Shown piece by piece: positions 1 through 51,470 of a DNA stretch of 51,470 nt. The stretch spans positions 1-51,470 of the forward strand of contig CAJWCU010000023.1 of the NCBI GenBank assembly GCA_913030825.1. The letters run 5' to 3'. The notes beneath the pieces are model-generated. The model worked only from the letters and a program-made list of their open reading frames with translations, searched no databases and was not told the DNA's origin. Every line of letters begins with the position of its first letter. The stretch's first letter is position 1. This DNA comes from an uncultured Rhodospirillaceae bacterium (GTDB taxonomy: Bacteria > Pseudomonadota > Alphaproteobacteria > Rhodospirillales > Casp-alpha2). The position numbers were made by a program, and so were the translations under genes.

Positions 1-69
1 GCGCTGCCGGACGATGGTTCGGCCACCGTCTGTTTCGATCAGGAGAAAGCAAGGGATGGGCGGAGATAA

Positions 70-81
70 GCAAATATTTGC
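70..81. promoter_or_regulatory. Palindromic operator GCAAATATTTGC, copy 1
   Basis: A perfect 12-bp palindrome lies in the non-coding stretch 1-159, left of the stop codon of the leftward hydratase gene. The same 12 bases occur at 3884-3895 and 4820-4831. I noticed no further copy on reading the rest of the window. This copy has no rightward gene after it, so I infer that it serves a leftward gene starting beyond the left edge. The rest of 1-159 shows nothing else I can name. Confidence 0.7.
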
Positions 82-159
82 ATTCGAGCTGAATTTCCTG
101 GTTTCGACGGCTCCGCAGCCTTGGGTATGTGACATCGGCGCTCGAACAATCCGACCCGT

Positions 160-774
160 TCAAGGGGCGCGGGGCACTGTCACACCAATCAGATCATCTC
201 GGGAGATAACGCGGGCAAGGTCGTCCGCGCCGAGGCCTTCCGTTCCTGGGGGGCGAAGGGGCAAGACCATGTAGCGCAGGTCGGCGGTGCTATCCATGAC
301 GCGGATTTCCGTGCCGTCGGGGATCGTCGTTCCGAATTTTTCCATGATTGCGCGCGGTTCGACGACCATGCGCGAGCGATAGGCGAAACTTTTGTACCAA
401 TCCGGCGGCAGGCCGAGGATGGCCTTGGGGTAACAGGAACAGAGCGTGCAGACGATGGCGTGATGCACTTGGGGCGTGTTCTCGACGACGGTGAACTCCG
501 GGCCTTGGGTGATGCGCAACCCCAACTCGTCGAACACAGCCTGCTTGGCGTCGGTCAGCAGCAGGGTGCGAAAATCCGCGTCGGCCCAGGCGCGCGCCGC
601 CAGCCGTGCGCCCAGAAGTGGACCCCGCGTGTCGATTTCGGCACGCAGATCGGCTAGGCGGTCTCGGTTGATCAAGCCTTTGTCGATCAGTAGGTTGCGG
701 ACAGCCTGGGCCAGAAGGTCCGTGCGCCCGCCGCAACGGGTCAGATCGGCGAGATCGCTTTCCGTGGTCTTCAT
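160..774 (-). CDS. Nitrile hydratase alpha / thiocyanate hydrolase gamma family subunit
   Basis: This is the metal-binding subunit of the nitrile hydratase/thiocyanate hydrolase family (204 aa). The metal motif VCTLCSC is at residues 108-114 (Cys109, Cys112, Cys114). The threonine after the first cysteine is typical of the cobalt type; iron enzymes usually have serine. The conserved stretch GLPPDWYKSF follows the motif, and GTEG and the SRDDLIGV region follow near the C-terminus. In the family two of these cysteines are oxidised to sulfinic and sulfenic acid. The product hydrates a nitrile to an amide, or thiocyanate to carbonyl sulfide and ammonia; sequence alone does not settle which. The start overlaps the stop of the upstream subunit gene (774/771), so translation is probably coupled. 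This is the last gene of a six-gene operon headed by modA. Confidence 0.88.
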   Translation of the reverse strand: MKTTESDLADLTRCGGRTDLLAQAVRNLLIDKGLINRDRLADLRAEIDTRGPLLGARLAARAWADADFRTLLLTDAKQAVFDELGLRITQGPEFTVVENTPQVHHAIVCTLCSCYPKAILGLPPDWYKSFAYRSRMVVEPRAIMEKFGTTIPDGTEIRVMDSTADLRYMVLPLRPPGTEGLGADDLARVISRDDLIGVTVPRAP

Positions 775-1097
775 GACAGGGGTTCCAGCCAGGAATCGTA
801 AATATCGGCGGCGATACTTGTTCCGCCCGTCGGTTCCGCCGTGCCGTCTCCCCAGACCTCGGCGAAGTCGAAAACGACCTGATAGAGATGGCAGGCGGGC
901 GGATCAGCCGTGCCGGTGGCCAAGGCGGTGGGGTCCTGAAAGACACCGAAGTAGCGGACGATCCGGCCTTCCTTGCCGCGCAGGTAGAAGGGTGCCCGGA
1001 TATGGCCGGTTTCCGGGAAGCGGGCGGAGACCCGCACCCGCGTCCCGTCGCCCAGACGCGGCCGGGGGGGGATCGCTGTTGGGTCGGCGCGGGCCAT
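771..1097 (-). CDS. Split hydratase beta subunit, C-terminal half (SCNase alpha-like)
   Basis: This 108-residue protein matches only the C-terminal SH3-like half of a nitrile hydratase beta subunit. It has the motifs LGDGTRVRV, a GHIRAPFYLRGKEGRIVR stretch typical of the family (G-H-x-R-x-P-x-Y-x-R-G-x-x-G), LYQVVFDFAEVWG, and the terminal DIYDSWLEP. Normal nitrile hydratase beta subunits are about 210-230 aa in one chain. Thiocyanate hydrolase and toyocamycin nitrile hydratase are the known cases where the chain is split in this way. The start codon overlaps the stop of the upstream half (ATGA at 1097), and the stop overlaps the start of the metal-binding subunit. All three chains are therefore expected to be made in balanced amounts and to assemble together in the cytoplasm. 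Confidence 0.82.
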   Translation of the reverse strand: MARADPTAIPPRPRLGDGTRVRVSARFPETGHIRAPFYLRGKEGRIVRYFGVFQDPTALATGTADPPACHLYQVVFDFAEVWGDGTAEPTGGTSIAADIYDSWLEPLS

Positions 1098-1450
1098 CAG
1101 GGGCCGTCTCCGGTTTCAACTGCGGTCAGGCGGGCGATCTCGCGGGCGATTTCGTCCTCGGTCAACAGACCCTTTTCGATCAGGATATCGGTCACGCCCA
1201 AAAGCCAACGTTCATAATAGCTGACTTGGAAATAGATTTCCGGCGGCAGTTCCTCGATCCCTCGTCGGCGTTCGTCTGGCCGCACCAGCCCGCATTCCCG
1301 CAGTGCGAGCAAGTTGACCAGAGCGTCCACGTCCTTGTCGAAGGCGTCGGGTTCGTGTTCGGAGATCAGGAAAGGTTGGTGGTCCGTGCCGCCCAGGTCG
1401 TGCATGGCGTGGTGGTGCGGGTCCTGGTTGTGCGTCCGGTCGTCTTCCAT
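1097..1450 (-). CDS. Split hydratase beta subunit, N-terminal half (SCNase beta-like)
   Basis: This 117-residue protein corresponds to the N-terminal half of the nitrile hydratase beta subunit. The family opening HDLGGT is at residues 17-22. The helical segment with RPDERRRGIEELPP and YYERWL follows at 57-83, and the C-terminal EKGLLTEDEIA is also typical. An arginine in the first segment is in the region that contacts the oxidised cysteines in characterised enzymes. A histidine-rich stretch at residues 12-14 precedes HDLGG. The gene starts 16 bp after modC stops, so it is almost certainly cotranscribed with the transporter. The function is inferred from its two neighbours, with which it forms a three-chain enzyme of the thiocyanate hydrolase layout. 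Confidence 0.82.
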   Translation of the reverse strand: MEDDRTHNQDPHHHAMHDLGGTDHQPFLISEHEPDAFDKDVDALVNLLALRECGLVRPDERRRGIEELPPEIYFQVSYYERWLLGVTDILIEKGLLTEDEIAREIARLTAVETGDGP

Positions 1451-1466
1451 GATCCATGCCTGCGGC

Positions 1467-2156
1467 CTATACGGCCTCTTTCATCATTGCCTGTTTGATG
1501 TCGGTCATGACGTCCGCGGCCTCTCCGAACCGCGTGACGGCGCCGTTCTTCATCATGACCACTGTGTTGGCCAGGCTTTCGACTTCATGGGTTGAATGAG
1601 TGACGTAGACGATGGGGGTGTAGAATTCGTCGCGCACCCGCTTGATGAAGGGAATGATCTCGGCCTTGCGCAACTCGTCCAGTGCCGACAGCGGTTCGTC
1701 CATCAGCAGCAGGTCCGGGTTGGTCAACAGCGCACGCCCGATGGCGACCCGCTGTTTCTCACCGCCTGACAGGTGATGGGGCCGGCGTTTCAGAAGGTGG
1801 CCGATGCCCAGAAGCTCGACGACCTCGTCGAACCTGATCTGGTGGCCGTCGCGGTAGCCGTAGCGCAGGTTGCTGTTGACGGTCAGATGGGGGAACAGGC
1901 GGCTTTCCTGAAAGATGTAGCCCATGCGCCGGGCGTAGGGCGGCACGGAAACCCTATTCTCGGAATCGAAAATCACCCGGTCCTGGATCTTGATCAGGCC
2001 CTTGTCCGGCGTCATCAGGCCCGCCAACAGGTTGACGACGCTGGTCTTGCCCGACCCTGACGGCCCGAAGAACACGGTCAGCCCGTTGTTGGGCAGTTCG
2101 ACATCGACGTTCAGGTTGATGCCGCCCAGAACCTTTTCGAGGGCAATGGAAATCAT
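1467..2156 (-). CDS. modC: Molybdate/tungstate ABC transporter ATPase, short form
   Basis: This is the ATPase that energises oxyanion import with ModB. In the 229 residues one sees Walker A GPSGSGKT (31-38), Q-loop FQES near 82, the signature LSGGEKQRV (129-137), Walker B LLLMDEP (149-155) and the H-loop histidine at about 187. The start was placed at 2156, where homology begins; an in-frame extension to 2612 only overlaps modB. Most ModC proteins are about 350 aa because a TOBE/Mop domain that binds molybdate follows the ATPase. Here the chain ends about 65 residues after Walker B, so that sensor domain is absent. It lies 11 bp downstream of modB and 16 bp upstream of the hydratase genes. 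Confidence 0.92.
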   Translation of the reverse strand: MISIALEKVLGGINLNVDVELPNNGLTVFFGPSGSGKTSVVNLLAGLMTPDKGLIKIQDRVIFDSENRVSVPPYARRMGYIFQESRLFPHLTVNSNLRYGYRDGHQIRFDEVVELLGIGHLLKRRPHHLSGGEKQRVAIGRALLTNPDLLLMDEPLSALDELRKAEIIPFIKRVRDEFYTPIVYVTHSTHEVESLANTVVMMKNGAVTRFGEAADVMTDIKQAMMKEAV

Positions 2157-2167
2157 GGCGTCCCTCC

Positions 2168-2857
2168 TCAGCCGTTCAGGATCTTGCCGAGCCGCTTGTT
2201 CAGGACTTCCGCCCCGACCAGCGCGACCATCGCCAGAACCAGTGAGATGAGGACCAGTCGCCCGGCCATGGCGTCGCCGTCGGGCTGCTGGACCAGGTTG
2301 TAGATGGCGATGGGGATCGTCCGGGTTTCGCCCGGGATGTTGGATACGAAGGTGACGGTCGCCCCGAATTCGCCAAGGCACCGGGCATAGGCCAGGATGC
2401 AGCCCGCGAGCACCCCCGGCATGATCAACGGCAGGGTGACCGTGAAGAACACGCGGATCGGCCGTGCGCCCAGGGTGTAGGCGGCGGCCTCCAGCTTGCG
2501 GTCCATGGCTTCGTAACTGAGGCGGATCGTGCGCACCATCAGCGGAAAAGACACGACCGCCGCCGCCAGCGCCGCCCCCCGCCAGGAGAACACGAAGGTC
2601 AGGCCGAACCATTCCTTCAGGTAAGCCCCGAGAAAGCCGTTTGTGCCGAACGAAACCAGCAGCAGATAACCCATGACCACCGGCGGCAGAACCAACGGCA
2701 GATGGATGATGCCGTTCAATATGTTCTTGCCGATGAATTCCTTGCGGGCGAGCAGCCAGGACACGGGAAGGGCAAGCGGCAGGCAGATGAGAACGGCCCA
2801 GAACGAGACTTTCAGACTGAGATAGATTGCTTCGCTTTCGACGTCGGTCAGTTCCAT
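2168..2857 (-). CDS. modB: Molybdate/tungstate ABC transporter permease
   Basis: This 229-residue inner-membrane permease has about five hydrophobic segments, at roughly 15-37, 48-70, 88-110, 145-165 and 200-220. The cytoplasmic EAA-type loop, which docks on the ATPase, reads EAAAYTLGARPIRVFFTV near residues 122-140. LPPVVMGYLLL and CLGEFGATVTFVSNIPGET are typical ModB motifs. The gene lies between modA (61 bp upstream) and modC (11 bp downstream). It forms the transmembrane path for molybdate or tungstate delivered by ModA. The purine-rich GGGGAAGC before the ATG serves as the ribosome binding site. Confidence 0.93.
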   Translation of the reverse strand: MELTDVESEAIYLSLKVSFWAVLICLPLALPVSWLLARKEFIGKNILNGIIHLPLVLPPVVMGYLLLVSFGTNGFLGAYLKEWFGLTFVFSWRGAALAAAVVSFPLMVRTIRLSYEAMDRKLEAAAYTLGARPIRVFFTVTLPLIMPGVLAGCILAYARCLGEFGATVTFVSNIPGETRTIPIAIYNLVQQPDGDAMAGRLVLISLVLAMVALVGAEVLNKRLGKILNG

Positions 2858-2918
2858 GCCGCTTCCCCTTTCCCGATTTCCTGGCGTTGGGCGGTGTTCA
2901 TCGTTGGTCGGCCCGGGT

Positions 2919-3722
2919 CTACTCCAGGATCGGCTTGAACCCGTATTTGGAGAAGGCGGCCTTGGCCGGCTCGGTCTTCAGGAAGGCATAGAACTTCGCC
3001 GTGTCCGGGTTCGTCGAGGTCTTGACGACGGCGATGGGATAGGTGATCGGACCGTGCGATTCCTGAGGGAAGTCACCGATGATTTCGACCTTGTCGGAAA
3101 CCAGGCCCGAAGTCTTGAAGACGATGCCGGCGCCGACTTCGCCGCGTTCGACCATGGACAGTCCGGCGCGCACGCTGGGGGCCATCGCCAGGGTCGGTTT
3201 GACTTCGTCCCAGATGCCCAGATATTTGGCGGCGTCCTTGAAATACAGGCCGACGGCGGTGTGGTCCGTGTCGCCCACCGCCATGCGTTTGCCCTTCAGG
3301 GCTTCGAACAGCTTCATGCCCTTCTCGATCTTGATCATCGGGAAGTCGGAGCCCTTCGGCTTGACCAGCGAGAGCGAGTTGGCGACCACGGGGACGCGGG
3401 TCTCGTCCTTGATCAGGCCGGCCTTCTGCAGCCGGTCCATCCATTTGTTGTCCGCCGAGAGAAAGATGTCGGCGGGGGCGCCGTTCTCGATCTGCTTGGC
3501 CAGGGTAGAGGTGGCGCCGAACGACACGCGGATATCGCCGCCGGACTTCTTATAAGCGGCGACGATTTCCTTCATGGCGTTGGTCGTGCTGACGGCGGAA
3601 AACAGGGTCAGGGTGTCGGCCTTGGCCGTCGATGAAAGGCCGAAGACCATCGCAAGGGCGAGCGCGCCCTGGGAGAAAGCGCGGAAAAATCTGGTTTTCG
3701 TGGTGGTGGAACGGAATCGCAT
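2919..3722 (-). CDS. modA: Periplasmic molybdate/tungstate-binding protein
   Basis: This is the substrate-binding protein that captures molybdate or tungstate in the periplasm (267 aa). A Sec signal peptide is clear: a basic N-terminus, a hydrophobic core at about 15-30, and a cleavage site after AKA at residues 33-35. The mature part shows family motifs: FSAVSTTNAMKEI, FGATSTLAKQIENGAPADIF, LSADNKWMDRL and GEVGAGIVF. I chose the ATG at 3722 because GGAGG lies 5 bp before it and the signal peptide starts there; the frame runs open further upstream without a signal. It heads the operon modABC plus hydratase genes. A copy of the GCAAATATTTGC palindrome lies about 160 bp upstream, in the divergent gap shared with the Crp-type regulator. 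Confidence 0.94.
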   Translation of the reverse strand: MRFRSTTTKTRFFRAFSQGALALAMVFGLSSTAKADTLTLFSAVSTTNAMKEIVAAYKKSGGDIRVSFGATSTLAKQIENGAPADIFLSADNKWMDRLQKAGLIKDETRVPVVANSLSLVKPKGSDFPMIKIEKGMKLFEALKGKRMAVGDTDHTAVGLYFKDAAKYLGIWDEVKPTLAMAPSVRAGLSMVERGEVGAGIVFKTSGLVSDKVEIIGDFPQESHGPITYPIAVVKTSTNPDTAKFYAFLKTEPAKAAFSKYGFKPILE

Positions 3723-3883
3723 TGGTGCCTCCATATCTTCAGATTGGAATCGCGATGGACGTTTCCTTGAAGATGCCGGCGGACTTTGTTGGCCTGGTCT
3801 TGCCTGCGTTGAGGCTTGGCGATGTCCGCTCGGCGCGCTGGCATCAACGGGGTGATTAGAAAGACGCGGGATCGACCCGTAAC

Positions 3884-3895
3884 GCAAATATTTGC
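3884..3895. promoter_or_regulatory. Palindromic operator GCAAATATTTGC, copy 2
   Basis: A perfect 12-bp palindrome lies in the 309-bp divergent gap (3723-4031) between modA and the Crp/Fnr-type regulator gene. It is identical to copies at 70-81 and 4820-4831. It lies 162 bp from the modA start and 137 bp from the regulator start, so it could act on either. Binding by the adjacent regulator is inference. Confidence 0.75.
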
Positions 3896-3955
3896 GGTCC
3901 ATTTCCTGTGTGCGCATAAAGGATGCCTGAAAATCCACCACCGAGACGGTATTGC

Positions 3956-3983
3956 ATAGCGTTTAAGCAGTATGATAGCGTTT
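3956..3983. repeat. Direct repeat ATAGCGTTT, two copies 19 bp apart
   Basis: ATAGCGTTT occurs at 3956-3964 and again at 3975-3983, a spacing of 19 bp or about two helical turns. The pair lies 49-76 bp upstream of the chosen start of the Crp-type regulator gene, where a promoter is expected. It may be an activator site or part of a promoter; no protein can be assigned. Confidence 0.45.
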
Positions 3984-4031
3984 TTGCAGTGCAGCAATTT
4001 TTTGCCTTCACCGGCTGAACGGGAAAATGTC

Positions 4032-4793
4032 ATGACGCCGGATGAAACGCTCCTGGATGGGGACTTCGCCGACACCGAAATCGACGCATCGCTGAGTTCC
4101 GTCCTGCGGCTGACGGAAACGGGCCTGCCCGTGGATTCCGGCCCCGACATCATGGACATGCTGTCGGACAGCGAACTGGCCCGCCTTGTCGCGGCAGGAC
4201 GGGAAACCGCCTACAAGCCCGGCGCCTTCTTCTTCCGCCAGGGCGATACCCATGACGGCATCCATTTCATTCGCTCGGGCCGGGTGCGCTCCTATTACAC
4301 GTCACCGAGCGGCCGCGAGATCACCCTGGCCTATTGGCCGAAGGGCCATTTCGTCGGCGCGCCGCAGATTTTGGGCGGCGGCGAACATATGTGGTCGTCC
4401 GTCGCGGTCGAGGCGACGACCGGGCTTTGGCTGCCGGGGGCGGTCCTGCGCCAATTGATCCGCGAGACGCCGAACCTAGCGATCGCCCTGATCGAAGGGC
4501 TGACCTACAAAAGCATGTGCTACACGGCGCTGCTGCAGATCATGGGCACGCAGTCGAAGACCGCGCGTCTGGGTCACCTGTTGCTGACCCTGGCGTCGCC
4601 GGTGCCGGACGGTGCGAACAGCGCCCCTGTGCGCCAGCATTTTACCCAGGAAGAATTGGCCAATCTGATCGGCTCGACCCGGCAATCCATCTCGACCTCG
4701 CTCGACAAGTTCGAGAAGCAGCGCCTGATCGCCCGCGAGGGCGATGCCATCCGTATCCTCGACGTCGCGGGCTTGCGCGATCTTTGCGACTGA
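4032..4793 (+). CDS. Crp/Fnr-family transcriptional regulator
   Basis: This 253-residue regulator has an N-terminal cyclic-nucleotide-binding-type beta barrel (about 45-160; YKPGAFFFRQGDTHDGIHFI region) and a C-terminal winged helix (about 203-250). The recognition helix reads GSTRQSISTSLDKF (214-227). The Arg-Glu...Arg set that E. coli CRP uses to read TGTGA is not present, so a different DNA target is expected. There is no FNR-type N-terminal cysteine cluster. I chose the ATG at 4032, which is preceded by GGGAAA; an in-frame ATG at 3972 is possible. It diverges from modA and lies 111 bp upstream of the amidase gene. Identical palindromes on both sides suggest that it controls both. Its effector is unknown. 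Confidence 0.85.
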   Translation: MTPDETLLDGDFADTEIDASLSSVLRLTETGLPVDSGPDIMDMLSDSELARLVAAGRETAYKPGAFFFRQGDTHDGIHFIRSGRVRSYYTSPSGREITLAYWPKGHFVGAPQILGGGEHMWSSVAVEATTGLWLPGAVLRQLIRETPNLAIALIEGLTYKSMCYTALLQIMGTQSKTARLGHLLLTLASPVPDGANSAPVRQHFTQEELANLIGSTRQSISTSLDKFEKQRLIAREGDAIRILDVAGLRDLCD

Positions 4794-4819
4794 CCGCGCG
4801 GCGAAGGTAAATTCTTACC

Positions 4820-4831
4820 GCAAATATTTGC
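4820..4831. promoter_or_regulatory. Palindromic operator GCAAATATTTGC, copy 3
   Basis: The third perfect copy lies in the 111-bp gap between the Crp-type regulator gene and the amidase gene. Its centre is about 79 bp upstream of the amidase ATG, a usual position for an activator site. An AGAGGA ribosome binding site precedes the amidase start. Confidence 0.78.
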
Positions 4832-4904
4832 TGTCCTGACTTTTCCGCCCCGCGCAAGCTGACCTCAATCGGACCTACTCCGAAACCACAAGAGGACAGC
4901 GCGA

Positions 4905-6311
4905 ATGGACGATCTCAGCCTGGAATTCGACGCCCTTCAGGCGGCCTATGAAGAAGGCCGGGCAACGCCGACCGCGGTCGTTTCCGAAGTCCTTTCCCGG
5001 ATTTCGGCGCGCGGCGATGACGGCGTTTGGATCCATCGCGTTCCCGAATCCGAGGTCATGGCACGGGCCCGGCAATTGGAATCTCTATCGGCGGATGCGC
5101 GCGCGGCCCTGCCGCTATACGGCATCCCGTTCAGCGTGAAGGACTGCATCGACGTGGCGGGCCTGCCGACGACGGCGGCCTGCCCCGCATACGAATACAT
5201 CGCGGGCCATACCCACCTCGCGGTCCAGAAGGCGCTCGACGCCGGGGCGATCCTGCTGGGTAAGAGCAACATGGATCAGTTCGCGACCGGCGTGGTCGGC
5301 GTGCGCTCGCCCTACGGCACGGCGCGAAATACCTTCAACGCGGATTACATCCCGGGAGGCTCCAGCTCCGGCGCCGGGGTGTCGGTCTCCGCCGGTCTCT
5401 GCGGCTTCGCATTCGGGACGGATACCGGCGGTTCGGGCCGTGTGCCCGCCAGCTACAACGATATCGCCGGGTTGAAGCCGACCCTGGGCTTGTTTTCCCG
5501 GGCCGACATGGTCAACGCCAGCCGGTCGTTCGATACGGTCTCGGTCTTTGCCAATGATGCCCGCGATGCGGCCCGGGTGCTGCGGGTCTGTCAGGGCGTT
5601 GACCCGCGAGATCCTCTGGGCCGCGCCGCCCCGGCACCCGACTCCCTGCCGACCCTGCCCGAACGGGCGACGATCGCGATTCCCCGCGGGGACGATCTGG
5701 AATTCTTCGGCAATGGCGAGGCGGCGGCACTGTTCGACGAAGCCCTTTCCGCCCTGCGCGACGCCGGTCATACCCTGGTCGAGATCGATTTCCGGGTCTT
5801 CGTCGAAACCAGCGCCATGATGTTCGAAGGCCCCTACATCGCCGAGCGATACGCCTCGGTCGGCGCCTTCATCGAGGCCCAGCCGGAAGCCGTCGATCCC
5901 GTCGTGCGCGACGTCATCCTGTCGGCCAGGAAGTATTCGGCGGCGGATGCCTTCAAGGCGGTCTATCGTCTGCGGGAGAACGCGGCGGCGATCCGCGCGA
6001 CCTTCGACCGGGCCGACCTGATCGTCGTGCCGACGGTCGGCACCGCCTATACCCGGGACGACCTCGCGGCCGAACCGGTGGCCGCCAATGCGAACAACGG
6101 CCGGTATCTGAATTTCGTCAGTATGTCCGATCTCGCCGCCGTCGCCGTGCCCAACGGGTTTCTCGCCAGCGGCGTGCCGATGGGCGTGACCTTCGTCGGC
6201 CCGGCGTTCAGCGATTTTGCCCTGGCCGATTTTGGGGCGCGGTTCGCAGACGGGCGGATCGCCGCCCGGAAACCGATGGCTGACAAGGCGCGGGCCGAAG
6301 CCCGCGCCTGA
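4905..6311 (+). CDS. Amidase-signature hydrolase, AtzF/allophanate hydrolase-like
   Basis: This 468-residue enzyme of the amidase signature family hydrolyses a C-N bond with a Ser-cisSer-Lys triad. I read Lys79 (PFSVKD), Ser153 (in GGSSSGAG) and nucleophile Ser177 (TDTGGSGRVPA). The spacing of 74 and 24 residues equals that of Lys91/Ser165/Ser189 in AtzF allophanate hydrolase, and the surrounding stretch (LPTTAACPA, LGKSNMDQFATG, SPYGTARN) is closest to that branch. The extra C-terminal domain of about 130 residues found in full AtzF is absent. Beside a nitrile hydratase-family enzyme, a simple role is hydrolysis of the amide product to acid plus ammonia; this is inference. It ends 4 bp from the convergent dioxygenase gene with no terminator visible between them. 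Confidence 0.87.
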   Translation: MDDLSLEFDALQAAYEEGRATPTAVVSEVLSRISARGDDGVWIHRVPESEVMARARQLESLSADARAALPLYGIPFSVKDCIDVAGLPTTAACPAYEYIAGHTHLAVQKALDAGAILLGKSNMDQFATGVVGVRSPYGTARNTFNADYIPGGSSSGAGVSVSAGLCGFAFGTDTGGSGRVPASYNDIAGLKPTLGLFSRADMVNASRSFDTVSVFANDARDAARVLRVCQGVDPRDPLGRAAPAPDSLPTLPERATIAIPRGDDLEFFGNGEAAALFDEALSALRDAGHTLVEIDFRVFVETSAMMFEGPYIAERYASVGAFIEAQPEAVDPVVRDVILSARKYSAADAFKAVYRLRENAAAIRATFDRADLIVVPTVGTAYTRDDLAAEPVAANANNGRYLNFVSMSDLAAVAVPNGFLASGVPMGVTFVGPAFSDFALADFGARFADGRIAARKPMADKARAEARA

Positions 6312-6315
6312 AGAC

Positions 6316-7191
6316 CTAGACCGGCTTTTCCCCGATCACGGTGCAGCGTTCCATGTAACGGTCGGCCGTGTAATCCATCACGGCGTAATGCATCAGACAC
6401 CGGTTGTCCCAGACGACGACGTCGTGCGGCCGCCAAGTGTGGCGGTATAGGAAATCCTGCTTCGTCGCGTGGGTATAGAGCGGGTCCAGGATGGGTTTGC
6501 TCTCCGCCGGCGTGAAGCCGTCCAGGTGCGAGGTAAAGCCCGGATTGATGTAGAGCGATTTCTTCCCCGTTTCCGCATGGGTGCGGACCACCGGGTGGAC
6601 GCAGCGGTTGGCGCCGTCGAAATCGTTGTCGATGACGACGGGCTTGGCGTATTGCGTCGCCGCCGCGACGGCGAAATCGTGCACCGCATGCAGGCCGTCG
6701 ATCATGCTCTTCATGCCGTCCGACAGGGCCTCGTAGGCCGCCGTCATGTTGGCGAAGACCGTATCGCCGCCCCGGGGCGGAACCTGAATGCCGTAGAGGA
6801 CGGAGGCATGGGCCGGGCGGTCGCGAAACGAAACGTCCGAATGCCAATAGGTGCCCGCACCCTTGCGGCCCGTGGGTTCGCCGTTTTCATCGACCTTGTT
6901 GGAGACCCGGTAAATCTGCGGGTGGTCGGGATGCAGGTAGCGCGACACCGTGTCCTGCAGCGGCGGTTGGCCGTCGTCGTGAAACAGTGGGCCGAAGCGC
7001 CGGGAAAAGCCCATGTGCTGTTCCTGGGTCATGTCCTGATCGCGGATGACCATGAAGCCGCCGGCCTCCAGCCAGGCGGCGTGGATATCGCCGAACAGAT
7101 TGTCGCCGGCGTCGCCCGCCAGGTCGCGGCCGATGTCCAAACCGGTGATCTCGATGCCGAGCGTGCCGAGGGAATTCATTTCAATGGTCAT
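6316..7191 (-). CDS. TauD/TfdA-family Fe(II)/2-oxoglutarate dioxygenase
   Basis: This 291-residue dioxygenase uses Fe(II) and 2-oxoglutarate. The iron ligands are His117 and Asp119 (YWHSDVSF) and the distal His268 (CLMHYAV). Arg282 in RYMERCTV is placed to bind the 2-oxoglutarate carboxylate. Taurine, alpha-ketoglutarate-type sulfonates, herbicides and other small acids are substrates in this family; the substrate here cannot be told. The gene diverges from an IclR-type regulator, and the gap between them carries a good inverted repeat, so inducible catabolic control is likely. It is convergent with the amidase gene. Confidence 0.9.
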   Translation of the reverse strand: MTIEMNSLGTLGIEITGLDIGRDLAGDAGDNLFGDIHAAWLEAGGFMVIRDQDMTQEQHMGFSRRFGPLFHDDGQPPLQDTVSRYLHPDHPQIYRVSNKVDENGEPTGRKGAGTYWHSDVSFRDRPAHASVLYGIQVPPRGGDTVFANMTAAYEALSDGMKSMIDGLHAVHDFAVAAATQYAKPVVIDNDFDGANRCVHPVVRTHAETGKKSLYINPGFTSHLDGFTPAESKPILDPLYTHATKQDFLYRHTWRPHDVVVWDNRCLMHYAVMDYTADRYMERCTVIGEKPV

Positions 7192-7328
7192 GGTCTTCTA
7201 TGTCTTTCCTGGATGATCCCGATTAACGGCGCGGGCGGTTGGTCGCCGCGCGATTTCCGTCTTGGCCGCAGGCCGACGAAACGGGCGAGCGACGGATTTG
7301 AAAATGCGCCCGCCTTGCCAGATTGTAA

Positions 7329-7345
7329 ATGAAACTGTATTTCAT
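7329..7345. promoter_or_regulatory. Inverted repeat ATGAAA-N5-TTTCAT, probable IclR-type operator
   Basis: A perfect 6-5-6 inverted repeat lies between the divergent dioxygenase and IclR-family genes. It is 138 bp from the dioxygenase start and 66 bp from the chosen regulator start. Short AT-rich palindromes in the divergent promoter are usual IclR-family targets. The rest of the gap shows no clear promoter. Confidence 0.6.
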
Positions 7346-7410
7346 CACATGAAACGACGATGTCCCACGGGCGCCGTCGTTCCCGAAACCGCTGGAAAAC
7401 GGGGCCGCCG

Positions 7411-8199
7411 ATGGGATCCTACAAACCGGTAAACGCCGTGCTGCGTGGCCTGGACGTGCTGGCCGCCGTCAACAAACTGAAGGGTCGGGCGACGATCGGC
7501 GAGCTGTACCGGGAGACCGCCCATGACAAGGCGACCATCGTGCGCATGCTGGAAACGTTGATCCATGCCGGATATGTCCGGCGCGACGACGATCAGGGCG
7601 TCTATGAGGTGACGGGCCGGTCTCTGTTGCTATGTTCGGGATACGACCGGCACCGCGCCGTCGGACGGACGGTCGCGCCGATCATTGCCGGATTCCGCGA
7701 CCGCGTCGGCTGGCCGTCGGACGTGGCGATTTTCGACCGGGACGCCATGGTGGTGGTCGAAACCTCGCGGGTGCCGGGGCGGATGTTCGTGATCCGCGAT
7801 CCGGGCTTCCGCTCCCCCATGCTGGGGACCAGCTTGGGGCTTGCTTATCTCGCCCATACCACGGCGGAGGAACGGGCCGCCGTTCTGGCCAATGAGGCCG
7901 CGACGCCGCAGCCCTGGAACGAAATCGCCCAGGACCCGTCCGCCGCCGGGGCCCTGCTGGCCGATATCCGCGCGCGCGGCTATGCGACCATGCACGCCGA
8001 GTTTTCGCGCCTGGAATACGGGCGTCAGATTTCGACGGTCGGCGTGCCGATTCTGGTCGACGGCCGGTCGGTCGCGGCGATGAACGTGCTTTATCTGAAA
8101 AGTGCCTTGTCCGAGGACGAGGCGGTGGCGGGCATGCTGGCGCCGTTGCAGGACTGCGCGGCCGAGGTCGCGACGGCACTGGCTGCCGACCCCGGATGA
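7411..8199 (+). CDS. IclR-family transcriptional regulator
   Basis: This 262-residue regulator has an N-terminal winged helix-turn-helix (about 5-65; YKPVNAVLRGLDVLAAVN, ATIGELYRETAHDKATIVRM). A C-terminal IclR effector domain follows (about 80-255), with the RDPGFRSPMLGTSLGLAYL region and the VGVPILVDGRSVAAMNV strand. The start was set at 7411 because family members begin just before YKPV; an in-frame ATG at 7360 would add 17 basic residues. Neither has a strong ribosome binding site. It probably represses or activates the divergent dioxygenase gene and itself through the repeat at 7329-7345. The inducer is unknown. Confidence 0.88.
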   Translation: MGSYKPVNAVLRGLDVLAAVNKLKGRATIGELYRETAHDKATIVRMLETLIHAGYVRRDDDQGVYEVTGRSLLLCSGYDRHRAVGRTVAPIIAGFRDRVGWPSDVAIFDRDAMVVVETSRVPGRMFVIRDPGFRSPMLGTSLGLAYLAHTTAEERAAVLANEAATPQPWNEIAQDPSAAGALLADIRARGYATMHAEFSRLEYGRQISTVGVPILVDGRSVAAMNVLYLKSALSEDEAVAGMLAPLQDCAAEVATALAADPG

Positions 8200-8224
8200 C
8201 GGTTGGGGCAATGTCGGTGGAAAA

Positions 8225-8575
8225 TTAGTTGCCGGGGCGGGCCGCGTTCAGGCAGTCGAAATAGGTTTGCTGCGCCCGGCCGCGATGAGCCTCTTCTTCG
8301 TCCCAGGCGCGCTCGCGCATGGCGGTCAACGCCTCGACGCGTTGCGGATCGTTGGTTTGGGCGATCTGGGCGTTGATCTGGGTGACCGCGCTTTCACGGA
8401 TATCCTCAAGCGCGTCCATCAGTTCGGCGTGGTCGGCCTTGCATTTGACGGCGGTGATCGATCCGCTTTCCGCCGTCGCCACCCAATAGGACAGCAGCAA
8501 CGCCGCTGCGATCAACGGCACGGGTGCCTTGCGCCGGACCATCAGGTCCCAATCGTATTCTTTCCATCGCGGCAT
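8225..8575 (-). CDS. Small single-span membrane protein, unknown
   Basis: I do not recognise this 116-residue protein. One transmembrane segment lies at about residues 19-36 (PLIAAALLLSYWVATAES) after a basic N-terminus. A charged, helix-prone domain follows, with two cysteines (in VKCKAD and YFDCLN) that could form a disulfide if it faces the periplasm. The start at 8575 was chosen from codon-like composition; the frame is open further upstream. It lies 29 bp downstream of moaA on the same strand, so it is probably cotranscribed, which does not by itself link it to cofactor synthesis. Confidence 0.65.
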   Translation of the reverse strand: MPRWKEYDWDLMVRRKAPVPLIAAALLLSYWVATAESGSITAVKCKADHAELMDALEDIRESAVTQINAQIAQTNDPQRVEALTAMRERAWDEEEAHRGRAQQTYFDCLNAARPGN

Positions 8576-8604
8576 GTCGGAAACCTTGCGTGGTGGGATG
8601 CGGT

Positions 8605-9603
8605 TCAGCCGCCGGTGACGCTCATGTGACGGCCGACGGCGGGACCGTCGCCGCGCCGTTCGATGACGAAGTCGTGGCCCTTGGGCTTGCGGCCGATGGC
8701 TTCGTCGATGGCGGCGTCCAGGACTTCGTCGGCTTCCGACGCCCGCAGGGGCGCGCGCAGATCCGCCGCGTCGTCCTGGCCCAGGCACATGTACAGCGTG
8801 CCCGTGCAGGTCAGACGCACCCGGTTGCAGCCTTCGCAGAAGTTATGGGTCAAGGGGGTGATGAAGCCGAGCTTCCGACCCGTTTCGCCGACGTCCGTAT
8901 ACCGCGCCGGGCCGCCCGTCTTGAACGGAATATCGGTCAGCGTCCAATTCCGCTCCAGCCGTTCGCGCAGCTGCGACAGGGGCAGGTATTGATCCGTGCG
9001 GTCCTGGTCGATCTCGCCCAGCGGCATGGTTTCGATCAGTGTCATGTCGAAGGCGTTCTCGCCGCAGAATTCGATCATGCGGTCGATTTCGTCTTCGTTG
9101 AAATTCTTCAGGGCGACGGTGTTGATCTTGATGTCCAGACCCGCCTTCTTCGCGGCCTGAATGCCATCCAGCACCTTGTCCAGCTTGCCCCAGCGGGTGA
9201 TCGCTTCGAACCGGTCGGGATCGAGCGTGTCGAGCGAGACATTGACCCGCCGCACCCCGGCATCGACCAGTTCATCGGCGAAGCGGGCCAATTGCGAGCC
9301 GTTGGATGTCAGGGTCAGTTCTTCCAGATCGCCCGTTTCCAGGTGACGGCCGAGCGAGCGGATCAACGACATGATGTTGCGCCGGACCAACGGCTCGCCG
9401 CCCGTCAGTCGCAGCTTTTTCACGCCCTTGCGGACGAAGGCCGAACACAGCCGGTCCAATTCCTCCAGCGAGAGGATTTCGGTCTTGGGCAGGAAGGTCA
9501 TGTCTTCCGCCATGCAATAGACACAGCGGAAATCGCAGCGGTCCGTGACGGACACGCGCAGATAGGTTACTGCCCGTCCGAAGGGGTCGATCATGCCGGT
9601 CAT
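8605..9603 (-). CDS. moaA: GTP 3',8-cyclase, molybdenum cofactor biosynthesis
   Basis: This is the radical SAM enzyme that, with MoaC, converts GTP into cyclic pyranopterin monophosphate, the first step of molybdopterin synthesis. In its 332 residues the radical SAM cluster is Cys23, Cys27 and Cys30 (CDFRCVYC). The second cluster, which binds GTP, is Cys256, Cys259 and Cys273 ([12 protein letters not shown]...YMC). The chain ends in the Gly-Gly tail needed for activity. [12 protein letters not shown] is the SAM-binding GGEP motif. It lies between the polyferredoxin gene and a small membrane protein gene, and supplies cofactor for the two formate dehydrogenases in this window. Confidence 0.97.
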
Positions 9604-9763
9604 GGAGTTACTCAGTCGATCCTCAAGGTTTCTTGTGCGGCCCGAAAGCCGTTATTCCGTACAGTCATATCTTCATAAAGATAGTAACGCCGACGCCCCT
9701 TGTCGCCCCCAATTTTTTCAGGGGTTTCCATAGAGTGGAAATATCCGGGGCCCGGGTCGGCGG

Positions 9764-11875
9764 CTATCCTTCCTTGTCCTGTTTCGGGTTCAGGCCCTTC
9801 TCCCGCATGTCGGCCTCGGCCTGTTCGCGCATTTCCTCGCGTTCGCGCAGGTAGTCCTGCGTCGTCCGGGTCGCCGGGCGGGGCGGGCCCGCCAGAGGGT
9901 TCGTCTGATCGAACTGAACCATCACGCGGCAATCGTCGCACATCTTGATGCGGTTAATGGCGTCGCCCGCGAACATGGAATGGCCCTTCAATTTCTCGGT
10001 CATACTCAGGATCGTCGCCCGGGTGCCGTAGGGCTTGCCGCAGCGGATACAGTGGAAGGGATCTTCTTCCTTCTGGACCCGGGGCGTCTTGGCCTCGTCC
10101 TTGAAGGACAGGCGGGGGCTCAGGCTGATGACTTTCTCCGGGCAGGTCTTGGCGCAAAGGCCGCATTGCACGCAGGCGTCCTCGACGAACGACAACTGCG
10201 GTTTGTCCGGATTGTCGCGCAAGGCGCGGGCCGGGCAGGCGCCGACGCAAGACAGGCAGAGCGTGCAGCCCGCGACGTCGATCTCGACCGTGCCGAAGGG
10301 CGCGCCCTGGGGCAGGGCGACCTCGTCGATCTTATTCGGGGCGGCGGCGTGCAGGGCGTCCAAGCCTAAGCGCATGACCGCGCGTTTACGGCCTAGCGGC
10401 AGGAAATCGCCTTGCGGCATGGCGGATAGTTTTTCCAGGGACCAGAGCGCATCCTCGACCGCCGAAGGATCGTCCAGATGCAGGTGGCCGACGCGGCTGT
10501 CTCCGTAGCCCAGCGCCTCCAGCACCTGATTGGCCAGGGCGATCTCGCCGTCCTGGGCCTGGGCGTCTTCGCGTTTCTTCGGCGGCAGCAGCACGAGACA
10601 GCGCGACGCGCCGAACGCGGCGGCCGAGAAGAACAGGTCCAGCCCCGCCTGGGTCACTTCGTTGACCGCGAAGGGAATGCAGTTGGCGGGCAGGCCCCGG
10701 CCCATGCGCGAGATCAAGCCGATGGCTTCCTCGCCCTGGTCCGCGTCGTGGATCAGCAGGACCGGATCGCCGCCGCCGGCCTTGGCATAAGTGCGCAGGA
10801 CCGTGCGCGCGCGTTTGAACAATTCGTCGCCCAGCGGCAGGGCATAGGTCGCCGCCCCCGTCGGGCAGACCGAGGCACAGACGCCGCAGCCGCCGCAAAG
10901 GTAGGGATCGATCGCGACCCGTTCGTTATCCGGCGTGATGGCGCCCGCCGGGCAATTGTCGATACAGCGGGTGCACCCGGTGATCCTTGACCGCGCATGG
11001 GCACAGATCTTGTCGTCGTAATCGACGTAGCGGGGCTTTTCGAACTCGCCGACCATGTCCGACATCTCGAACAATGCCTCGGCGACCAGGGCCGGGTTGC
11101 CCGGGTCGGGATGGAAATAGCCGTCGCGTATCTCGGCATGGGGGAACAGGGCAGGGCCGCCGCGCAGGTCCAGGATCAGGGAACATTCGGACGTGCCCGA
11201 TTGTGGCTCGCCGTCCCATTCCAGCGCCCCGCGGGACGATGCCTTGGCCGGAACGAAGCCGGAGACTGCGACCTTGAAGGTCCCCAAGTGCCCTCCGGCG
11301 CCCGTAACTTTGCCGGCGAAAATGGGAATGTCCATGACCGGCGGCGGGGGCACGTCTTGCGCCCCTTCCAGAATAAGCGTCACGTTCAATTTGCGGGCCA
11401 GAGTCTTGGCCGCCTGAACGGCGTCGTCGCCCCGGCCCAGCACCAGGGCCGTGCCGTCGGATTTCATCGAGACCGAACGCGCACCGGCTAGGTCCATGGC
11501 GGCTTCGCTCAAAAGGGCGGCCATCTTGGCGGTCAGGTTCGTGCCGGCCGTCTTGTCCTTGCCCGCGTCGGACCAGCCGGCCTTTTCCCGGATGTTGGTG
11601 AAGGCCATGCGGGGGGCGTGGGGCATGTCGTCCCCGGTTTCCAAAAACAGCGGCGCTTCCTGCGTGCAGGCGACCAACAGGGTTTCGTCGGCTTCCGCGG
11701 CGATCCCGGCGACGCGCTGGAATTCCTCGATCTGGCGGCGGCACAGGTGGGTCGCGACCTTCAGGTCGCCTTCGGCTTCGGCCCCCCGGCCGCAGGCCTT
11801 GGCCAGGGCCTCGCCGTCGATCGGCATGGTCCCTTCGCAATCACAGACCAACACATGCTTCTGATTGAGCTTCAT
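9764..11875 (-). CDS. Large 4Fe-4S polyferredoxin of formate dehydrogenase loci
   Basis: This 703-residue iron-sulfur protein is a type commonly encoded with FdhD, DUF3305/DUF3306 and periplasmic formate dehydrogenase. The N-terminal half (about 1-270) has few cysteines and a possible nucleotide-binding fold. Ferredoxin motifs follow: ITGCTRCIDNCPAGAI and YLCGGCGVCASVCPTGA near 300-345, GCTLCLSCVGACPARAL and ACVQCGLCAKTCPEKV near 540-605, then HCIRCGKPYG and a terminal MCDDCRV pair. That gives at least four clusters plus two CxxC pairs. The start at 11875 is where similarity begins; the frame is open upstream. It probably moves electrons, or helps insert sulfur or cofactor, during maturation of the dehydrogenase. 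Its exact role is not established. Confidence 0.85.
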   Translation of the reverse strand: MKLNQKHVLVCDCEGTMPIDGEALAKACGRGAEAEGDLKVATHLCRRQIEEFQRVAGIAAEADETLLVACTQEAPLFLETGDDMPHAPRMAFTNIREKAGWSDAGKDKTAGTNLTAKMAALLSEAAMDLAGARSVSMKSDGTALVLGRGDDAVQAAKTLARKLNVTLILEGAQDVPPPPVMDIPIFAGKVTGAGGHLGTFKVAVSGFVPAKASSRGALEWDGEPQSGTSECSLILDLRGGPALFPHAEIRDGYFHPDPGNPALVAEALFEMSDMVGEFEKPRYVDYDDKICAHARSRITGCTRCIDNCPAGAITPDNERVAIDPYLCGGCGVCASVCPTGAATYALPLGDELFKRARTVLRTYAKAGGGDPVLLIHDADQGEEAIGLISRMGRGLPANCIPFAVNEVTQAGLDLFFSAAAFGASRCLVLLPPKKREDAQAQDGEIALANQVLEALGYGDSRVGHLHLDDPSAVEDALWSLEKLSAMPQGDFLPLGRKRAVMRLGLDALHAAAPNKIDEVALPQGAPFGTVEIDVAGCTLCLSCVGACPARALRDNPDKPQLSFVEDACVQCGLCAKTCPEKVISLSPRLSFKDEAKTPRVQKEEDPFHCIRCGKPYGTRATILSMTEKLKGHSMFAGDAINRIKMCDDCRVMVQFDQTNPLAGPPRPATRTTQDYLREREEMREQAEADMREKGLNPKQDKEG

Positions 11876-12089
11876 ACGCTTGGTGCTTCCCTTTTCGGCG
11901 CGGGTTGGGCGGCGCTCGTTCGTATTGCTGTGCCATTGATGTAGGGTATTTTTCGGCAAATGAAAACGCTGCGCGGAAAAGGGGTATTTCAAGCCACATT
12001 CGGCGCCGTTTACTTTTTGCCTCGGGCGCCCTACCTATGAATCGGACGACGCCGCCCGAAGGGGCGCGGAACGAGAGGATGAGACCCAG

Positions 12090-12386
12090 ATGGCCGATCA
12101 GAACACCGCCGAGCGTATTCCCGTCGATGACTTCATGTTGGCCGCCCAACGCGGCGACCGCGATGCCTTGGCCCGCGCCCTTGAGGCCGGGACCAAAATC
12201 AATGCCATCGACGCGCACGGCAATTCGGCCCTGATGTACGCGGCGGCGGCGGGCCAGACCAAAACCTGCCAATGGCTGATCGAACAGGGCATCGACAAGG
12301 GCACGGTCAACAATTGGGGCCTGGGGGCCCGCGACTGGTCGAAATGGTCGGCCAACGTCGACGACGTGCGCAAGCTGGTCTACTGA
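12090..12386 (+). CDS. Small ankyrin-repeat protein
   Basis: This 98-residue protein has about two ankyrin repeats: DDFMLAAQRGDRDALARAL then the canonical turn AIDAHGNSALMYAAAAGQTK with LIEQGID. It has no signal peptide or membrane segment, so it is probably cytoplasmic and binds a protein partner. The C-terminal part (NNWGLGARDWSKWSANVDDV) resembles the start of a third repeat. It diverges from the polyferredoxin gene across a 214-bp gap in which I found no clear operator. GAGGATGAGACC lies just before the ATG. Confidence 0.72.
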   Translation: MADQNTAERIPVDDFMLAAQRGDRDALARALEAGTKINAIDAHGNSALMYAAAAGQTKTCQWLIEQGIDKGTVNNWGLGARDWSKWSANVDDVRKLVY

Positions 12387-12445
12387 CGGTGGTCTCCGGT
12401 CCGGTCTCCCGAAAGAGAAACCCGTCCCATGAAGCTATTCGCCCC

Positions 12446-13099
12446 ATGAAACTCAACGCCGATCTGTCGCTGCCCGTTCATGTAGATACGAACGCGCTTG
12501 AATGGGCGGCGTCGCCATCGCCCGGTGTCGATCGCCGCATGCTGGACCGCGACGGGGATGAGATCGCGCGGGCGACGTCTGTCGTACGTTATGCGCCGGG
12601 CTCCGAATTCCCGACCCATACCCATGGCGGCGGCGAGGAATTCCTGGTCCTCGACGGCGTGTTCTCTGACGAACACGGCGATTTCCCGGCGGGGACCTAC
12701 GTACGCAACCCCGTCGGCTCCAGCCACGCGCCCCGGACCGGGCCTGGATGCACGATCCTGGTCAAGCTGCGCCAGATGGACCCGGCGGACCAGACCCAGG
12801 TGACCGTCGATACGAACGGCGGCGATTGGGTGGAGGGTGACGTGCCGGGCCTGTTCCGCATGCCGTTGCACGAATTCGGAACGGAGCGCGTTTGGTTGAC
12901 CAAGATGGGGGCGGGCTGCGCCGCCCGGCCGCACGATCATCCGGGCGGCGAAGAGGTTTTCGTTCTGGAAGGCAGCGTCGAGGACGAGGCGGGCCTGCAT
13001 CCCAAGGGCACCTGGTTCCGCCTGCCGCCCGGCAGTTCCCATTCGCCGCGCACGGAAGAAGGCTGTTTGCTCTGGGTCAAAACAGGGCATCTGAAGTAG
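12446..13099 (+). CDS. Two-domain cupin protein, ChrR-like
   Basis: This 217-residue protein holds two cupin barrels. The first has the metal motif FPTHTHGGGEEFLVLDG and then NPVGSSHAPRT. The second has ARPHDHPGGEEVFVLEG and PPGSSHSPRT. The paired HxHxxGGEE...H sites are like the C-terminal cupin of ChrR anti-sigma factors, but the zinc-binding anti-sigma domain is absent. It may therefore bind a metal and a small ligand, or act as an enzyme, rather than sequester a sigma factor. The ATG at 12446 was chosen at the start of similarity. It lies downstream of the ankyrin gene and 37 bp before a DUF1330 gene on the same strand. Confidence 0.82.
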   Translation: MKLNADLSLPVHVDTNALEWAASPSPGVDRRMLDRDGDEIARATSVVRYAPGSEFPTHTHGGGEEFLVLDGVFSDEHGDFPAGTYVRNPVGSSHAPRTGPGCTILVKLRQMDPADQTQVTVDTNGGDWVEGDVPGLFRMPLHEFGTERVWLTKMGAGCAARPHDHPGGEEVFVLEGSVEDEAGLHPKGTWFRLPPGSSHSPRTEEGCLLWVKTGHLK

Positions 13100-13136
13100 C
13101 CTCTCCGGTAACGACAATCCCAGGGAGGAAAGCAAC

Positions 13137-13427
13137 ATGGCCGCTTACGTGATTGCCCAGATCAACGTCACCGATCCGGATACCTACGAAGACTACCGGG
13201 CATTGGTCCCGGCGACGCTCGACGCCTATGGCGGCGAATTCGTGGTTCGCGGCGGCGACCAGGAAGCCTTGGAAGGCGACGCCCCGTCGCCGCGCACGGT
13301 GGTGCTGCGGTTCGCCGACATGGCCGCCGCGCGGGCTTGGCACGATTCCCCAGAATACGCCGACGCCAAGGCGATCCGGCAGTCCGCATCGACGGGAACA
13401 TTGCTTCTAGTCGACGGAGTTGATTGA
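13137..13427 (+). CDS. DUF1330 family protein
   Basis: This 96-residue protein is a ferredoxin-like alpha/beta barrel of the DUF1330 family, with the usual opening AAYVIAQINVTDPDTYEDY, the middle GGEFVVRGG and the end VVLRFADMAAARAWHDSPEY. The family is related in fold to small monooxygenase-like dimers, but no activity is established. A strong ribosome binding site (GGGAGGAAA) lies 5 bp before the ATG. It is the last gene of the ankyrin-cupin-DUF1330 run and is convergent with a phosphatase gene 26 bp away. Two AGTTAACT palindromes lie at that junction. Confidence 0.88.
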   Translation: MAAYVIAQINVTDPDTYEDYRALVPATLDAYGGEFVVRGGDQEALEGDAPSPRTVVLRFADMAAARAWHDSPEYADAKAIRQSASTGTLLLVDGVD

Positions 13428-13436
13428 GGAAATTTT

Positions 13437-13459
13437 AGTTAACTGAATTTAAGTTAACT
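13437..13459. repeat. Two AGTTAACT palindromes at a convergent gene junction
   Basis: The 8-bp palindrome AGTTAACT occurs at 13437-13444 and at 13452-13459, overlapping the 3' end of the phosphatase gene. The copies can pair with each other to form an AT-rich hairpin, which could weakly end transcription of the facing genes. There is no T-run. Confidence 0.4.
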
Positions 13460-14071
13460 CATTTCCGCGCCGGTTTCCAAGATATCCAATCCCCGCGCCG
13501 TCAGATGGAAAATCACGTCCTGGCGCATGCGGATGGCAAGGGTTTCGTCGACGGAGAGGTCCAGATAGCTGCGGATCAGGGTGCGCCCCGTGCCGCCGTG
13601 ACAGACCACGATGACCGGCTGCGCCGCATCCAATCCGATCAGCCAGGCCCGCGCCCGGTCCATGACGTCCTGCAGGCTTTCGCCGCCGTCGGGCGGGCGG
13701 TGGCCCCAAGGATCGGCGTCCATGGCGGCCAATTCGGCCTCGTCCCCGGCCTGGGCGATTTCCGGCCGTGTCATGCCTTCCCACCGGCCATAGCCTTTTT
13801 CGATCAGCCGGTTGTCGACCGTGAACGCGGCCGGGTCCAGGCCAGCGGCGGCGCAGGCGAGTTCCGTCGTCTGGGCACAACGCCCGGCCGGGCTGCGGTA
13901 GAGCGCATGACCGTCCAGCGGCGCCAGCTGGCCGGCCAGCAGCGCGCCATAGGCCGTGGCCTGCGACTGGCCCAGGTCGGTCAGGACCGAATTGCCCTGG
14001 CCCTGAATGCGGCCGGCGCGGTTCCATTCGGTCTGGCCGTGACGAATCAGGATGATCTCGGGGTGTGGCAT
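13454..14071 (-). CDS. Histidine phosphatase superfamily protein
   Basis: This 205-residue enzyme belongs to the phosphoglycerate mutase-like branch of the histidine phosphatases. The catalytic RHG motif is at residues 10-12 (LIRHGQTEWN), the second arginine is in ALYRSPAGRCAQT, the acid donor lies near EKGYGRWEGM, and the second catalytic histidine is in VVCHGGTGR. Members dephosphorylate sugar phosphates, nucleotides or cobalamin precursors; the substrate here is unknown. The start at 14071 was chosen because RHG normally lies within ten residues of the start. The open frame continues upstream into low-quality sequence. Confidence 0.87.
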   Translation of the reverse strand: MPHPEIILIRHGQTEWNRAGRIQGQGNSVLTDLGQSQATAYGALLAGQLAPLDGHALYRSPAGRCAQTTELACAAAGLDPAAFTVDNRLIEKGYGRWEGMTRPEIAQAGDEAELAAMDADPWGHRPPDGGESLQDVMDRARAWLIGLDAAQPVIVVCHGGTGRTLIRSYLDLSVDETLAIRMRQDVIFHLTARGLDILETGAEMS

Positions 14072-14193
14072 GCCTCTGCTGATAGCAGCGCTGGATGACA
14101 AAGGAAAGACGGCGCCGCGTTCTGCCCCGCCGGAAACCGAGCATGTGTTGCGGTGCCGTCTTTGTCGGCGTCGGGGTGGTTCGCGGGGCCGTG

Positions 14194-14862
14194 TTACGCC
14201 TTGGCGCCGCGCCTTGCATTCCTGATGGCGATGAAATGCAGGATCGTGAACAGCGGCACAGCGAAACTGGGGAAGATGCTCAGTGGCCATACCTCCATGG
14301 CGTGGCTGGTCACGGGGCCGGTCCAAACGGCGGGGACGGCGCCGGAGGTCAAGAAGGCCGAGCCGATCGCTCCGGCGAAGTCGATCAGGCCCCAGACATG
14401 CACTTGGTAAAACGCGGGTCCGCCGATCAGGGAGGTGTTTTTTGAGATCGAATACGCGACGAAAGCCGCGCCGAACCCCACAGCGACATCACCGAGACCG
14501 GCGATCAGGCCAAACGGCCCTGGCAGGATGCCGAAAAACCAAAGCGGCAGAAAGCAGAAGCCGATGACGCGCCAGGCCTGCAACCCGGTCAGCAGTCCGA
14601 CCGGGATCGTGTAGGTCCAGGCACGAAGCCGAGCGGATAGGGCGTAGGCCGACAAAAATATCCCTACTGGACCCAGTGCCGTAAGGGCAATCGGTCGGAA
14701 AAACACGTCGGGGCCGGCGGAAAAGGTTTCTGATGTTCCCACCCAATAAGCCCATGCGGCCCAAAGGGCGAGAACCGCATAGACCGGTGTGGGGATACGG
14801 AATTCGCTTCCGGCATCGGGCACGCCGAGGGGGGCATTGGTGCGTTGTGTGGTGGTTATCAA
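14194..14862 (-). CDS. Integral membrane protein, unknown, MarR-linked
   Basis: I do not recognise this 222-residue protein. It has about six hydrophobic segments, at roughly 27-45, 58-78, 85-108, 113-138, 152-175 and 195-215, and no cofactor motif that I can see. It starts with TTG at 14862, preceded by a good AAGGAG 7 bp upstream. A perfect palindrome TTGTATATACAA lies 17 bp before the start, and a near copy precedes the upstream marR gene. It is therefore probably controlled by that regulator, as an exporter or a membrane stress protein. That role is inference. Confidence 0.7.
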   Translation of the reverse strand: MITTTQRTNAPLGVPDAGSEFRIPTPVYAVLALWAAWAYWVGTSETFSAGPDVFFRPIALTALGPVGIFLSAYALSARLRAWTYTIPVGLLTGLQAWRVIGFCFLPLWFFGILPGPFGLIAGLGDVAVGFGAAFVAYSISKNTSLIGGPAFYQVHVWGLIDFAGAIGSAFLTSGAVPAVWTGPVTSHAMEVWPLSIFPSFAVPLFTILHFIAIRNARRGAKA

Positions 14863-14878
14863 GACTCATCTCCTTATA

Positions 14879-14890
14879 TTGTATATACAA
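14879..14890. promoter_or_regulatory. Palindrome TTGTATATACAA, probable MarR operator
   Basis: A perfect 12-bp palindrome ends 17 bp upstream of the TTG start of the membrane protein gene, in the 107-bp gap after marR. A version with 10 of 12 bases the same lies 37 bp upstream of marR itself. MarR-family dimers commonly bind AT-rich palindromes that overlap the promoter. Confidence 0.65.
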
Positions 14891-14969
14891 CTAATTTTGG
14901 ATATCGGGGGGTGAATGGCCATAAAGGAGCTTCTGCGGATAGGAAAGGGATCGGAGTTGGCGGCGGGGC

Positions 14970-15428
14970 TCAGAGGGTGGTGTCGGACTCGATGGCGTCC
15001 AAGGCAGTTGCCAGCGTGGCGATCAGCGTGTCCATGTTGTTTTCGCCCATGCGCGCAGCGACCCGATCCCGGGCCGATTGCCAGACAGGATATGCCTTCG
15101 CCATAAACTTCTCGCCAAGAGGGGTTAAGGATACTTCGCGGACCCGGCGGTCGGCGCCCGGCATGGTGCGGATCAGGCCCTCCCGTTCGAGCGGCCGAAG
15201 ATTCCGGGTCAGGGTGGTCTTGTCGAGGCACAGAAAACCGGCAAGGTCCTTCTGCGCCACCGGTCCCAGATGCGTGATGGCGGCCAACAGATTGTATTGC
15301 GACGCTTTGATGCCGAGCGGGCGAAAAGCCTCGTCATAGATCTGAGCGAATCCACGCAATGTCTTTCGTAGGGAAAAGCCGAGGCATTCGGATGGCGCCA
15401 GCGGCGGAGTATGGGGGGGTGAGGTCAT
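14970..15428 (-). CDS. MarR-family transcriptional regulator
   Basis: This 152-residue regulator has a MarR winged helix-turn-helix. LGIKASQYNLLAAITHLGP begins the domain, QKDLAGFLCLDKTTLTRNLRPLE is the recognition region, and GLIRTMPGADRRVREVSLT is the wing with its DRR motif. Flanking helices form the dimer interface. The start at 15428 is preferred because the frame upstream runs through the operator. There is no obvious ribosome binding site, so the mRNA may be leaderless or nearly so. It lies upstream of the membrane protein gene on the same strand and probably represses both through the paired palindromes. The ligand is unknown. Confidence 0.85.
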   Translation of the reverse strand: MTSPPHTPPLAPSECLGFSLRKTLRGFAQIYDEAFRPLGIKASQYNLLAAITHLGPVAQKDLAGFLCLDKTTLTRNLRPLEREGLIRTMPGADRRVREVSLTPLGEKFMAKAYPVWQSARDRVAARMGENNMDTLIATLATALDAIESDTTL

Positions 15429-15464
15429 TTTGATTTGGCGTATTGTTGGTGATCTTGCATAAGA

Positions 15465-15476
15465 GTGTATATGCAA
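15465..15476. promoter_or_regulatory. Near-copy GTGTATATGCAA upstream of marR
   Basis: This 12-bp site matches TTGTATATACAA at 10 of 12 positions and lies 37 bp upstream of the marR start. It overlaps a wider inverted repeat, TTGCAT-N10-ATGCAA (15455-15476). It is probably the autoregulatory operator. Confidence 0.6.
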
Positions 15477-15681
15477 CAAAAGAAAATGCGCAAGCACTTT
15501 CCATCAAACGGGATCGCGTCCGTTTTCCTTGATTTCGCAGGCCTTGCCGCCGAAACTCGCGAACCCCATGTAAAGGACCGCCTCCCAAAACGCCGGCATC
15601 GAGACCGGCGGATGGAACGGTCCTCGGGGGGTGGCGCCGCCCGGCATTATTAGGCCCCGGCGCGGTTTGGGAGAACAAGGC

Positions 15682-16632
15682 GTGAGCCAGAACGACGAAA
15701 ACACCGGCAAGGGCGTCGCGACGACGCCTGGGCGCAATCCGCTCGATGCCACCTATCCGGACGGCGTGGGCGAACTCGTTATCGCACCGAACCCGGATGA
15801 TCCTCGATTGACGGAGAAAGTTCCCGGCATCGATCAGAACGGCTCGCCGGTGATCGCGTCGGTCACCGTCGAACGGCCGCTGACCCTGTTCCTCAACGGC
15901 CGCGAGATCGTCACCATGATGACGATCTGCGACTACCCCGAATATCTCGCCGTCGGCTATCTGGTAAACCAGAACATGCTGCGCCCCGATGACGTGGTCA
16001 CCGGCATCGAATTCGACGAAGACCTGGAAGTCGTCGTCGTGCGGACCGAGCGGGAAACGAATTTCGAAGAGAAATTGAAAAAGAAGACTCTGACCTCGGG
16101 CTGCGCCCAGGGCACGGTTTTCGGCGACGTCATGGAGAAATTCGAGCAGGTCGCGCTCGCCTGCGACGCGGTGATCAAGACCTCCTGGCTGTTCGACCTG
16201 ATCAAGAAGATCAACACGGCGCCGAGCCTGTATCTGGAGGCGGGCGCCATCCACGGCTGCGTGCTGTGCCAGGGCGACCGGCCGCTGCTGTATATGGAAG
16301 ACGTCGGCCGCCATAACGCCGTCGACAAGATCGCCGGTTTCATGTTCCTGCACGGCTGGTCCGGCCGGAACAAGATCTTCTACACCACCGGGCGGCTGAC
16401 CTCGGAAATGGTCATCAAGACCGTACAGATGGAAATCCCGGTTCTGGTCTCGCGCTCGGGCTTCACGGCCTGGGGTGTCGATCTCGCCAAGCAGGTCGGC
16501 CTGACCCTGATCGGGCGGGCCAAGGGACGGCGGTTCATCGCGCTCGCCGGGGAAGACCGCATCGAATTCGACGCGGCCCATGACGACGCGGCGGACGAGC
16601 CCATCGAACTGCGCCGCAAGGGCAGCCGATGA
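15682..16632 (+). CDS. fdhD: Formate dehydrogenase accessory sulfurtransferase
   Basis: FdhD moves sulfur from a cysteine desulfurase to the molybdenum cofactor so that formate dehydrogenase becomes active. The family core is visible: VERPLTLFLNG, MTICDYPEYLAVGYL, SLYLEAGAIHGCVL, EDVGRHNAVDKIAG, FYTTGRLTSEMVIK and PVLVSRSGFTAWGVDLA. The sulfur-carrying loop reads TLTSGCAQGTVF with one cysteine (Cys141) where E. coli FdhD has CxxC; single-cysteine forms are known. I chose the GTG at 15682, 8 bp after GGGAG. A GTG at 15631 is an alternative that adds 17 residues. It heads the rightward formate dehydrogenase run and overlaps mobA by 4 bp. Confidence 0.94.
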   Translation: MSQNDENTGKGVATTPGRNPLDATYPDGVGELVIAPNPDDPRLTEKVPGIDQNGSPVIASVTVERPLTLFLNGREIVTMMTICDYPEYLAVGYLVNQNMLRPDDVVTGIEFDEDLEVVVVRTERETNFEEKLKKKTLTSGCAQGTVFGDVMEKFEQVALACDAVIKTSWLFDLIKKINTAPSLYLEAGAIHGCVLCQGDRPLLYMEDVGRHNAVDKIAGFMFLHGWSGRNKIFYTTGRLTSEMVIKTVQMEIPVLVSRSGFTAWGVDLAKQVGLTLIGRAKGRRFIALAGEDRIEFDAAHDDAADEPIELRRKGSR

Positions 16633-17267
16633 CGGCCCCCGGTGTGGTTGGCGTTCTGCTGGCGGGCGGCCTGGCCCGGCGCATGGGCGGCGGGGACAAG
16701 CCGCTCCGGACCCTGGGCGGCAAACCGATTCTGGACCGTGTCGTGGCCCGTGCCCGGCCGCAGGTCGCGGATCTTCTCCTCAACGTCAATGGTGATCCGG
16801 CCCGTTTCGAAGGGTACGGCCTGCCCATGGCGGGTGACGTGATCGACGGGCATGCGGGGCCGCTGGCCGGTATCCTGACCGGCATGGAATGGGCCCGAGC
16901 GGCGCATCCTGAGGTCGAATGGATCGTGTCCTTCGCGACGGACGCGCCGTTCCTGCCGGGCGATCTGGTGGCAAAGCTGCGGGCGGCGGCGAAAGGCGAA
17001 GACGCCGAGATCGCCTGTGCCATGTCGGGTGGGCGGACCCATCCCGTCTTCGCCCTTTGGCCCGTCGCCCTGGCGGGTGACCTGCGCACCGCCATGATCG
17101 ACGAGGATATGCGCAAGATCGACGCCTGGACGGAACGCTACCGCATCGTCCATGTGGAATTTCCGACCGATCCCGTCGATCCCTTCTTCAACATCAATAA
17201 ACCGGACAACCTGGCCGAGGCGGAGCGTCTGCTCGCCGAGAATGGCGTGGCGGAGGCCGGAGTATGA
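16629..17267 (+). CDS. mobA: Molybdenum cofactor guanylyltransferase
   Basis: MobA joins GMP to molybdopterin to make the guanine dinucleotide cofactor used by formate dehydrogenases. The 212 residues open with the nucleotide-binding signature GVLLAGGLARRMGGGDKPL (8-26). The family motifs PMAGDVIDGHAGPLAGILTGM and SFATDAPFLP follow, and the end is FFNINKPDNLAEAE. The start codon lies inside the end of fdhD (ATGA) and the stop overlaps the DUF3305 gene, so the three genes are translationally coupled. Confidence 0.96.
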   Translation: MTAPGVVGVLLAGGLARRMGGGDKPLRTLGGKPILDRVVARARPQVADLLLNVNGDPARFEGYGLPMAGDVIDGHAGPLAGILTGMEWARAAHPEVEWIVSFATDAPFLPGDLVAKLRAAAKGEDAEIACAMSGGRTHPVFALWPVALAGDLRTAMIDEDMRKIDAWTERYRIVHVEFPTDPVDPFFNINKPDNLAEAERLLAENGVAEAGV

Positions 17268-17812
17268 ACCGGCGCCAGGTCATTCCCGTCGGCGTCATCA
17301 TCGAACGGCGCGAAATCGACAATCCCTGGCAGGACCATTCCTTCCGGCCGGTCGCCGTCGTGCCCGGTATGCCCGCGATGGAGGAAGGTGCGGACTGGCG
17401 CCTGATCCGCGAGGGCGACGGTTGGGTCCATTTCCACGCGGCGACGTTGGAGTTGGAACTCTTTCCCGGCGAGACCGAGGGCTACAAGACCAACCTCAGC
17501 AATTTCCAGCCCCATGTTTACGTCGTCATCGCGCCCGGCGAGGAAGCCGACGACCCGGAAGTCGTGCCGACGCTGGTGACCGCCTGCCCGTATGAGGCGG
17601 AAAGCTACATGGAAGATTCGGAAATGATCGTCGAAGGCGTGCCCATGCCTGAAGAACTGGCCGCCTGGATCGGTGCTTTCGTCGAGACCTTTCATAAGGA
17701 CGAAGTGTTCAAGAAGCGGAAGAACAAGAAAGCCTACGATCCGCGTAAGGGCGGCTTCCGGCCTCGTCCTCTCGTCGACAGCCGAGCCGACCGGGAAGAG
17801 GAAGAGGGATGA
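17264..17812 (+). CDS. DUF3305 protein of formate dehydrogenase loci
   Basis: This 182-residue protein belongs to DUF3305, a family that travels with periplasmic formate dehydrogenase genes. It opens with the typical VIPVGVIIERREIDNPWQDH and has WRLIREGDGWVHFHAATLEL and ETEGYKTNLSNFQPHVYVV. The C-terminus is basic (FKKRKNKKAYDPRKGG). It has no signal peptide or cofactor motif. It overlaps mobA upstream and the DUF3306 gene downstream by 4 bp each. A role in assembly or quality control of the dehydrogenase is inferred from context only. Confidence 0.88.
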   Translation: MNRRQVIPVGVIIERREIDNPWQDHSFRPVAVVPGMPAMEEGADWRLIREGDGWVHFHAATLELELFPGETEGYKTNLSNFQPHVYVVIAPGEEADDPEVVPTLVTACPYEAESYMEDSEMIVEGVPMPEELAAWIGAFVETFHKDEVFKKRKNKKAYDPRKGGFRPRPLVDSRADREEEEG

Positions 17813-18690
17813 GCGAAAAGGACGATAACCGCCTGGGCCGTTGGTCGCGCCTGAAACGCAAACGGGCGCGGGGCGAGGATGTCGCCGAGCCCGAAGTGTC
17901 CGGAAAGGAAACCGCCGTCGCCGACGACGAGGGGGGCGGATCGCGCCGCGGGGCCGCGGCGCCGGTCGCGGGCAAACCCTATCTGCCGCCGCTCGCCGAC
18001 CCGGACCTGCCGGTGCCGGAGAACGCCGCTTTGTCCACCCGGGGCGCTGACGGCGATCACCCGGCGGAAAGTGCCGACAGCAACGCGGACGAGGAAGACG
18101 TCCGCGAATTGACGGAGGAAGAGGCGGCCTATGTCGAGACCCTGCCGCCGGTCGAGGATCTGACCGCCGACAGCGACTTCGCCGCCTTCCTGGACAAGCG
18201 CGTGCCCGAATTCATCCGCCGTCGGGCCTTGCGCAAGCTCTGGCTCAGCGATCCCGCCTTCGGGTTCCTCGACGGCATGAACGATTATGACGAGGACTTC
18301 TCCGTTATCACGCAGCTCGCCGCCGGCGCCACGGCCTATCGCCCGGACCAGGGTGGTTACGCCTGGCGGGACAAGCCGAAAGAAGCGGAAGAGGCGGAAG
18401 AGGCGGAGAAAGGAGACGCGGCCGGCGATGGGGCCGAGGCCATGCAATCCGATGCCGACGCGGGGCAATCGGTCGAGGCGACCCATGAAGAATCCATGGC
18501 CGACAAAGCGCAGCGTGTCCAGAATGCGGGCGGCCGGGACGTCCGCGCGCGGACCTATACGGCCAACCCCTATTATCAGGCGCCGGGCATGCGGTCCCCG
18601 GTATCCGACCGGCAACCGGGGGCAGGCGCCGATGACGGCCACAACGACGACGACGACGACCTGGGCGATGCCGAGGACGATTTCGCCTGA
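17809..18690 (+). CDS. DUF3306 protein of formate dehydrogenase loci
   Basis: This 293-residue protein has the DUF3306 core in the middle (about 118-175: LPPVEDLTADSDFAAFLDKR, VPEFIRRRALRKLWLSDPAF, LDGMNDYDEDF). The flanks are low-complexity and highly charged: a basic N-terminus (RWSRLKRKRARG), glutamate-alanine runs near 188-205, and an aspartate-rich tail of five consecutive Asp residues near 280. Most of the chain looks disordered. It overlaps DUF3305 by 4 bp. The function is unestablished; it is inferred to help mature the formate dehydrogenase. Confidence 0.86.
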   Translation: MSEKDDNRLGRWSRLKRKRARGEDVAEPEVSGKETAVADDEGGGSRRGAAAPVAGKPYLPPLADPDLPVPENAALSTRGADGDHPAESADSNADEEDVRELTEEEAAYVETLPPVEDLTADSDFAAFLDKRVPEFIRRRALRKLWLSDPAFGFLDGMNDYDEDFSVITQLAAGATAYRPDQGGYAWRDKPKEAEEAEEAEKGDAAGDGAEAMQSDADAGQSVEATHEESMADKAQRVQNAGGRDVRARTYTANPYYQAPGMRSPVSDRQPGAGADDGHNDDDDDLGDAEDDFA

Positions 18691-18697
18691 TCGAAGG

Positions 18698-18808
18698 CCG
18701 ATTTCACGCCCGAAATCGGGCGATTCCGACGATTTGAAACCGTTCAAATGGAAGCTCTAAACCCATGAAAAAACTGTGGGTTAGGACCTGATTTTCCGCA
18801 TAGCGGAA
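18698..18808. other. Three stacked inverted repeats after the DUF3306 gene
   Basis: Three perfect inverted repeats follow one another in the 321-bp gap between DUF3306 and the TorD-like gene. CCGATTTC-N6-GAAATCGG lies at 18698-18719, TTTGAA-N4-TTCAAA at 18733-18748, and TTCCGC-N3-GCGGAA at 18794-18808. The first could be a terminator hairpin for the fdhD run, though no T-run follows. The other two look like operators or hairpins of a new promoter. A weak TTGACT lies at about 18820. The gap also holds the 9-codon ORF at 18902. Confidence 0.6.
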
Positions 18809-18901
18809 TGGGCCACCCGTTGACTTGGCCGGGGAAAAGGCGTTCACTTGTCCATTGGTGGAATAAGTCGCTGAGGCTGGGCCGTCGAGGAGGTCCCGAT
18901 C

Positions 18902-18931
18902 ATGAAAAAAGCGATGCAAATCCACCGTTGA
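18902..18931 (+). CDS. Candidate 9-residue leader peptide MKKAMQIHR
   Basis: An ATG at 18902 opens nine codons (MKKAMQIHR) ending in TGA. It is preceded by GAGGAGGT with 7 bp spacing, the best ribosome binding site in this stretch and better than that of the TorD-like gene 80 bp downstream. Such an arrangement suggests a translated leader that controls the downstream genes. It is too short to judge from codon use; an alternative is that the site belongs to a longer frame broken by a sequencing error. Confidence 0.4.
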   Translation: MKKAMQIHR

Positions 18932-19011
18932 AGGCTCGGAATTCGCCAGCCGTAAGAGGCGAAACCGACGTTGGAGATAAAAGGAAAATCCAGGTGGAGG
19001 CCAGCGCCACG

Positions 19012-19659
19012 ATGGGAAGCGATTCGAGGGGAGATCGGCCGCTTTCCAAGACTGACGAGACAGCACCGGAGACCGCCGTGCCCGAAGAGGACATGCTGCG
19101 GGCCGGTATTTATGCGTTGTTGTCCCGGTTGCTGGCACGGCCCATGGACGACGACACCATCGAATTCGTGCGCGGCTTGACCGGCGATGATTCGCCGATG
19201 GGCCAGGCCGTCAATTCCCTGGCCGCCCTTGCCAAACGCACCACACAGGTCGCCGCCGAGGACGAGTTCACCGTCCTGTTCTATGGCTTCGGCGCCGGTG
19301 GTGAATTGGCGCCCTTCGGCTCGCAATACCTCACCGGTTTCGTTTACGAAAAACCGCTCGCCGACCTGCGCGGTGACCTGGAGGAACTGGGCATTGCCCG
19401 CGCCGATGGCGTGACCGACCCGGAAGACCATATCGCCTTCGTCTGCGAGGTCATGCACGGCATGATCACCGGCGCCTTCGGCGAGCCGGCCAGCCTGGAG
19501 CGGCAGCGGGCGTTCTTCGAAAAGCATCTGGCGCCCTGGGCCGGGCACTTCTTCGCCGATATGGAGAAATCCAAGTCGGCGGCGCTGTACATGCCCGTCG
19601 GCACCATCGGCAAACTGTTCATGGAGATCGAGCACGACTCGTTCGGCTTCGGGCAATAG
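19012..19659 (+). CDS. TorD-family chaperone for formate dehydrogenase
   Basis: This 215-residue all-helical chaperone is of the TorD/DmsD family. It binds the Tat signal of a molybdoenzyme and holds it until the cofactor is in place. Supporting motifs are RAGIYALLSRLLARP, the central DEFTVLFYGFGAGGELAPFGSQYL, and the C-terminal FEKHLAPWAGHFFADMEKS. The ATG at 19012 has GGAGG 11 bp upstream; a GTG at 18994 and a longer open frame are alternatives. It lies just upstream of the small Tat protein and fdhA, which also has a Tat signal, so FdhA is its likely client. Confidence 0.88.
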   Translation: MGSDSRGDRPLSKTDETAPETAVPEEDMLRAGIYALLSRLLARPMDDDTIEFVRGLTGDDSPMGQAVNSLAALAKRTTQVAAEDEFTVLFYGFGAGGELAPFGSQYLTGFVYEKPLADLRGDLEELGIARADGVTDPEDHIAFVCEVMHGMITGAFGEPASLERQRAFFEKHLAPWAGHFFADMEKSKSAALYMPVGTIGKLFMEIEHDSFGFGQ

Positions 19660-19700
19660 GTCCGGAGGCGCGCGGCACGGCCGATCCGCCATTCGAATTT

Positions 19701-19716
19701 CCGGGCTTCGGCCCGG
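19701..19716 (+). other. UUCG-loop hairpin in the leader before the Tat gene
   Basis: CCGGGC-TTCG-GCCCGG is a perfect 6-bp stem closed by a UUCG tetraloop, one of the most stable RNA hairpins. It lies 42 bp after the chaperone gene stop and 90 bp before the Tat gene start. No T-run follows, so it is more likely an mRNA stabiliser or processing boundary than a terminator. Confidence 0.55.
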
Positions 19717-19805
19717 TCTGAAAAGCAAGACCCGGAATGGGCGTTTGATACCAAGCGAAGTGGAAGTTGAAAGTGTCTGTTAATGCAACTTATGAGGAGA
19801 CCGCG

Positions 19806-20003
19806 ATGAGCGAACAAAAGCAAAAGCTCGGTCGCCGTGAGTTCCTGAAGAAGGCAGCCGTCTCGGGCGGCGCCGCGGGTGTTGCCGCGGTTGCGCTTTC
19901 CAAGGGATCCGCGGAAGCCGCTGTGGTTTCCGATAGCCCGAAATCGTCGGGGTATCGCGAAACCGAACACGTCAAGACGTACTACGAGCTCGCCAAGTTC
20001 TAA
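19806..20003 (+). CDS. Formate dehydrogenase region Tat-target small protein
   Basis: This 65-residue protein starts with a Tat signal: the twin arginines are at 10-11 in LGRREFLKKAAV, followed by the hydrophobic Ala/Gly-rich stretch and SAEA near residue 40. A short tail follows (YRETEHVKTYYELAKF). Small proteins of this type are encoded directly before fdhA in many formate dehydrogenase operons. They may aid export or be a small subunit; the role is not established. GAGGAG precedes the ATG at 19806 by 6 bp. Confidence 0.9.
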   Translation: MSEQKQKLGRREFLKKAAVSGGAAGVAAVALSKGSAEAAVVSDSPKSSGYRETEHVKTYYELAKF

Positions 20004-20051
20004 GGCGAATTCACGTCGGGAATTAATCCTTCAACATTGGGAGACATTTAA

Positions 20052-22922
20052 ATGCTCACCAAGAAGAGCGACGGGGTTGCGAATGGCCCCCGTTTGAAGC
20101 AGGCGTTGGCCGGTGTGGTCGGAGGGTCCATGGACCGCCGTACCTTCCTGAAGCGTTCGGGAATCACCGCCGGGGGCGCTGCGCTTCTTTCCGCTGCTCC
20201 GTTGGGTCTGGCCAAAAAGGCCGAGGCCGCGACGGCGATGGCGAAAGGTATGACGCAAGTCAAATCCGTTTGTACGCACTGTTCCGTCGGCTGCACCGTG
20301 GTTGCGGAAGTCGACAAGGGCGTGTGGGTCGGTCAGGAACCGGGCTTCGACAGCCCCTTCAACCTGGGCTCGCACTGCGCCAAGGGTGCGTCGGTGCGTG
20401 AACATGCCCATGGCGATCGCCGGCTGAAGTATCCGATGAAGCTGGAAGGCGGCAAGTGGAAGCGCCTCAGCTGGGATGCCGCCATCAACGAAATCGGCGA
20501 CAAGATGCTGGACATTCGCAAGTCGTCCGGCCCCGATTCCGTGTACTGGCTCGGCTCCGCCAAGTTCAACAACGAACAGTCCTACCTGTTCCGCAAGTTC
20601 TACGCCTTCTGGGGGTCCAACAACGGCGACCACCAGGCGCGTATCTGTCATTCGACCACGGTCGCGGGTGTCGCCAACACCTGGGGCTACGGCGCCATGA
20701 CGAACTCCTACAACGATATGCACAACAGCCGCGCGATGTTCTTCATCGGCTCCAACGCCGCCGAAGCGCACCCCGTCGCCATGCAGCATATCCTGAAGGC
20801 GAAAGAGCAGAACAACGCCGAACTCATCGTCTGCGACCCGCGCTTCTCGCGCACGGCAGCACACGCCGATGAATACGTGCGGTTCCGCCCGGGTACGGAC
20901 GTCGCCCTCATCTGGGGCATTCTGTGGCACGTGTTCGAGAACGGCTGGGAAGACAAGACGTTCATCAAACAGCGTGTCTACGGCATGGATGAAATCCGCG
21001 CCGAGGTGAAAAAGTGGAATCCGGAAGAAGCCGAGCGTGTCACGGGTGTCCCCGGTGCGCAGCTTCGCCGCGTCGCCCGCTCGCTGGCCAACAACCGTCC
21101 CGGCACCATCGTCTGGTGCATGGGCGGCACGCAGCACACCAACGGCAACAACAACACGCGCGCCTATTGCGTGTTGCAGCTGGCCCTCGGCAACGCTGCC
21201 CGCTCCGGCGGCGGCGCCAACATCTTCCGCGGCCACGACAACGTTCAGGGTGCGACCGACTTCTGCATCCTGTCGCACTCGCTGCCGGGCTACTACGGCC
21301 TGAAGACGGGTTCGTGGAAGCACTGGGCCCGTGTCTGGAAAGTCGATTACGACTATCTCCTGGGACGCTTCGCCTCGAAGAAGCTGATGGAGACCAAGGG
21401 CATCCCGGTCAGCCGCTGGATCGACGGCATCCTCGAAGACAAGAACAACATGGATCAGCCGGACAACGTCCGCGCCATGGTGCTCTGGGGTCACGCCGTG
21501 AACTCGCAGACGCGTCTGCCGGAAATGAAGAAGGCGATGGAAAAGCTGGACATGATGGTCGTCATCGACCCGGTCCCGACCTTTGCCTCGATCATCCCGG
21601 ACCGTCAGGACGGCGTGTATGTCCTGCCGGCGTCGACGCAGTTCGAAACCTACGGCTCCGTGACCGCGTCCAACCGGTCGCTGCAGTGGCGTGAAAAGGT
21701 GGTCGATCCGGTCTTCGAATCGCTGCCCGATCACATCATCATGTACAAGCTCGCCAAGAAGCTCGGCTTCGCCGACGAGATGTTCAAGAACATCAAGGTC
21801 ACGAACGACGAGCCCCTGATTGAAGACGTCACGCGCGAATTCAATACGGGCATGTGGACCATCGGCTACACCGGCCAGTCGCCGGAACGCATGCGGGCCC
21901 ATATGCAGAACCAGGCGACTTTCGACAAGACCTCGCTCCTGGCCGTCGGCGGCCCCGTCGCCGGCGACTATTACGGCCTTCCCTGGCCGTGCTGGGGCAC
22001 GCCGGAGATGAAGCATCCGGGCACGCCGATCCTGTACGACACCTCCAAGCCGGTCGCCGAAGGCGGCCTGTGCTTCCGCGCCCGGTTCGGCGTGGAACGG
22101 AACGGTGCCAACCTCCTGGCCGAAGGCTCCTATTCCGTCGGCTCGGAAATCAAGGACGGCTATCCGGAATTCTCGATGGCTGTCTTGAAAAAGCTGGGTT
22201 GGGACAAGGACCTGACGGAAGCGGAACTGAAGGTGATCGAAGGGATCGCCGGCGACAAGACCAACTGGAAGACCGACCTTTCGGGCGGTATCCAGCGCGT
22301 CGCCATCAAGCACGGTTGTGCGCCCTTTGGTAACGCCAAGGCCCGCGCGGTCGTCTGGACCTTCCCGGATCCGGTGCCGTTGCACCGCGAACCGCTGTAC
22401 ACGCCGCGCCGGGATCTTCTGCCGAAGTATGTCACGTACGACGACACGAAGAACTACCGTCTGCCGACGATGTACAAGTCGATCCAGGACCAGGACTTCT
22501 CTCAGAAGTTCCCGACCATCCTTACCTCCGGTCGTCTCGTGGAATACGAAGGCGGCGGCGACGAAAGCCGGTCGAATGCCTGGCTGGCGGAGCTGCAGCA
22601 GGACATGTTCTGCGAGGTCAATCCGGTCGATGCCAACAACGCCGGCATCAAGGACGGTCAGCAGATGTGGGTTCACTCGCCGGAAGGCGGCAAGGTCAAG
22701 GTCAAGGCTCTGGTCACCGAACGTGTGGCCCCGGGCGTTGTCTTCATGCCGTTCCACTTCGGCGGTCACTGGCAGGGCGAAAGCCTGCGCGCCAAGTACC
22801 CGGAAGGGGCCGATCCTTATGTGTTGGGCGAAGCGTCCAACATGTGCGGCACCTACGGTTACGACATCGTGACCCAGATGCAAGAGACCAAGGTCACCTT
22901 GTGCCGTATCGAAACGGCCTAG
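20052..22922 (+). CDS. fdhA: Periplasmic formate dehydrogenase, catalytic subunit
   Basis: This 956-residue molybdopterin or tungstopterin enzyme oxidises formate to CO2. A Tat signal is present (MDRRTFLKRSG, 27-37), so the folded enzyme is exported to the periplasm. A 4Fe-4S cluster is bound by Cys74, Cys77, Cys81 and Cys109 (CTHCSVGC...C). The metal ligand is Cys199 in QARICHS, followed by the catalytic His200; E. coli FdnG has selenocysteine there. The GAMTNSYNDM and AEAHPVAMQHI stretches are typical of the family. It is followed 17 bp later by fdhB. Electrons pass from FdhB to the cytochrome b subunit and so to quinone. Confidence 0.96.
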   Translation: MLTKKSDGVANGPRLKQALAGVVGGSMDRRTFLKRSGITAGGAALLSAAPLGLAKKAEAATAMAKGMTQVKSVCTHCSVGCTVVAEVDKGVWVGQEPGFDSPFNLGSHCAKGASVREHAHGDRRLKYPMKLEGGKWKRLSWDAAINEIGDKMLDIRKSSGPDSVYWLGSAKFNNEQSYLFRKFYAFWGSNNGDHQARICHSTTVAGVANTWGYGAMTNSYNDMHNSRAMFFIGSNAAEAHPVAMQHILKAKEQNNAELIVCDPRFSRTAAHADEYVRFRPGTDVALIWGILWHVFENGWEDKTFIKQRVYGMDEIRAEVKKWNPEEAERVTGVPGAQLRRVARSLANNRPGTIVWCMGGTQHTNGNNNTRAYCVLQLALGNAARSGGGANIFRGHDNVQGATDFCILSHSLPGYYGLKTGSWKHWARVWKVDYDYLLGRFASKKLMETKGIPVSRWIDGILEDKNNMDQPDNVRAMVLWGHAVNSQTRLPEMKKAMEKLDMMVVIDPVPTFASIIPDRQDGVYVLPASTQFETYGSVTASNRSLQWREKVVDPVFESLPDHIIMYKLAKKLGFADEMFKNIKVTNDEPLIEDVTREFNTGMWTIGYTGQSPERMRAHMQNQATFDKTSLLAVGGPVAGDYYGLPWPCWGTPEMKHPGTPILYDTSKPVAEGGLCFRARFGVERNGANLLAEGSYSVGSEIKDGYPEFSMAVLKKLGWDKDLTEAELKVIEGIAGDKTNWKTDLSGGIQRVAIKHGCAPFGNAKARAVVWTFPDPVPLHREPLYTPRRDLLPKYVTYDDTKNYRLPTMYKSIQDQDFSQKFPTILTSGRLVEYEGGGDESRSNAWLAELQQDMFCEVNPVDANNAGIKDGQQMWVHSPEGGKVKVKALVTERVAPGVVFMPFHFGGHWQGESLRAKYPEGADPYVLGEASNMCGTYGYDIVTQMQETKVTLCRIETA

Positions 22923-22939
22923 GATAGGGAGACGCTACA

Positions 22940-23536
22940 ATGGCAAGAATGAAGTTCCTTTGTGATGCCGAACGTTGCATCGAATGCAACGCTTGCGTTA
23001 CCGCGTGTAAGAACGAACACGAGGTGCCGTGGGGCATCAACCGCCGCCGTGTCGTCACCATCCGTGACGGCCAGCCCGGCGAACGGTCCATCTCGGTGGC
23101 CTGCATGCATTGCTCCGACGCACCCTGCATCGCGGTCTGCCCGGTGGATTGCATCTACCAAACCGAAGAAGGCGTGGTTCTCCACTCCAAGGACCTGTGC
23201 ATCGGTTGCGGTTACTGCTTCTTCGCGTGCCCGTTCGGCGCGCCGCAGTATCCGCAGGCGGGCAACTACGGGTCCCGTGGCAAGATGGACAAGTGCACCT
23301 TCTGCGCCGGTGGTCCGGAGGAAGACAACTCCGCCGCCGAATTCCAGAAGTACGGCCGCAACCGTCTCGCGGAAGGCAAGTTGCCGCTCTGCGCCGAAAT
23401 GTGTTCGACCAAGGCTCTCTTGGGCGGCGACGGCGACATGGTGTCCAACATCTACCGTGAGCGTGTCGTGGCCCGTGGCTTCGGGTCCGGCGCCTGGGGT
23501 TGGGGCACCGCCTATCAGCTCAAGGCGGGCTCCTAA
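22940..23536 (+). CDS. fdhB: Formate dehydrogenase iron-sulfur subunit
   Basis: This 198-residue subunit carries four 4Fe-4S clusters that pass electrons from FdhA to the membrane subunit. The cysteine groups are CIECNACVTACKNEHE, CMHCSDAPCIAVCPVDC, CIGCGYCFFACPFG, and CTFC with LPLCAEMCSTKALLGG. It has no signal peptide of its own, so it should be carried through the Tat pathway together with FdhA. E. coli FdnH has a C-terminal membrane helix; this shorter form has none, so it must dock on the cytochrome subunit by contact alone. GGGAG lies 7 bp before the ATG. Confidence 0.95.
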   Translation: MARMKFLCDAERCIECNACVTACKNEHEVPWGINRRRVVTIRDGQPGERSISVACMHCSDAPCIAVCPVDCIYQTEEGVVLHSKDLCIGCGYCFFACPFGAPQYPQAGNYGSRGKMDKCTFCAGGPEEDNSAAEFQKYGRNRLAEGKLPLCAEMCSTKALLGGDGDMVSNIYRERVVARGFGSGAWGWGTAYQLKAGS

Positions 23537-23560
23537 AGCCCGACTGGTAGCCTAATCAGG

Positions 23561-23600
23561 AGGGGTGTCCCGCTGCCGACCCGCGCAGCGGGGCGCCCCT
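23561..23600 (+). other. Strong intra-operon hairpin between fdhB and the lipoprotein gene
   Basis: AGGGG-N3-CCCGCTGC-N8-GCAGCGGG-N3-CCCCT forms 13 paired bases interrupted by a symmetric 3x3 internal loop. It starts 24 bp after the fdhB stop. No T-run follows, so it may be a partial terminator, a processing site or a 3' exonuclease barrier that sets a higher level for fdhA-fdhB than for the genes behind it. Confidence 0.6.
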
Positions 23601-23675
23601 TCCGGCTACTGACCGCAGGCCGTCCGGCCCATGGCCGGCACGGATTCCCGGTAGGGCAAAGCTAAGGAAGTCAAA

Positions 23676-23993
23676 ATGACCGGAAAGAGCATTGGAATGG
23701 CGCGCATGGCCAGGATGCTGGGACTGATCGCCGTAACGGCGGTTGTTCTGAGTGCCTGCCGCGCGGAAGAACAGGGCCGTCTGATCGAATACGAGCCCGG
23801 CGTCTACAAGGGTAAACCCGATACGGAATTGAGCGACTCTCAGCTGGAAAACCTTCGCGAACGCGCGCGCAGCCAGGCCGGTGCCTCCGGTGCCGGATTC
23901 TCGGGCGGCGCCAAGGTCCAGGATTCCGGATCCGACGTTCGCATACCCGGCGAGATGAACACGCGCATGCAAAATCAAAGCGGCGTGAAATAG
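23676..23993 (+). CDS. Small lipoprotein within the formate dehydrogenase operon
   Basis: This 105-residue protein has a lipoprotein signal peptide with lipobox LSAC; the lipidated cysteine is residue 28. Arginine follows the cysteine, not the aspartate that would keep it in the inner membrane, so outer-membrane sorting is possible. The mature part is short and polar (GRLIEYEPGVYKGKPDTEL, then a Gln/Arg-rich helix and a Gly/Ser-rich tail). It lies between fdhB and the cytochrome subunit gene, and the EPGVYKGKPD stretch looks conserved in character. It may steady the periplasmic complex. AAGGAAG precedes the ATG. Confidence 0.82.
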   Translation: MTGKSIGMARMARMLGLIAVTAVVLSACRAEEQGRLIEYEPGVYKGKPDTELSDSQLENLRERARSQAGASGAGFSGGAKVQDSGSDVRIPGEMNTRMQNQSGVK

Positions 23994-24042
23994 GACGCGC
24001 CCATCGGGTGGGTTCACAAACCTTATGACGGGGGAATGAGAA

Positions 24043-25146
24043 ATGTCCTGGTCGAGAATTCATAAACTGGCGGGGGCCTTGGCCCTGGTTCTGATGATGG
24101 CCTACGGTGCGGGCGCGGTGATGACCGGCTCGGCGACGCTTGACGTCGCGCAGGCCGAAGCACAGACGGGCGGGAATATTCCCGGCAGTCCTCGGGGCTC
24201 CTTGTCCCAGGCGGAAATGTGGCGCGCCGTGCGCGGCGGTGTCACGGGGACGGTTTCGATCCCGAACAAGGAAGCGGGCCAACTGGTCCAGTCCGATGGG
24301 GATGTCTGGCGCGCCGTGAAGAACGGTCCGCTGGCGCAATTCGGCGGCATCTTCCTGTTGGTGTCGATCGTCGTGATCGCGGCCTTCTATCTGATCCGCG
24401 GCAAGATCCGCATCGATCACGGCCCCGATCCGCAGGGCCGCACGATCGAACGGTTCAATGCCTTCGAACGCGCCGTGCACTGGTTGACGGCGTCGAGCTT
24501 CATCATCCTGGCCTTGACCGGTCTGAACGTCAGCTACGGCCGTTACGTGATCAAGCCGATCCTGGGCGCCGATGCCTTCGGGGCGCTGACCTATTACGGC
24601 AAGCTCGCGCATAACTACATCGCCTTCGCCTTCATCCTGGGCATCGTGGTGATGTTCCTGATGTGGGTGCGGCACAACATCCCGACGCTCCGCGACCTGA
24701 AATGGCTCGCGGTCGGCGGTGGGCTGTTCTCAAAGGGCGTGCATCCGGAAGCGCCGCGCTTCAACGCCGGGCAGAAGATCGTCTTCTGGCTGGTCGTCCT
24801 GGGCGGGGCGTCGCTCTCGCTTTCGGGCCTGGCGCTTATGTTCCCGGGTGATATCGCGCCCTGGGCCGGGACCTTCGCCCTGATGAACAAGGTCGGCTTC
24901 GACCTGCCGACGACCCTTTCGATCCTGCAGGAAACGCAGTTGTCGGTGCTTTGGCATTCGATCGTGGGGCTGGTCATGATCGGCGCCATTATCGGCCATA
25001 TCTACATCGGCTCGCTCGGGATGGAGGGCGCCATCGACGCCGTCGCGTCGGGGCAGGTCGACCTCAACTGGGCCAAGGAGCACCATTCGCTCTGGGTCGA
25101 GGAAGAGATGGCGAAGGCGAGCGGCGCACAGCAACCCGCCGAATAA
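24043..25146 (+). CDS. fdhC: Formate dehydrogenase cytochrome b subunit
   Basis: This 367-residue membrane subunit binds two b hemes and passes electrons from FdhB to quinone. After an N-terminal signal or anchor (about 8-27) comes a periplasmic stretch to about residue 98. An extra helix (about 103-120) and four core helices (about 150-168, 190-212, 245-268 and 300-325) follow. Histidines suited to heme binding lie in ERAVHWLTA, KLAHNYIAF, LWHSIVG and IIGHIYIG. The gene ends the operon, and a strong terminator follows 28 bp later. The N-terminal periplasmic stretch is an addition to the E. coli FdnI layout that is common in alphaproteobacterial forms. Confidence 0.93.
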   Translation: MSWSRIHKLAGALALVLMMAYGAGAVMTGSATLDVAQAEAQTGGNIPGSPRGSLSQAEMWRAVRGGVTGTVSIPNKEAGQLVQSDGDVWRAVKNGPLAQFGGIFLLVSIVVIAAFYLIRGKIRIDHGPDPQGRTIERFNAFERAVHWLTASSFIILALTGLNVSYGRYVIKPILGADAFGALTYYGKLAHNYIAFAFILGIVVMFLMWVRHNIPTLRDLKWLAVGGGLFSKGVHPEAPRFNAGQKIVFWLVVLGGASLSLSGLALMFPGDIAPWAGTFALMNKVGFDLPTTLSILQETQLSVLWHSIVGLVMIGAIIGHIYIGSLGMEGAIDAVASGQVDLNWAKEHHSLWVEEEMAKASGAQQPAE

Positions 25147-25173
25147 CGCCTGCCGTTACACGGCAAAAGAAAG

Positions 25174-25205
25174 AAGGGCGGTCCCAGCCGGGGCCGCCCT
25201 TTTTC
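25174..25205 (+). terminator. Rho-independent terminator after the formate dehydrogenase operon
   Basis: AAGGGCGG-N12-CCGCCCTT followed by a T-run ends the rightward operon. On the other strand the stem is followed by TCTTTCTTTT, so it can also stop transcription of the facing RTX gene, which ends at 25223. Confidence 0.88.
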
Positions 25206-25222
25206 GTGGCACGAAATCGGTG

Positions 25223-26455
25223 TCAGGCGATGTCGTCGGCTGCCGGATCGCTGACTGTGTCGTTGGCCGTATCATTCGCCACATAGGCGTCCGGATCGCC
25301 GCCCGCATAGGCGATGGTCGATGACGCGTCGAGCATCCGCCCGCCGTCGAATTCGATCCGCGGCACACCCTGGGTCTGGTAGTCCTTGAAGGTTACGGAA
25401 CCGCCGGCATCGCCGAAGGCGATGGTCAGGTCGTTGCCGTTGACGGCGAAGTCCGTGTCCTCGAAGCTCAGGCCCGGGCCCAATTTCAAGACGCTGCGTT
25501 CGTCGGCCCCGGTGATCGTGTCGTCGCCGTCCCCGGCGAAGTATTCGATATCGGCGACGGACTCGTTGAAGACCATCTCATCGTCGCCCAGGCCGCCCGA
25601 GGCGACCGAGCGATGTTCGACAGACGGGACCATGCCGTCGGGCGTCATCTGATAGCCGATCATCGATTCCGCCTTGTCGAAGGTCATCTTGTCATTGCCG
25701 GTGCCGCCGTAGGCCTTTACCGCGCGACCGGAAATGCTGACGATATCGTCACCCGCACCGCCGTAGGCCGTGCCCCAAAGCAGATTGCCACGCGACACGA
25801 TGGTGTCGTTTCCGGCGCCGCCGAAAATCTGATGGGCGCCCCGTTCGGCGGTGATGGTGTCGTCGCCGCTGCCGCCGAAGACGCTCATCATGCCGTCCTT
25901 GCCGGTGATGGTGTCGTCGCCTTCGCCGCCGTTGACCAGGCCTGCAAGGCCGGTCGTCGTGATGTCGTCGTCACCGCCGTCGCCGGAGATCATGCTGGTG
26001 AATACAGGTCCCTGACCAGCCCAGGCGGAAGAAGCGGCGATCGTGTCGTCGCCTTCGCCGCCGTTAACGCTGACGCGGTATCCCGTCGCGTTGATGGTGT
26101 CGTTTCCGTCCCCACCATAGGCCGAGACATTGACGCCTACGGCGTCGATCTCATCGTCTCCTTCACCACCGTCGACTTCCGTTTTGAACTCCATCGAGTC
26201 CTTGTCGATGCCGCTCAGCACTTCGGTCAACACGGCCCAATTGCGGAACGCTTTGACGAAGTCGATGAAATCGGTGCGCGGTTGATTCTTCGTATCGCTC
26301 TCGGACGTTTCCTCCGACGGCGCGGTGTCGGTCTGGGAAGCTTCGGTGTTCCCGCCGGCCTCGGGCTCGCCCGCCATGGCCTGTTTGGTCAGGTGGTCCC
26401 GATAAAAGGCGAAGTAATTGAATTGGCTGTACGGTGAATTGATCGGCGTGGACAT
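25223..26455 (-). CDS. RTX-repeat calcium-binding protein
   Basis: This 410-residue acidic protein carries many nonapeptide RTX repeats of the GGxGxDxx kind between about residues 95 and 310. Examples are GGEGDDEIDAVG, GGDGNDTINATG, GGSGDDTITAERG and GGAGNDTIVSRG. These bind calcium and form a beta roll outside the cell. The N-terminal 90 residues (NSPYSQFNYFAFYRDHLTKQ and a Glu/Ser/Thr-rich linker) have no signal peptide. The C-terminus is hydrophobic-acidic, as expected for type I secretion. No enzyme domain is visible, and no ABC exporter gene is nearby. GGAGGAG precedes the ATG by 4 bp. The 255-bp upstream gap holds an inverted repeat CGGCAA-N3-TTGCCG at 26620-26634. Confidence 0.85.
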   Translation of the reverse strand: MSTPINSPYSQFNYFAFYRDHLTKQAMAGEPEAGGNTEASQTDTAPSEETSESDTKNQPRTDFIDFVKAFRNWAVLTEVLSGIDKDSMEFKTEVDGGEGDDEIDAVGVNVSAYGGDGNDTINATGYRVSVNGGEGDDTIAASSAWAGQGPVFTSMISGDGGDDDITTTGLAGLVNGGEGDDTITGKDGMMSVFGGSGDDTITAERGAHQIFGGAGNDTIVSRGNLLWGTAYGGAGDDIVSISGRAVKAYGGTGNDKMTFDKAESMIGYQMTPDGMVPSVEHRSVASGGLGDDEMVFNESVADIEYFAGDGDDTITGADERSVLKLGPGLSFEDTDFAVNGNDLTIAFGDAGGSVTFKDYQTQGVPRIEFDGGRMLDASSTIAYAGGDPDAYVANDTANDTVSDPAADDIA

Positions 26456-26710
26456 GCTTCTCCTCCTGCGTCTGCGTCCCCATAGTCAGTGTCCCGAAAA
26501 TGGGCGGAGCAAGAAACATGCCTCGGCCGCCAACGGCGCAAGGCGTTGATATTTTTTTAACTTTAATATCCGGAGGGACGTTGAGTCTGATTTGAAATCG
26601 GAATCCACTGCCGCTTATCCGGCAATTTTTGCCGACCCGAACGCGGTTCCGCACTCAACGCAGGTTGCCGCGACAAGCGGCGGGGCAGAGGGCGCCAGGC
26701 CCTCCTGGCC

Positions 26711-26836
26711 CTAGTGGAGGCGAACGTTGCTCGTCGAATATTTTTCGCCGGCGGACATGTTCGTCGCATTCAGCGCGAATCCCGCAACGACGGCGATGAC
26801 GATGGCGGCGATGGTGCCGGTCAGAAAGGATCTCAT
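26711..26836 (-). CDS. 41-residue single-span membrane peptide
   Basis: A short leftward gene encodes 41 residues: MRSFLTGTIAAIVIAVVAGF, then ALNATNMSAGEKYSTSNVRLH and a TAG stop. The first 23 residues form one transmembrane helix or an uncleaved signal; the tail is polar and probably periplasmic. The ribosome binding site AAGGGGTGG lies 4 bp upstream of the ATG. Third codon positions are mostly G or C as in neighbouring genes, which supports real coding. Small proteins with this layout are common in alphaproteobacteria, but I know no assigned function. The leader contains a 7-2-7 palindrome. Confidence 0.72.
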   Translation of the reverse strand: MRSFLTGTIAAIVIAVVAGFALNATNMSAGEKYSTSNVRLH

Positions 26837-26862
26837 GTTTCCACCCCTTTTTATCAGGCCGT

Positions 26863-26878
26863 CGGAGAGTCCTCTCCG
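26863..26878. promoter_or_regulatory. Palindrome CGGAGAG-TC-CTCTCCG upstream of the 41-residue gene
   Basis: A perfect 7-2-7 inverted repeat ends 26 bp upstream of the small membrane peptide start. It could be an operator. In RNA the two-base centre forces a slightly opened hairpin close to the ribosome binding site. Nothing else can be named in the gap to the next gene at 27041. Confidence 0.5.
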
Positions 26879-27040
26879 CAGCAATAAGGTCGCCCGTATT
26901 CTAGTGCATTACGCGCCTGATTCAACGCGCCCTTTCATGTTGTGGAAAAGCCCCTGTTCCGGCGGGAGAGCCGGGCATGACAGGTCGCTGCCCAGCGGGT
27001 ATGCTGATCCGATCACAAGATAAAGGCGTGAGAGGGAACC

Positions 27041-27400
27041 ATGTCCGATACCGAATCGAGCGACGCGCAAGACGCCTCGCAAGCCTTCGTCAAGCATCTG
27101 GAAGACTCCGGTTTTTTCAATCAAATCAAAGATTTGGAAGGGAACCTGACGCAGATCGCCGAGGAACTTCAAAGTTTCGGACAGGCGACCCAGGCGCGCA
27201 TGGAGGAATCGGAGAATCTGGCGGCGCACATCCTGGCCATCGAATCGATTCTGGCGGTTGTGTTGAAGAAATCCGGTATATCCCTGGACGAGGTGAAAGC
27301 CGAGGTCAAGGACCGCACGGCGGCGATCTCCGGCGTCGAGGACGGCAGTCCCTCCGTTCACGCCATCGCAGAGGATATCCTCAAGCGCGGCGAGGACTGA
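27041..27400 (+). CDS. Hypothetical coiled-coil-like protein
   Basis: I do not recognise this 119-residue protein. It is acidic and almost wholly helical, with heptad-like spacing between about residues 15 and 60 (SQAFVKHLEDSGFFNQIKDL, LTQIAEELQSFGQATQARM). A second helix follows (AHILAIESILAVVLKKSG). It has no cysteine, signal or membrane segment, so it is probably a cytoplasmic oligomer. It has a GGGA ribosome binding site and its own terminator 20 bp after the stop. It is a single-gene unit, facing the second formate dehydrogenase operon. Confidence 0.75.
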   Translation: MSDTESSDAQDASQAFVKHLEDSGFFNQIKDLEGNLTQIAEELQSFGQATQARMEESENLAAHILAIESILAVVLKKSGISLDEVKAEVKDRTAAISGVEDGSPSVHAIAEDILKRGED

Positions 27401-27420
27401 GGCTCGGCACACGCTGACAA

Positions 27421-27448
27421 AAAAACGGAGGCCGCGGCCTCCGTTTTT
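27421..27448. terminator. Bidirectional rho-independent terminator
   Basis: AAAAACGGAGGCC and GGCCTCCGTTTTT form a near-continuous palindrome with a GC-rich stem flanked by an A-run and a T-run. It can end both the rightward 119-residue gene and the leftward formate dehydrogenase operon, whose stop is at 27481. Confidence 0.92.
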
Positions 27449-27480
27449 CGTTTCTCACCTCGAAACTTAGGCTGGGCGAT

Positions 27481-30270
27481 CTATTCCGCCGCCCGCGCCG
27501 CGTCCGGCAGTTTTTCGATCCGGGCCGCGCAGAACTTGAACTCCGGAATCTTGCCGAAGGGATCCAACTGCGGGTTGGTCAGGATATTGGCCGCCGCTTC
27601 GTGGAAGCAGAACGGGATGAAGATCATGCCGTCGGCCACGTCGCGGTCGGCGCGGACCTTCAATTCGATGGCCCCGCGCCGGGTCTCCACCCGAACCTTG
27701 TCGCCGGGGGCCAAACCTTTTTCGCCCATGGTGTAGGGGTTCATGCTGACCACCGGTTCCGGTTCCAGCAGGTTGAGCACCGTCGCCCGCCGAGTCATCG
27801 CCCCGGTATGCCAATGTTCCAGCATGCGGCCCGTGGTCAGGACCATGGGGAATTCGTCGTCGGGCAGTTCGTCCGGCGGCACCAACTGTGCGGGGACCAG
27901 CTTGGCCCGGCCCGAGGCCGTCGGGAAACCGTCGCCGAAGATGATGTTCTCGCCGCGGGAGTCCTCAGACTTACAGGGATAGATAATGCTGTCCTCGTTC
28001 TCCAGCCGCTCCCAGGTGATGTTGTCCAGGGAATGCATGACCTTCTTCATTTCGGCGAAGACGTCGGCCGGGCCGGTATAGGTCCAGTTCAGGCCGATGC
28101 GGTTGGCGATTTCCTGAATGATCCACCAGTCCTGGCGTGCCTCGCCGGGCATGTCGACGACCGGGCGTGCCATCTGAACCTGGCGGTTGGTGTTGGAGAA
28201 CGTGCCTGACTTTTCCGGGAAGGCAGAGGCGGGGAGGACCACGTCGGCGTGGAAGCAGGTCTCGGTGAAGAAGATATCCTGCACCACGAGGTGTTCCAGC
28301 CGGGCCAGGGCCTCGCGGGCGTGCTGCGTATCCGGATCGGACATCGCCGGGTTCTCGCCCATGATGTACATGGCCTTGACCTCGTCGGCGAGGATCGCGT
28401 GGATGATCTCGACCACGGTCAAGCCGCGTTCCCGGTTCAATTCGACCCCCCAGAGGTCTTCGTAGATCGAGCGGATATCCTCCGTCTCGACCGATTTGTA
28501 ATCAGGGTAGACCATGGGGATCAGGCCGGCGTCCGACGCCCCCTGCACGTTGTTTTGGCCGCGCAGCGGATGCAGGCCGGTGCCCGGGCGGCCGACCTGG
28601 CCGGTGATCATGGAAAGCGCGATCAGGCAGCGCGCGTTGTCCGTGCCGTGGACGTGCTGGCTGATGCCCATGCCCCAGAAGATCAGCGAATGGTCCGCCG
28701 TGGCGTAGTCGCGGGCGACCTCGCGGATGACCTCGGCCGGGATACCGCAAACCGGCTCCATGGCTTCGGGTGAGAACTGCTTGGAGTTTTCCTTCAACTC
28801 CTCATAGCCCTCGGTATTGGCCTGGATGTACTGCACGTCGGTCAGGTCTTCGTGGATGATCGTGTGAATCATGGCGTTCAGCAGCGCCACGTCCTGACCG
28901 GCCTTGAATTGCAGATGGCGCGTTGCGTGGCGCGACAGATCCTGTTTGCGCGGATCCATGATGTAGAGCCGGGCACCCCGCTTGGCGGCGTTCTTCAGGA
29001 AGGTGGCCGCGACCGGATGGTTCTGCGTCGGGCGCGCGCCGATCACGATGATGACGTCGGAATCCTTGGCGTCGTTGAACGAAGCCGTGACCGCGCCGGA
29101 ATTGATGCCCTCCATCAGGGCCGCGACCGAAGACGCATGGCAAAGTCGCGTGCAGTGGTCGACGTTGTTGGTGCGGAAGCCCTGGCGGACCAGTTTCTGC
29201 ACCATGTAGGCCTCTTCGTTGGAACCTTTGGCGGAGCCGAACCCGGCCATTGCCTGCGGCCCGTCGCGGTCGAGAACTTTCTTCAGGCCGCCCGCGGCCA
29301 AATCGAGGGCCTCTTCCCAGGTGGCTTCGCGGAAATGGGTCAGCGGGTTGGCGGGATCGACTTCAAAATCGCGGTCCTTCCCGACGCCGTCCTTGCGGAT
29401 CAGCGGCTTGGTCAGGCGGTGCGGGTGATCGACGTAGTCGAAGCCGAAGCGGCCCTTCACGCACAACCGGTTTTCGTTGGAATACCCGTCCTTGCCTTCG
29501 ACGTAGACGATCTTGTTGTCCTTGACGTGGAAGGTCGCCTGGCAGCCGACGCCGCAGTAGGGGCAGAGGCTGTCGACCTGCCGATCGGCCTTGCCGATAT
29601 GAACCTGTTTGTCGTCGACCATGGTCGCGGGCATCAAGGCCCCTGTCGGGCAGGCCTGGACGCATTCGCCGCAGGCGACGCAGGTGCTGTCGCCCATGGG
29701 GTCGTTCATGTCGAACACGATCTGCGATTTATGACCGCGGTTCGCCATGCCGATGACGTCGTTGACCTGAACCTCGCGGCAGGCGCGGACGCACAGGTTA
29801 CATTGGATGCAGGCGTCCAGGTTGACGGCCATGGCGGTGTGTGAACGGTCCGGCGCCGGGCAGGTCGGACGCGCCTCGAACCGGCTTTCGGAAATCCCGG
29901 CCTTGTCGGCCCAATGCCAGAACAGGGAATCCGGGTCGTGGGCGTCGCGGCGTTCCGGCTGATCCGCGAGCAGCAGTTCCAGGACCATCTTGCGTGCCTT
30001 GGTCGCGCGTTCGTTGTCGGTAACGACTTCCATGCCGTTGGTCGGCTCGCGGCGGCAGGACGGGGCCAGGACGCGTTCGCCCTTGATCTCGACCATGCAG
30101 GCGCGGCAGTTGGCGTCGGGCCGGTAGCCCGGTTGGGGGCGGTGGCAGAGGTGGGGGATGGTGTTGCCCTGGCGCTTGGCGACGTCCCATATGGTCTCGC
30201 CGGCCCGCGCCTCGACTTCTTTGCCGTCCAGCGTGAACTTGATGGTTTCGGTGGTCTCCTGGGCGCTCAT
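27481..30270 (-). CDS. fdsA: NAD-linked formate dehydrogenase, catalytic subunit
   Basis: This 929-residue cytoplasmic molybdoenzyme oxidises formate and passes electrons through several iron-sulfur clusters to the NAD-reducing subunit. It opens with a 2Fe-2S domain (Cys42, Cys55, Cys58, Cys72). Ferredoxin clusters follow (CIQCNLCVRAC about 154-164, CVACGECVQAC about 197-207), and then the 4Fe-4S site of the catalytic core (CPYCGVGC...C, 236-270). The active site is Cys377-His378 in HCTRLCHASS. It has no Tat signal, unlike FdhA at 20052. It matches FdsA of Rhodobacter and Fdh1A of Methylobacterium in length and order. The start overlaps the stop of the fused fdsG-fdsB gene by 4 bp. Confidence 0.95.
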   Translation of the reverse strand: MSAQETTETIKFTLDGKEVEARAGETIWDVAKRQGNTIPHLCHRPQPGYRPDANCRACMVEIKGERVLAPSCRREPTNGMEVVTDNERATKARKMVLELLLADQPERRDAHDPDSLFWHWADKAGISESRFEARPTCPAPDRSHTAMAVNLDACIQCNLCVRACREVQVNDVIGMANRGHKSQIVFDMNDPMGDSTCVACGECVQACPTGALMPATMVDDKQVHIGKADRQVDSLCPYCGVGCQATFHVKDNKIVYVEGKDGYSNENRLCVKGRFGFDYVDHPHRLTKPLIRKDGVGKDRDFEVDPANPLTHFREATWEEALDLAAGGLKKVLDRDGPQAMAGFGSAKGSNEEAYMVQKLVRQGFRTNNVDHCTRLCHASSVAALMEGINSGAVTASFNDAKDSDVIIVIGARPTQNHPVAATFLKNAAKRGARLYIMDPRKQDLSRHATRHLQFKAGQDVALLNAMIHTIIHEDLTDVQYIQANTEGYEELKENSKQFSPEAMEPVCGIPAEVIREVARDYATADHSLIFWGMGISQHVHGTDNARCLIALSMITGQVGRPGTGLHPLRGQNNVQGASDAGLIPMVYPDYKSVETEDIRSIYEDLWGVELNRERGLTVVEIIHAILADEVKAMYIMGENPAMSDPDTQHAREALARLEHLVVQDIFFTETCFHADVVLPASAFPEKSGTFSNTNRQVQMARPVVDMPGEARQDWWIIQEIANRIGLNWTYTGPADVFAEMKKVMHSLDNITWERLENEDSIIYPCKSEDSRGENIIFGDGFPTASGRAKLVPAQLVPPDELPDDEFPMVLTTGRMLEHWHTGAMTRRATVLNLLEPEPVVSMNPYTMGEKGLAPGDKVRVETRRGAIELKVRADRDVADGMIFIPFCFHEAAANILTNPQLDPFGKIPEFKFCAARIEKLPDAARAAE

Positions 30271-31934
30271 TGCACATCCTCCCCAAAGAACCGCAAGGCC
30301 GCCTGCACCGGGTTCGGCGCCGCCTGGCCCAGGCCGCAGATCGACGCGTCGCGCATGGCGGCGCTCAATTCCTCAATCAGATCGGCATCCCATTTGGGCT
30401 TGTCGATCAATTTTAGCATTTTCTCGCAGCCGACGCGGCAGGGCGTGCATTGGCCGCAGCTTTCATCCTCGAAGAACCGGATCAGGTTCTTGCAGATTTC
30501 CTTCACGTCGTCGTCCTGGCTGAAGATGACGACGGCGGAAGAGCCGATGAAACAGCCGTGTTTGTCGAGCGTCCCGAAATCCAGCGGCTCGTCCGCCAGG
30601 CTTTCCGGCAGAATGCCGCCGGAGGCGCCGCCCGGCAGGTAGGCCTTGAAGGTGTGCCCGTCGGCCATGCCGCCGCAGTAGTCTTCGATCAATTGGCGCG
30701 CCGTCGTACCCGCCGGGGCCAGCTTGACCCCCGGTTCCTTCACCCGGCCCGAGACCGAGAAGAAATGCGGCCGGCCCTGGTCCTGGTACCAGCTGCCGCC
30801 GTGTTCCAGGATCTTGGGCAGCCAATAGACCGTTTCCACGTTGTTGATCAGCGTCGGGCGGCCCCATAGGCCCGCCTGGGCCGGGAAGGGCGGGCGGTTG
30901 CGCGGCAGGCCGCGTTTGCCCTCGATGCTTTCCAGCATCCCGGACTCTTCGCCGCAGATATAAGCCCCGGCGCCGCGCCGCAGATGCAGGGCGATGTCGC
31001 CGTTCAGGCCCGCGTCCTCGACCTTTTTGATTTCGGTCAGCAGGACCTCGCGGCAAGCGGGGTATTCGTCGCGCAGATAGATATAGGCGGCTTCGGCCTC
31101 GACCGACCAGGCGGCGATCAAGGCGCCTTCGATCACCCGGTGGGGCGTCGTCTCGAAGCAGTAGCGGTCCTTGAAGGTGCCGGGCTCGCCCTCGTCGGCG
31201 TTGATCGCGACCAGGCGCGGCTTCGGCGCGTTCTTCATGAAACCCCATTTGGTGGCGGTCGGGAAACCGGCGCCGCCCAGGCCGCGCAGGCCCGAGTCCT
31301 TGATGACCTCGACCGTCGCGTCACGATCGCGGGCACCCGACAGACATTCGGCCAGCATCTTGTAGCCGCCTTCCGCCTGATAGGCGGCAAGGTCCTGATA
31401 ATCCGGCAGGGGCTGAGCCAGGGCCTGCCCTTCGACGGCGGCTTTCACCTTGTCGACGTCGGCGTCGAAAATTTGATGTTGTTTGACGACGGCGACCGGG
31501 GCGTGGTCGCAGGCCCCGACGCAAGGGGCGTGCAGGATACGCACGTCGGGCCCCATCACGGCCTTGAGCTTGTCGGTCAGCGCAGCCGAGCCCTTCATCT
31601 CGCAGGTGATGCTGTCGCAGACCCGCACGGTCAGAGCCGGCGGCGCATCCTGGCCTTCCTTCACCACGTCGAAATGGTGATAGAAGGTCGCGACCTCATA
31701 GACCTCTGTTTGCGCCAGGCGCAGTTCCGTCGCCAGCGCCGCCATGTGGTCCGCCGACAGATGGCCGTAAGCATCCTGGATCAGATGCAGGTATTCGATC
31801 AGGTATTCCCGGCGTCTCGGCTTATCGCCCAGCAGGCCGCGAACGTCTTCGACGGCCTGATCCGTGATCTGGCGGCCCTTCAGGAAACCGGCACGGTTTC
31901 GGCGGCGGCCTTTCTGCGCGGTGGCGATGGACAT
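30267..31934 (-). CDS. fdsB: NAD-linked formate dehydrogenase, fused FdsG-FdsB subunit
   Basis: This 555-residue protein joins two complex I-like parts. Residues 1-155 are NuoE/FdsG-like, with a 2Fe-2S site at Cys106, Cys111, Cys138 and Cys142. Residues about 190-545 are NuoF/FdsB-like: the FMN and NAD region is GLRGLGGAGFPTATKWGF and GAGAYICGEESGMLES, and the 4Fe-4S site is SCGQCTPCRVGC. It takes electrons from FdsA and reduces NAD+. In Rhodobacter the two parts are separate genes; Methylobacterium Fdh1B is fused as here. AGGAGG lies 8 bp before the start, and it heads a two-gene operon. No fdsC or fdsD gene follows. Confidence 0.93.
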   Translation of the reverse strand: MSIATAQKGRRRNRAGFLKGRQITDQAVEDVRGLLGDKPRRREYLIEYLHLIQDAYGHLSADHMAALATELRLAQTEVYEVATFYHHFDVVKEGQDAPPALTVRVCDSITCEMKGSAALTDKLKAVMGPDVRILHAPCVGACDHAPVAVVKQHQIFDADVDKVKAAVEGQALAQPLPDYQDLAAYQAEGGYKMLAECLSGARDRDATVEVIKDSGLRGLGGAGFPTATKWGFMKNAPKPRLVAINADEGEPGTFKDRYCFETTPHRVIEGALIAAWSVEAEAAYIYLRDEYPACREVLLTEIKKVEDAGLNGDIALHLRRGAGAYICGEESGMLESIEGKRGLPRNRPPFPAQAGLWGRPTLINNVETVYWLPKILEHGGSWYQDQGRPHFFSVSGRVKEPGVKLAPAGTTARQLIEDYCGGMADGHTFKAYLPGGASGGILPESLADEPLDFGTLDKHGCFIGSSAVVIFSQDDDVKEICKNLIRFFEDESCGQCTPCRVGCEKMLKLIDKPKWDADLIEELSAAMRDASICGLGQAAPNPVQAALRFFGEDVQ

Positions 31935-32404
31935 ACGGGAATCCTCCTAGCTTGTTTAACGGCGCCCCGGTCTTGCGCGGGGTCGTGGCCGGGCTGCACT
32001 GGGCCGGGCGGGCGTTGCGCAACCGGGAAGATGGTGTCGTTAAACGGTTCGGTTCGTGGACCGAATTCTCTTTGGATGTTTGCCGGGTCGTTTCTTCTTG
32101 TTGGACTTGGCATTTGGTATACCACAGCGTTTCTATACCATGATCGTCGGCGGACGTGAAGCGCGGAAAAGGCGATTTTCTACCCGTGCCGGTCCCCGAA
32201 AGCACGCCATCGTCTTCCGGGCGCCGTTGGGCGTTTCCGTTCCCGTCGCGCCTAAGACGGCCCCAGGGTAACCTGTCGATGCCGCGCGGGGAAACCGGGT
32301 CTTGACCCTTGTATGGTGCCGGGGCCTCAGCAATAGTCGGGGCAGGGGGGCGGCGCCCTCGCGCCCGACGCGTGGGATGCCCGGCAAAGGAATAAGGAGG
32401 TCCC
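31935..32404. promoter_or_regulatory. Divergent promoter region of fdsB-fdsA and chpT with operator-like repeats
   Basis: This 470-bp gap has no gene that I can support. TTCGGT-N6-ACCGAA lies at 32048-32065. The 10-bp palindrome TGGTATACCA lies at 32115-32124, and its half TATACCA recurs at 32134-32140. The TGGT...ACCA form resembles targets of GntR/FadR-type regulators, which is only a resemblance. These lie 114-206 bp upstream of the fds start. Nothing clear is seen from 32141 to 32390; AAGGAGG before chpT ends the gap. Confidence 0.5.
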
Positions 32405-33061
32405 ATGAGCAACGACCTACGTTTGGCGCAATTGCTCTGTTCGCGCCTGTGCCACGATCTCGTCGGCCCCGCCGGTGCCGTGAATGCGGGTCTGGAATTG
32501 GCTGAAGAAGGCGAGATGGACGGCGACGCCCTGGAGCTCGTGACCTCCAGCGCCGCCGAGGTGACCCGCCGCCTGGCGTTTTTCCGGATCGCCTTCGGTG
32601 CGGCCGGTGGCAAGGCGTCGGCGGTCGGCACGCTCAGCCTCAACGAGGCCCGCGAACTGGCCGAGGAGATGTTGGCGGGTGGTAAGGCGACGGTCACATG
32701 GCCGGAAAGCAGCCATGCGCCGGACAGTTTGGCCGTCGGTGTCGGAAAGGTTCTGCTGCTGATGATCTTATTGGCGTCGGAAAGCCTGCCGCGCGGCGGC
32801 ACCGTGACCGTGCACTCGGCGGCCTTGCCCGAAGGGGTCGGTCTGGCCGTTGGCGCCGCGGGGCAAGGGGCGGTTCTGAAGCCGGATATGGCGGCCGGGT
32901 TGGAAATGGCGGGCGGCGAGGACGATCTGACTGCGCGCAACGTTCATGCCTATTTCGCCCAGCATTTGGCGCAGGCCGAAGGGGGGCGGATCGAAACGTC
33001 CCAGGAAACGGACGGCGAAATTCAATTTATGGCCCTATTTCCAAACGATAAAATGGCATAG
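32405..33061 (+). CDS. chpT: ChpT-type histidine phosphotransferase
   Basis: ChpT passes phosphoryl groups from the hybrid kinase CckA to CtrA and CpdR in alphaproteobacteria. The 218 residues begin with the phospho-accepting helix LLCSRLCHDLVGPAGAVNAG, in which His17 is the phosphorylation site. A second helix (LELVTSSAAEVTRRLAFFRIAFG) completes the helical hairpin used for dimerisation. A degenerate histidine kinase ATPase-like domain follows, without ATP-binding motifs, as in the family. AAGGAGG precedes the ATG by 5 bp. It lies upstream of the chemotaxis operon, with ctrA, its expected partner, 7 kb further on. Confidence 0.88.
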   Translation: MSNDLRLAQLLCSRLCHDLVGPAGAVNAGLELAEEGEMDGDALELVTSSAAEVTRRLAFFRIAFGAAGGKASAVGTLSLNEARELAEEMLAGGKATVTWPESSHAPDSLAVGVGKVLLLMILLASESLPRGGTVTVHSAALPEGVGLAVGAAGQGAVLKPDMAAGLEMAGGEDDLTARNVHAYFAQHLAQAEGGRIETSQETDGEIQFMALFPNDKMA

Positions 33062-33270
33062 AGGCAATTCCTGAACCCACCGGGTATTGGATGGTGTAGG
33101 GTTGGGGCATACCTTGGTCTATAGGCCATCAGATATAGCTATTTCAGCTTTAAATCATTTGCCGCCCCGGGGGGGTTTTGGTTTAATTTCCGAGCCTTAG
33201 ATTTCTCCGTCAGGAGACATGTCGCGCCGCGGGCCCGTTTCCGGGTCAGGTCGCCGGTGCGAAGCGTCTT

Positions 33271-33282
33271 TGTGACGTCACA
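33271..33282. promoter_or_regulatory. Palindrome TGTGACGTCACA upstream of cheA
   Basis: A perfect 12-bp palindrome lies 83 bp before the cheA start in the 304-bp gap 33062-33365. It has CRP-like TGTGA and TCACA halves, but only 2 bp apart where CRP needs 6. It is therefore more likely the site of another dimeric regulator. The remainder of the gap includes an AT-rich stretch near 33125-33195 that may be the promoter; nothing else was recognised. Confidence 0.5.
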
Positions 33283-33365
33283 CCAACGAAATGTCGGCAC
33301 CGCTTTTGCATGGATGCCGGCAGCGGGAACGGATAACGGGGTGCCTGCCCCAAGGAGTTGCAGAA

Positions 33366-36341
33366 ATGGATGACCTTCTTACCGAATTCCTGACGGAGAC
33401 GTCGGAAAACCTTGCGGTCCTCGATGTCGAATTGGTCAAGTTCGAACAGGAGCCGGACAACAAGGAAATCCTCGGCAACATCTTCCGACTGGTTCACACC
33501 ATCAAAGGGACCTGCGGGTTTCTCGGCCTGCCGCGGCTTGAATCGGTCGCCCACGCGGGTGAGAACGTCCTCGGCAAGTTCCGCGACGGCGAACTGGAAG
33601 TGACGCCCGAAGCGGTGACGCTCATTCTTAAATGTCTCGACTGCGTGCGCGATCTTCTGGGTCAGCTTGAAGAAACCGGCCAAGAGCCGGAAGGCGACGA
33701 CCAGGAATTGATCGACGCGCTGAACGCCTATGCGGAAGGCGGCCCGTCCGCTTCTGCGGCTGCCGCGCCTGCCGAAGAACCGGCGCCCGCGGTTGAACCC
33801 GCCGCATCCGGCGGCGCGACGCCGACCAACGAATTCGGTGCTCCGGTCGCGGCTGAACTGTTGGCCGAGGTCGAGGCCGCCGCCGCCGCCGGCATCAAGG
33901 GTGCTTCCCAGGAAGAATTGGACGCCGAACTTGCCGCCGAACGCGAAGCCGAGGCCGCGATGGCCGCGATGCCGGCGACCAACGAACACGGTGCTCCGGT
34001 CGCTCAGGAACTTCTGGCCGAGGTTGAGGCCGCGACCGCCGCCGGCGCGCGCGCCGCGACGGAGGCCGAACTGAAGGCCGAAATGGAAAAAGAACGCGAG
34101 GCGGAAAAAGCCGCCAAAGGCGGCGTGCCAGCGCCGGCGCCGTCCAAGGAAGCCGAAAAGAAGGATGCCGCAAAGGCAGGCGGCGGCGGTGGTGCCGGTG
34201 TCGCCGCGTCGAGCATCCGCGTCAACGTCGATGTTCTGGAAGACCTGATGACCCTGGTCTCCGAATTGGTCCTGACCCGCAACCAGCTTTTGCAGATGGT
34301 GCGCGGTTTGGACGACAGCGAGTTCACCGTGCCCCTGCAGCGCCTGTCGCACATCACGACCGACCTGCAGGAAGGCGTTATGAAGACCCGCATGCAACCG
34401 ATCGGCAATGCCTGGGCCAAGCTGCCCCGGATCGTCCGCGACCTGGCTGTTGAATCGGGCAAGAAGATCGAACTGGTCATGCTGGGGGCGGAAACCGAAC
34501 TGGACCGTCAGGTCCTGGAACTGATCAAGGATCCGCTGACCCATATGGTGCGTAACTCGGCCGACCACGGGCTGGAGAACATCGAGGGCCGTAAGGAAGT
34601 GGGCAAGCCGGAAACCGGCACCATCACGCTCAACGCCTTCCATGAAGGTGGCCATATCATCATCGAGATCGCCGATGACGGTCGCGGCCTGAATATCGAG
34701 CGCATCAAGCAGAAAGCGCTGGAAAACGGCCTGACGACCGAGGCCGACCTGGAAGGCATGACCGATCAGCAGGTCGGCATGTTCATTTTCAAGGCCGGGT
34801 TCTCGACGGCGGAAAAGATCACCAACGTGTCCGGCCGCGGTGTCGGCATGGATGTGGTCCGCACCAACATCGAAAAGATCGGCGGTACCGTCGAATTGAA
34901 GACCGTCCCGGGCAAGGGATCGACCTTCACGATCAAGATTCCGCTGACCCTGGCCATCGTTTCTGCGTTGATCGTCGAATGTGCGGGCGAACGCTTCGCG
35001 GTGCCGCAGATCAGCGTCCTGGAACTGGTGCGCGCTTCGGCCCATTCGGAAAACGCCATCGAGATGATCAACGAATCTGCCGTGTTGCGCCTACGCGATC
35101 GGCTGCTGCCGCTGATCTCTCTGCGCGAGTTGCTGCGCTTGCAGGAACCCGCGGCGCCTGCCGACGGCAACGGCGCCGAAGCCGCTCCGGCGGAGGCATC
35201 GGACGAGCCTAAGACCACCGACGCCCTGGTTGCCGACGCGATCAAGGGCGACGAGGAAGTCTTCATCGTCGTCACCCAGGTCGGTTCCAACACCTTCGGC
35301 ATTATCGTCGACCGGGTGTTCGATACCGAGGAAATCGTCGTCAAACCCGTGGCGCCGATCCTGCGCGACATCACCTTCTACTCGGGGAACACGATCCTGG
35401 GCGACGGCAGCGTCATCATGATCCTGGATCCCAACGGCATCGCGGAAGCGGCGGGTGAAATGGATACGGAACATCGTTCGGAAGCCGACATTCAGGCCGT
35501 CTCGACGGACGAGGAAACGACCTCGTTGCTGGTCTTCCGCGCCGGTGGACCGGAACTCAAGGCCGTGCCGCTGGCTCTGGTCGCACGCCTGGAAGAAGTC
35601 GACATGGCCGAGACGGAAACCTCGCACGGCCAGGTCATGGTCCAGTATCGCGAGCAGCTGATGCCGTTGATCCCGTTCTCGCCGGGGCATCAATTCAAGG
35701 AAACCGGGCGTCAGCCGATCCTGGTGTTCACCGACCGTGAACGTTCCATGGGGCTGGTCGTGGACGAGATCGTCGATATCGTCGACGACCGCCTGAAGAT
35801 TGAACTCAAGACCGACCTGCCGGGCCTGATCGGCAGCGCCGTCATCGCCGGCAAGGCGACGGACGTGATCGACGCCGGTTATTTCCTGACCCAGGCGTTC
35901 TCCGACTGGTTCGGCTCGGCCGAGAAAGCGGCCCTGGAAGCCGGGCCGAGCGGCCGCCGCCGGGCGCTTTTGATCGACGACAGTCCGTTCTTCCGCAACC
36001 TGCTGGCGCCGCTTCTGTCGGTCGCCGGATGGCAGGTCACGGCCCTGGACAGCGCCCAGGCGGCGCTCGACATGCGTGACCGGGGGGCGGCCTTCGACGT
36101 GATCATCTCCGATATCGAAATGCCGGGCATGAACGGTTTCGAATTCGCGAACGAAGTCCGCCGGGGCGGATCCTGGGAGAAGGTGCCGATGGTGGCGTTA
36201 TCGGCGCATGCGACATCCGCCGATTTCGAACGGGGCCGCGACGCTGGGTTCAACGATTATGTCGCGAAGTTCGACCGCGAAGCCTTGGTGTCCAGCCTGG
36301 CGCAGACCGTCGCCGGGGCGGCCGCGGGCAGTGCCGATTGA
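33366..36341 (+). CDS. cheA: Hybrid chemotaxis kinase CheA with receiver domain
   Basis: This 991-residue kinase opens with an HPt domain (phospho-site His44 in LVHTIKGTCGFL). A long Ala/Glu-rich linker (about 125-275) follows, in place of a recognisable P2 domain. Then come the dimerisation and ATPase domains (NSADHGLE, DDGRGLN, GRGVGMDVV) and a CheW-like domain (about 540-700). A second CheW-like segment lies at about 725-855, with a C-terminal receiver (about 868-985; LLIDDSPFF, VIISDIEMPGMNGFEF, lysine in VAKFD). The linker contains two copies of a 51-residue unit starting at residues 154 and 205. The start at 33366 has AAGGAG 9 bp upstream. It heads cheA-cheY-cheB-cheR; no separate cheW is present here. 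Confidence 0.93.
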   Translation: MDDLLTEFLTETSENLAVLDVELVKFEQEPDNKEILGNIFRLVHTIKGTCGFLGLPRLESVAHAGENVLGKFRDGELEVTPEAVTLILKCLDCVRDLLGQLEETGQEPEGDDQELIDALNAYAEGGPSASAAAAPAEEPAPAVEPAASGGATPTNEFGAPVAAELLAEVEAAAAAGIKGASQEELDAELAAEREAEAAMAAMPATNEHGAPVAQELLAEVEAATAAGARAATEAELKAEMEKEREAEKAAKGGVPAPAPSKEAEKKDAAKAGGGGGAGVAASSIRVNVDVLEDLMTLVSELVLTRNQLLQMVRGLDDSEFTVPLQRLSHITTDLQEGVMKTRMQPIGNAWAKLPRIVRDLAVESGKKIELVMLGAETELDRQVLELIKDPLTHMVRNSADHGLENIEGRKEVGKPETGTITLNAFHEGGHIIIEIADDGRGLNIERIKQKALENGLTTEADLEGMTDQQVGMFIFKAGFSTAEKITNVSGRGVGMDVVRTNIEKIGGTVELKTVPGKGSTFTIKIPLTLAIVSALIVECAGERFAVPQISVLELVRASAHSENAIEMINESAVLRLRDRLLPLISLRELLRLQEPAAPADGNGAEAAPAEASDEPKTTDALVADAIKGDEEVFIVVTQVGSNTFGIIVDRVFDTEEIVVKPVAPILRDITFYSGNTILGDGSVIMILDPNGIAEAAGEMDTEHRSEADIQAVSTDEETTSLLVFRAGGPELKAVPLALVARLEEVDMAETETSHGQVMVQYREQLMPLIPFSPGHQFKETGRQPILVFTDRERSMGLVVDEIVDIVDDRLKIELKTDLPGLIGSAVIAGKATDVIDAGYFLTQAFSDWFGSAEKAALEAGPSGRRRALLIDDSPFFRNLLAPLLSVAGWQVTALDSAQAALDMRDRGAAFDVIISDIEMPGMNGFEFANEVRRGGSWEKVPMVALSAHATSADFERGRDAGFNDYVAKFDREALVSSLAQTVAGAAAGSAD

Positions 36342-36418
36342 GTCCGAAGGGCGATTGGGCGGCAGATAATTCGACGATGCGCGGTTGTTAGTTGCGAAAT
36401 CGCGTATAGTCCTGGTAT

Positions 36419-36530
36419 CCAGACCTGTCTGGGCGATGGCCGAGGGGAAAATATCTTACCCGACGCGGCCCGTGCCCAAGGGTGGCAGGTAAGTCCGGAA
36501 GGTGACCCTTGGTCGGGTTTAACGGCACGG
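36419..36530 (+). ncRNA. Candidate structured RNA leader of cheY
   Basis: The gap between cheA and cheY (36342-36563) can fold into several helices. These are CCAGAC/GTCTGG (36419-36432), GGCCG/CGGCC (36438-36442 with 36466-36470), ACCCGAC/GTCGGGT (36458-36464 with 36512-36518), CCAAGGGT/ACCCTTGG (36476-36483 with 36505-36512), and CCGTGCC/GGCACGG (36470-36476 with 36524-36530). The third and fifth cross each other and several share bases, so the element is either pseudoknotted or switches between folds. It does not match any riboswitch I know by eye. It may regulate cheY relative to cheA, or be processed into a small RNA. Confidence 0.5.
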
Positions 36531-36563
36531 ACGCTGTAGAAACGCATAACTACGGGTGCACTC

Positions 36564-36929
36564 ATGAAATCCTGTCTGATCGTCGATGACTCGAAAGTAA
36601 TCCGGATGGTCGCCCGGAAAATCCTGGAAGAATTGAATTTCGAGACCCGCGAGGCGGCCGATGGGCAACAGGCGCTCGATTCCTGCAAGGAAAGCCTGCC
36701 CGATGCGGTTTTGCTCGACTGGAATATGCCGGTCATGAGCGGTATTGAATTTCTGCGCGAATTGCGCGCCCTTCCGGGCGGCGGCGGTCCTATCGTCGTG
36801 TTCTGCACCACCGAGAACGATATTCAGCACATCCAGGAAGCGATCGAAGCCGGTGCAAACGAATACATCATGAAACCTTTCGACAGCGAGATCATCCAAG
36901 GGAAGTTCTCGCAGGTCGGTCTTCTTTAA
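36564..36929 (+). CDS. cheY: Chemotaxis response regulator CheY
   Basis: This 121-residue single receiver domain is the diffusible signal of the chemotaxis system. It shows the acidic pair in LIVDDSKVIR (Asp8-Asp9), the phosphorylation site Asp52 in LLDWNMPVMSG, the Thr in FCTTEND and the conserved lysine in YIMKPFDSEI. It should be phosphorylated by CheA upstream and act on the flagellar switch (FliM/FliN) or serve as a phosphate sink. It is separated from cheA by a structured 222-bp gap and from cheB by 60 bp. Confidence 0.93.
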   Translation: MKSCLIVDDSKVIRMVARKILEELNFETREAADGQQALDSCKESLPDAVLLDWNMPVMSGIEFLRELRALPGGGGPIVVFCTTENDIQHIQEAIEAGANEYIMKPFDSEIIQGKFSQVGLL

Positions 36930-36989
36930 CCGGCTGCCGGTCGCAAGGACGGCAGGCGTGGTCTATCGCGGAGCGATAAGGGGTAACGG

Positions 36990-38117
36990 ATGACGAGTGA
37001 CGAAGTCCGCGTCATGTTGGTCGATGATTCTGCCGTTATCCGCGGCTTGATCGCGCGAATGATCGAGGGTGAACCCGGTCTGCGCGTTGCTGCGTCCGTC
37101 GGCAACGGCCAGATGGCGGTGGACCGGCTGAAATCACAGCCGGTGGACGTCATCATTCTCGATATCGAGATGCCGGTGATGGACGGTCTGACCGCCATTC
37201 CCTTGCTGCTCGCGGTCAAACCCGACGTCAAGATCATCATGGCTTCGACTTTGACCGAGAAAAACGCCGACATCAGCTTGCGTGCCTTGCAGGCCGGCGC
37301 CACGGATTACGTGCCGAAACCGACGGCGACGCGCGAAATTTCCGGCGGCGACGTGTTCAAACACGAGCTTCTCGAGAAAATCCGCCAATTGGGTCTGGTC
37401 GATCGGCGCCCGCCGTCGACCCCGGCCGCCGCCCAGGCGACACGCCCTGGGGCGTCCGCACCGGGGGCGGCACCGGCCAAGGTGGCCAAACCCCTTTACG
37501 ATAAGCCTGTGCAATTGCGCGGTGCCGGGGCGTCCCGGCCGCGCATTCTGGCCGTCGGCAGCTCGACCGGTGGGCCGCAGGCTCTGTTCCAGTTTTTCAA
37601 GGACGTGCGCCCGGAAATCAACATGCCCGTGGTCGTCACCCAGCATATGCCCGCGACGTTTACGACAATCCTGGCCGAACATATCGCCAAGGCCAGCGGA
37701 TGGCCTTGTACCGAGGCCAAGGACGGCGAGGCGTTGCAGCCCGGCCATATCTACGTGGCACCGGGGAACTATCACATGACGGTTGAAAAGTCCGGCACCG
37801 GGATGGTCATTCGGACCAACCAGGACCCACCCGAGAATTTCTGCCGTCCTGCCGTCGATCCCATGCTGCGGTCCCTGGCCCGCGAGTTCGGCGGGGCTGT
37901 GCTGACGGTTATCTTGACGGGTATGGGGCATGACGGGCGCGACGGCGGCAAGGCCATCGTCGAGGCCGGCGGTACGGTGATCGCCCAGGATGAAGCCACC
38001 AGCGTCGTCTGGGGCATGCCGGGGGCGGTCGCCACGGCGGGACTTTGCGAAGCGGTGTTGCCGCTCAACGATCTGGGGCCCCATGTCATGAATAAATTGC
38101 GGACGAGGGCGGCATGA
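36990..38117 (+). CDS. cheB: Chemoreceptor glutamate methylesterase CheB
   Basis: CheB removes methyl groups from chemoreceptors for adaptation, acting under phosphorylation by CheA. The 375 residues contain an N-terminal receiver (Asp58 in ILDIEMPVMDG), a Pro/Ala-rich linker (about 140-175) and the methylesterase domain. Its catalytic set is Ser192 in VGSSTGGPQAL, His219 in TQHMP and the aspartate in TGMGHDGRDGG. AAGGGG lies 6 bp before the ATG. The stop overlaps the cheR start by 4 bp (ATGA), so the two opposing enzymes are translationally coupled. Confidence 0.96.
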   Translation: MTSDEVRVMLVDDSAVIRGLIARMIEGEPGLRVAASVGNGQMAVDRLKSQPVDVIILDIEMPVMDGLTAIPLLLAVKPDVKIIMASTLTEKNADISLRALQAGATDYVPKPTATREISGGDVFKHELLEKIRQLGLVDRRPPSTPAAAQATRPGASAPGAAPAKVAKPLYDKPVQLRGAGASRPRILAVGSSTGGPQALFQFFKDVRPEINMPVVVTQHMPATFTTILAEHIAKASGWPCTEAKDGEALQPGHIYVAPGNYHMTVEKSGTGMVIRTNQDPPENFCRPAVDPMLRSLAREFGGAVLTVILTGMGHDGRDGGKAIVEAGGTVIAQDEATSVVWGMPGAVATAGLCEAVLPLNDLGPHVMNKLRTRAA

Positions 38118-38929
38118 AACCGGAGGATTTCCAATTCATGTCGACCATGCTCAAGCAGCGCTCGGGCTTGGTCCTCAACGAAGACAAGGCGTATCTTCTG
38201 GAAAGCCGCCTGATGCCGGTGTCGCGCGCCCACAACATCAAGGGCGTCGAGGAATTGATCGCGGAAATCCGCAAAACCAATAACGAGGCGTTGATCGTCG
38301 AAGTCACCGAGGCGATGACGACGAACGAATCGTTTTTCTTCCGCGATATCAAACCCTTCGACATGTTCAAGGACCACGTCCTGCCGCATGTTTTGGAAAA
38401 ATGCGCTGCCAAGAAGTCGTTGCGCATCTGGTGCGCCGCCGCGTCGAACGGGCAGGAGCCCTATTCCCTGGCGATGATCCTCAAGGAAGAAGCGGCCAAG
38501 CTCGCCGGTTGGAAGATCGAGATCATCGGCACGGATATTTCCCGGCAGGTCTTGAAGAAGGCCGAACAGGGGCTCTATTCCCAGTTCGAGGTGCAGCGCG
38601 GCCTGCCGATCACGTTGTTGGTCAAGTATTTCGACAAACAAGACGATCAGTGGCAGATCAAGCCGGAAATCCGCTCGATGGTTCAGTACAAGTACTACAA
38701 CCTGCTGGACAGCTTGACCGGGCTGGGCCATTTCGACGTGGTGTTCTGCCGCAACGTGCTGATCTATTTCGATCAGCCGACCAAGGGCAAGGTTCTGGGC
38801 GAAATCGCCAAACTAATGCCCGATTACGGCATGCTGTTCCTGGGCGGTGCGGAAACGGTGCTGGGCGTGTCCGACAAATTCGCGCCGGTCGCCGGGCAGC
38901 GGGGCGTCTACGCATTGACGGGGAAGTAA
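38114..38929 (+). CDS. cheR: Chemoreceptor methyltransferase CheR
   Basis: CheR uses S-adenosylmethionine to methylate glutamates on chemoreceptors. The 271 residues have the N-terminal helical domain (MKPEDFQFMSTMLKQRSGLV, the arginine-containing LESRLMPVSR) and the SAM-binding domain. The latter shows TTNESFFFRD, RIWCAAASNGQEPYSLAM, IIGTDISRQVLKKAEQG and DVVFCRNVLIYFDQ. The end is typical of the family (FLGGAETVLGVSDKFAPV). It is the last gene of the chemotaxis operon, and a hairpin follows 49 bp after its stop. Confidence 0.95.
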   Translation: MKPEDFQFMSTMLKQRSGLVLNEDKAYLLESRLMPVSRAHNIKGVEELIAEIRKTNNEALIVEVTEAMTTNESFFFRDIKPFDMFKDHVLPHVLEKCAAKKSLRIWCAAASNGQEPYSLAMILKEEAAKLAGWKIEIIGTDISRQVLKKAEQGLYSQFEVQRGLPITLLVKYFDKQDDQWQIKPEIRSMVQYKYYNLLDSLTGLGHFDVVFCRNVLIYFDQPTKGKVLGEIAKLMPDYGMLFLGGAETVLGVSDKFAPVAGQRGVYALTGK

Positions 38930-38978
38930 CGCCTGGGGCGGGCTCTTCCACCTGAAAATACGCAATACAGAATACGAA

Positions 38979-39000
38979 AGAGGCGGGGTGACCCGCCTCT
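38979..39000. terminator. Terminator-like hairpin between cheR and ctrA
   Basis: AGAGGCGGG-GTGA-CCCGCCTCT is a perfect 9-bp stem with a tetraloop, placed midway in the 110-bp convergent gap. Flanking AATAC and GTATT can extend the stem. There is no T-run, so termination may be weak or factor-aided, but it can serve both converging genes. Confidence 0.7.
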
Positions 39001-39039
39001 CGTGTATTGGAGATTACTGTTCGAACTGAGGCGAAAGTT

Positions 39040-39744
39040 TCAGCCCGCAGCGGCCTGCTTCTGTTCCGGTTCCGGATCGCGCAGGACATAGCCCCGCCCC
39101 CAGACGGTTTCGATGTAGTTCTCGCCGCCCGTCGCGGTCGATAGCTTCTTTCGCAATTTGCAAATGAAGACGTCGATGATCTTCAGCTCCGGCTCATCCA
39201 TGCCGTTGTAGAGATGATTGAGGAACATCTCCTTGGTCAGGGTCGTGCCCTTGCGCAGGCTGAGAAGCTCGAGAATGCCGTATTCCTTGCCGGTCAGGTG
39301 GATCGGCTGTCCGTCGACCTCGACCGTGCGGGTGTCCAGATTAACCATCAGGCGGCCGGTTTCGATGATCGATTGAGCATGACCTTGCGACCGTCGGACG
39401 ATGGCCTGAATGCGGGCCATCAGCTCTTCCTTGTTGAATGGTTTGGTCAGGTAGTCGTCGGCGCCGGAGCCCAAGCCCTTGACCTTGCTTTCCGACTCGC
39501 CCAGGCCCGATAGAATCAGAACCGGCGTGTTGACCCGGGAATCGCGCAGCCGCCGCAGGACTTCGAAGCCGTCCATGTCCGGCAGCATGATGTCCAGGAC
39601 GATAATGTCGTAGTCGTAGAGCTTACCGATCTCGAGACCGTCTTCGCCCATATCCGTGGTGTCGACCACCATATTGGCCGATTCAAGCATCATCTTGACG
39701 CTTTTCTGGGTCGACGGATCGTCTTCTACCAACAGAACACGCAT
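39040..39744 (-). CDS. ctrA: Cell-cycle master response regulator CtrA
   Basis: CtrA is the essential or motility-controlling OmpR-type regulator of alphaproteobacteria. The 234 residues have a receiver with Asp51 ([13 protein letters not shown]) and the family string [17 protein letters not shown]. The winged helix reads [20 protein letters not shown], then [20 protein letters not shown] and [13 protein letters not shown], which is nearly invariant among CtrA proteins. It is phosphorylated through ChpT, whose gene lies upstream of the chemotaxis genes. AAGGAG precedes the ATG at 39744 by 7 bp. The promoter gap shared with fliI has CtrA-like TTAACCAT half-sites, suggesting autoregulation. Confidence 0.97.
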
Positions 39745-39757
39745 GAAATGGCTCCTT

Positions 39758-39944
39758 GAATCGGCGGGTCCGAACACAAGCGGATTCCGCGTAATTAACC
39801 TTTGTTAACCATAACCTCCGGTGCGAATCGGCGCAAGTTTGCCCACTCCGCGATTGAATAATTCGTTATGCAGCAGGGGTTTAACACTCCATCAACTGTT
39901 GGCGGCGATACTATGGTTAAGTCATAAAAACGGCATTTGGATTC
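39758..39944. promoter_or_regulatory. ctrA-fliI divergent control region: CtrA-like half-sites and GANTC cluster
   Basis: TTAACCAT, the CtrA half-site form, occurs at 39805-39812 and on the opposite strand at 39913-39920. TTAACC-N4-TTAACC lies at 39795-39810, one base short of the canonical TTAA-N7-TTAA spacing. GANTC, the methylation site of CcrM, occurs four times: 39758-39762, 39783-39787, 39825-39829 and 39940-39944. CtrA autoregulation and methylation-dependent control are known for Caulobacter ctrA; extension to this locus is inference. Confidence 0.6.
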
Positions 39945-41319
39945 GCAGGTTTCACGCGTGTACACCTTCGTCAACGACATCCTGAACGAGGTCGACCGGA
40001 AGACGGGCGACACCCATTTCGGCCGCGTCGCCAACGTCGTCGGCCTATTGGTCGAGGTCGAAGGACTGCAAGGCGCCGTCTCCGTTTCCGACCATTGCGA
40101 CATCACCACGAAGAATGGCCAGACGCTGCCGTGCGAGGTCGTCGGTTTCCGCGACGGCAAGGCTTTGGTCATGCCCTTTGGGTCCGTCGACGGCATCGGC
40201 ATGGGATGCCGGGTCGAAGTCGGCGCGTCGGAGCCGGTGATCTATCCCGTCCATGCCTGGTTGGGGCGCGTCATTGACGCCTTCGGCCGTCCGATCGACG
40301 GCAAGGGGCCGCTGCCGACCGGCGCCAACCCCTATCCGATCCATACGGTGCCGCCGCCGGCCCACGAACGGTCGCGCGTGGGTGGCAAGCTGGATCTCGG
40401 TGTGCGGGCCATGAATGCCTTCCTGACATGCTGCCGTGGCCAGCGCCTGGGTATCTTCGCGGGATCGGGCGTCGGCAAATCAACGCTGCTGTCGATGATG
40501 GCGCGCAATACGGACGCGGAGGTCGGCGTCATCGGTCTGGTCGGTGAACGCGGCCGCGAGGCCCGCGAATTCATCGAAGACCATTTGGGCGAGGAAGGAT
40601 TGGCGCGTTCCGTTGTCGTCGTCGCGACCTCGGACGAACCGCCGCTGGTCCGCCGTCAGGCGGCCTTCATGACGATGGCCGTGGCTGAATTTTTCCGCGA
40701 CGAAGGCGCCAACGTGCTCTGCCTGATGGACTCGGTCACCCGCGTCGCCATGGCACAGCGGGAGATCAGCCTGGCCGTGGGCGAGCCGCCGGCCTCCAAG
40801 GGGTATACGCCGTCGGTCTTTGCCCTGCTGCCGCGCCTTTTGGAGCGCGCGGGACCGGGTCGAGAGGGCCAGGGCGATGTGACCGGTCTATTTACCGTGC
40901 TGGTCGAAGGCGACGACCACAACGAACCCGTCGCCGATGCCGTGCGCGGTATCCTGGACGGGCACGTCGTGCTCGATCGGGCAATCGCCGAGCGCAACCG
41001 CTATCCGGCGATCAACATTCTGCGTAGTGTGTCGCGAACCATGCCCGCCTGCAACACGCCGGAACAGAACGCGCTGGTCGCGCGCGCCCGGCAATTGCTG
41101 TCGGTCTACGAGGATATGGCCGAACTGATCCGTCTCGGGGCTTATCGCCGCGGCTCCGACCCGCAGGTCGATGAGGCGATCCAGTACTACGACGCGATCG
41201 AGGCTTTCCTGGGCCAGGAAATCAGCGAGGTCACAGATCTGGAAACCTGTTACCGGATGTTGGCCGAAACCCTCGACATGCCGGTCCCTGGTGCCGGCGA
41301 CGCGGCACCCGCAGCGTGA
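39937..41319 (+). CDS. fliI: Flagellar export ATPase FliI
   Basis: FliI is the F1-beta-like ATPase that helps feed substrates into the flagellar export gate. In 460 residues it has Walker [10 protein letters not shown] (175-183), [15 protein letters not shown], Walker [18 protein letters not shown], and the export-ATPase strings [18 protein letters not shown] and [10 protein letters not shown]. The start is uncertain. TTG at 39937 gives the length stated, and GTG at 39958 (21 bp on) is equally plausible; neither has a strong ribosome binding site. It diverges from ctrA and is followed 29 bp later by fliJ. Confidence 0.94.
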
Positions 41320-41348
41320 CGCGGTCCTGACGGAGGCATTACCGACGG

Positions 41349-41789
41349 ATGGCAACCGGTCTCAAGAACCTTATCCGCCTTCATGAATGGACCGTCGACG
41401 AACGGCGCCGGGAGTTGGGCAACCATATCCGCCGCCTCAATCATCTGGACGAACAGGTCCGCAATCTGGAAGAAGAATTGAAACGCGAACAGGCGCTGGC
41501 CGGGGCCGGTGATCTGGGCATCACCTTCGGCGCCTATTACAATCTGTTCCGTTATCGCCGCCAGCGCCTGGACGACGCGATCCGGACGAAAGAGCGCGAT
41601 ATTGCCGAAGCCCGCGAAATCCTGGGCAATGCCTTTATGGAATTGAAGAAGTATCAGGTCGCCCAAGAGGTCCGGAATCGCGAGGAAGAGCTTGAGGAAA
41701 CCCGCCGGGAACAGGCGGAACTGGACGAACTGGGGCTGCAGTTGTACCGCCGCGAGGCCGCCCGCCGCCGCCGGGCCCAGCGCTCGTAA
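41349..41789 (+). CDS. fliJ: Flagellar export chaperone FliJ
   Basis: This 146-residue protein is almost wholly coiled coil, as expected for FliJ, the stalk-like partner of FliI that contacts FlhA. The opening LKNLIRLHEWTVDERRREL and the heptads through EELEETRREQAELDELGLQL fit the family. The tail is strongly basic (RREAARRRRAQRS). Identity rests on its fold type and its place directly after fliI. GGAGGC lies upstream of the ATG. It is convergent with the QueF-like gene 22 bp away. Confidence 0.85.
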   Translation: MATGLKNLIRLHEWTVDERRRELGNHIRRLNHLDEQVRNLEEELKREQALAGAGDLGITFGAYYNLFRYRRQRLDDAIRTKERDIAEAREILGNAFMELKKYQVAQEVRNREEELEETRREQAELDELGLQLYRREAARRRRAQRS

Positions 41790-41811
41790 TCTCTTCTCTG
41801 GTTTCTATCCC

Positions 41812-42201
41812 CTAGAGAGTTTCCTGACTGGTCAGCAGAGCCGCGTTGTTCCATTGCGGCTGGCGGTCCTCGACCAGGACCTTGTGTTCGGGCGATCCGT
41901 CGGCGCCGGCTTCCTGATGGGTGATGATCTGAACCCAGCGCGGCACCAACTCGTTGCTGACATCCTGCAGGATCGTCGTTGCGAGGTTTTCATGCGACGC
42001 CCAATCGAAGGATTCCAATGTCTGCAGATAGGCGATGAAGCGGGCGGGCGCGAGGGTTTTGGCATCCGGCACATAGCGCAGTGTTACCCGCACCCGGCCA
42101 CCGAAGGCCGCCATCCCCCCGGCCAAGGAAGAGACGAAATCGATATTGCGGTCCGGATTCTCGATCGGGTCGAGGATGGCGCGGCGCTGCCAGATATCCA
42201 T
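41812..42201 (-). CDS. QueF-like tunnelling-fold protein lacking the catalytic cysteine
   Basis: This 129-residue protein resembles the unimodular nitrile reductase QueF. It has the strand VRVTLRYVPD, then YLQTLESFDWASHENLATTI and the PRW motif (87-89). His70-Glu71 match the conserved His-Glu that contacts preQ0. The catalytic cysteine of the family (in SLCPVTGQPD) corresponds to Ala27 in SSLAGG, and the aspartate seven residues on is Gly34. It therefore cannot form the thioimide intermediate and should not reduce preQ0. It lies at the end of the leftward flagellar operon, 14 bp after the FliK-like gene, which suggests a binding or structural role. The similarity is by eye and moderate. Confidence 0.55.
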   Translation of the reverse strand: MDIWQRRAILDPIENPDRNIDFVSSLAGGMAAFGGRVRVTLRYVPDAKTLAPARFIAYLQTLESFDWASHENLATTILQDVSNELVPRWVQIITHQEAGADGSPEHKVLVEDRQPQWNNAALLTSQETL

Positions 42202-42215
42202 GATGGGGCGTCCCT

Positions 42216-43922
42216 TCAGACGTTCAGGCCGACACCGCCCTTGACCGGGGCGGGTGGGGCGACTTCGATGAAGTTTGCGGGCTGCGCCTGGAACCCGACG
42301 CCACCTCGATAACCGGTGATGTCCCCCGACTTTTCGTAGAGGTGGCGGATATCGTTGCGCATACCAGACGGCAGGTGGCTGTCCGACCGGACGACCATAT
42401 CCATGCGGTGATGCGCCGTATCGATCAGGCCGTCCAGTTGGATATGGCCCAACTTGGATAGCGTGATATCGACGACGAACCGGGTGCCCCGGCCGCTTCC
42501 TTCCTCGGCGTCTTCTTCTTCCTGAGGTCGGGTGAACAGGCGGATCTGCTCCAGTTGCTGGCCGTTGAACATGGGGATCATCAAGGTGCGCCAATCGCCG
42601 GTTGCCGGCTCGTCCGCCAGGCGGGAAAGCTGGCCCAGATCCCCTTGCAACCGGTCGACCAGTCCCGGATTGATCCGGTTCAAAACTCGCGTCGGCCCGT
42701 CGCCCAGCCAGGAGCGGACGTCGCCGCCCCGCATGGCGGTCAGAAAGAACAGAATATTGGTCGTCATATTGGCGTCGGGGCGCGGCATCGCGGTCTGCAG
42801 CAGATGCTGTGCCGTGTTGGGGGCGTGCTGTGCCAGTTCCTCGACGGCGTCGTCCAGGGCGGGCCAATGCCGATCCAGGAACAGCGATTGCCGCAGGGTC
42901 AGTTGCTGGCTATCGAGCAGCGGCTCCGGCGCCGCCGGGGGTAGAGGTGCGCCGGTGATCGTCATCACCACACGCGATCCTTCCGGCGGCGGGTTGGCTC
43001 CGTTCAGTGTGATCGGGCCCAACGCCGTCTCGACGATCGGCTGACCGCCCGCTTGGGTGCCGGTTATGATGCCGGTCAGTGTCTGGCCCAGGGTCGCAAG
43101 CGCCGGGGACGGGCCTTGGGTCTGGGTGACCGCGGCAGCACCGCCTGGCGGCGGCGGCTGAACGGCGGTCAGTTGCACCGTGAATTGCGTGCCGACCGGC
43201 AGGGTCTGCGGCGTTGGCGCGGATCCGATCGGAACCGATCCGGAAAGAGACCCAGGTGTCGCCGTCGGCGAGGGGACGGGCGTTGCGGCGCCCGGAGCGG
43301 GCGTGCCGGACGTTGGTGGCGTCGTGACAGGCGTCTGCCCTGCCGCCGGTGCTCCGCCGGTCGGATTGGTGCCGGGCAGGAACGGGCCGGATTGGCCGGC
43401 CCCGGTGGGGGGGGCCGCTTGACCGCCGGCGCCCGGGACCGCCGCAGCGAATCCCGATGCGGGGCGCAGCAGGGTCGCGGTCAGGCTGTTTCCCTCGGTA
43501 AAGGGGGGCAGGTTCAAAAGAACGCCACCTTGCGCTTGGCTTCCGGCCTGGGCGGATTGTGTCGCCGCAGCACGGATAAGGGCTGCGGGGCTCTGGCCAT
43601 TGATGGCGGTGATGATGAACTGCAATTGCGGGCCCCGGCCGTTCAATTGCAGCGTGACCGTATCGCCCGGTTTGAGATTGAGAAGGGCTTGAAGCTGCAA
43701 TTGCAGCTTCCCGGCGGTGCCGTCTAGATCGATAAGACCCTGTTTCCCGAGGGTGGCGACCTGCAGGTCGAAGGTGGCGCCGAGTGCGGCCTGGAGGATC
43801 GCCGGGGGTACGGGAACCTGCGCCTGTGCCGGCGGCAAGGTGATGGCCGTCGGCGGCGGCGGCGGTGGGGCCGCGCCCGTCGGCAGGGGCGGGGGCGGCG
43901 GCGGTGCGGAAATTTCCGACAT
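42216..43922 (-). CDS. FliK-like flagellar locus protein, Pro/Gly/Thr-rich
   Basis: This 568-residue protein has a proline-rich start with runs of up to seven prolines. A small domain (about 40-125, ILQAALGATFDLQVATLGKQ) is followed by a long low-complexity Pro/Thr/Gly/Ala linker (about 130-290). The folded C-terminal half (about 330-545) has TLMIPMFNGQQLEQIRLFTR, VVDITLSKLGHIQLDGLI and MVVRSDSHLPSGMRNDI. The C-terminal pattern recalls the conserved domain of FliK hook-length proteins, where a disordered N-terminal part acts as a ruler. The gene lies between flhF and the QueF-like gene. I am confident that it belongs to the flagellar operon and only moderately so of the FliK role. Confidence 0.6.
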   Translation of the reverse strand: MSEISAPPPPPPLPTGAAPPPPPPTAITLPPAQAQVPVPPAILQAALGATFDLQVATLGKQGLIDLDGTAGKLQLQLQALLNLKPGDTVTLQLNGRGPQLQFIITAINGQSPAALIRAAATQSAQAGSQAQGGVLLNLPPFTEGNSLTATLLRPASGFAAAVPGAGGQAAPPTGAGQSGPFLPGTNPTGGAPAAGQTPVTTPPTSGTPAPGAATPVPSPTATPGSLSGSVPIGSAPTPQTLPVGTQFTVQLTAVQPPPPGGAAAVTQTQGPSPALATLGQTLTGIITGTQAGGQPIVETALGPITLNGANPPPEGSRVVMTITGAPLPPAAPEPLLDSQQLTLRQSLFLDRHWPALDDAVEELAQHAPNTAQHLLQTAMPRPDANMTTNILFFLTAMRGGDVRSWLGDGPTRVLNRINPGLVDRLQGDLGQLSRLADEPATGDWRTLMIPMFNGQQLEQIRLFTRPQEEEDAEEGSGRGTRFVVDITLSKLGHIQLDGLIDTAHHRMDMVVRSDSHLPSGMRNDIRHLYEKSGDITGYRGGVGFQAQPANFIEVAPPAPVKGGVGLNV

Positions 43923-43952
43923 GGGTGCGGGCCCCTGTTAGGTCGTGGAAGT

Positions 43953-45008
43953 TCAGCCTTCCGCCGGTAGGGCGAGGTTGATCTCGGTCTCGCCTTCACC
44001 GATCAAATGATCGAGGTCACGGGCGCGGCGTTCCGCGTCGTCCCGCATCGGCAAATCGTTGCGCAGGCTCAGCACTTCACCGTAAAGCAGGTCGGACAGG
44101 TCCGACGCCTGGACCGGGAAGAAGCCGTCGATGGGATCCGCCGAGCCGGTCGTTCCGGCGATGGCCAGACCGGCGCTTTCCATGGCGGCCAGAAGGGCGC
44201 CCAAGCGGCCCGTCGTATCCGTGCGGGTGAACAGCATGCGTTTGATGCCCAGTTCGCCGAAGGCCATGGCCGTGTCGGCGGCTTCCATCGCGTCCATCCC
44301 GGCCCCCAGGACCAGCACCGGTTCCGCCGGAGCGGCGTTGACGAAATCGAACAGGTTGTCCATTTCCGTGGCCGACCGGTGATTGACGCCGGGCGAATCA
44401 ACCAGGACCACCGTCCGCTTGGGAATGCGGGCCATGAACTGGGCCATTTCGTCGGCGGTCTCGGTGATGAAGACTTCCTGGCCCATGATCTTGGCGAAGG
44501 CGCTGAGTTGTTCGACCGCACCGGCGCGTTTGAGGTCGGTGGTCAGGATTTGAACCGACCGGCGGGCCATCAGGGCGCGGGCCGCCAATTTGACGAGGGC
44601 CAGCGTCTTACCGCTGCCCGGCGGGCCGACCAGCATCAGGCGCTGGTTGTCTTCCGTCACGTCGATGGGCGAGAACGAAAAATCGAGCGCCAGGGCGCCC
44701 GCCAGCGAAGCAATGGGGGTGCGCGGCTCCATGTCCGCCGCCGCCTGGGCCAGGCGATCGGCCAGGACCATTGGAACGCCATGAAGCAGCAGGGTTTCCA
44801 GAACTTGGTCGAAGCGCTGTTCCGGCGCCATGGCGACCTGGCCGAGGCGCGGATCGTTGGCGTCCTGCTGGCGGGCCGCGACGATGCGGGCCTCGCCCGA
44901 GACCGGGTTGGTCTGGGTCGAGACGATGGTCGCTTCGTCGCCGAGTTCGCGGCGCACCAAAGCCATGGCCTGGCGGAGGTTGGCTGCCTTGAAGGTAAGG
45001 AGTTTCAT
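43953..45008 (-). CDS. flhF: FlhF-like SRP-family GTPase
   Basis: FlhF sets the site and number of polar flagella. The 351 residues open with MKLLTFKAANLRQAMALVRR, usual for FlhF. A short linker and an NG-type GTPase follow, with G1 GPPGSGKT (128-135), TTDLKRAGAVEQLSAFAKIM as the insertion region, and G3 DSPGVNH (204-210). The G4 motif reads TRTD (261-264), where most members have TKxD. The altered G3 (DTAG in most) and G4 suggest weakened or changed nucleotide handling. It lies between flhA, 33 bp upstream, and the FliK-like gene. No flhG gene is seen directly after it. Confidence 0.88.
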   Translation of the reverse strand: MKLLTFKAANLRQAMALVRRELGDEATIVSTQTNPVSGEARIVAARQQDANDPRLGQVAMAPEQRFDQVLETLLLHGVPMVLADRLAQAAADMEPRTPIASLAGALALDFSFSPIDVTEDNQRLMLVGPPGSGKTLALVKLAARALMARRSVQILTTDLKRAGAVEQLSAFAKIMGQEVFITETADEMAQFMARIPKRTVVLVDSPGVNHRSATEMDNLFDFVNAAPAEPVLVLGAGMDAMEAADTAMAFGELGIKRMLFTRTDTTGRLGALLAAMESAGLAIAGTTGSADPIDGFFPVQASDLSDLLYGEVLSLRNDLPMRDDAERRARDLDHLIGEGETEINLALPAEG

Positions 45009-45041
45009 CGTTCCGGGTCTCCTGTCGCTTTCTGCCGTCGG

Positions 45042-47213
45042 TTACACCTGGCCCACGGTCTTGATCTTGGCCTTGGGGTGGATTTCGTTCTGAGACATGA
45101 CCACGGTCATCGGCCGGAAGCGTTCGACGATGGAACGCACGTAGGGCCGGATGGCCGGGCTGGTGAGCAGGACCGGGCTTTCGCCCATCATGGCCTGACG
45201 TTCGAAATTCGTCCGGAGCGCGCCGATGAACTCCTGCAGTTTCGACGGCGCCATGGAAAGTTGCTTATCCTCCTCAGGACCGACAACGGATTCGGCGAAG
45301 GCCTGCTCCCACGGCGGCGACAACGTCACCAGTGGGATGAAGCCTTGGTCGTTGACGTTCGAGTCGGAAATCTGGCGGGCCAGGCGGGCACGAACGTGTT
45401 CGGTGATCATCATCACGTTGCGGGTCCCGGCGCAGGCTTCGGCGACGCCCTCAAGAATGGTCGGCAGATCGCGGATCGAAACCCGTTCGGCCAGCAGGTT
45501 CTGCAATACCCGCTGCAGACCGCCCAGCGAAATGGTCGCCGGTACGATGGACTCGACCAGTTTCTGCTGTTCCTTGTCCAACTCGTCCAGAAGCTTCTGC
45601 GTCTCCGCATAGCTCAACAAGTCGTCCATGTTGTCCTTGATGATCTCGGTCAGGTGAGTGGTCACGACCGTCGCCGGATCGACCACCGTATAGCCGCGGA
45701 ACAAGGCCTCTTCGCGGTTGGAATCCTCGATCCACATGGCCGGCAGACCGAAGGTCGGCTCGACCGTCTTTTCCCCGGCCAGGGTGATTTCCTCGCCGCG
45801 CGGATCCATGACCAGCAGCATGTTGGGCCGCAGGTCGCCGCGCCCGGTCTCGATCTCCTTGACGCGGATGACGTAGGAGTTGGCGGGTAGCTGCATGTTG
45901 TCCTGAATACGGACCGACGGCATGACAAAGCCCATTTCCGACGCCAGCTGACGGCGCAGGGCCTTGATCTGATCGGTCAGACGTTGGCCGTTTTCGGGCG
46001 GCGCATTGATCAGCGACAGCAGGCCATAGCCCAGTTCCAGGCGCAGATAGTCGATGCGCAGCGCCGTGGAAATCGGCTCCTCGGCGGCCTTGGCCGGTTC
46101 CGGGGCGTTTTCTTCCATGGCCTGAATGGCTTCTTCGGCGCGGCGTTTGTCTCGAGCCGTGACGATGAAGCCCATGCCGCCTGTGATGCCCGCCAGCAAA
46201 AGGAAGGGGAAGGCAGGAATGCCGGGCATGGCGGCCAGACCGAGCAACAGGAAGCAGGACAGGCCGAGCGTCTTCGGCTGACCACCGATCTGGCGGAACA
46301 GGGTTTGTTCGGTCGGCCCGGTGATGCCGCCTTTGGTTACCATCATACCGGCGGCTGTCGAGACGATCAGCGCCGGGATCTGCGATACCAGTCCGTCACC
46401 GACGGTCAGGCGGGTATAGGCATCGGCGGCTTCGGCGAAGCTCAGGTCGTTCTGTGCGACACCGATGATCATACCGCCCAGGACGTTGATCAGGGTGATC
46501 AGCAGGCCGGCAATCGCGTCGCCGCGCACGAACTTCGACGCACCGTCCATGGCGCCGAAGAAGGTGCTTTCGTCTTCCAGGTTCTTGCGCCGCGTACGGG
46601 CGTCGTCTTCGTCGATCAGGCCCGACGACAAATCGGCGTCGATCGCCATCTGCTTGCCGGGCATGGCATCCAACGTAAAGCGCGCCGCGACTTCGGCAAT
46701 ACGCCCGGAACCCTTGGTGATAACGATGAAGTTGACGATCACCAGGATCGAGAAAACGATAATCCCGATGACGAAGTTGTCCTGCATCACGAAGCCACCG
46801 AAGGCCTGAATGACCTGTCCGGCGGCCTCGGTTCCCGTATGGCCTTCGGCCAGGATCAGGCGGGTCGAGGCCAGGTTCAGCGCTAGGCGGATCATCGTCG
46901 CCAGCAACAGCACCGTGGGGAAGGAGTTAAAGTCCAACGGCTTCTCGATGAAGATCGCCGTCATCAGGATCAGCACCGAGAAGGTGATGGAGAAGGCCAA
47001 GCTCATATCCAGGAGCCAGGTCGGCATGGGCAGGATCAGCACCACCAGGATGCCGATGACGCCCAGCGCGAAGAACAAGTCGCCGCGTTTTAGAAGGGCG
47101 CCGATGCTCGCGAACGGATTGCCGCCTTCTTCCTCGCCGCCGCCGTCCGCACCGTCGCGGGGGGCGGCGGTCGCGCGGGCGGCCGTGGGGGCTGCTTGCG
47201 TCGCTTCAGCCAT
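45042..47213 (-). CDS. flhA: Flagellar export gate protein FlhA
   Basis: FlhA forms the export gate ring that selects substrates for the flagellar type III system. The 723 residues have an Ala/Gly-rich start (1-35) and about eight transmembrane helices in the first half. The cytoplasmic FHIPEP-family loop includes GSGRIAEVAARFTLDAMPGK, QMAIDADLSSGLIDEDDA and FFGAMDGASKFVRGDAI. The C-terminal cytoplasmic domain (about 375-715) has the VIRVKEIETGRGDLRP and ARLARQISD regions. It lies between flbD and flhF in the leftward flagellar operon. Confidence 0.97.
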   Translation of the reverse strand: MAEATQAAPTAARATAAPRDGADGGGEEEGGNPFASIGALLKRGDLFFALGVIGILVVLILPMPTWLLDMSLAFSITFSVLILMTAIFIEKPLDFNSFPTVLLLATMIRLALNLASTRLILAEGHTGTEAAGQVIQAFGGFVMQDNFVIGIIVFSILVIVNFIVITKGSGRIAEVAARFTLDAMPGKQMAIDADLSSGLIDEDDARTRRKNLEDESTFFGAMDGASKFVRGDAIAGLLITLINVLGGMIIGVAQNDLSFAEAADAYTRLTVGDGLVSQIPALIVSTAAGMMVTKGGITGPTEQTLFRQIGGQPKTLGLSCFLLLGLAAMPGIPAFPFLLLAGITGGMGFIVTARDKRRAEEAIQAMEENAPEPAKAAEEPISTALRIDYLRLELGYGLLSLINAPPENGQRLTDQIKALRRQLASEMGFVMPSVRIQDNMQLPANSYVIRVKEIETGRGDLRPNMLLVMDPRGEEITLAGEKTVEPTFGLPAMWIEDSNREEALFRGYTVVDPATVVTTHLTEIIKDNMDDLLSYAETQKLLDELDKEQQKLVESIVPATISLGGLQRVLQNLLAERVSIRDLPTILEGVAEACAGTRNVMMITEHVRARLARQISDSNVNDQGFIPLVTLSPPWEQAFAESVVGPEEDKQLSMAPSKLQEFIGALRTNFERQAMMGESPVLLTSPAIRPYVRSIVERFRPMTVVMSQNEIHPKAKIKTVGQV

Positions 47214-47290
47214 TTGTGTTCACCACCCGTTGCTTGACCATTTCCGTTCTCATTCTGTCCCGAATTTTCTTGTCGTTGCGGCCCGTTCCG

Positions 47291-48640
47291 TCAGGGTGCC
47301 GGAGCGGCCCCGGCCTCACCCGGTTGGGGCACGGCGAAGCCTTCCTGGCTGTACTGACGCAGCTTGTTGCGCAGCGTGCGGATGGAAATACCCAGGATAT
47401 TGGCCGCATGGGTCCGGTTGCCCAGGCAGTGGTGAAGGGTGTCGATGATCAGGTCTCGTTCCACGTCGGCCACGGTGCGGCCGACCAGGGCCGCCGTTTC
47501 GGCATCCGCGTCGGACACACCGGCCGAGGCGGGGGCACCAGCGTCGCCGGATACCATAATGGTTTCGGGGCCGATCTCGCTGCCGGTCGCCAGGATCACG
47601 GCGCGGTGGATGGCGTTTTCCAATTCGCGCACGTTGCCGGGCCAGGCATGGGATTTCAGTTTGGCCATGGCGGCCTCGGAAATCGGGCGTTCGTCGATTT
47701 GATTGGCCTCCGAATATTTCGCCACGAAATGTTGGGCGAGCAGGGGAATATCCTGGTTGCGGCGGGCCAGGGACGGCATTGCCAGATTGACGACGTTCAG
47801 GCGGAAATAGAGGTCTTCGCGGAAGGTGCCGTTGGCGACTTCTTCCTGCAGATTGCGATTGGATGTCGCGATGATGCGCACGTCGACCTTGACCGGCTTG
47901 GTCCCGCCGACCCGGTCGATTTCCCGTTCTTGCACGGCGCGCAAAAGCTTGGCCTGCAGACGTGGGTCCATTTCGGAAATTTCATCCAGCAGCAACGTGC
48001 CGCCGGTGGCTTCCTCGAATTTGCCGATGCGCCGCGCGACGGCGCCGGTAAAGGCACCCTTTTCGTGCCCGAACAATTCTGATTCCAGAAGGTTTTCAGG
48101 GATCGCGGCGCAGTTCACGGCGACGAAGGCCTGATCCTTGCGCCGGCTCTTGGCATGCAGGTGTCGGGCCATCATTTCCTTACCCGTGCCGGAGGCGCCG
48201 GTGATCAGAACGCTGGCTTCCGAGGGGGCTACCTGATCGGCCATCTTGATGACTTCGGCCATGCCCGGGTCGCCATGAACGATGGTCGACGGTTCATCGG
48301 AAACGGCATGCAGGACGGCGGCGATCAGATCGGCATCCGGCGGCAGGGGAACGTATTCCTTGGCGCCGGCCTTGATGGCGCGGACGGCGGCCTGGCTGTC
48401 GTTCGCGGTGCCGCAGGCGATGACGGGAAGGGCGATACGTTCGCTGTCCAGCGAGGTCACCAGACGCGCAATGTCGGCGCCGACGTCGACCATGATCAGG
48501 TCTGCGCCCTGACCGGCGCGGAGCTGTTCCAGCGCCCGGTCCACGGTCTCCGCCTGCTGGACTTTGGCGCCCTTCTGCATGGCGATCTGGCTGGCGGCGC
48601 CGATCTGTCCGCCCAACGTGCCGATAATCAACAATCTCAT
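47291..48640 (-). CDS. flbD: Sigma-54-dependent flagellar regulator FlbD
   Basis: FlbD activates late flagellar genes with sigma-54 RNA polymerase. The 449 residues have a degenerate receiver (1-120; Asp52 is at the usual place, but the acidic pair near the N-terminus is missing). The AAA+ domain follows (Walker A GASGTGKE, the sigma-54 contact loop GAFTGA, Walker B GGTLLLDEISEMD). A Fis-type helix-turn-helix ends it (GNRTHAANILGISIRTLRNK LRQY region). Caulobacter FlbD has a similarly unusual receiver. It lies between motA and flhA. The 81 bp on its upstream side show no clear promoter, so it is probably read from the operon. Confidence 0.93.
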   Translation of the reverse strand: MRLLIIGTLGGQIGAASQIAMQKGAKVQQAETVDRALEQLRAGQGADLIMVDVGADIARLVTSLDSERIALPVIACGTANDSQAAVRAIKAGAKEYVPLPPDADLIAAVLHAVSDEPSTIVHGDPGMAEVIKMADQVAPSEASVLITGASGTGKEMMARHLHAKSRRKDQAFVAVNCAAIPENLLESELFGHEKGAFTGAVARRIGKFEEATGGTLLLDEISEMDPRLQAKLLRAVQEREIDRVGGTKPVKVDVRIIATSNRNLQEEVANGTFREDLYFRLNVVNLAMPSLARRNQDIPLLAQHFVAKYSEANQIDERPISEAAMAKLKSHAWPGNVRELENAIHRAVILATGSEIGPETIMVSGDAGAPASAGVSDADAETAALVGRTVADVERDLIIDTLHHCLGNRTHAANILGISIRTLRNKLRQYSQEGFAVPQPGEAGAAPAP

Positions 48641-48721
48641 GACCGTTCTGTCCCTAACTTGGTGTGCGTGGCGTTCAAGATGCTTCGTCCCTCGAAGCAG
48701 CCCGTATGTGCCTGCATTGGC

Positions 48722-49537
48722 CTAGTCGAAATAATTCACCCGTTTTTCCGGCGGTAGGATGCTATTCAGCAGCATCTCAAGACGCCGGGGATTTTCCTGG
48801 CGGCCGATGGAGCCCGTGGACAACACGTAGACTTGGTTGACCATTGCTTCGTCGGTCGAGTTTCTTTCAAGTTTGTTGGCCAGCGGTGTGAAGACCATGT
48901 TGGCCAGGACCGCGCCGTAAAACGTCGTCAGCAGGGCCACCGCCATGGACGGCCCGATGGCGCCCGGATCGTCCAGGTTGCCGAGCATCTGGACCAGGCC
49001 GATCAGCGTGCCGATCAGGCCCATGGCCGGCGACAATTCGGCCATCCGGCGCAGGACGTTGATGCTTTTCTGGTGGCGCTGGAACATCGCCTGCATGTCG
49101 CGCCGCAGGATTGCCTCGACCTCTTCGCCGGGCGTGCCGTCGACGACCATGCCGATGCCCTTGTGCAGCACCGGTTCCGCCTGGATCCCGCCCATCACGT
49201 TCTGCAGCGCCAGAACGCCCTGTTTGCGGGCCAGTTCAGCCAATTGCAGCGATTGGAAAGAGGCCCGCGTCGGATCGCGGTTGATGCGGACGAATGTCTT
49301 CAGCGACACACGCAGCGTGCGACCCATCTCGGGCAGGGAGAAACTGGCCGTGGTGATCGCAAGCGTGCCGCCGATGACGATCAGGATCGACGGAATGTTG
49401 ATGAAGGACCCGGGAGAACTGCCGAACCCGATGGCCGTGGCCAACAGGCCGAAACCCACGGCAAGGCCGAGCACCGTGGCGGCGTCCACGGTGGTCCGGT
49501 TGCGCAGGGGACCTGAGGAAGGGGTTGCTTCGGCCAT
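48722..49537 (-). CDS. motA: Flagellar motor stator protein MotA/PomA family
   Basis: This 271-residue membrane protein is the A subunit of the stator ion channel. Four transmembrane segments are seen at about 20-38, 46-65, 165-186 and 195-217. A large cytoplasmic loop lies between the second and third, and the MotA signatures are ELSPAMGLIGTLIGLVQML and GPSMAVALLTTFYGAVLANM. The charged cytoplasmic region (RRDMQAMFQRHQKSINVLRR) would contact FliG. The partner motB is not in this window. It lies 39 bp after fliN in the leftward operon. Sequence alone does not decide proton or sodium use. Confidence 0.9.
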   Translation of the reverse strand: MAEATPSSGPLRNRTTVDAATVLGLAVGFGLLATAIGFGSSPGSFINIPSILIVIGGTLAITTASFSLPEMGRTLRVSLKTFVRINRDPTRASFQSLQLAELARKQGVLALQNVMGGIQAEPVLHKGIGMVVDGTPGEEVEAILRRDMQAMFQRHQKSINVLRRMAELSPAMGLIGTLIGLVQMLGNLDDPGAIGPSMAVALLTTFYGAVLANMVFTPLANKLERNSTDEAMVNQVYVLSTGSIGRQENPRRLEMLLNSILPPEKRVNYFD

Positions 49538-49576
49538 TGTCGTCCGTTTCCGTCGGTTTCCTTGAACCGGTCCGCC

Positions 49577-49960
49577 TTAGCGGTCGGTCTTGATGATTTC
49601 CGTCATGGTCACGCCCAGGCGGTCTTCGACGACGACGACTTCGCCGCGCGCCACCAGGCGATTGTTGACGTAGATGTCGATCGCCTCGCCGACCTTACGG
49701 TCCAGTTCGATGACCGCGCCCCGGCCAAGCCGCAGAAGCTGGCTGACCTGCATGGTCGCCTTGCCGAGAACGGCGGAGACCGTCACGGGAATATCGTAGA
49801 CGGCTTCCAGGTCGCGCGCGCTTTTCGGCAGGTCGTTGACCTCGGGTAGGCCCGAGGGATTGGCGGTCGGCGTGCTCGGGGGCGGGCCGTCGGTGTTGCC
49901 GCCGCTGCCTTCGCCGCCGTTGGACGCGAACTCGCCCAATTCAAAATCGTCTTCGGCCAT
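49577..49960 (-). CDS. fliN: Flagellar switch protein FliN
   Basis: FliN is part of the C-ring that takes up CheY and reverses the motor. The 127 residues have an acidic, Gly/Pro-rich N-terminus (1-45) and a C-terminal SpoA domain. That domain shows LEAVYDIPVTVSAVLGKATM, the QLLRLGRGAVIELDRKVGE turn and VNNRLVARGEVVVVEDRLGV. The gene follows fliH by 9 bp and precedes motA by 39 bp. Confidence 0.95.
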   Translation of the reverse strand: MAEDDFELGEFASNGGEGSGGNTDGPPPSTPTANPSGLPEVNDLPKSARDLEAVYDIPVTVSAVLGKATMQVSQLLRLGRGAVIELDRKVGEAIDIYVNNRLVARGEVVVVEDRLGVTMTEIIKTDR

Positions 49961-49969
49961 GGTTCTCTC

Positions 49970-51346
49970 CTAGTCCTTTGCTTCCTCTTCGGCGTCACGC
50001 GCCTCGAGAATCTCTAAAAGTTCAGGGTTGATGTACTTGTTGTCGTCGTTCTGTTCCTCGACGGGCTGAGCTTTGGCTTCGGTTTCTTCGGCCGTTTTTT
50101 CCGGTTCGGGTTCGGCCGTCAGGTCGTCCGATGGGACCGGTGCGTGGTCTTCGGCGCCTCTTCCCTCCATATGGGGATGGAGGGCAGCGTCGGCTTCCGC
50201 CTCGGCCAGGAATTCTTCGGACGGAACCGGAGGCGGGCCGCCTGCAATATCGTCGGCATCGAGAACAGGTTCCGCTTCCACATCGGTTTCCGGTGCGGCG
50301 GCTTCTTCTGACGGTGCGAAAATATCGTCCGACGGCTGCGACGGGGCGGGGAGCGGTTCCTCGGCTGGTGCCGGCATCGCGGGCGCGGCCATTTCGGCAG
50401 GTGCGGGGTCCGCGGATGCGAGGTCAGCGGGTTCCGGGGTGGGCTCGGGAGCAGGCGCAGCCTCGGCCTCGGGCATGGGGGTCGGTTCGCTCGGAACCTC
50501 CGGCTCGACCTGCGTGTCGGTGGCCGGGGCTTCCTCGCTGGCGGCTTGTGGTTCGGGGGCGCCCGGGGCGGGTTCGAGCGCAGGCGCGTCCGGCGCTTCG
50601 GGCGCGGCTTCCGGCGCGGCGGCTTCTTCGGCTGCGGGCCCCGGATGGCGGGTGGCGTCCGTTTCCAGATGACGGGCGACGATCTCGTCCAACTGCTCGG
50701 CTAATTCAGCAGTGCTGCGGGACACCCCGCCTGACGCCCATTCCAGGCGGCAATCGCCGGGGGCAAGGGCAGGGTCACCGAGAACTTTGATGTCTCCTCG
50801 GAAACCGGCCATTTCGGAAACGCCTTCGATCCGGTCATGCAGGCCTTCAGCCAAATCGGCGGGAACGCGGACGGTGATCTCCGACGCGCCGGTCTGCTGG
50901 CCGAGCGCCTCACGGAGCATCTGTTCGATTTGCGCGACGGCAGTTTCCTGGTTCAACGTCGGGAACAGTTTCTTCACCAAGGCCGCGGCGACGGCAACGG
51001 CGTCGCGGGCAAGGTCCTGGTTGGCTTCCGCTTGGGCGTCGAACAGCGCCTGCGTCTTTTGAACGATGGCGTTCAGGGTGTCCGCGATCTGCTTTTCCGC
51101 GGCCGAGGCGGCTTCGTCCATGCCTTGCTGGCGCCCTTCGGCATGCGCTGCGACACGCGCCTGTTCCAGATCTTCCTCGGAATATGTCGGGGCTTCCGGT
51201 TCCGGTTCGGGCTCGGGGGTGGTTTCGGCTTGGGCCGCGGCATCCGGTTCAGCATTGGCATTGGCTCGCGCCTTTTCGCGCTCCTCCGCCAAGACGTCGA
51301 AGTCGGTGTCGAACATGAATTTTTCGTAGGGGGTATCGCCCGCCAT
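49970..51346 (-). CDS. fliH: FliH-like export ATPase regulator with long C-terminal extension
   Basis: FliH (FlbE in Caulobacter) holds FliI and links it to FliN and the export gate. Residues 1-230 form the FliH-like part: the conserved start GDTPYEKFMFDTDFDVL, a long helix (SEEDLEQARVAAHAEGRQQG onward), and the C-terminal domain (VRVPADLAEGLHDRIEG, APGDCRLEWASGGVSRS). From about 232 to 458 the chain is a low-complexity Ala/Pro/Glu/Asp-rich tail with no clear fold, ending in an acidic helix. The ATG at 51346 was chosen for AAGGA 6 bp upstream; TTG at 51385 and ATG at 51364 are in frame. It lies between the fliG end and fliN. Confidence 0.87.
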   Translation of the reverse strand: MAGDTPYEKFMFDTDFDVLAEEREKARANANAEPDAAAQAETTPEPEPEPEAPTYSEEDLEQARVAAHAEGRQQGMDEAASAAEKQIADTLNAIVQKTQALFDAQAEANQDLARDAVAVAAALVKKLFPTLNQETAVAQIEQMLREALGQQTGASEITVRVPADLAEGLHDRIEGVSEMAGFRGDIKVLGDPALAPGDCRLEWASGGVSRSTAELAEQLDEIVARHLETDATRHPGPAAEEAAAPEAAPEAPDAPALEPAPGAPEPQAASEEAPATDTQVEPEVPSEPTPMPEAEAAPAPEPTPEPADLASADPAPAEMAAPAMPAPAEEPLPAPSQPSDDIFAPSEEAAAPETDVEAEPVLDADDIAGGPPPVPSEEFLAEAEADAALHPHMEGRGAEDHAPVPSDDLTAEPEPEKTAEETEAKAQPVEEQNDDNKYINPELLEILEARDAEEEAKD

Positions 51347-51422
51347 GTTGGTCCTTAAGATCATCTTATATCCATGTTTCGGCAATCTGCTCGTCGCGCC
51401 GGCCGGGGCCGGGTAGCGCCGA

Positions 51423-51470
51423 TTAGAACACCAACTCCCCTTCTTCGTCGCCGGTCGCGATGACGATTTC
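51423..51470 (-). CDS. fliG: 3' end of FliG (partial)
   Basis: The last 48 bp of the window encode EIVIATGDEEGELVF followed by TAA on the minus strand, 76 bp upstream of the fliH start. An acidic tail after an EIVI-like strand is the usual end of alphaproteobacterial FliG, and fliG directly before fliH is the standard order. The gene continues beyond the right edge. Identity rests on this short tail and on position. Confidence 0.65.
   Translation of the reverse strand, partial: EIVIATGDEEGELVF

Follow-up and report, generated by a model that had tools for sequence, protein, structure and literature searches.

To our knowledge, many bacterial Crp/Fnr proteins have neither a known operator nor a known signal. 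In the 51,470-base stretch of DNA analysed here (the window), a gene for a Crp/Fnr-family regulator lies between two copies of a 12-bp palindrome, and the locus raises the question of which protein reads this element. We consider it likely that GCAAATATTTGC is the operator of this regulator, which would act as a class II activator of the surrounding cluster. We infer that a regulator dimer would bind the palindrome and activate four neighbouring transcription units, with the site at about -41.5 against RNA polymerase; the signal sensed is probably not cAMP and probably does not involve an N-terminal Fe-S cluster. Three of these units would encode an SsuA/TauA-like ABC transporter, an allophanate-hydrolase-type amidase, and ModABC together with a nitrile hydratase made from three genes; the fourth, on contig C57, would comprise an amidohydrolase and a TAXI-TRAP transporter. 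Such a cluster may scavenge an organic nitrogen compound, perhaps a sulfonated one or a nitrile or amide. The proposal forms a compact, testable pair of one regulator and four genomic sites; the 12-mer is conserved, the promoter geometry can be predicted, and the recognition triad is changed to R-Q-T. If true, it would add a new DNA specificity to the Crp/Fnr family and point to substrate-responsive scavenging, with ABC and TRAP uptake alongside amide, nitrile and amidohydrolase chemistry.

Palindrome copies and the genes behind them

An earlier note on this DNA had claimed three identical palindromes and no further copy in the window, and an exact search returned exactly three, at 70-81, 3884-3895 and 4820-4831. 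Its chance figure of about 0.003 at even base composition is correct as the expected count (51470/4^12); dinucleotide-preserving shuffles of the window gave a mean of 0.01 copies, and three were reached in 0 of 100. All three copies lie outside genes, as the note had it, when genes are delimited from family matches and the modA start is placed, by choice, at ATG 3722, immediately ahead of a signal-peptide-like start. Two mechanical frames overlap copies, the longest modA frame (from GTG 3941) covering copy 2 and an 86-aa frame (14-274, + strand) covering copy 1. The frame ending at 67-69 next to copy 1 was not taken as a gene, and a placement of copy 1 between two convergent gene ends, based on the open frame ending at 69, was dropped after comparison with G006, a same-genus relative of the source genome.

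Copy 1 lies upstream of an ABC-transporter operon (- strand) off the left edge of the window. That it points to a gene beyond this edge had been proposed, rightly, since its positional counterpart in G006 (L050:10134) precedes the substrate-binding-protein gene of a - strand ABC operon. Copy 2, located by exact search, lies between the divergently oriented modA (-) and regulator (+) genes; the equivalent copy has the same position in G006 (L050:13838), and in G013 (L051:10024) it lies between the regulator and the ABC operon. Copy 3 is upstream of the amidase gene, as it is in G006 (L050:14772) and G013 (L051:10934). The described arrangement, with one copy ahead of modABC and the hydratase genes and one ahead of the amidase, is seen in the window.

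The operon behind copy 2 (- strand) begins with modA, a molybdate-type binding protein gene (2919-3722; TIGR01256, 174 bits, cut-off 62.5), followed by the permease gene modB (2168-2857; TIGR02141, 246.5 bits, cut-off 182.6) and the ATPase gene modC (1467-2156; TIGR02142, 309 bits, cut-off 285). The N-terminal (1097-1450; PF21006) and C-terminal (771-1097; PF02211) halves of the nitrile hydratase beta chain are each encoded by a gene of their own. The alpha chain (160-774; PF02979, 8.3e-71) belongs to the NHase family by its Pfam match; it missed the NCBIfam equivalog cut-off (230 vs 249.85 bits), and its score against the thiocyanate hydrolase gamma chain (TIGR03887, 179.4 bits) was far below the cut-off of 291.45. 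On the + strand, the predicted target of copy 3 encodes an amidase of the allophanate-hydrolase (AtzF) type without the C-terminal domain (4905-6311). It passed the cut-off of the broader subfamily PRK08186 (536.5 bits, cut-off 487) and missed the equivalog cut-off of TIGR02713 (506 against 511 bits), matching only model positions 2-415 of 563; it is not a full-length AtzF. TauD (6316-7191) and IclR (7393-8199) genes were considered as regulon members, and no 12-mer lies between them.

The source genome (G000, 3.99 Mb) contains four exact copies, the three of the window and one at C57:5299-5310; allowing one mismatch added two further copies. The end of contig C57 falls inside an ATPase gene whose G006 counterpart (87.6% identity) is in the ABC operon, and the ortholog of the substrate-binding protein was not found in the source assembly (best match 31%). 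From these two facts we infer that C57 and the left end of the window are most likely neighbours across an assembly gap. All four copies would then belong to what is apparently one cluster, in keeping with the local regulon that had been claimed and unlike random occurrence across the genome. An imperfect copy, GCAATTTTTTGC at 3994-4005, is not kept in G006 and is probably due to chance.

Tracking with the regulator in related genomes

A close ortholog of the regulator was found in two of the 316 other genomes of the order, G006 and G013 (82% and 73%), so the close ortholog is known from three genomes only. Every ortholog candidate was scored in the 60 nearest relatives; over the whole order (317 genomes) the best candidates, at most eight per genome, were scored, and homologs may be missed. 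The palindrome stands beside the gene in all three genomes found to have the ortholog, with three copies in G006 and two exact copies plus one with one mismatch in G013. The two findings that the earlier note named as refuting, random spread over the genome and absence near the regulator gene in relatives, were not obtained. Neither a close ortholog nor the 12-mer was found in the six other genus members examined. The sites precede equivalent genes in each cluster, namely the ABC operon, the amidase and the divergent region between the regulator and modA or the ABC operon; the one-mismatch copy of G013 precedes an M20-peptidase/ABC operon. The nine exact sites agree at every position of the 12-mer, and no column outside it agrees in more than seven of nine; the 60 bases 3' of it are 27-43% identical (ungapped) between orthologous promoters.

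As judged from their gene content, what these clusters share is the regulator, an SsuA-like ABC transporter and an amidase of the allophanate-hydrolase type; nitrile hydratase and modABC are extras. The G013 cluster includes the ABC transporter and the amidase along with the regulator and the sites, and its listed frames show neither nitrile hydratase nor modABC; the name "nitrile or thiocyanate regulon" given earlier is not supported. A thiocyanate regulon was rejected on the family score above together with this hydratase-free regulon. A molybdate/ModE-type reading of the palindrome was also rejected because copies precede units without mod genes.

Regulator, promoter geometry and competing readings

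The regulator (253 aa; 4032-4793, + strand; recognition helix GSTRQSISTSLDKF) belongs to the Crp/Fnr superfamily, with Pfam cNMP_binding (PF00027, 57.6 bits, cut-off 27.5) and HTH_Crp_2 (PF13545, 61.9 bits, cut-off 27) both above cut-off. Its predicted fold, from a model of moderate quality (pLDDT 73, pTM 0.56), matches GlxR, CRP and NtcA structures (Foldseek E 1e-18 to GlxR). PMC11253593 and PMC12531629 give Arg180, Glu181 and Arg185 as the base contacts of CRP. In the recognition helix of the regulator, Arg180 is kept, Glu181 is replaced by Gln218 and Arg185 by Thr222 in this protein's numbering; the triad is R-Q-T in the window and G006 and R-Q-S in G013. The helix differs from that of TGTGA readers, which supports the earlier expectation that it should not read TGTGA. 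The Glu and Arg of the cAMP cassette are not conserved (GA...HMW vs GE...PRT in the alignment to 7ets). The first cysteine is residue 163, which argues against an FNR-type N-terminal Fe-S cluster.

The positions of -10-like hexamers provide statistical support for a class II arrangement. They peak at offset 24 past the site (rank 1 of 75 offsets), a peak reached by 0 of 2000 shuffles at this offset and 0 of 400 at any offset; the statistic covers 10 sites in 5 ortholog groups that had been inspected by eye before scoring, and the scoring used an assumed -10 matrix. With one value per ortholog group, 10 of 400 shuffles reached the peak at some offset. Offset 24 would be the spacing of a site centred at -41.5, the class II Crp/Fnr position. 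In PMC3688515, 19 of 23 FNR-activated E. coli promoters have their site within 4 nt of -41.5. The candidate hexamers starting 24 bases past copies 2, 3 and 1 are TCTAAT for the modABC-hydratase promoter (3855-3860, - strand), CAAGCT for the amidase promoter (4855-4860, + strand; weak) and TCTCCT for the ABC-operon promoter (41-46, - strand; weak). At three of the 10 sites the hexamer is one base later or poor, and at a further two it is weak. Between 3600 and 5000, a consensus promoter scan found no sigma-70 promoter. The shared site of the regulator's own gene, about 140 bp ahead of the start codon, does not match class II geometry.

The same sites could serve mainly for repression, relieved by substrate, which we regard as unlikely. 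Palindromes in promoter regions suit repressors too, the regulator's own gene has a shared site, and in two relatives of family f23 a strong -10-like TATAAT/TAAATT begins only 5 bases past the site, so that the site would fall inside the promoter. In the window clade, however, it is at offset 24 that the -10-like signal is highest, not directly behind the site. Less probable again is that an unlinked DNA-binding protein reads the palindrome and the Crp/Fnr gene is simply a regulon member. A gapless palindrome of 12 bp is typical of other dimeric regulators too, neither TGTGA nor TTGAT, the usual Crp/Fnr signatures, is present, and histidine kinases, about 42% identical to each other, occur near the cluster in G006 and G013, with none in the window or C57. 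Yet across genera the sites go with the Crp/Fnr ortholog, the six genus members lacking it have none, and the class II spacing suits a Crp/Fnr protein. No DNA-binding regulator other than the Crp/Fnr gene was recognised close to the sites in all three clusters. The 19 further frames in the G006 and G013 stretches, the histidine kinases among them, include no response regulator, and the IclR gene of the window was not matched anywhere in the 40 kb read from G006 or the 20 kb read from G013. Apart from an RpoD-like sigma factor at the edge of the G013 stretch, the frames scanned in G006 and G013 yielded no further DNA-binding regulator.

That the copies are chance occurrences or a small dispersed repeat without regulatory role is very improbable. 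At least one copy occurs in 68 of the 317 genomes of the order, the source genome included, which is the background level, and copy number alone is not unusual, since two family f31 genomes have three and four copies. It is the clustering that is unusual: among the matches listed (to G280), two copies within 5 kb were found only in G000, G006 and G013, and the shuffles never gave three. The unrelated flanks argue against a transposed repeat. Relatives without the ortholog have 14 copies, and 12 of the 13 read sit inside open frames by a crude frame finder, which is no clean control, a similar finder having put one of six cluster copies inside an overlong modA frame. The Crp/Fnr protein was the natural candidate reader in the earlier note, and the tracking of sites with its ortholog supports this choice.

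Distant homologs and known Crp/Fnr systems

Homologs at 39-44% identity occur in further genomes of the alphaproteobacteria and, as paralogs, within the source genus. Seven of the 17 genomes that encode one show a GCAA-N4-TTGC site; the best 7-8 candidates per genome were scored, and further homologs may be missed. One such site is present at every one of six f23 loci and at the G442 locus, and at five of the f23 loci the gene behind it, for the regulator, a binding protein or TauD, belongs to the cluster or lies close to it. The site centre is mostly TTAA-like in these homologs, as opposed to ATAT in the window clade. The L069 site and the regulator are 8 kb apart. By a second frame finder, the site at L068 falls within the opening bases of an overlong regulator frame, that at L072 within a frame of 111 aa on the opposite strand, and that at L089 in the 5' portion of a frame; we read all three as upstream sites. 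The other 10 genomes (G304, G596, G410, G503 and six genus members) showed no site clearly upstream in the stretches read, and G304 has one site of ambiguous position (L074:15796). No such site was found upstream of same-genus paralogs with a related helix (TRQW), or with homologs at 33-36% (near the gene in G003, G025 and G063; over 20 kb in G000:C1). As a genome-wide signal the degenerate core was rejected, with 62 occurrences in the source genome vs 94 for a reversed control.

A half-site scan covered 10 of 21 loci, including the three motif-defining clusters and L089, which was picked for having the site. GCAA at spacing 4 was present in 10 of 10, as were 52 of 2816 pairs (itself included), mostly GC-rich. 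It ranked fourth by observed/expected ratio, and one of the three pairs above it, CAAA at spacing 2, is nested in the same 12-mer. In the six f23 loci alone it was second of 111 pairs present in all six, with a Poisson product of about 5e-4, three of these loci not being independent (85-89% identical proteins). Outside L072, the -10-like peak of the f23 homologs is not at 24.

An alignment of nine members, including the three of the window clade, shows LAYW..G.F.G.P...G..H.W and G.TRQ to be common to all. We put forward tentatively, and as rather unlikely, an alphaproteobacterial Crp/Fnr activator subfamily marked in the sensor by LAYWxxGxF(V/I)GxP...GG..HxW and in the recognition helix by GxTRQ. 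Its members would read GCAA-N4-TTGC instead of TGTGA or TTGAT, with GCAATTAATTGC as the candidate site of the f23 homologs, would use a non-cAMP pocket to sense organic nitrogen or sulfur substrates or a shortage of them, and would drive adjacent NitT/TauT-type transporter and hydrolase or oxygenase genes. Extension of the operator to distant homologs is only a lead.

The operator appears to be previously unassigned, as had been claimed. Literature searches, with most subscription papers outside their scope, found no match for the exact 12-mer or GCAAN4TTGC, and nothing judged to concern this system among work on thiocyanate hydrolase operons or on Fnr-family regulators with nitrile hydratase, allophanate hydrolase or comparative genomics. 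Compared with E. coli CRP and actinobacterial CRP/GlxR (TGTGA-N6-TCACA), the regulator has the fold, domain order, Arg180 and a proposed palindromic operator in common, whereas the two triad substitutions, the cAMP cassette and the half-site (GCAAAT vs TGTGA) differ. The class II position predicted here is used by CRP. It is also the preference of FNR/FixK (TTGAT-N4-ATCAA), but recognition helix and half-site differ, and the best NCBIfam match of the regulator, Fnr, reached 50.5 of 228 bits, far below the cut-off. NtcA, whose site is GTA-N8-TAC, is a Crp-family activator of nitrogen-scavenging genes in cyanobacteria, the kind of role proposed for this regulator, and has a matching fold. The regulator, however, scored 39 of 245 bits against the NtcA model, its half-site differs, and with about four genomic sites it would be a local regulator rather than a global one.

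Palindrome copies and the genes beside them

The palindrome GCAAATATTTGC was found at positions 70-81, 3884-3895 and 4820-4831 (copies 1, 2 and 3), with no fourth exact copy in the whole window, and three copies occurred in none of 100 dinucleotide shuffles. The exact search agrees with the earlier note, which had described three identical palindromes and no other in the 51 kb. The own genome (3,985,463 bases, 68 contigs) contains four exact copies, the three in the window and one on contig C57, and two more matches at one mismatch.

Gene calls and family matches placed copy 3 upstream of an amidase gene of the allophanate-hydrolase type and copy 2 in the divergent region between modA and the Crp/Fnr-family regulator gene (4032..4793, + strand). 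The modA start was taken as the ATG at 3722; the longest mechanical frame would extend across copy 2. Three nitrile-hydratase genes come after modABC on the same strand. The beta chain of this enzyme (160-1450) is split into two genes for its N- and C-terminal halves, making it a three-gene enzyme, and the split also occurs in G006, a genome of the same genus. A block before the regulator gene, CAGTATGATAGCGTTTTTGCAGTGCAGCAA (about 3968-3998), is identical in G006 (about 13915-13945 of stretch L050) and partial in G013, a genome of another genus; it is probably part of the gene's own promoter or leader. At 6316-8199, genes for a TauD-type dioxygenase and an IclR-type regulator have no palindrome between them and likely form a separate regulatory unit.

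Next after copy 1 on the minus strand is the contig end. In the single-contig G006 assembly, the equivalent copy precedes genes for an SsuA-like binding protein, a permease and an ATPase, which bears out the suggestion that one copy points to a gene beyond the left edge. Given that C57 terminates within an ortholog of this ATPase (87.6% identity), and that the binding-protein ortholog was sought in the own assembly and not found (best match 31%), copy 1 and the C57 copy most likely belong to one cluster interrupted by a gap in the assembly. On C57, the copy sits directly behind the ATPase gene, with genes for a fused TRAP permease, a TAXI binding protein and an amidohydrolase downstream.

Occurrence of the sites with the regulator

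Some Crp/Fnr match was present in all 61 genomes compared (own and 60 relatives). Among these relatives, only G006 (82% identity) and G013 (73%) had a close ortholog of the regulator, the next matches being at 40-41%. With 7-8 candidates per genome scored, no further close ortholog was found in 317 genomes of the order or in 385 sampled genomes of the class (best 43%), and a scan of named species genomes, which detects close relatives only, gave a single locus, in a Rhodospirillales MAG. Tracking of the palindrome with regulator orthologs, a check proposed earlier, was indeed observed: the 12-mer flanks the gene on both sides in G006 and G013, at -145 and -123 from its start (-148 in the window) and at +31 and +35 from its end (+30 in the window). 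The six other genus members examined had neither close ortholog nor 12-mer. The copy before the ABC operon is the third in G006. In G013, the regulator gene is directly divergent from an ABC operon, with one copy common to both, and a one-mismatch copy lies upstream of an additional M20-peptidase/ABC operon; no hydratase or mod genes were seen in this cluster. Columns outside the 12-mer agreed in at most 7 of the nine exact copies compared, and the 60 bases beyond it were 27-43% identical between orthologous promoters.

Of the 317 genomes from the order (counting the own genome), 68 have at least one copy, and single copies are therefore ordinary. In ortholog-less relatives, 12 of the 13 copies read (14 exist) fell in open frames according to a crude gene finder, which is generous, a similar one having set one of the six cluster copies it saw within an overlong modA frame. 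Two unrelated genomes had three and four copies, scattered. In genus g104 of family f31 (G261-G289), 22 of 29 genomes had at least one copy. As for other possible readers, the parts of G006 and G013 that were read contained no match to the window IclR protein, and the only DNA-binding regulator among 19 further frames there was an RpoD-like sigma factor, at the far end of the G013 stretch. In G006, histidine kinase genes are 5-6 kb away from the cluster's first gene, and in G013 they adjoin the last ABC gene; the frames scanned showed no response regulator, and neither the window nor C57 gave a match to the kinases. These PAS/histidine-kinase genes (L050:31-1969 and, in the G013 stretch, L051:1360-3708) are about 42% identical mutually, and the G013 kinase contains a weak ABC-binding-protein-like part.

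Judged from sequence, this is a local cluster, probably under Crp/Fnr control, that would scavenge an organic nitrogen compound. The local regulon of the earlier note stands, and its name, "nitrile or thiocyanate regulon", does not, since the G013 cluster shows no hydratase genes. The predicted operator was absent from the papers searched by exact sequence and keyword, in line with its description as previously unassigned.

Distant homologs and a GCAA-N4-TTGC site

Seventeen genomes contained homologs at 39-44% identity; in two of them, G006 and the own genome (G000), these are paralogs. Each of the six loci from family f23 (12-20 kb each) had exactly one GCAA-N4-TTGC site, with the sequence GCAATTAATTGC in two, GCAATTAGTTGC in three (one in reverse) and GCAATTACTTGC in one. 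The chance of six such sites is about 5e-4 under independence, and the six are not independent. In an unbiased half-site scan, the GCAA pair at spacing 4 ranked second of 111 pairs found in all six loci. G442 had a site ahead of an apparent flavoprotein gene, and in the other ten of the 17 genomes no such site lay clearly in front of a transcription unit. These results are a lead, and no proof, that the half-site may characterise the homolog subfamily.

BLAST comparison of loci L053 and L068-L074 showed NitT/TauT-type transporter genes nearby, along with some TauD genes; L071 also has a flavoprotein gene in its neighbourhood. At L071:4730-6469, L069 and L089, GCAATTAGTTGC sites of distant homologs precede a fumarate-reductase/succinate-dehydrogenase-type flavoprotein gene, assigned by Pfam for L071 only and by eye for L069 and L089. 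In G141 (L068:5692-10067), GCAATTAATTGC lies between the homolog gene and divergently oriented genes carrying radical-SAM, B12-binding radical-SAM and MFS domains. The own-genome paralog at G000:C12:96031-96750 (L053, L057), 41% identical to the regulator, is close to another NitT-type ABC transporter; it is conserved in several members of the genus and has no palindrome. A third own-genome homolog, at G000:C1:72678-73325 (L090; 34%, helix GATRQSVANAL), adjoins an SsuA-like binding protein gene.

Promoter geometry and comparison with CRP and FNR

If the palindrome acts as a class II Crp/Fnr site with its centre at -41.5, a -10 hexamer is expected to start 24 bases past the 12-mer. The ten sites of the three clusters, each oriented toward its target genes, were scored with an approximate -10 matrix and not blind, the sequences having been seen beforehand, and the mean score peaked exactly at offset 24 (rank 1 of 75; 0/2000 shuffles at that offset and 0/400 at any offset). 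Taking a single value for each ortholog group gave 0/2000 and 10/400, respectively. The best -10-like hexamers were TCTAAT (modA), CATGAT (amidase, G013), TCTCAT (ABC, G006) and TTCTAT (modA, G006); three of the ten sites were one base off or poor, and two more were weak. FNR-activated E. coli promoters show the same preference, with 19 of 23 sites at most 4 nt from -41.5 (PMC3688515).

Pfam and fold both place the regulator (253 aa) in the Crp/Fnr family, and it reached no named subfamily cut-off (best NCBIfam score 50.5 versus 228 bits). It has no N-terminal cysteines, and its sensor residues Y101, W102, G105, F107, G109, P111, G116, H119 and W121 are invariant in nine aligned homologs. Compared with CRP, it lacks the cAMP cassette residues. 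The base-reading residues of CRP are Arg180, Glu181 and Arg185 (PMC11253593; PMC12531629); the regulator keeps Arg180 and has Gln in place of Glu181 and Thr in place of Arg185. With two of the three residues replaced, its recognition helix is unlike those of TGTGA readers, as had been claimed earlier.
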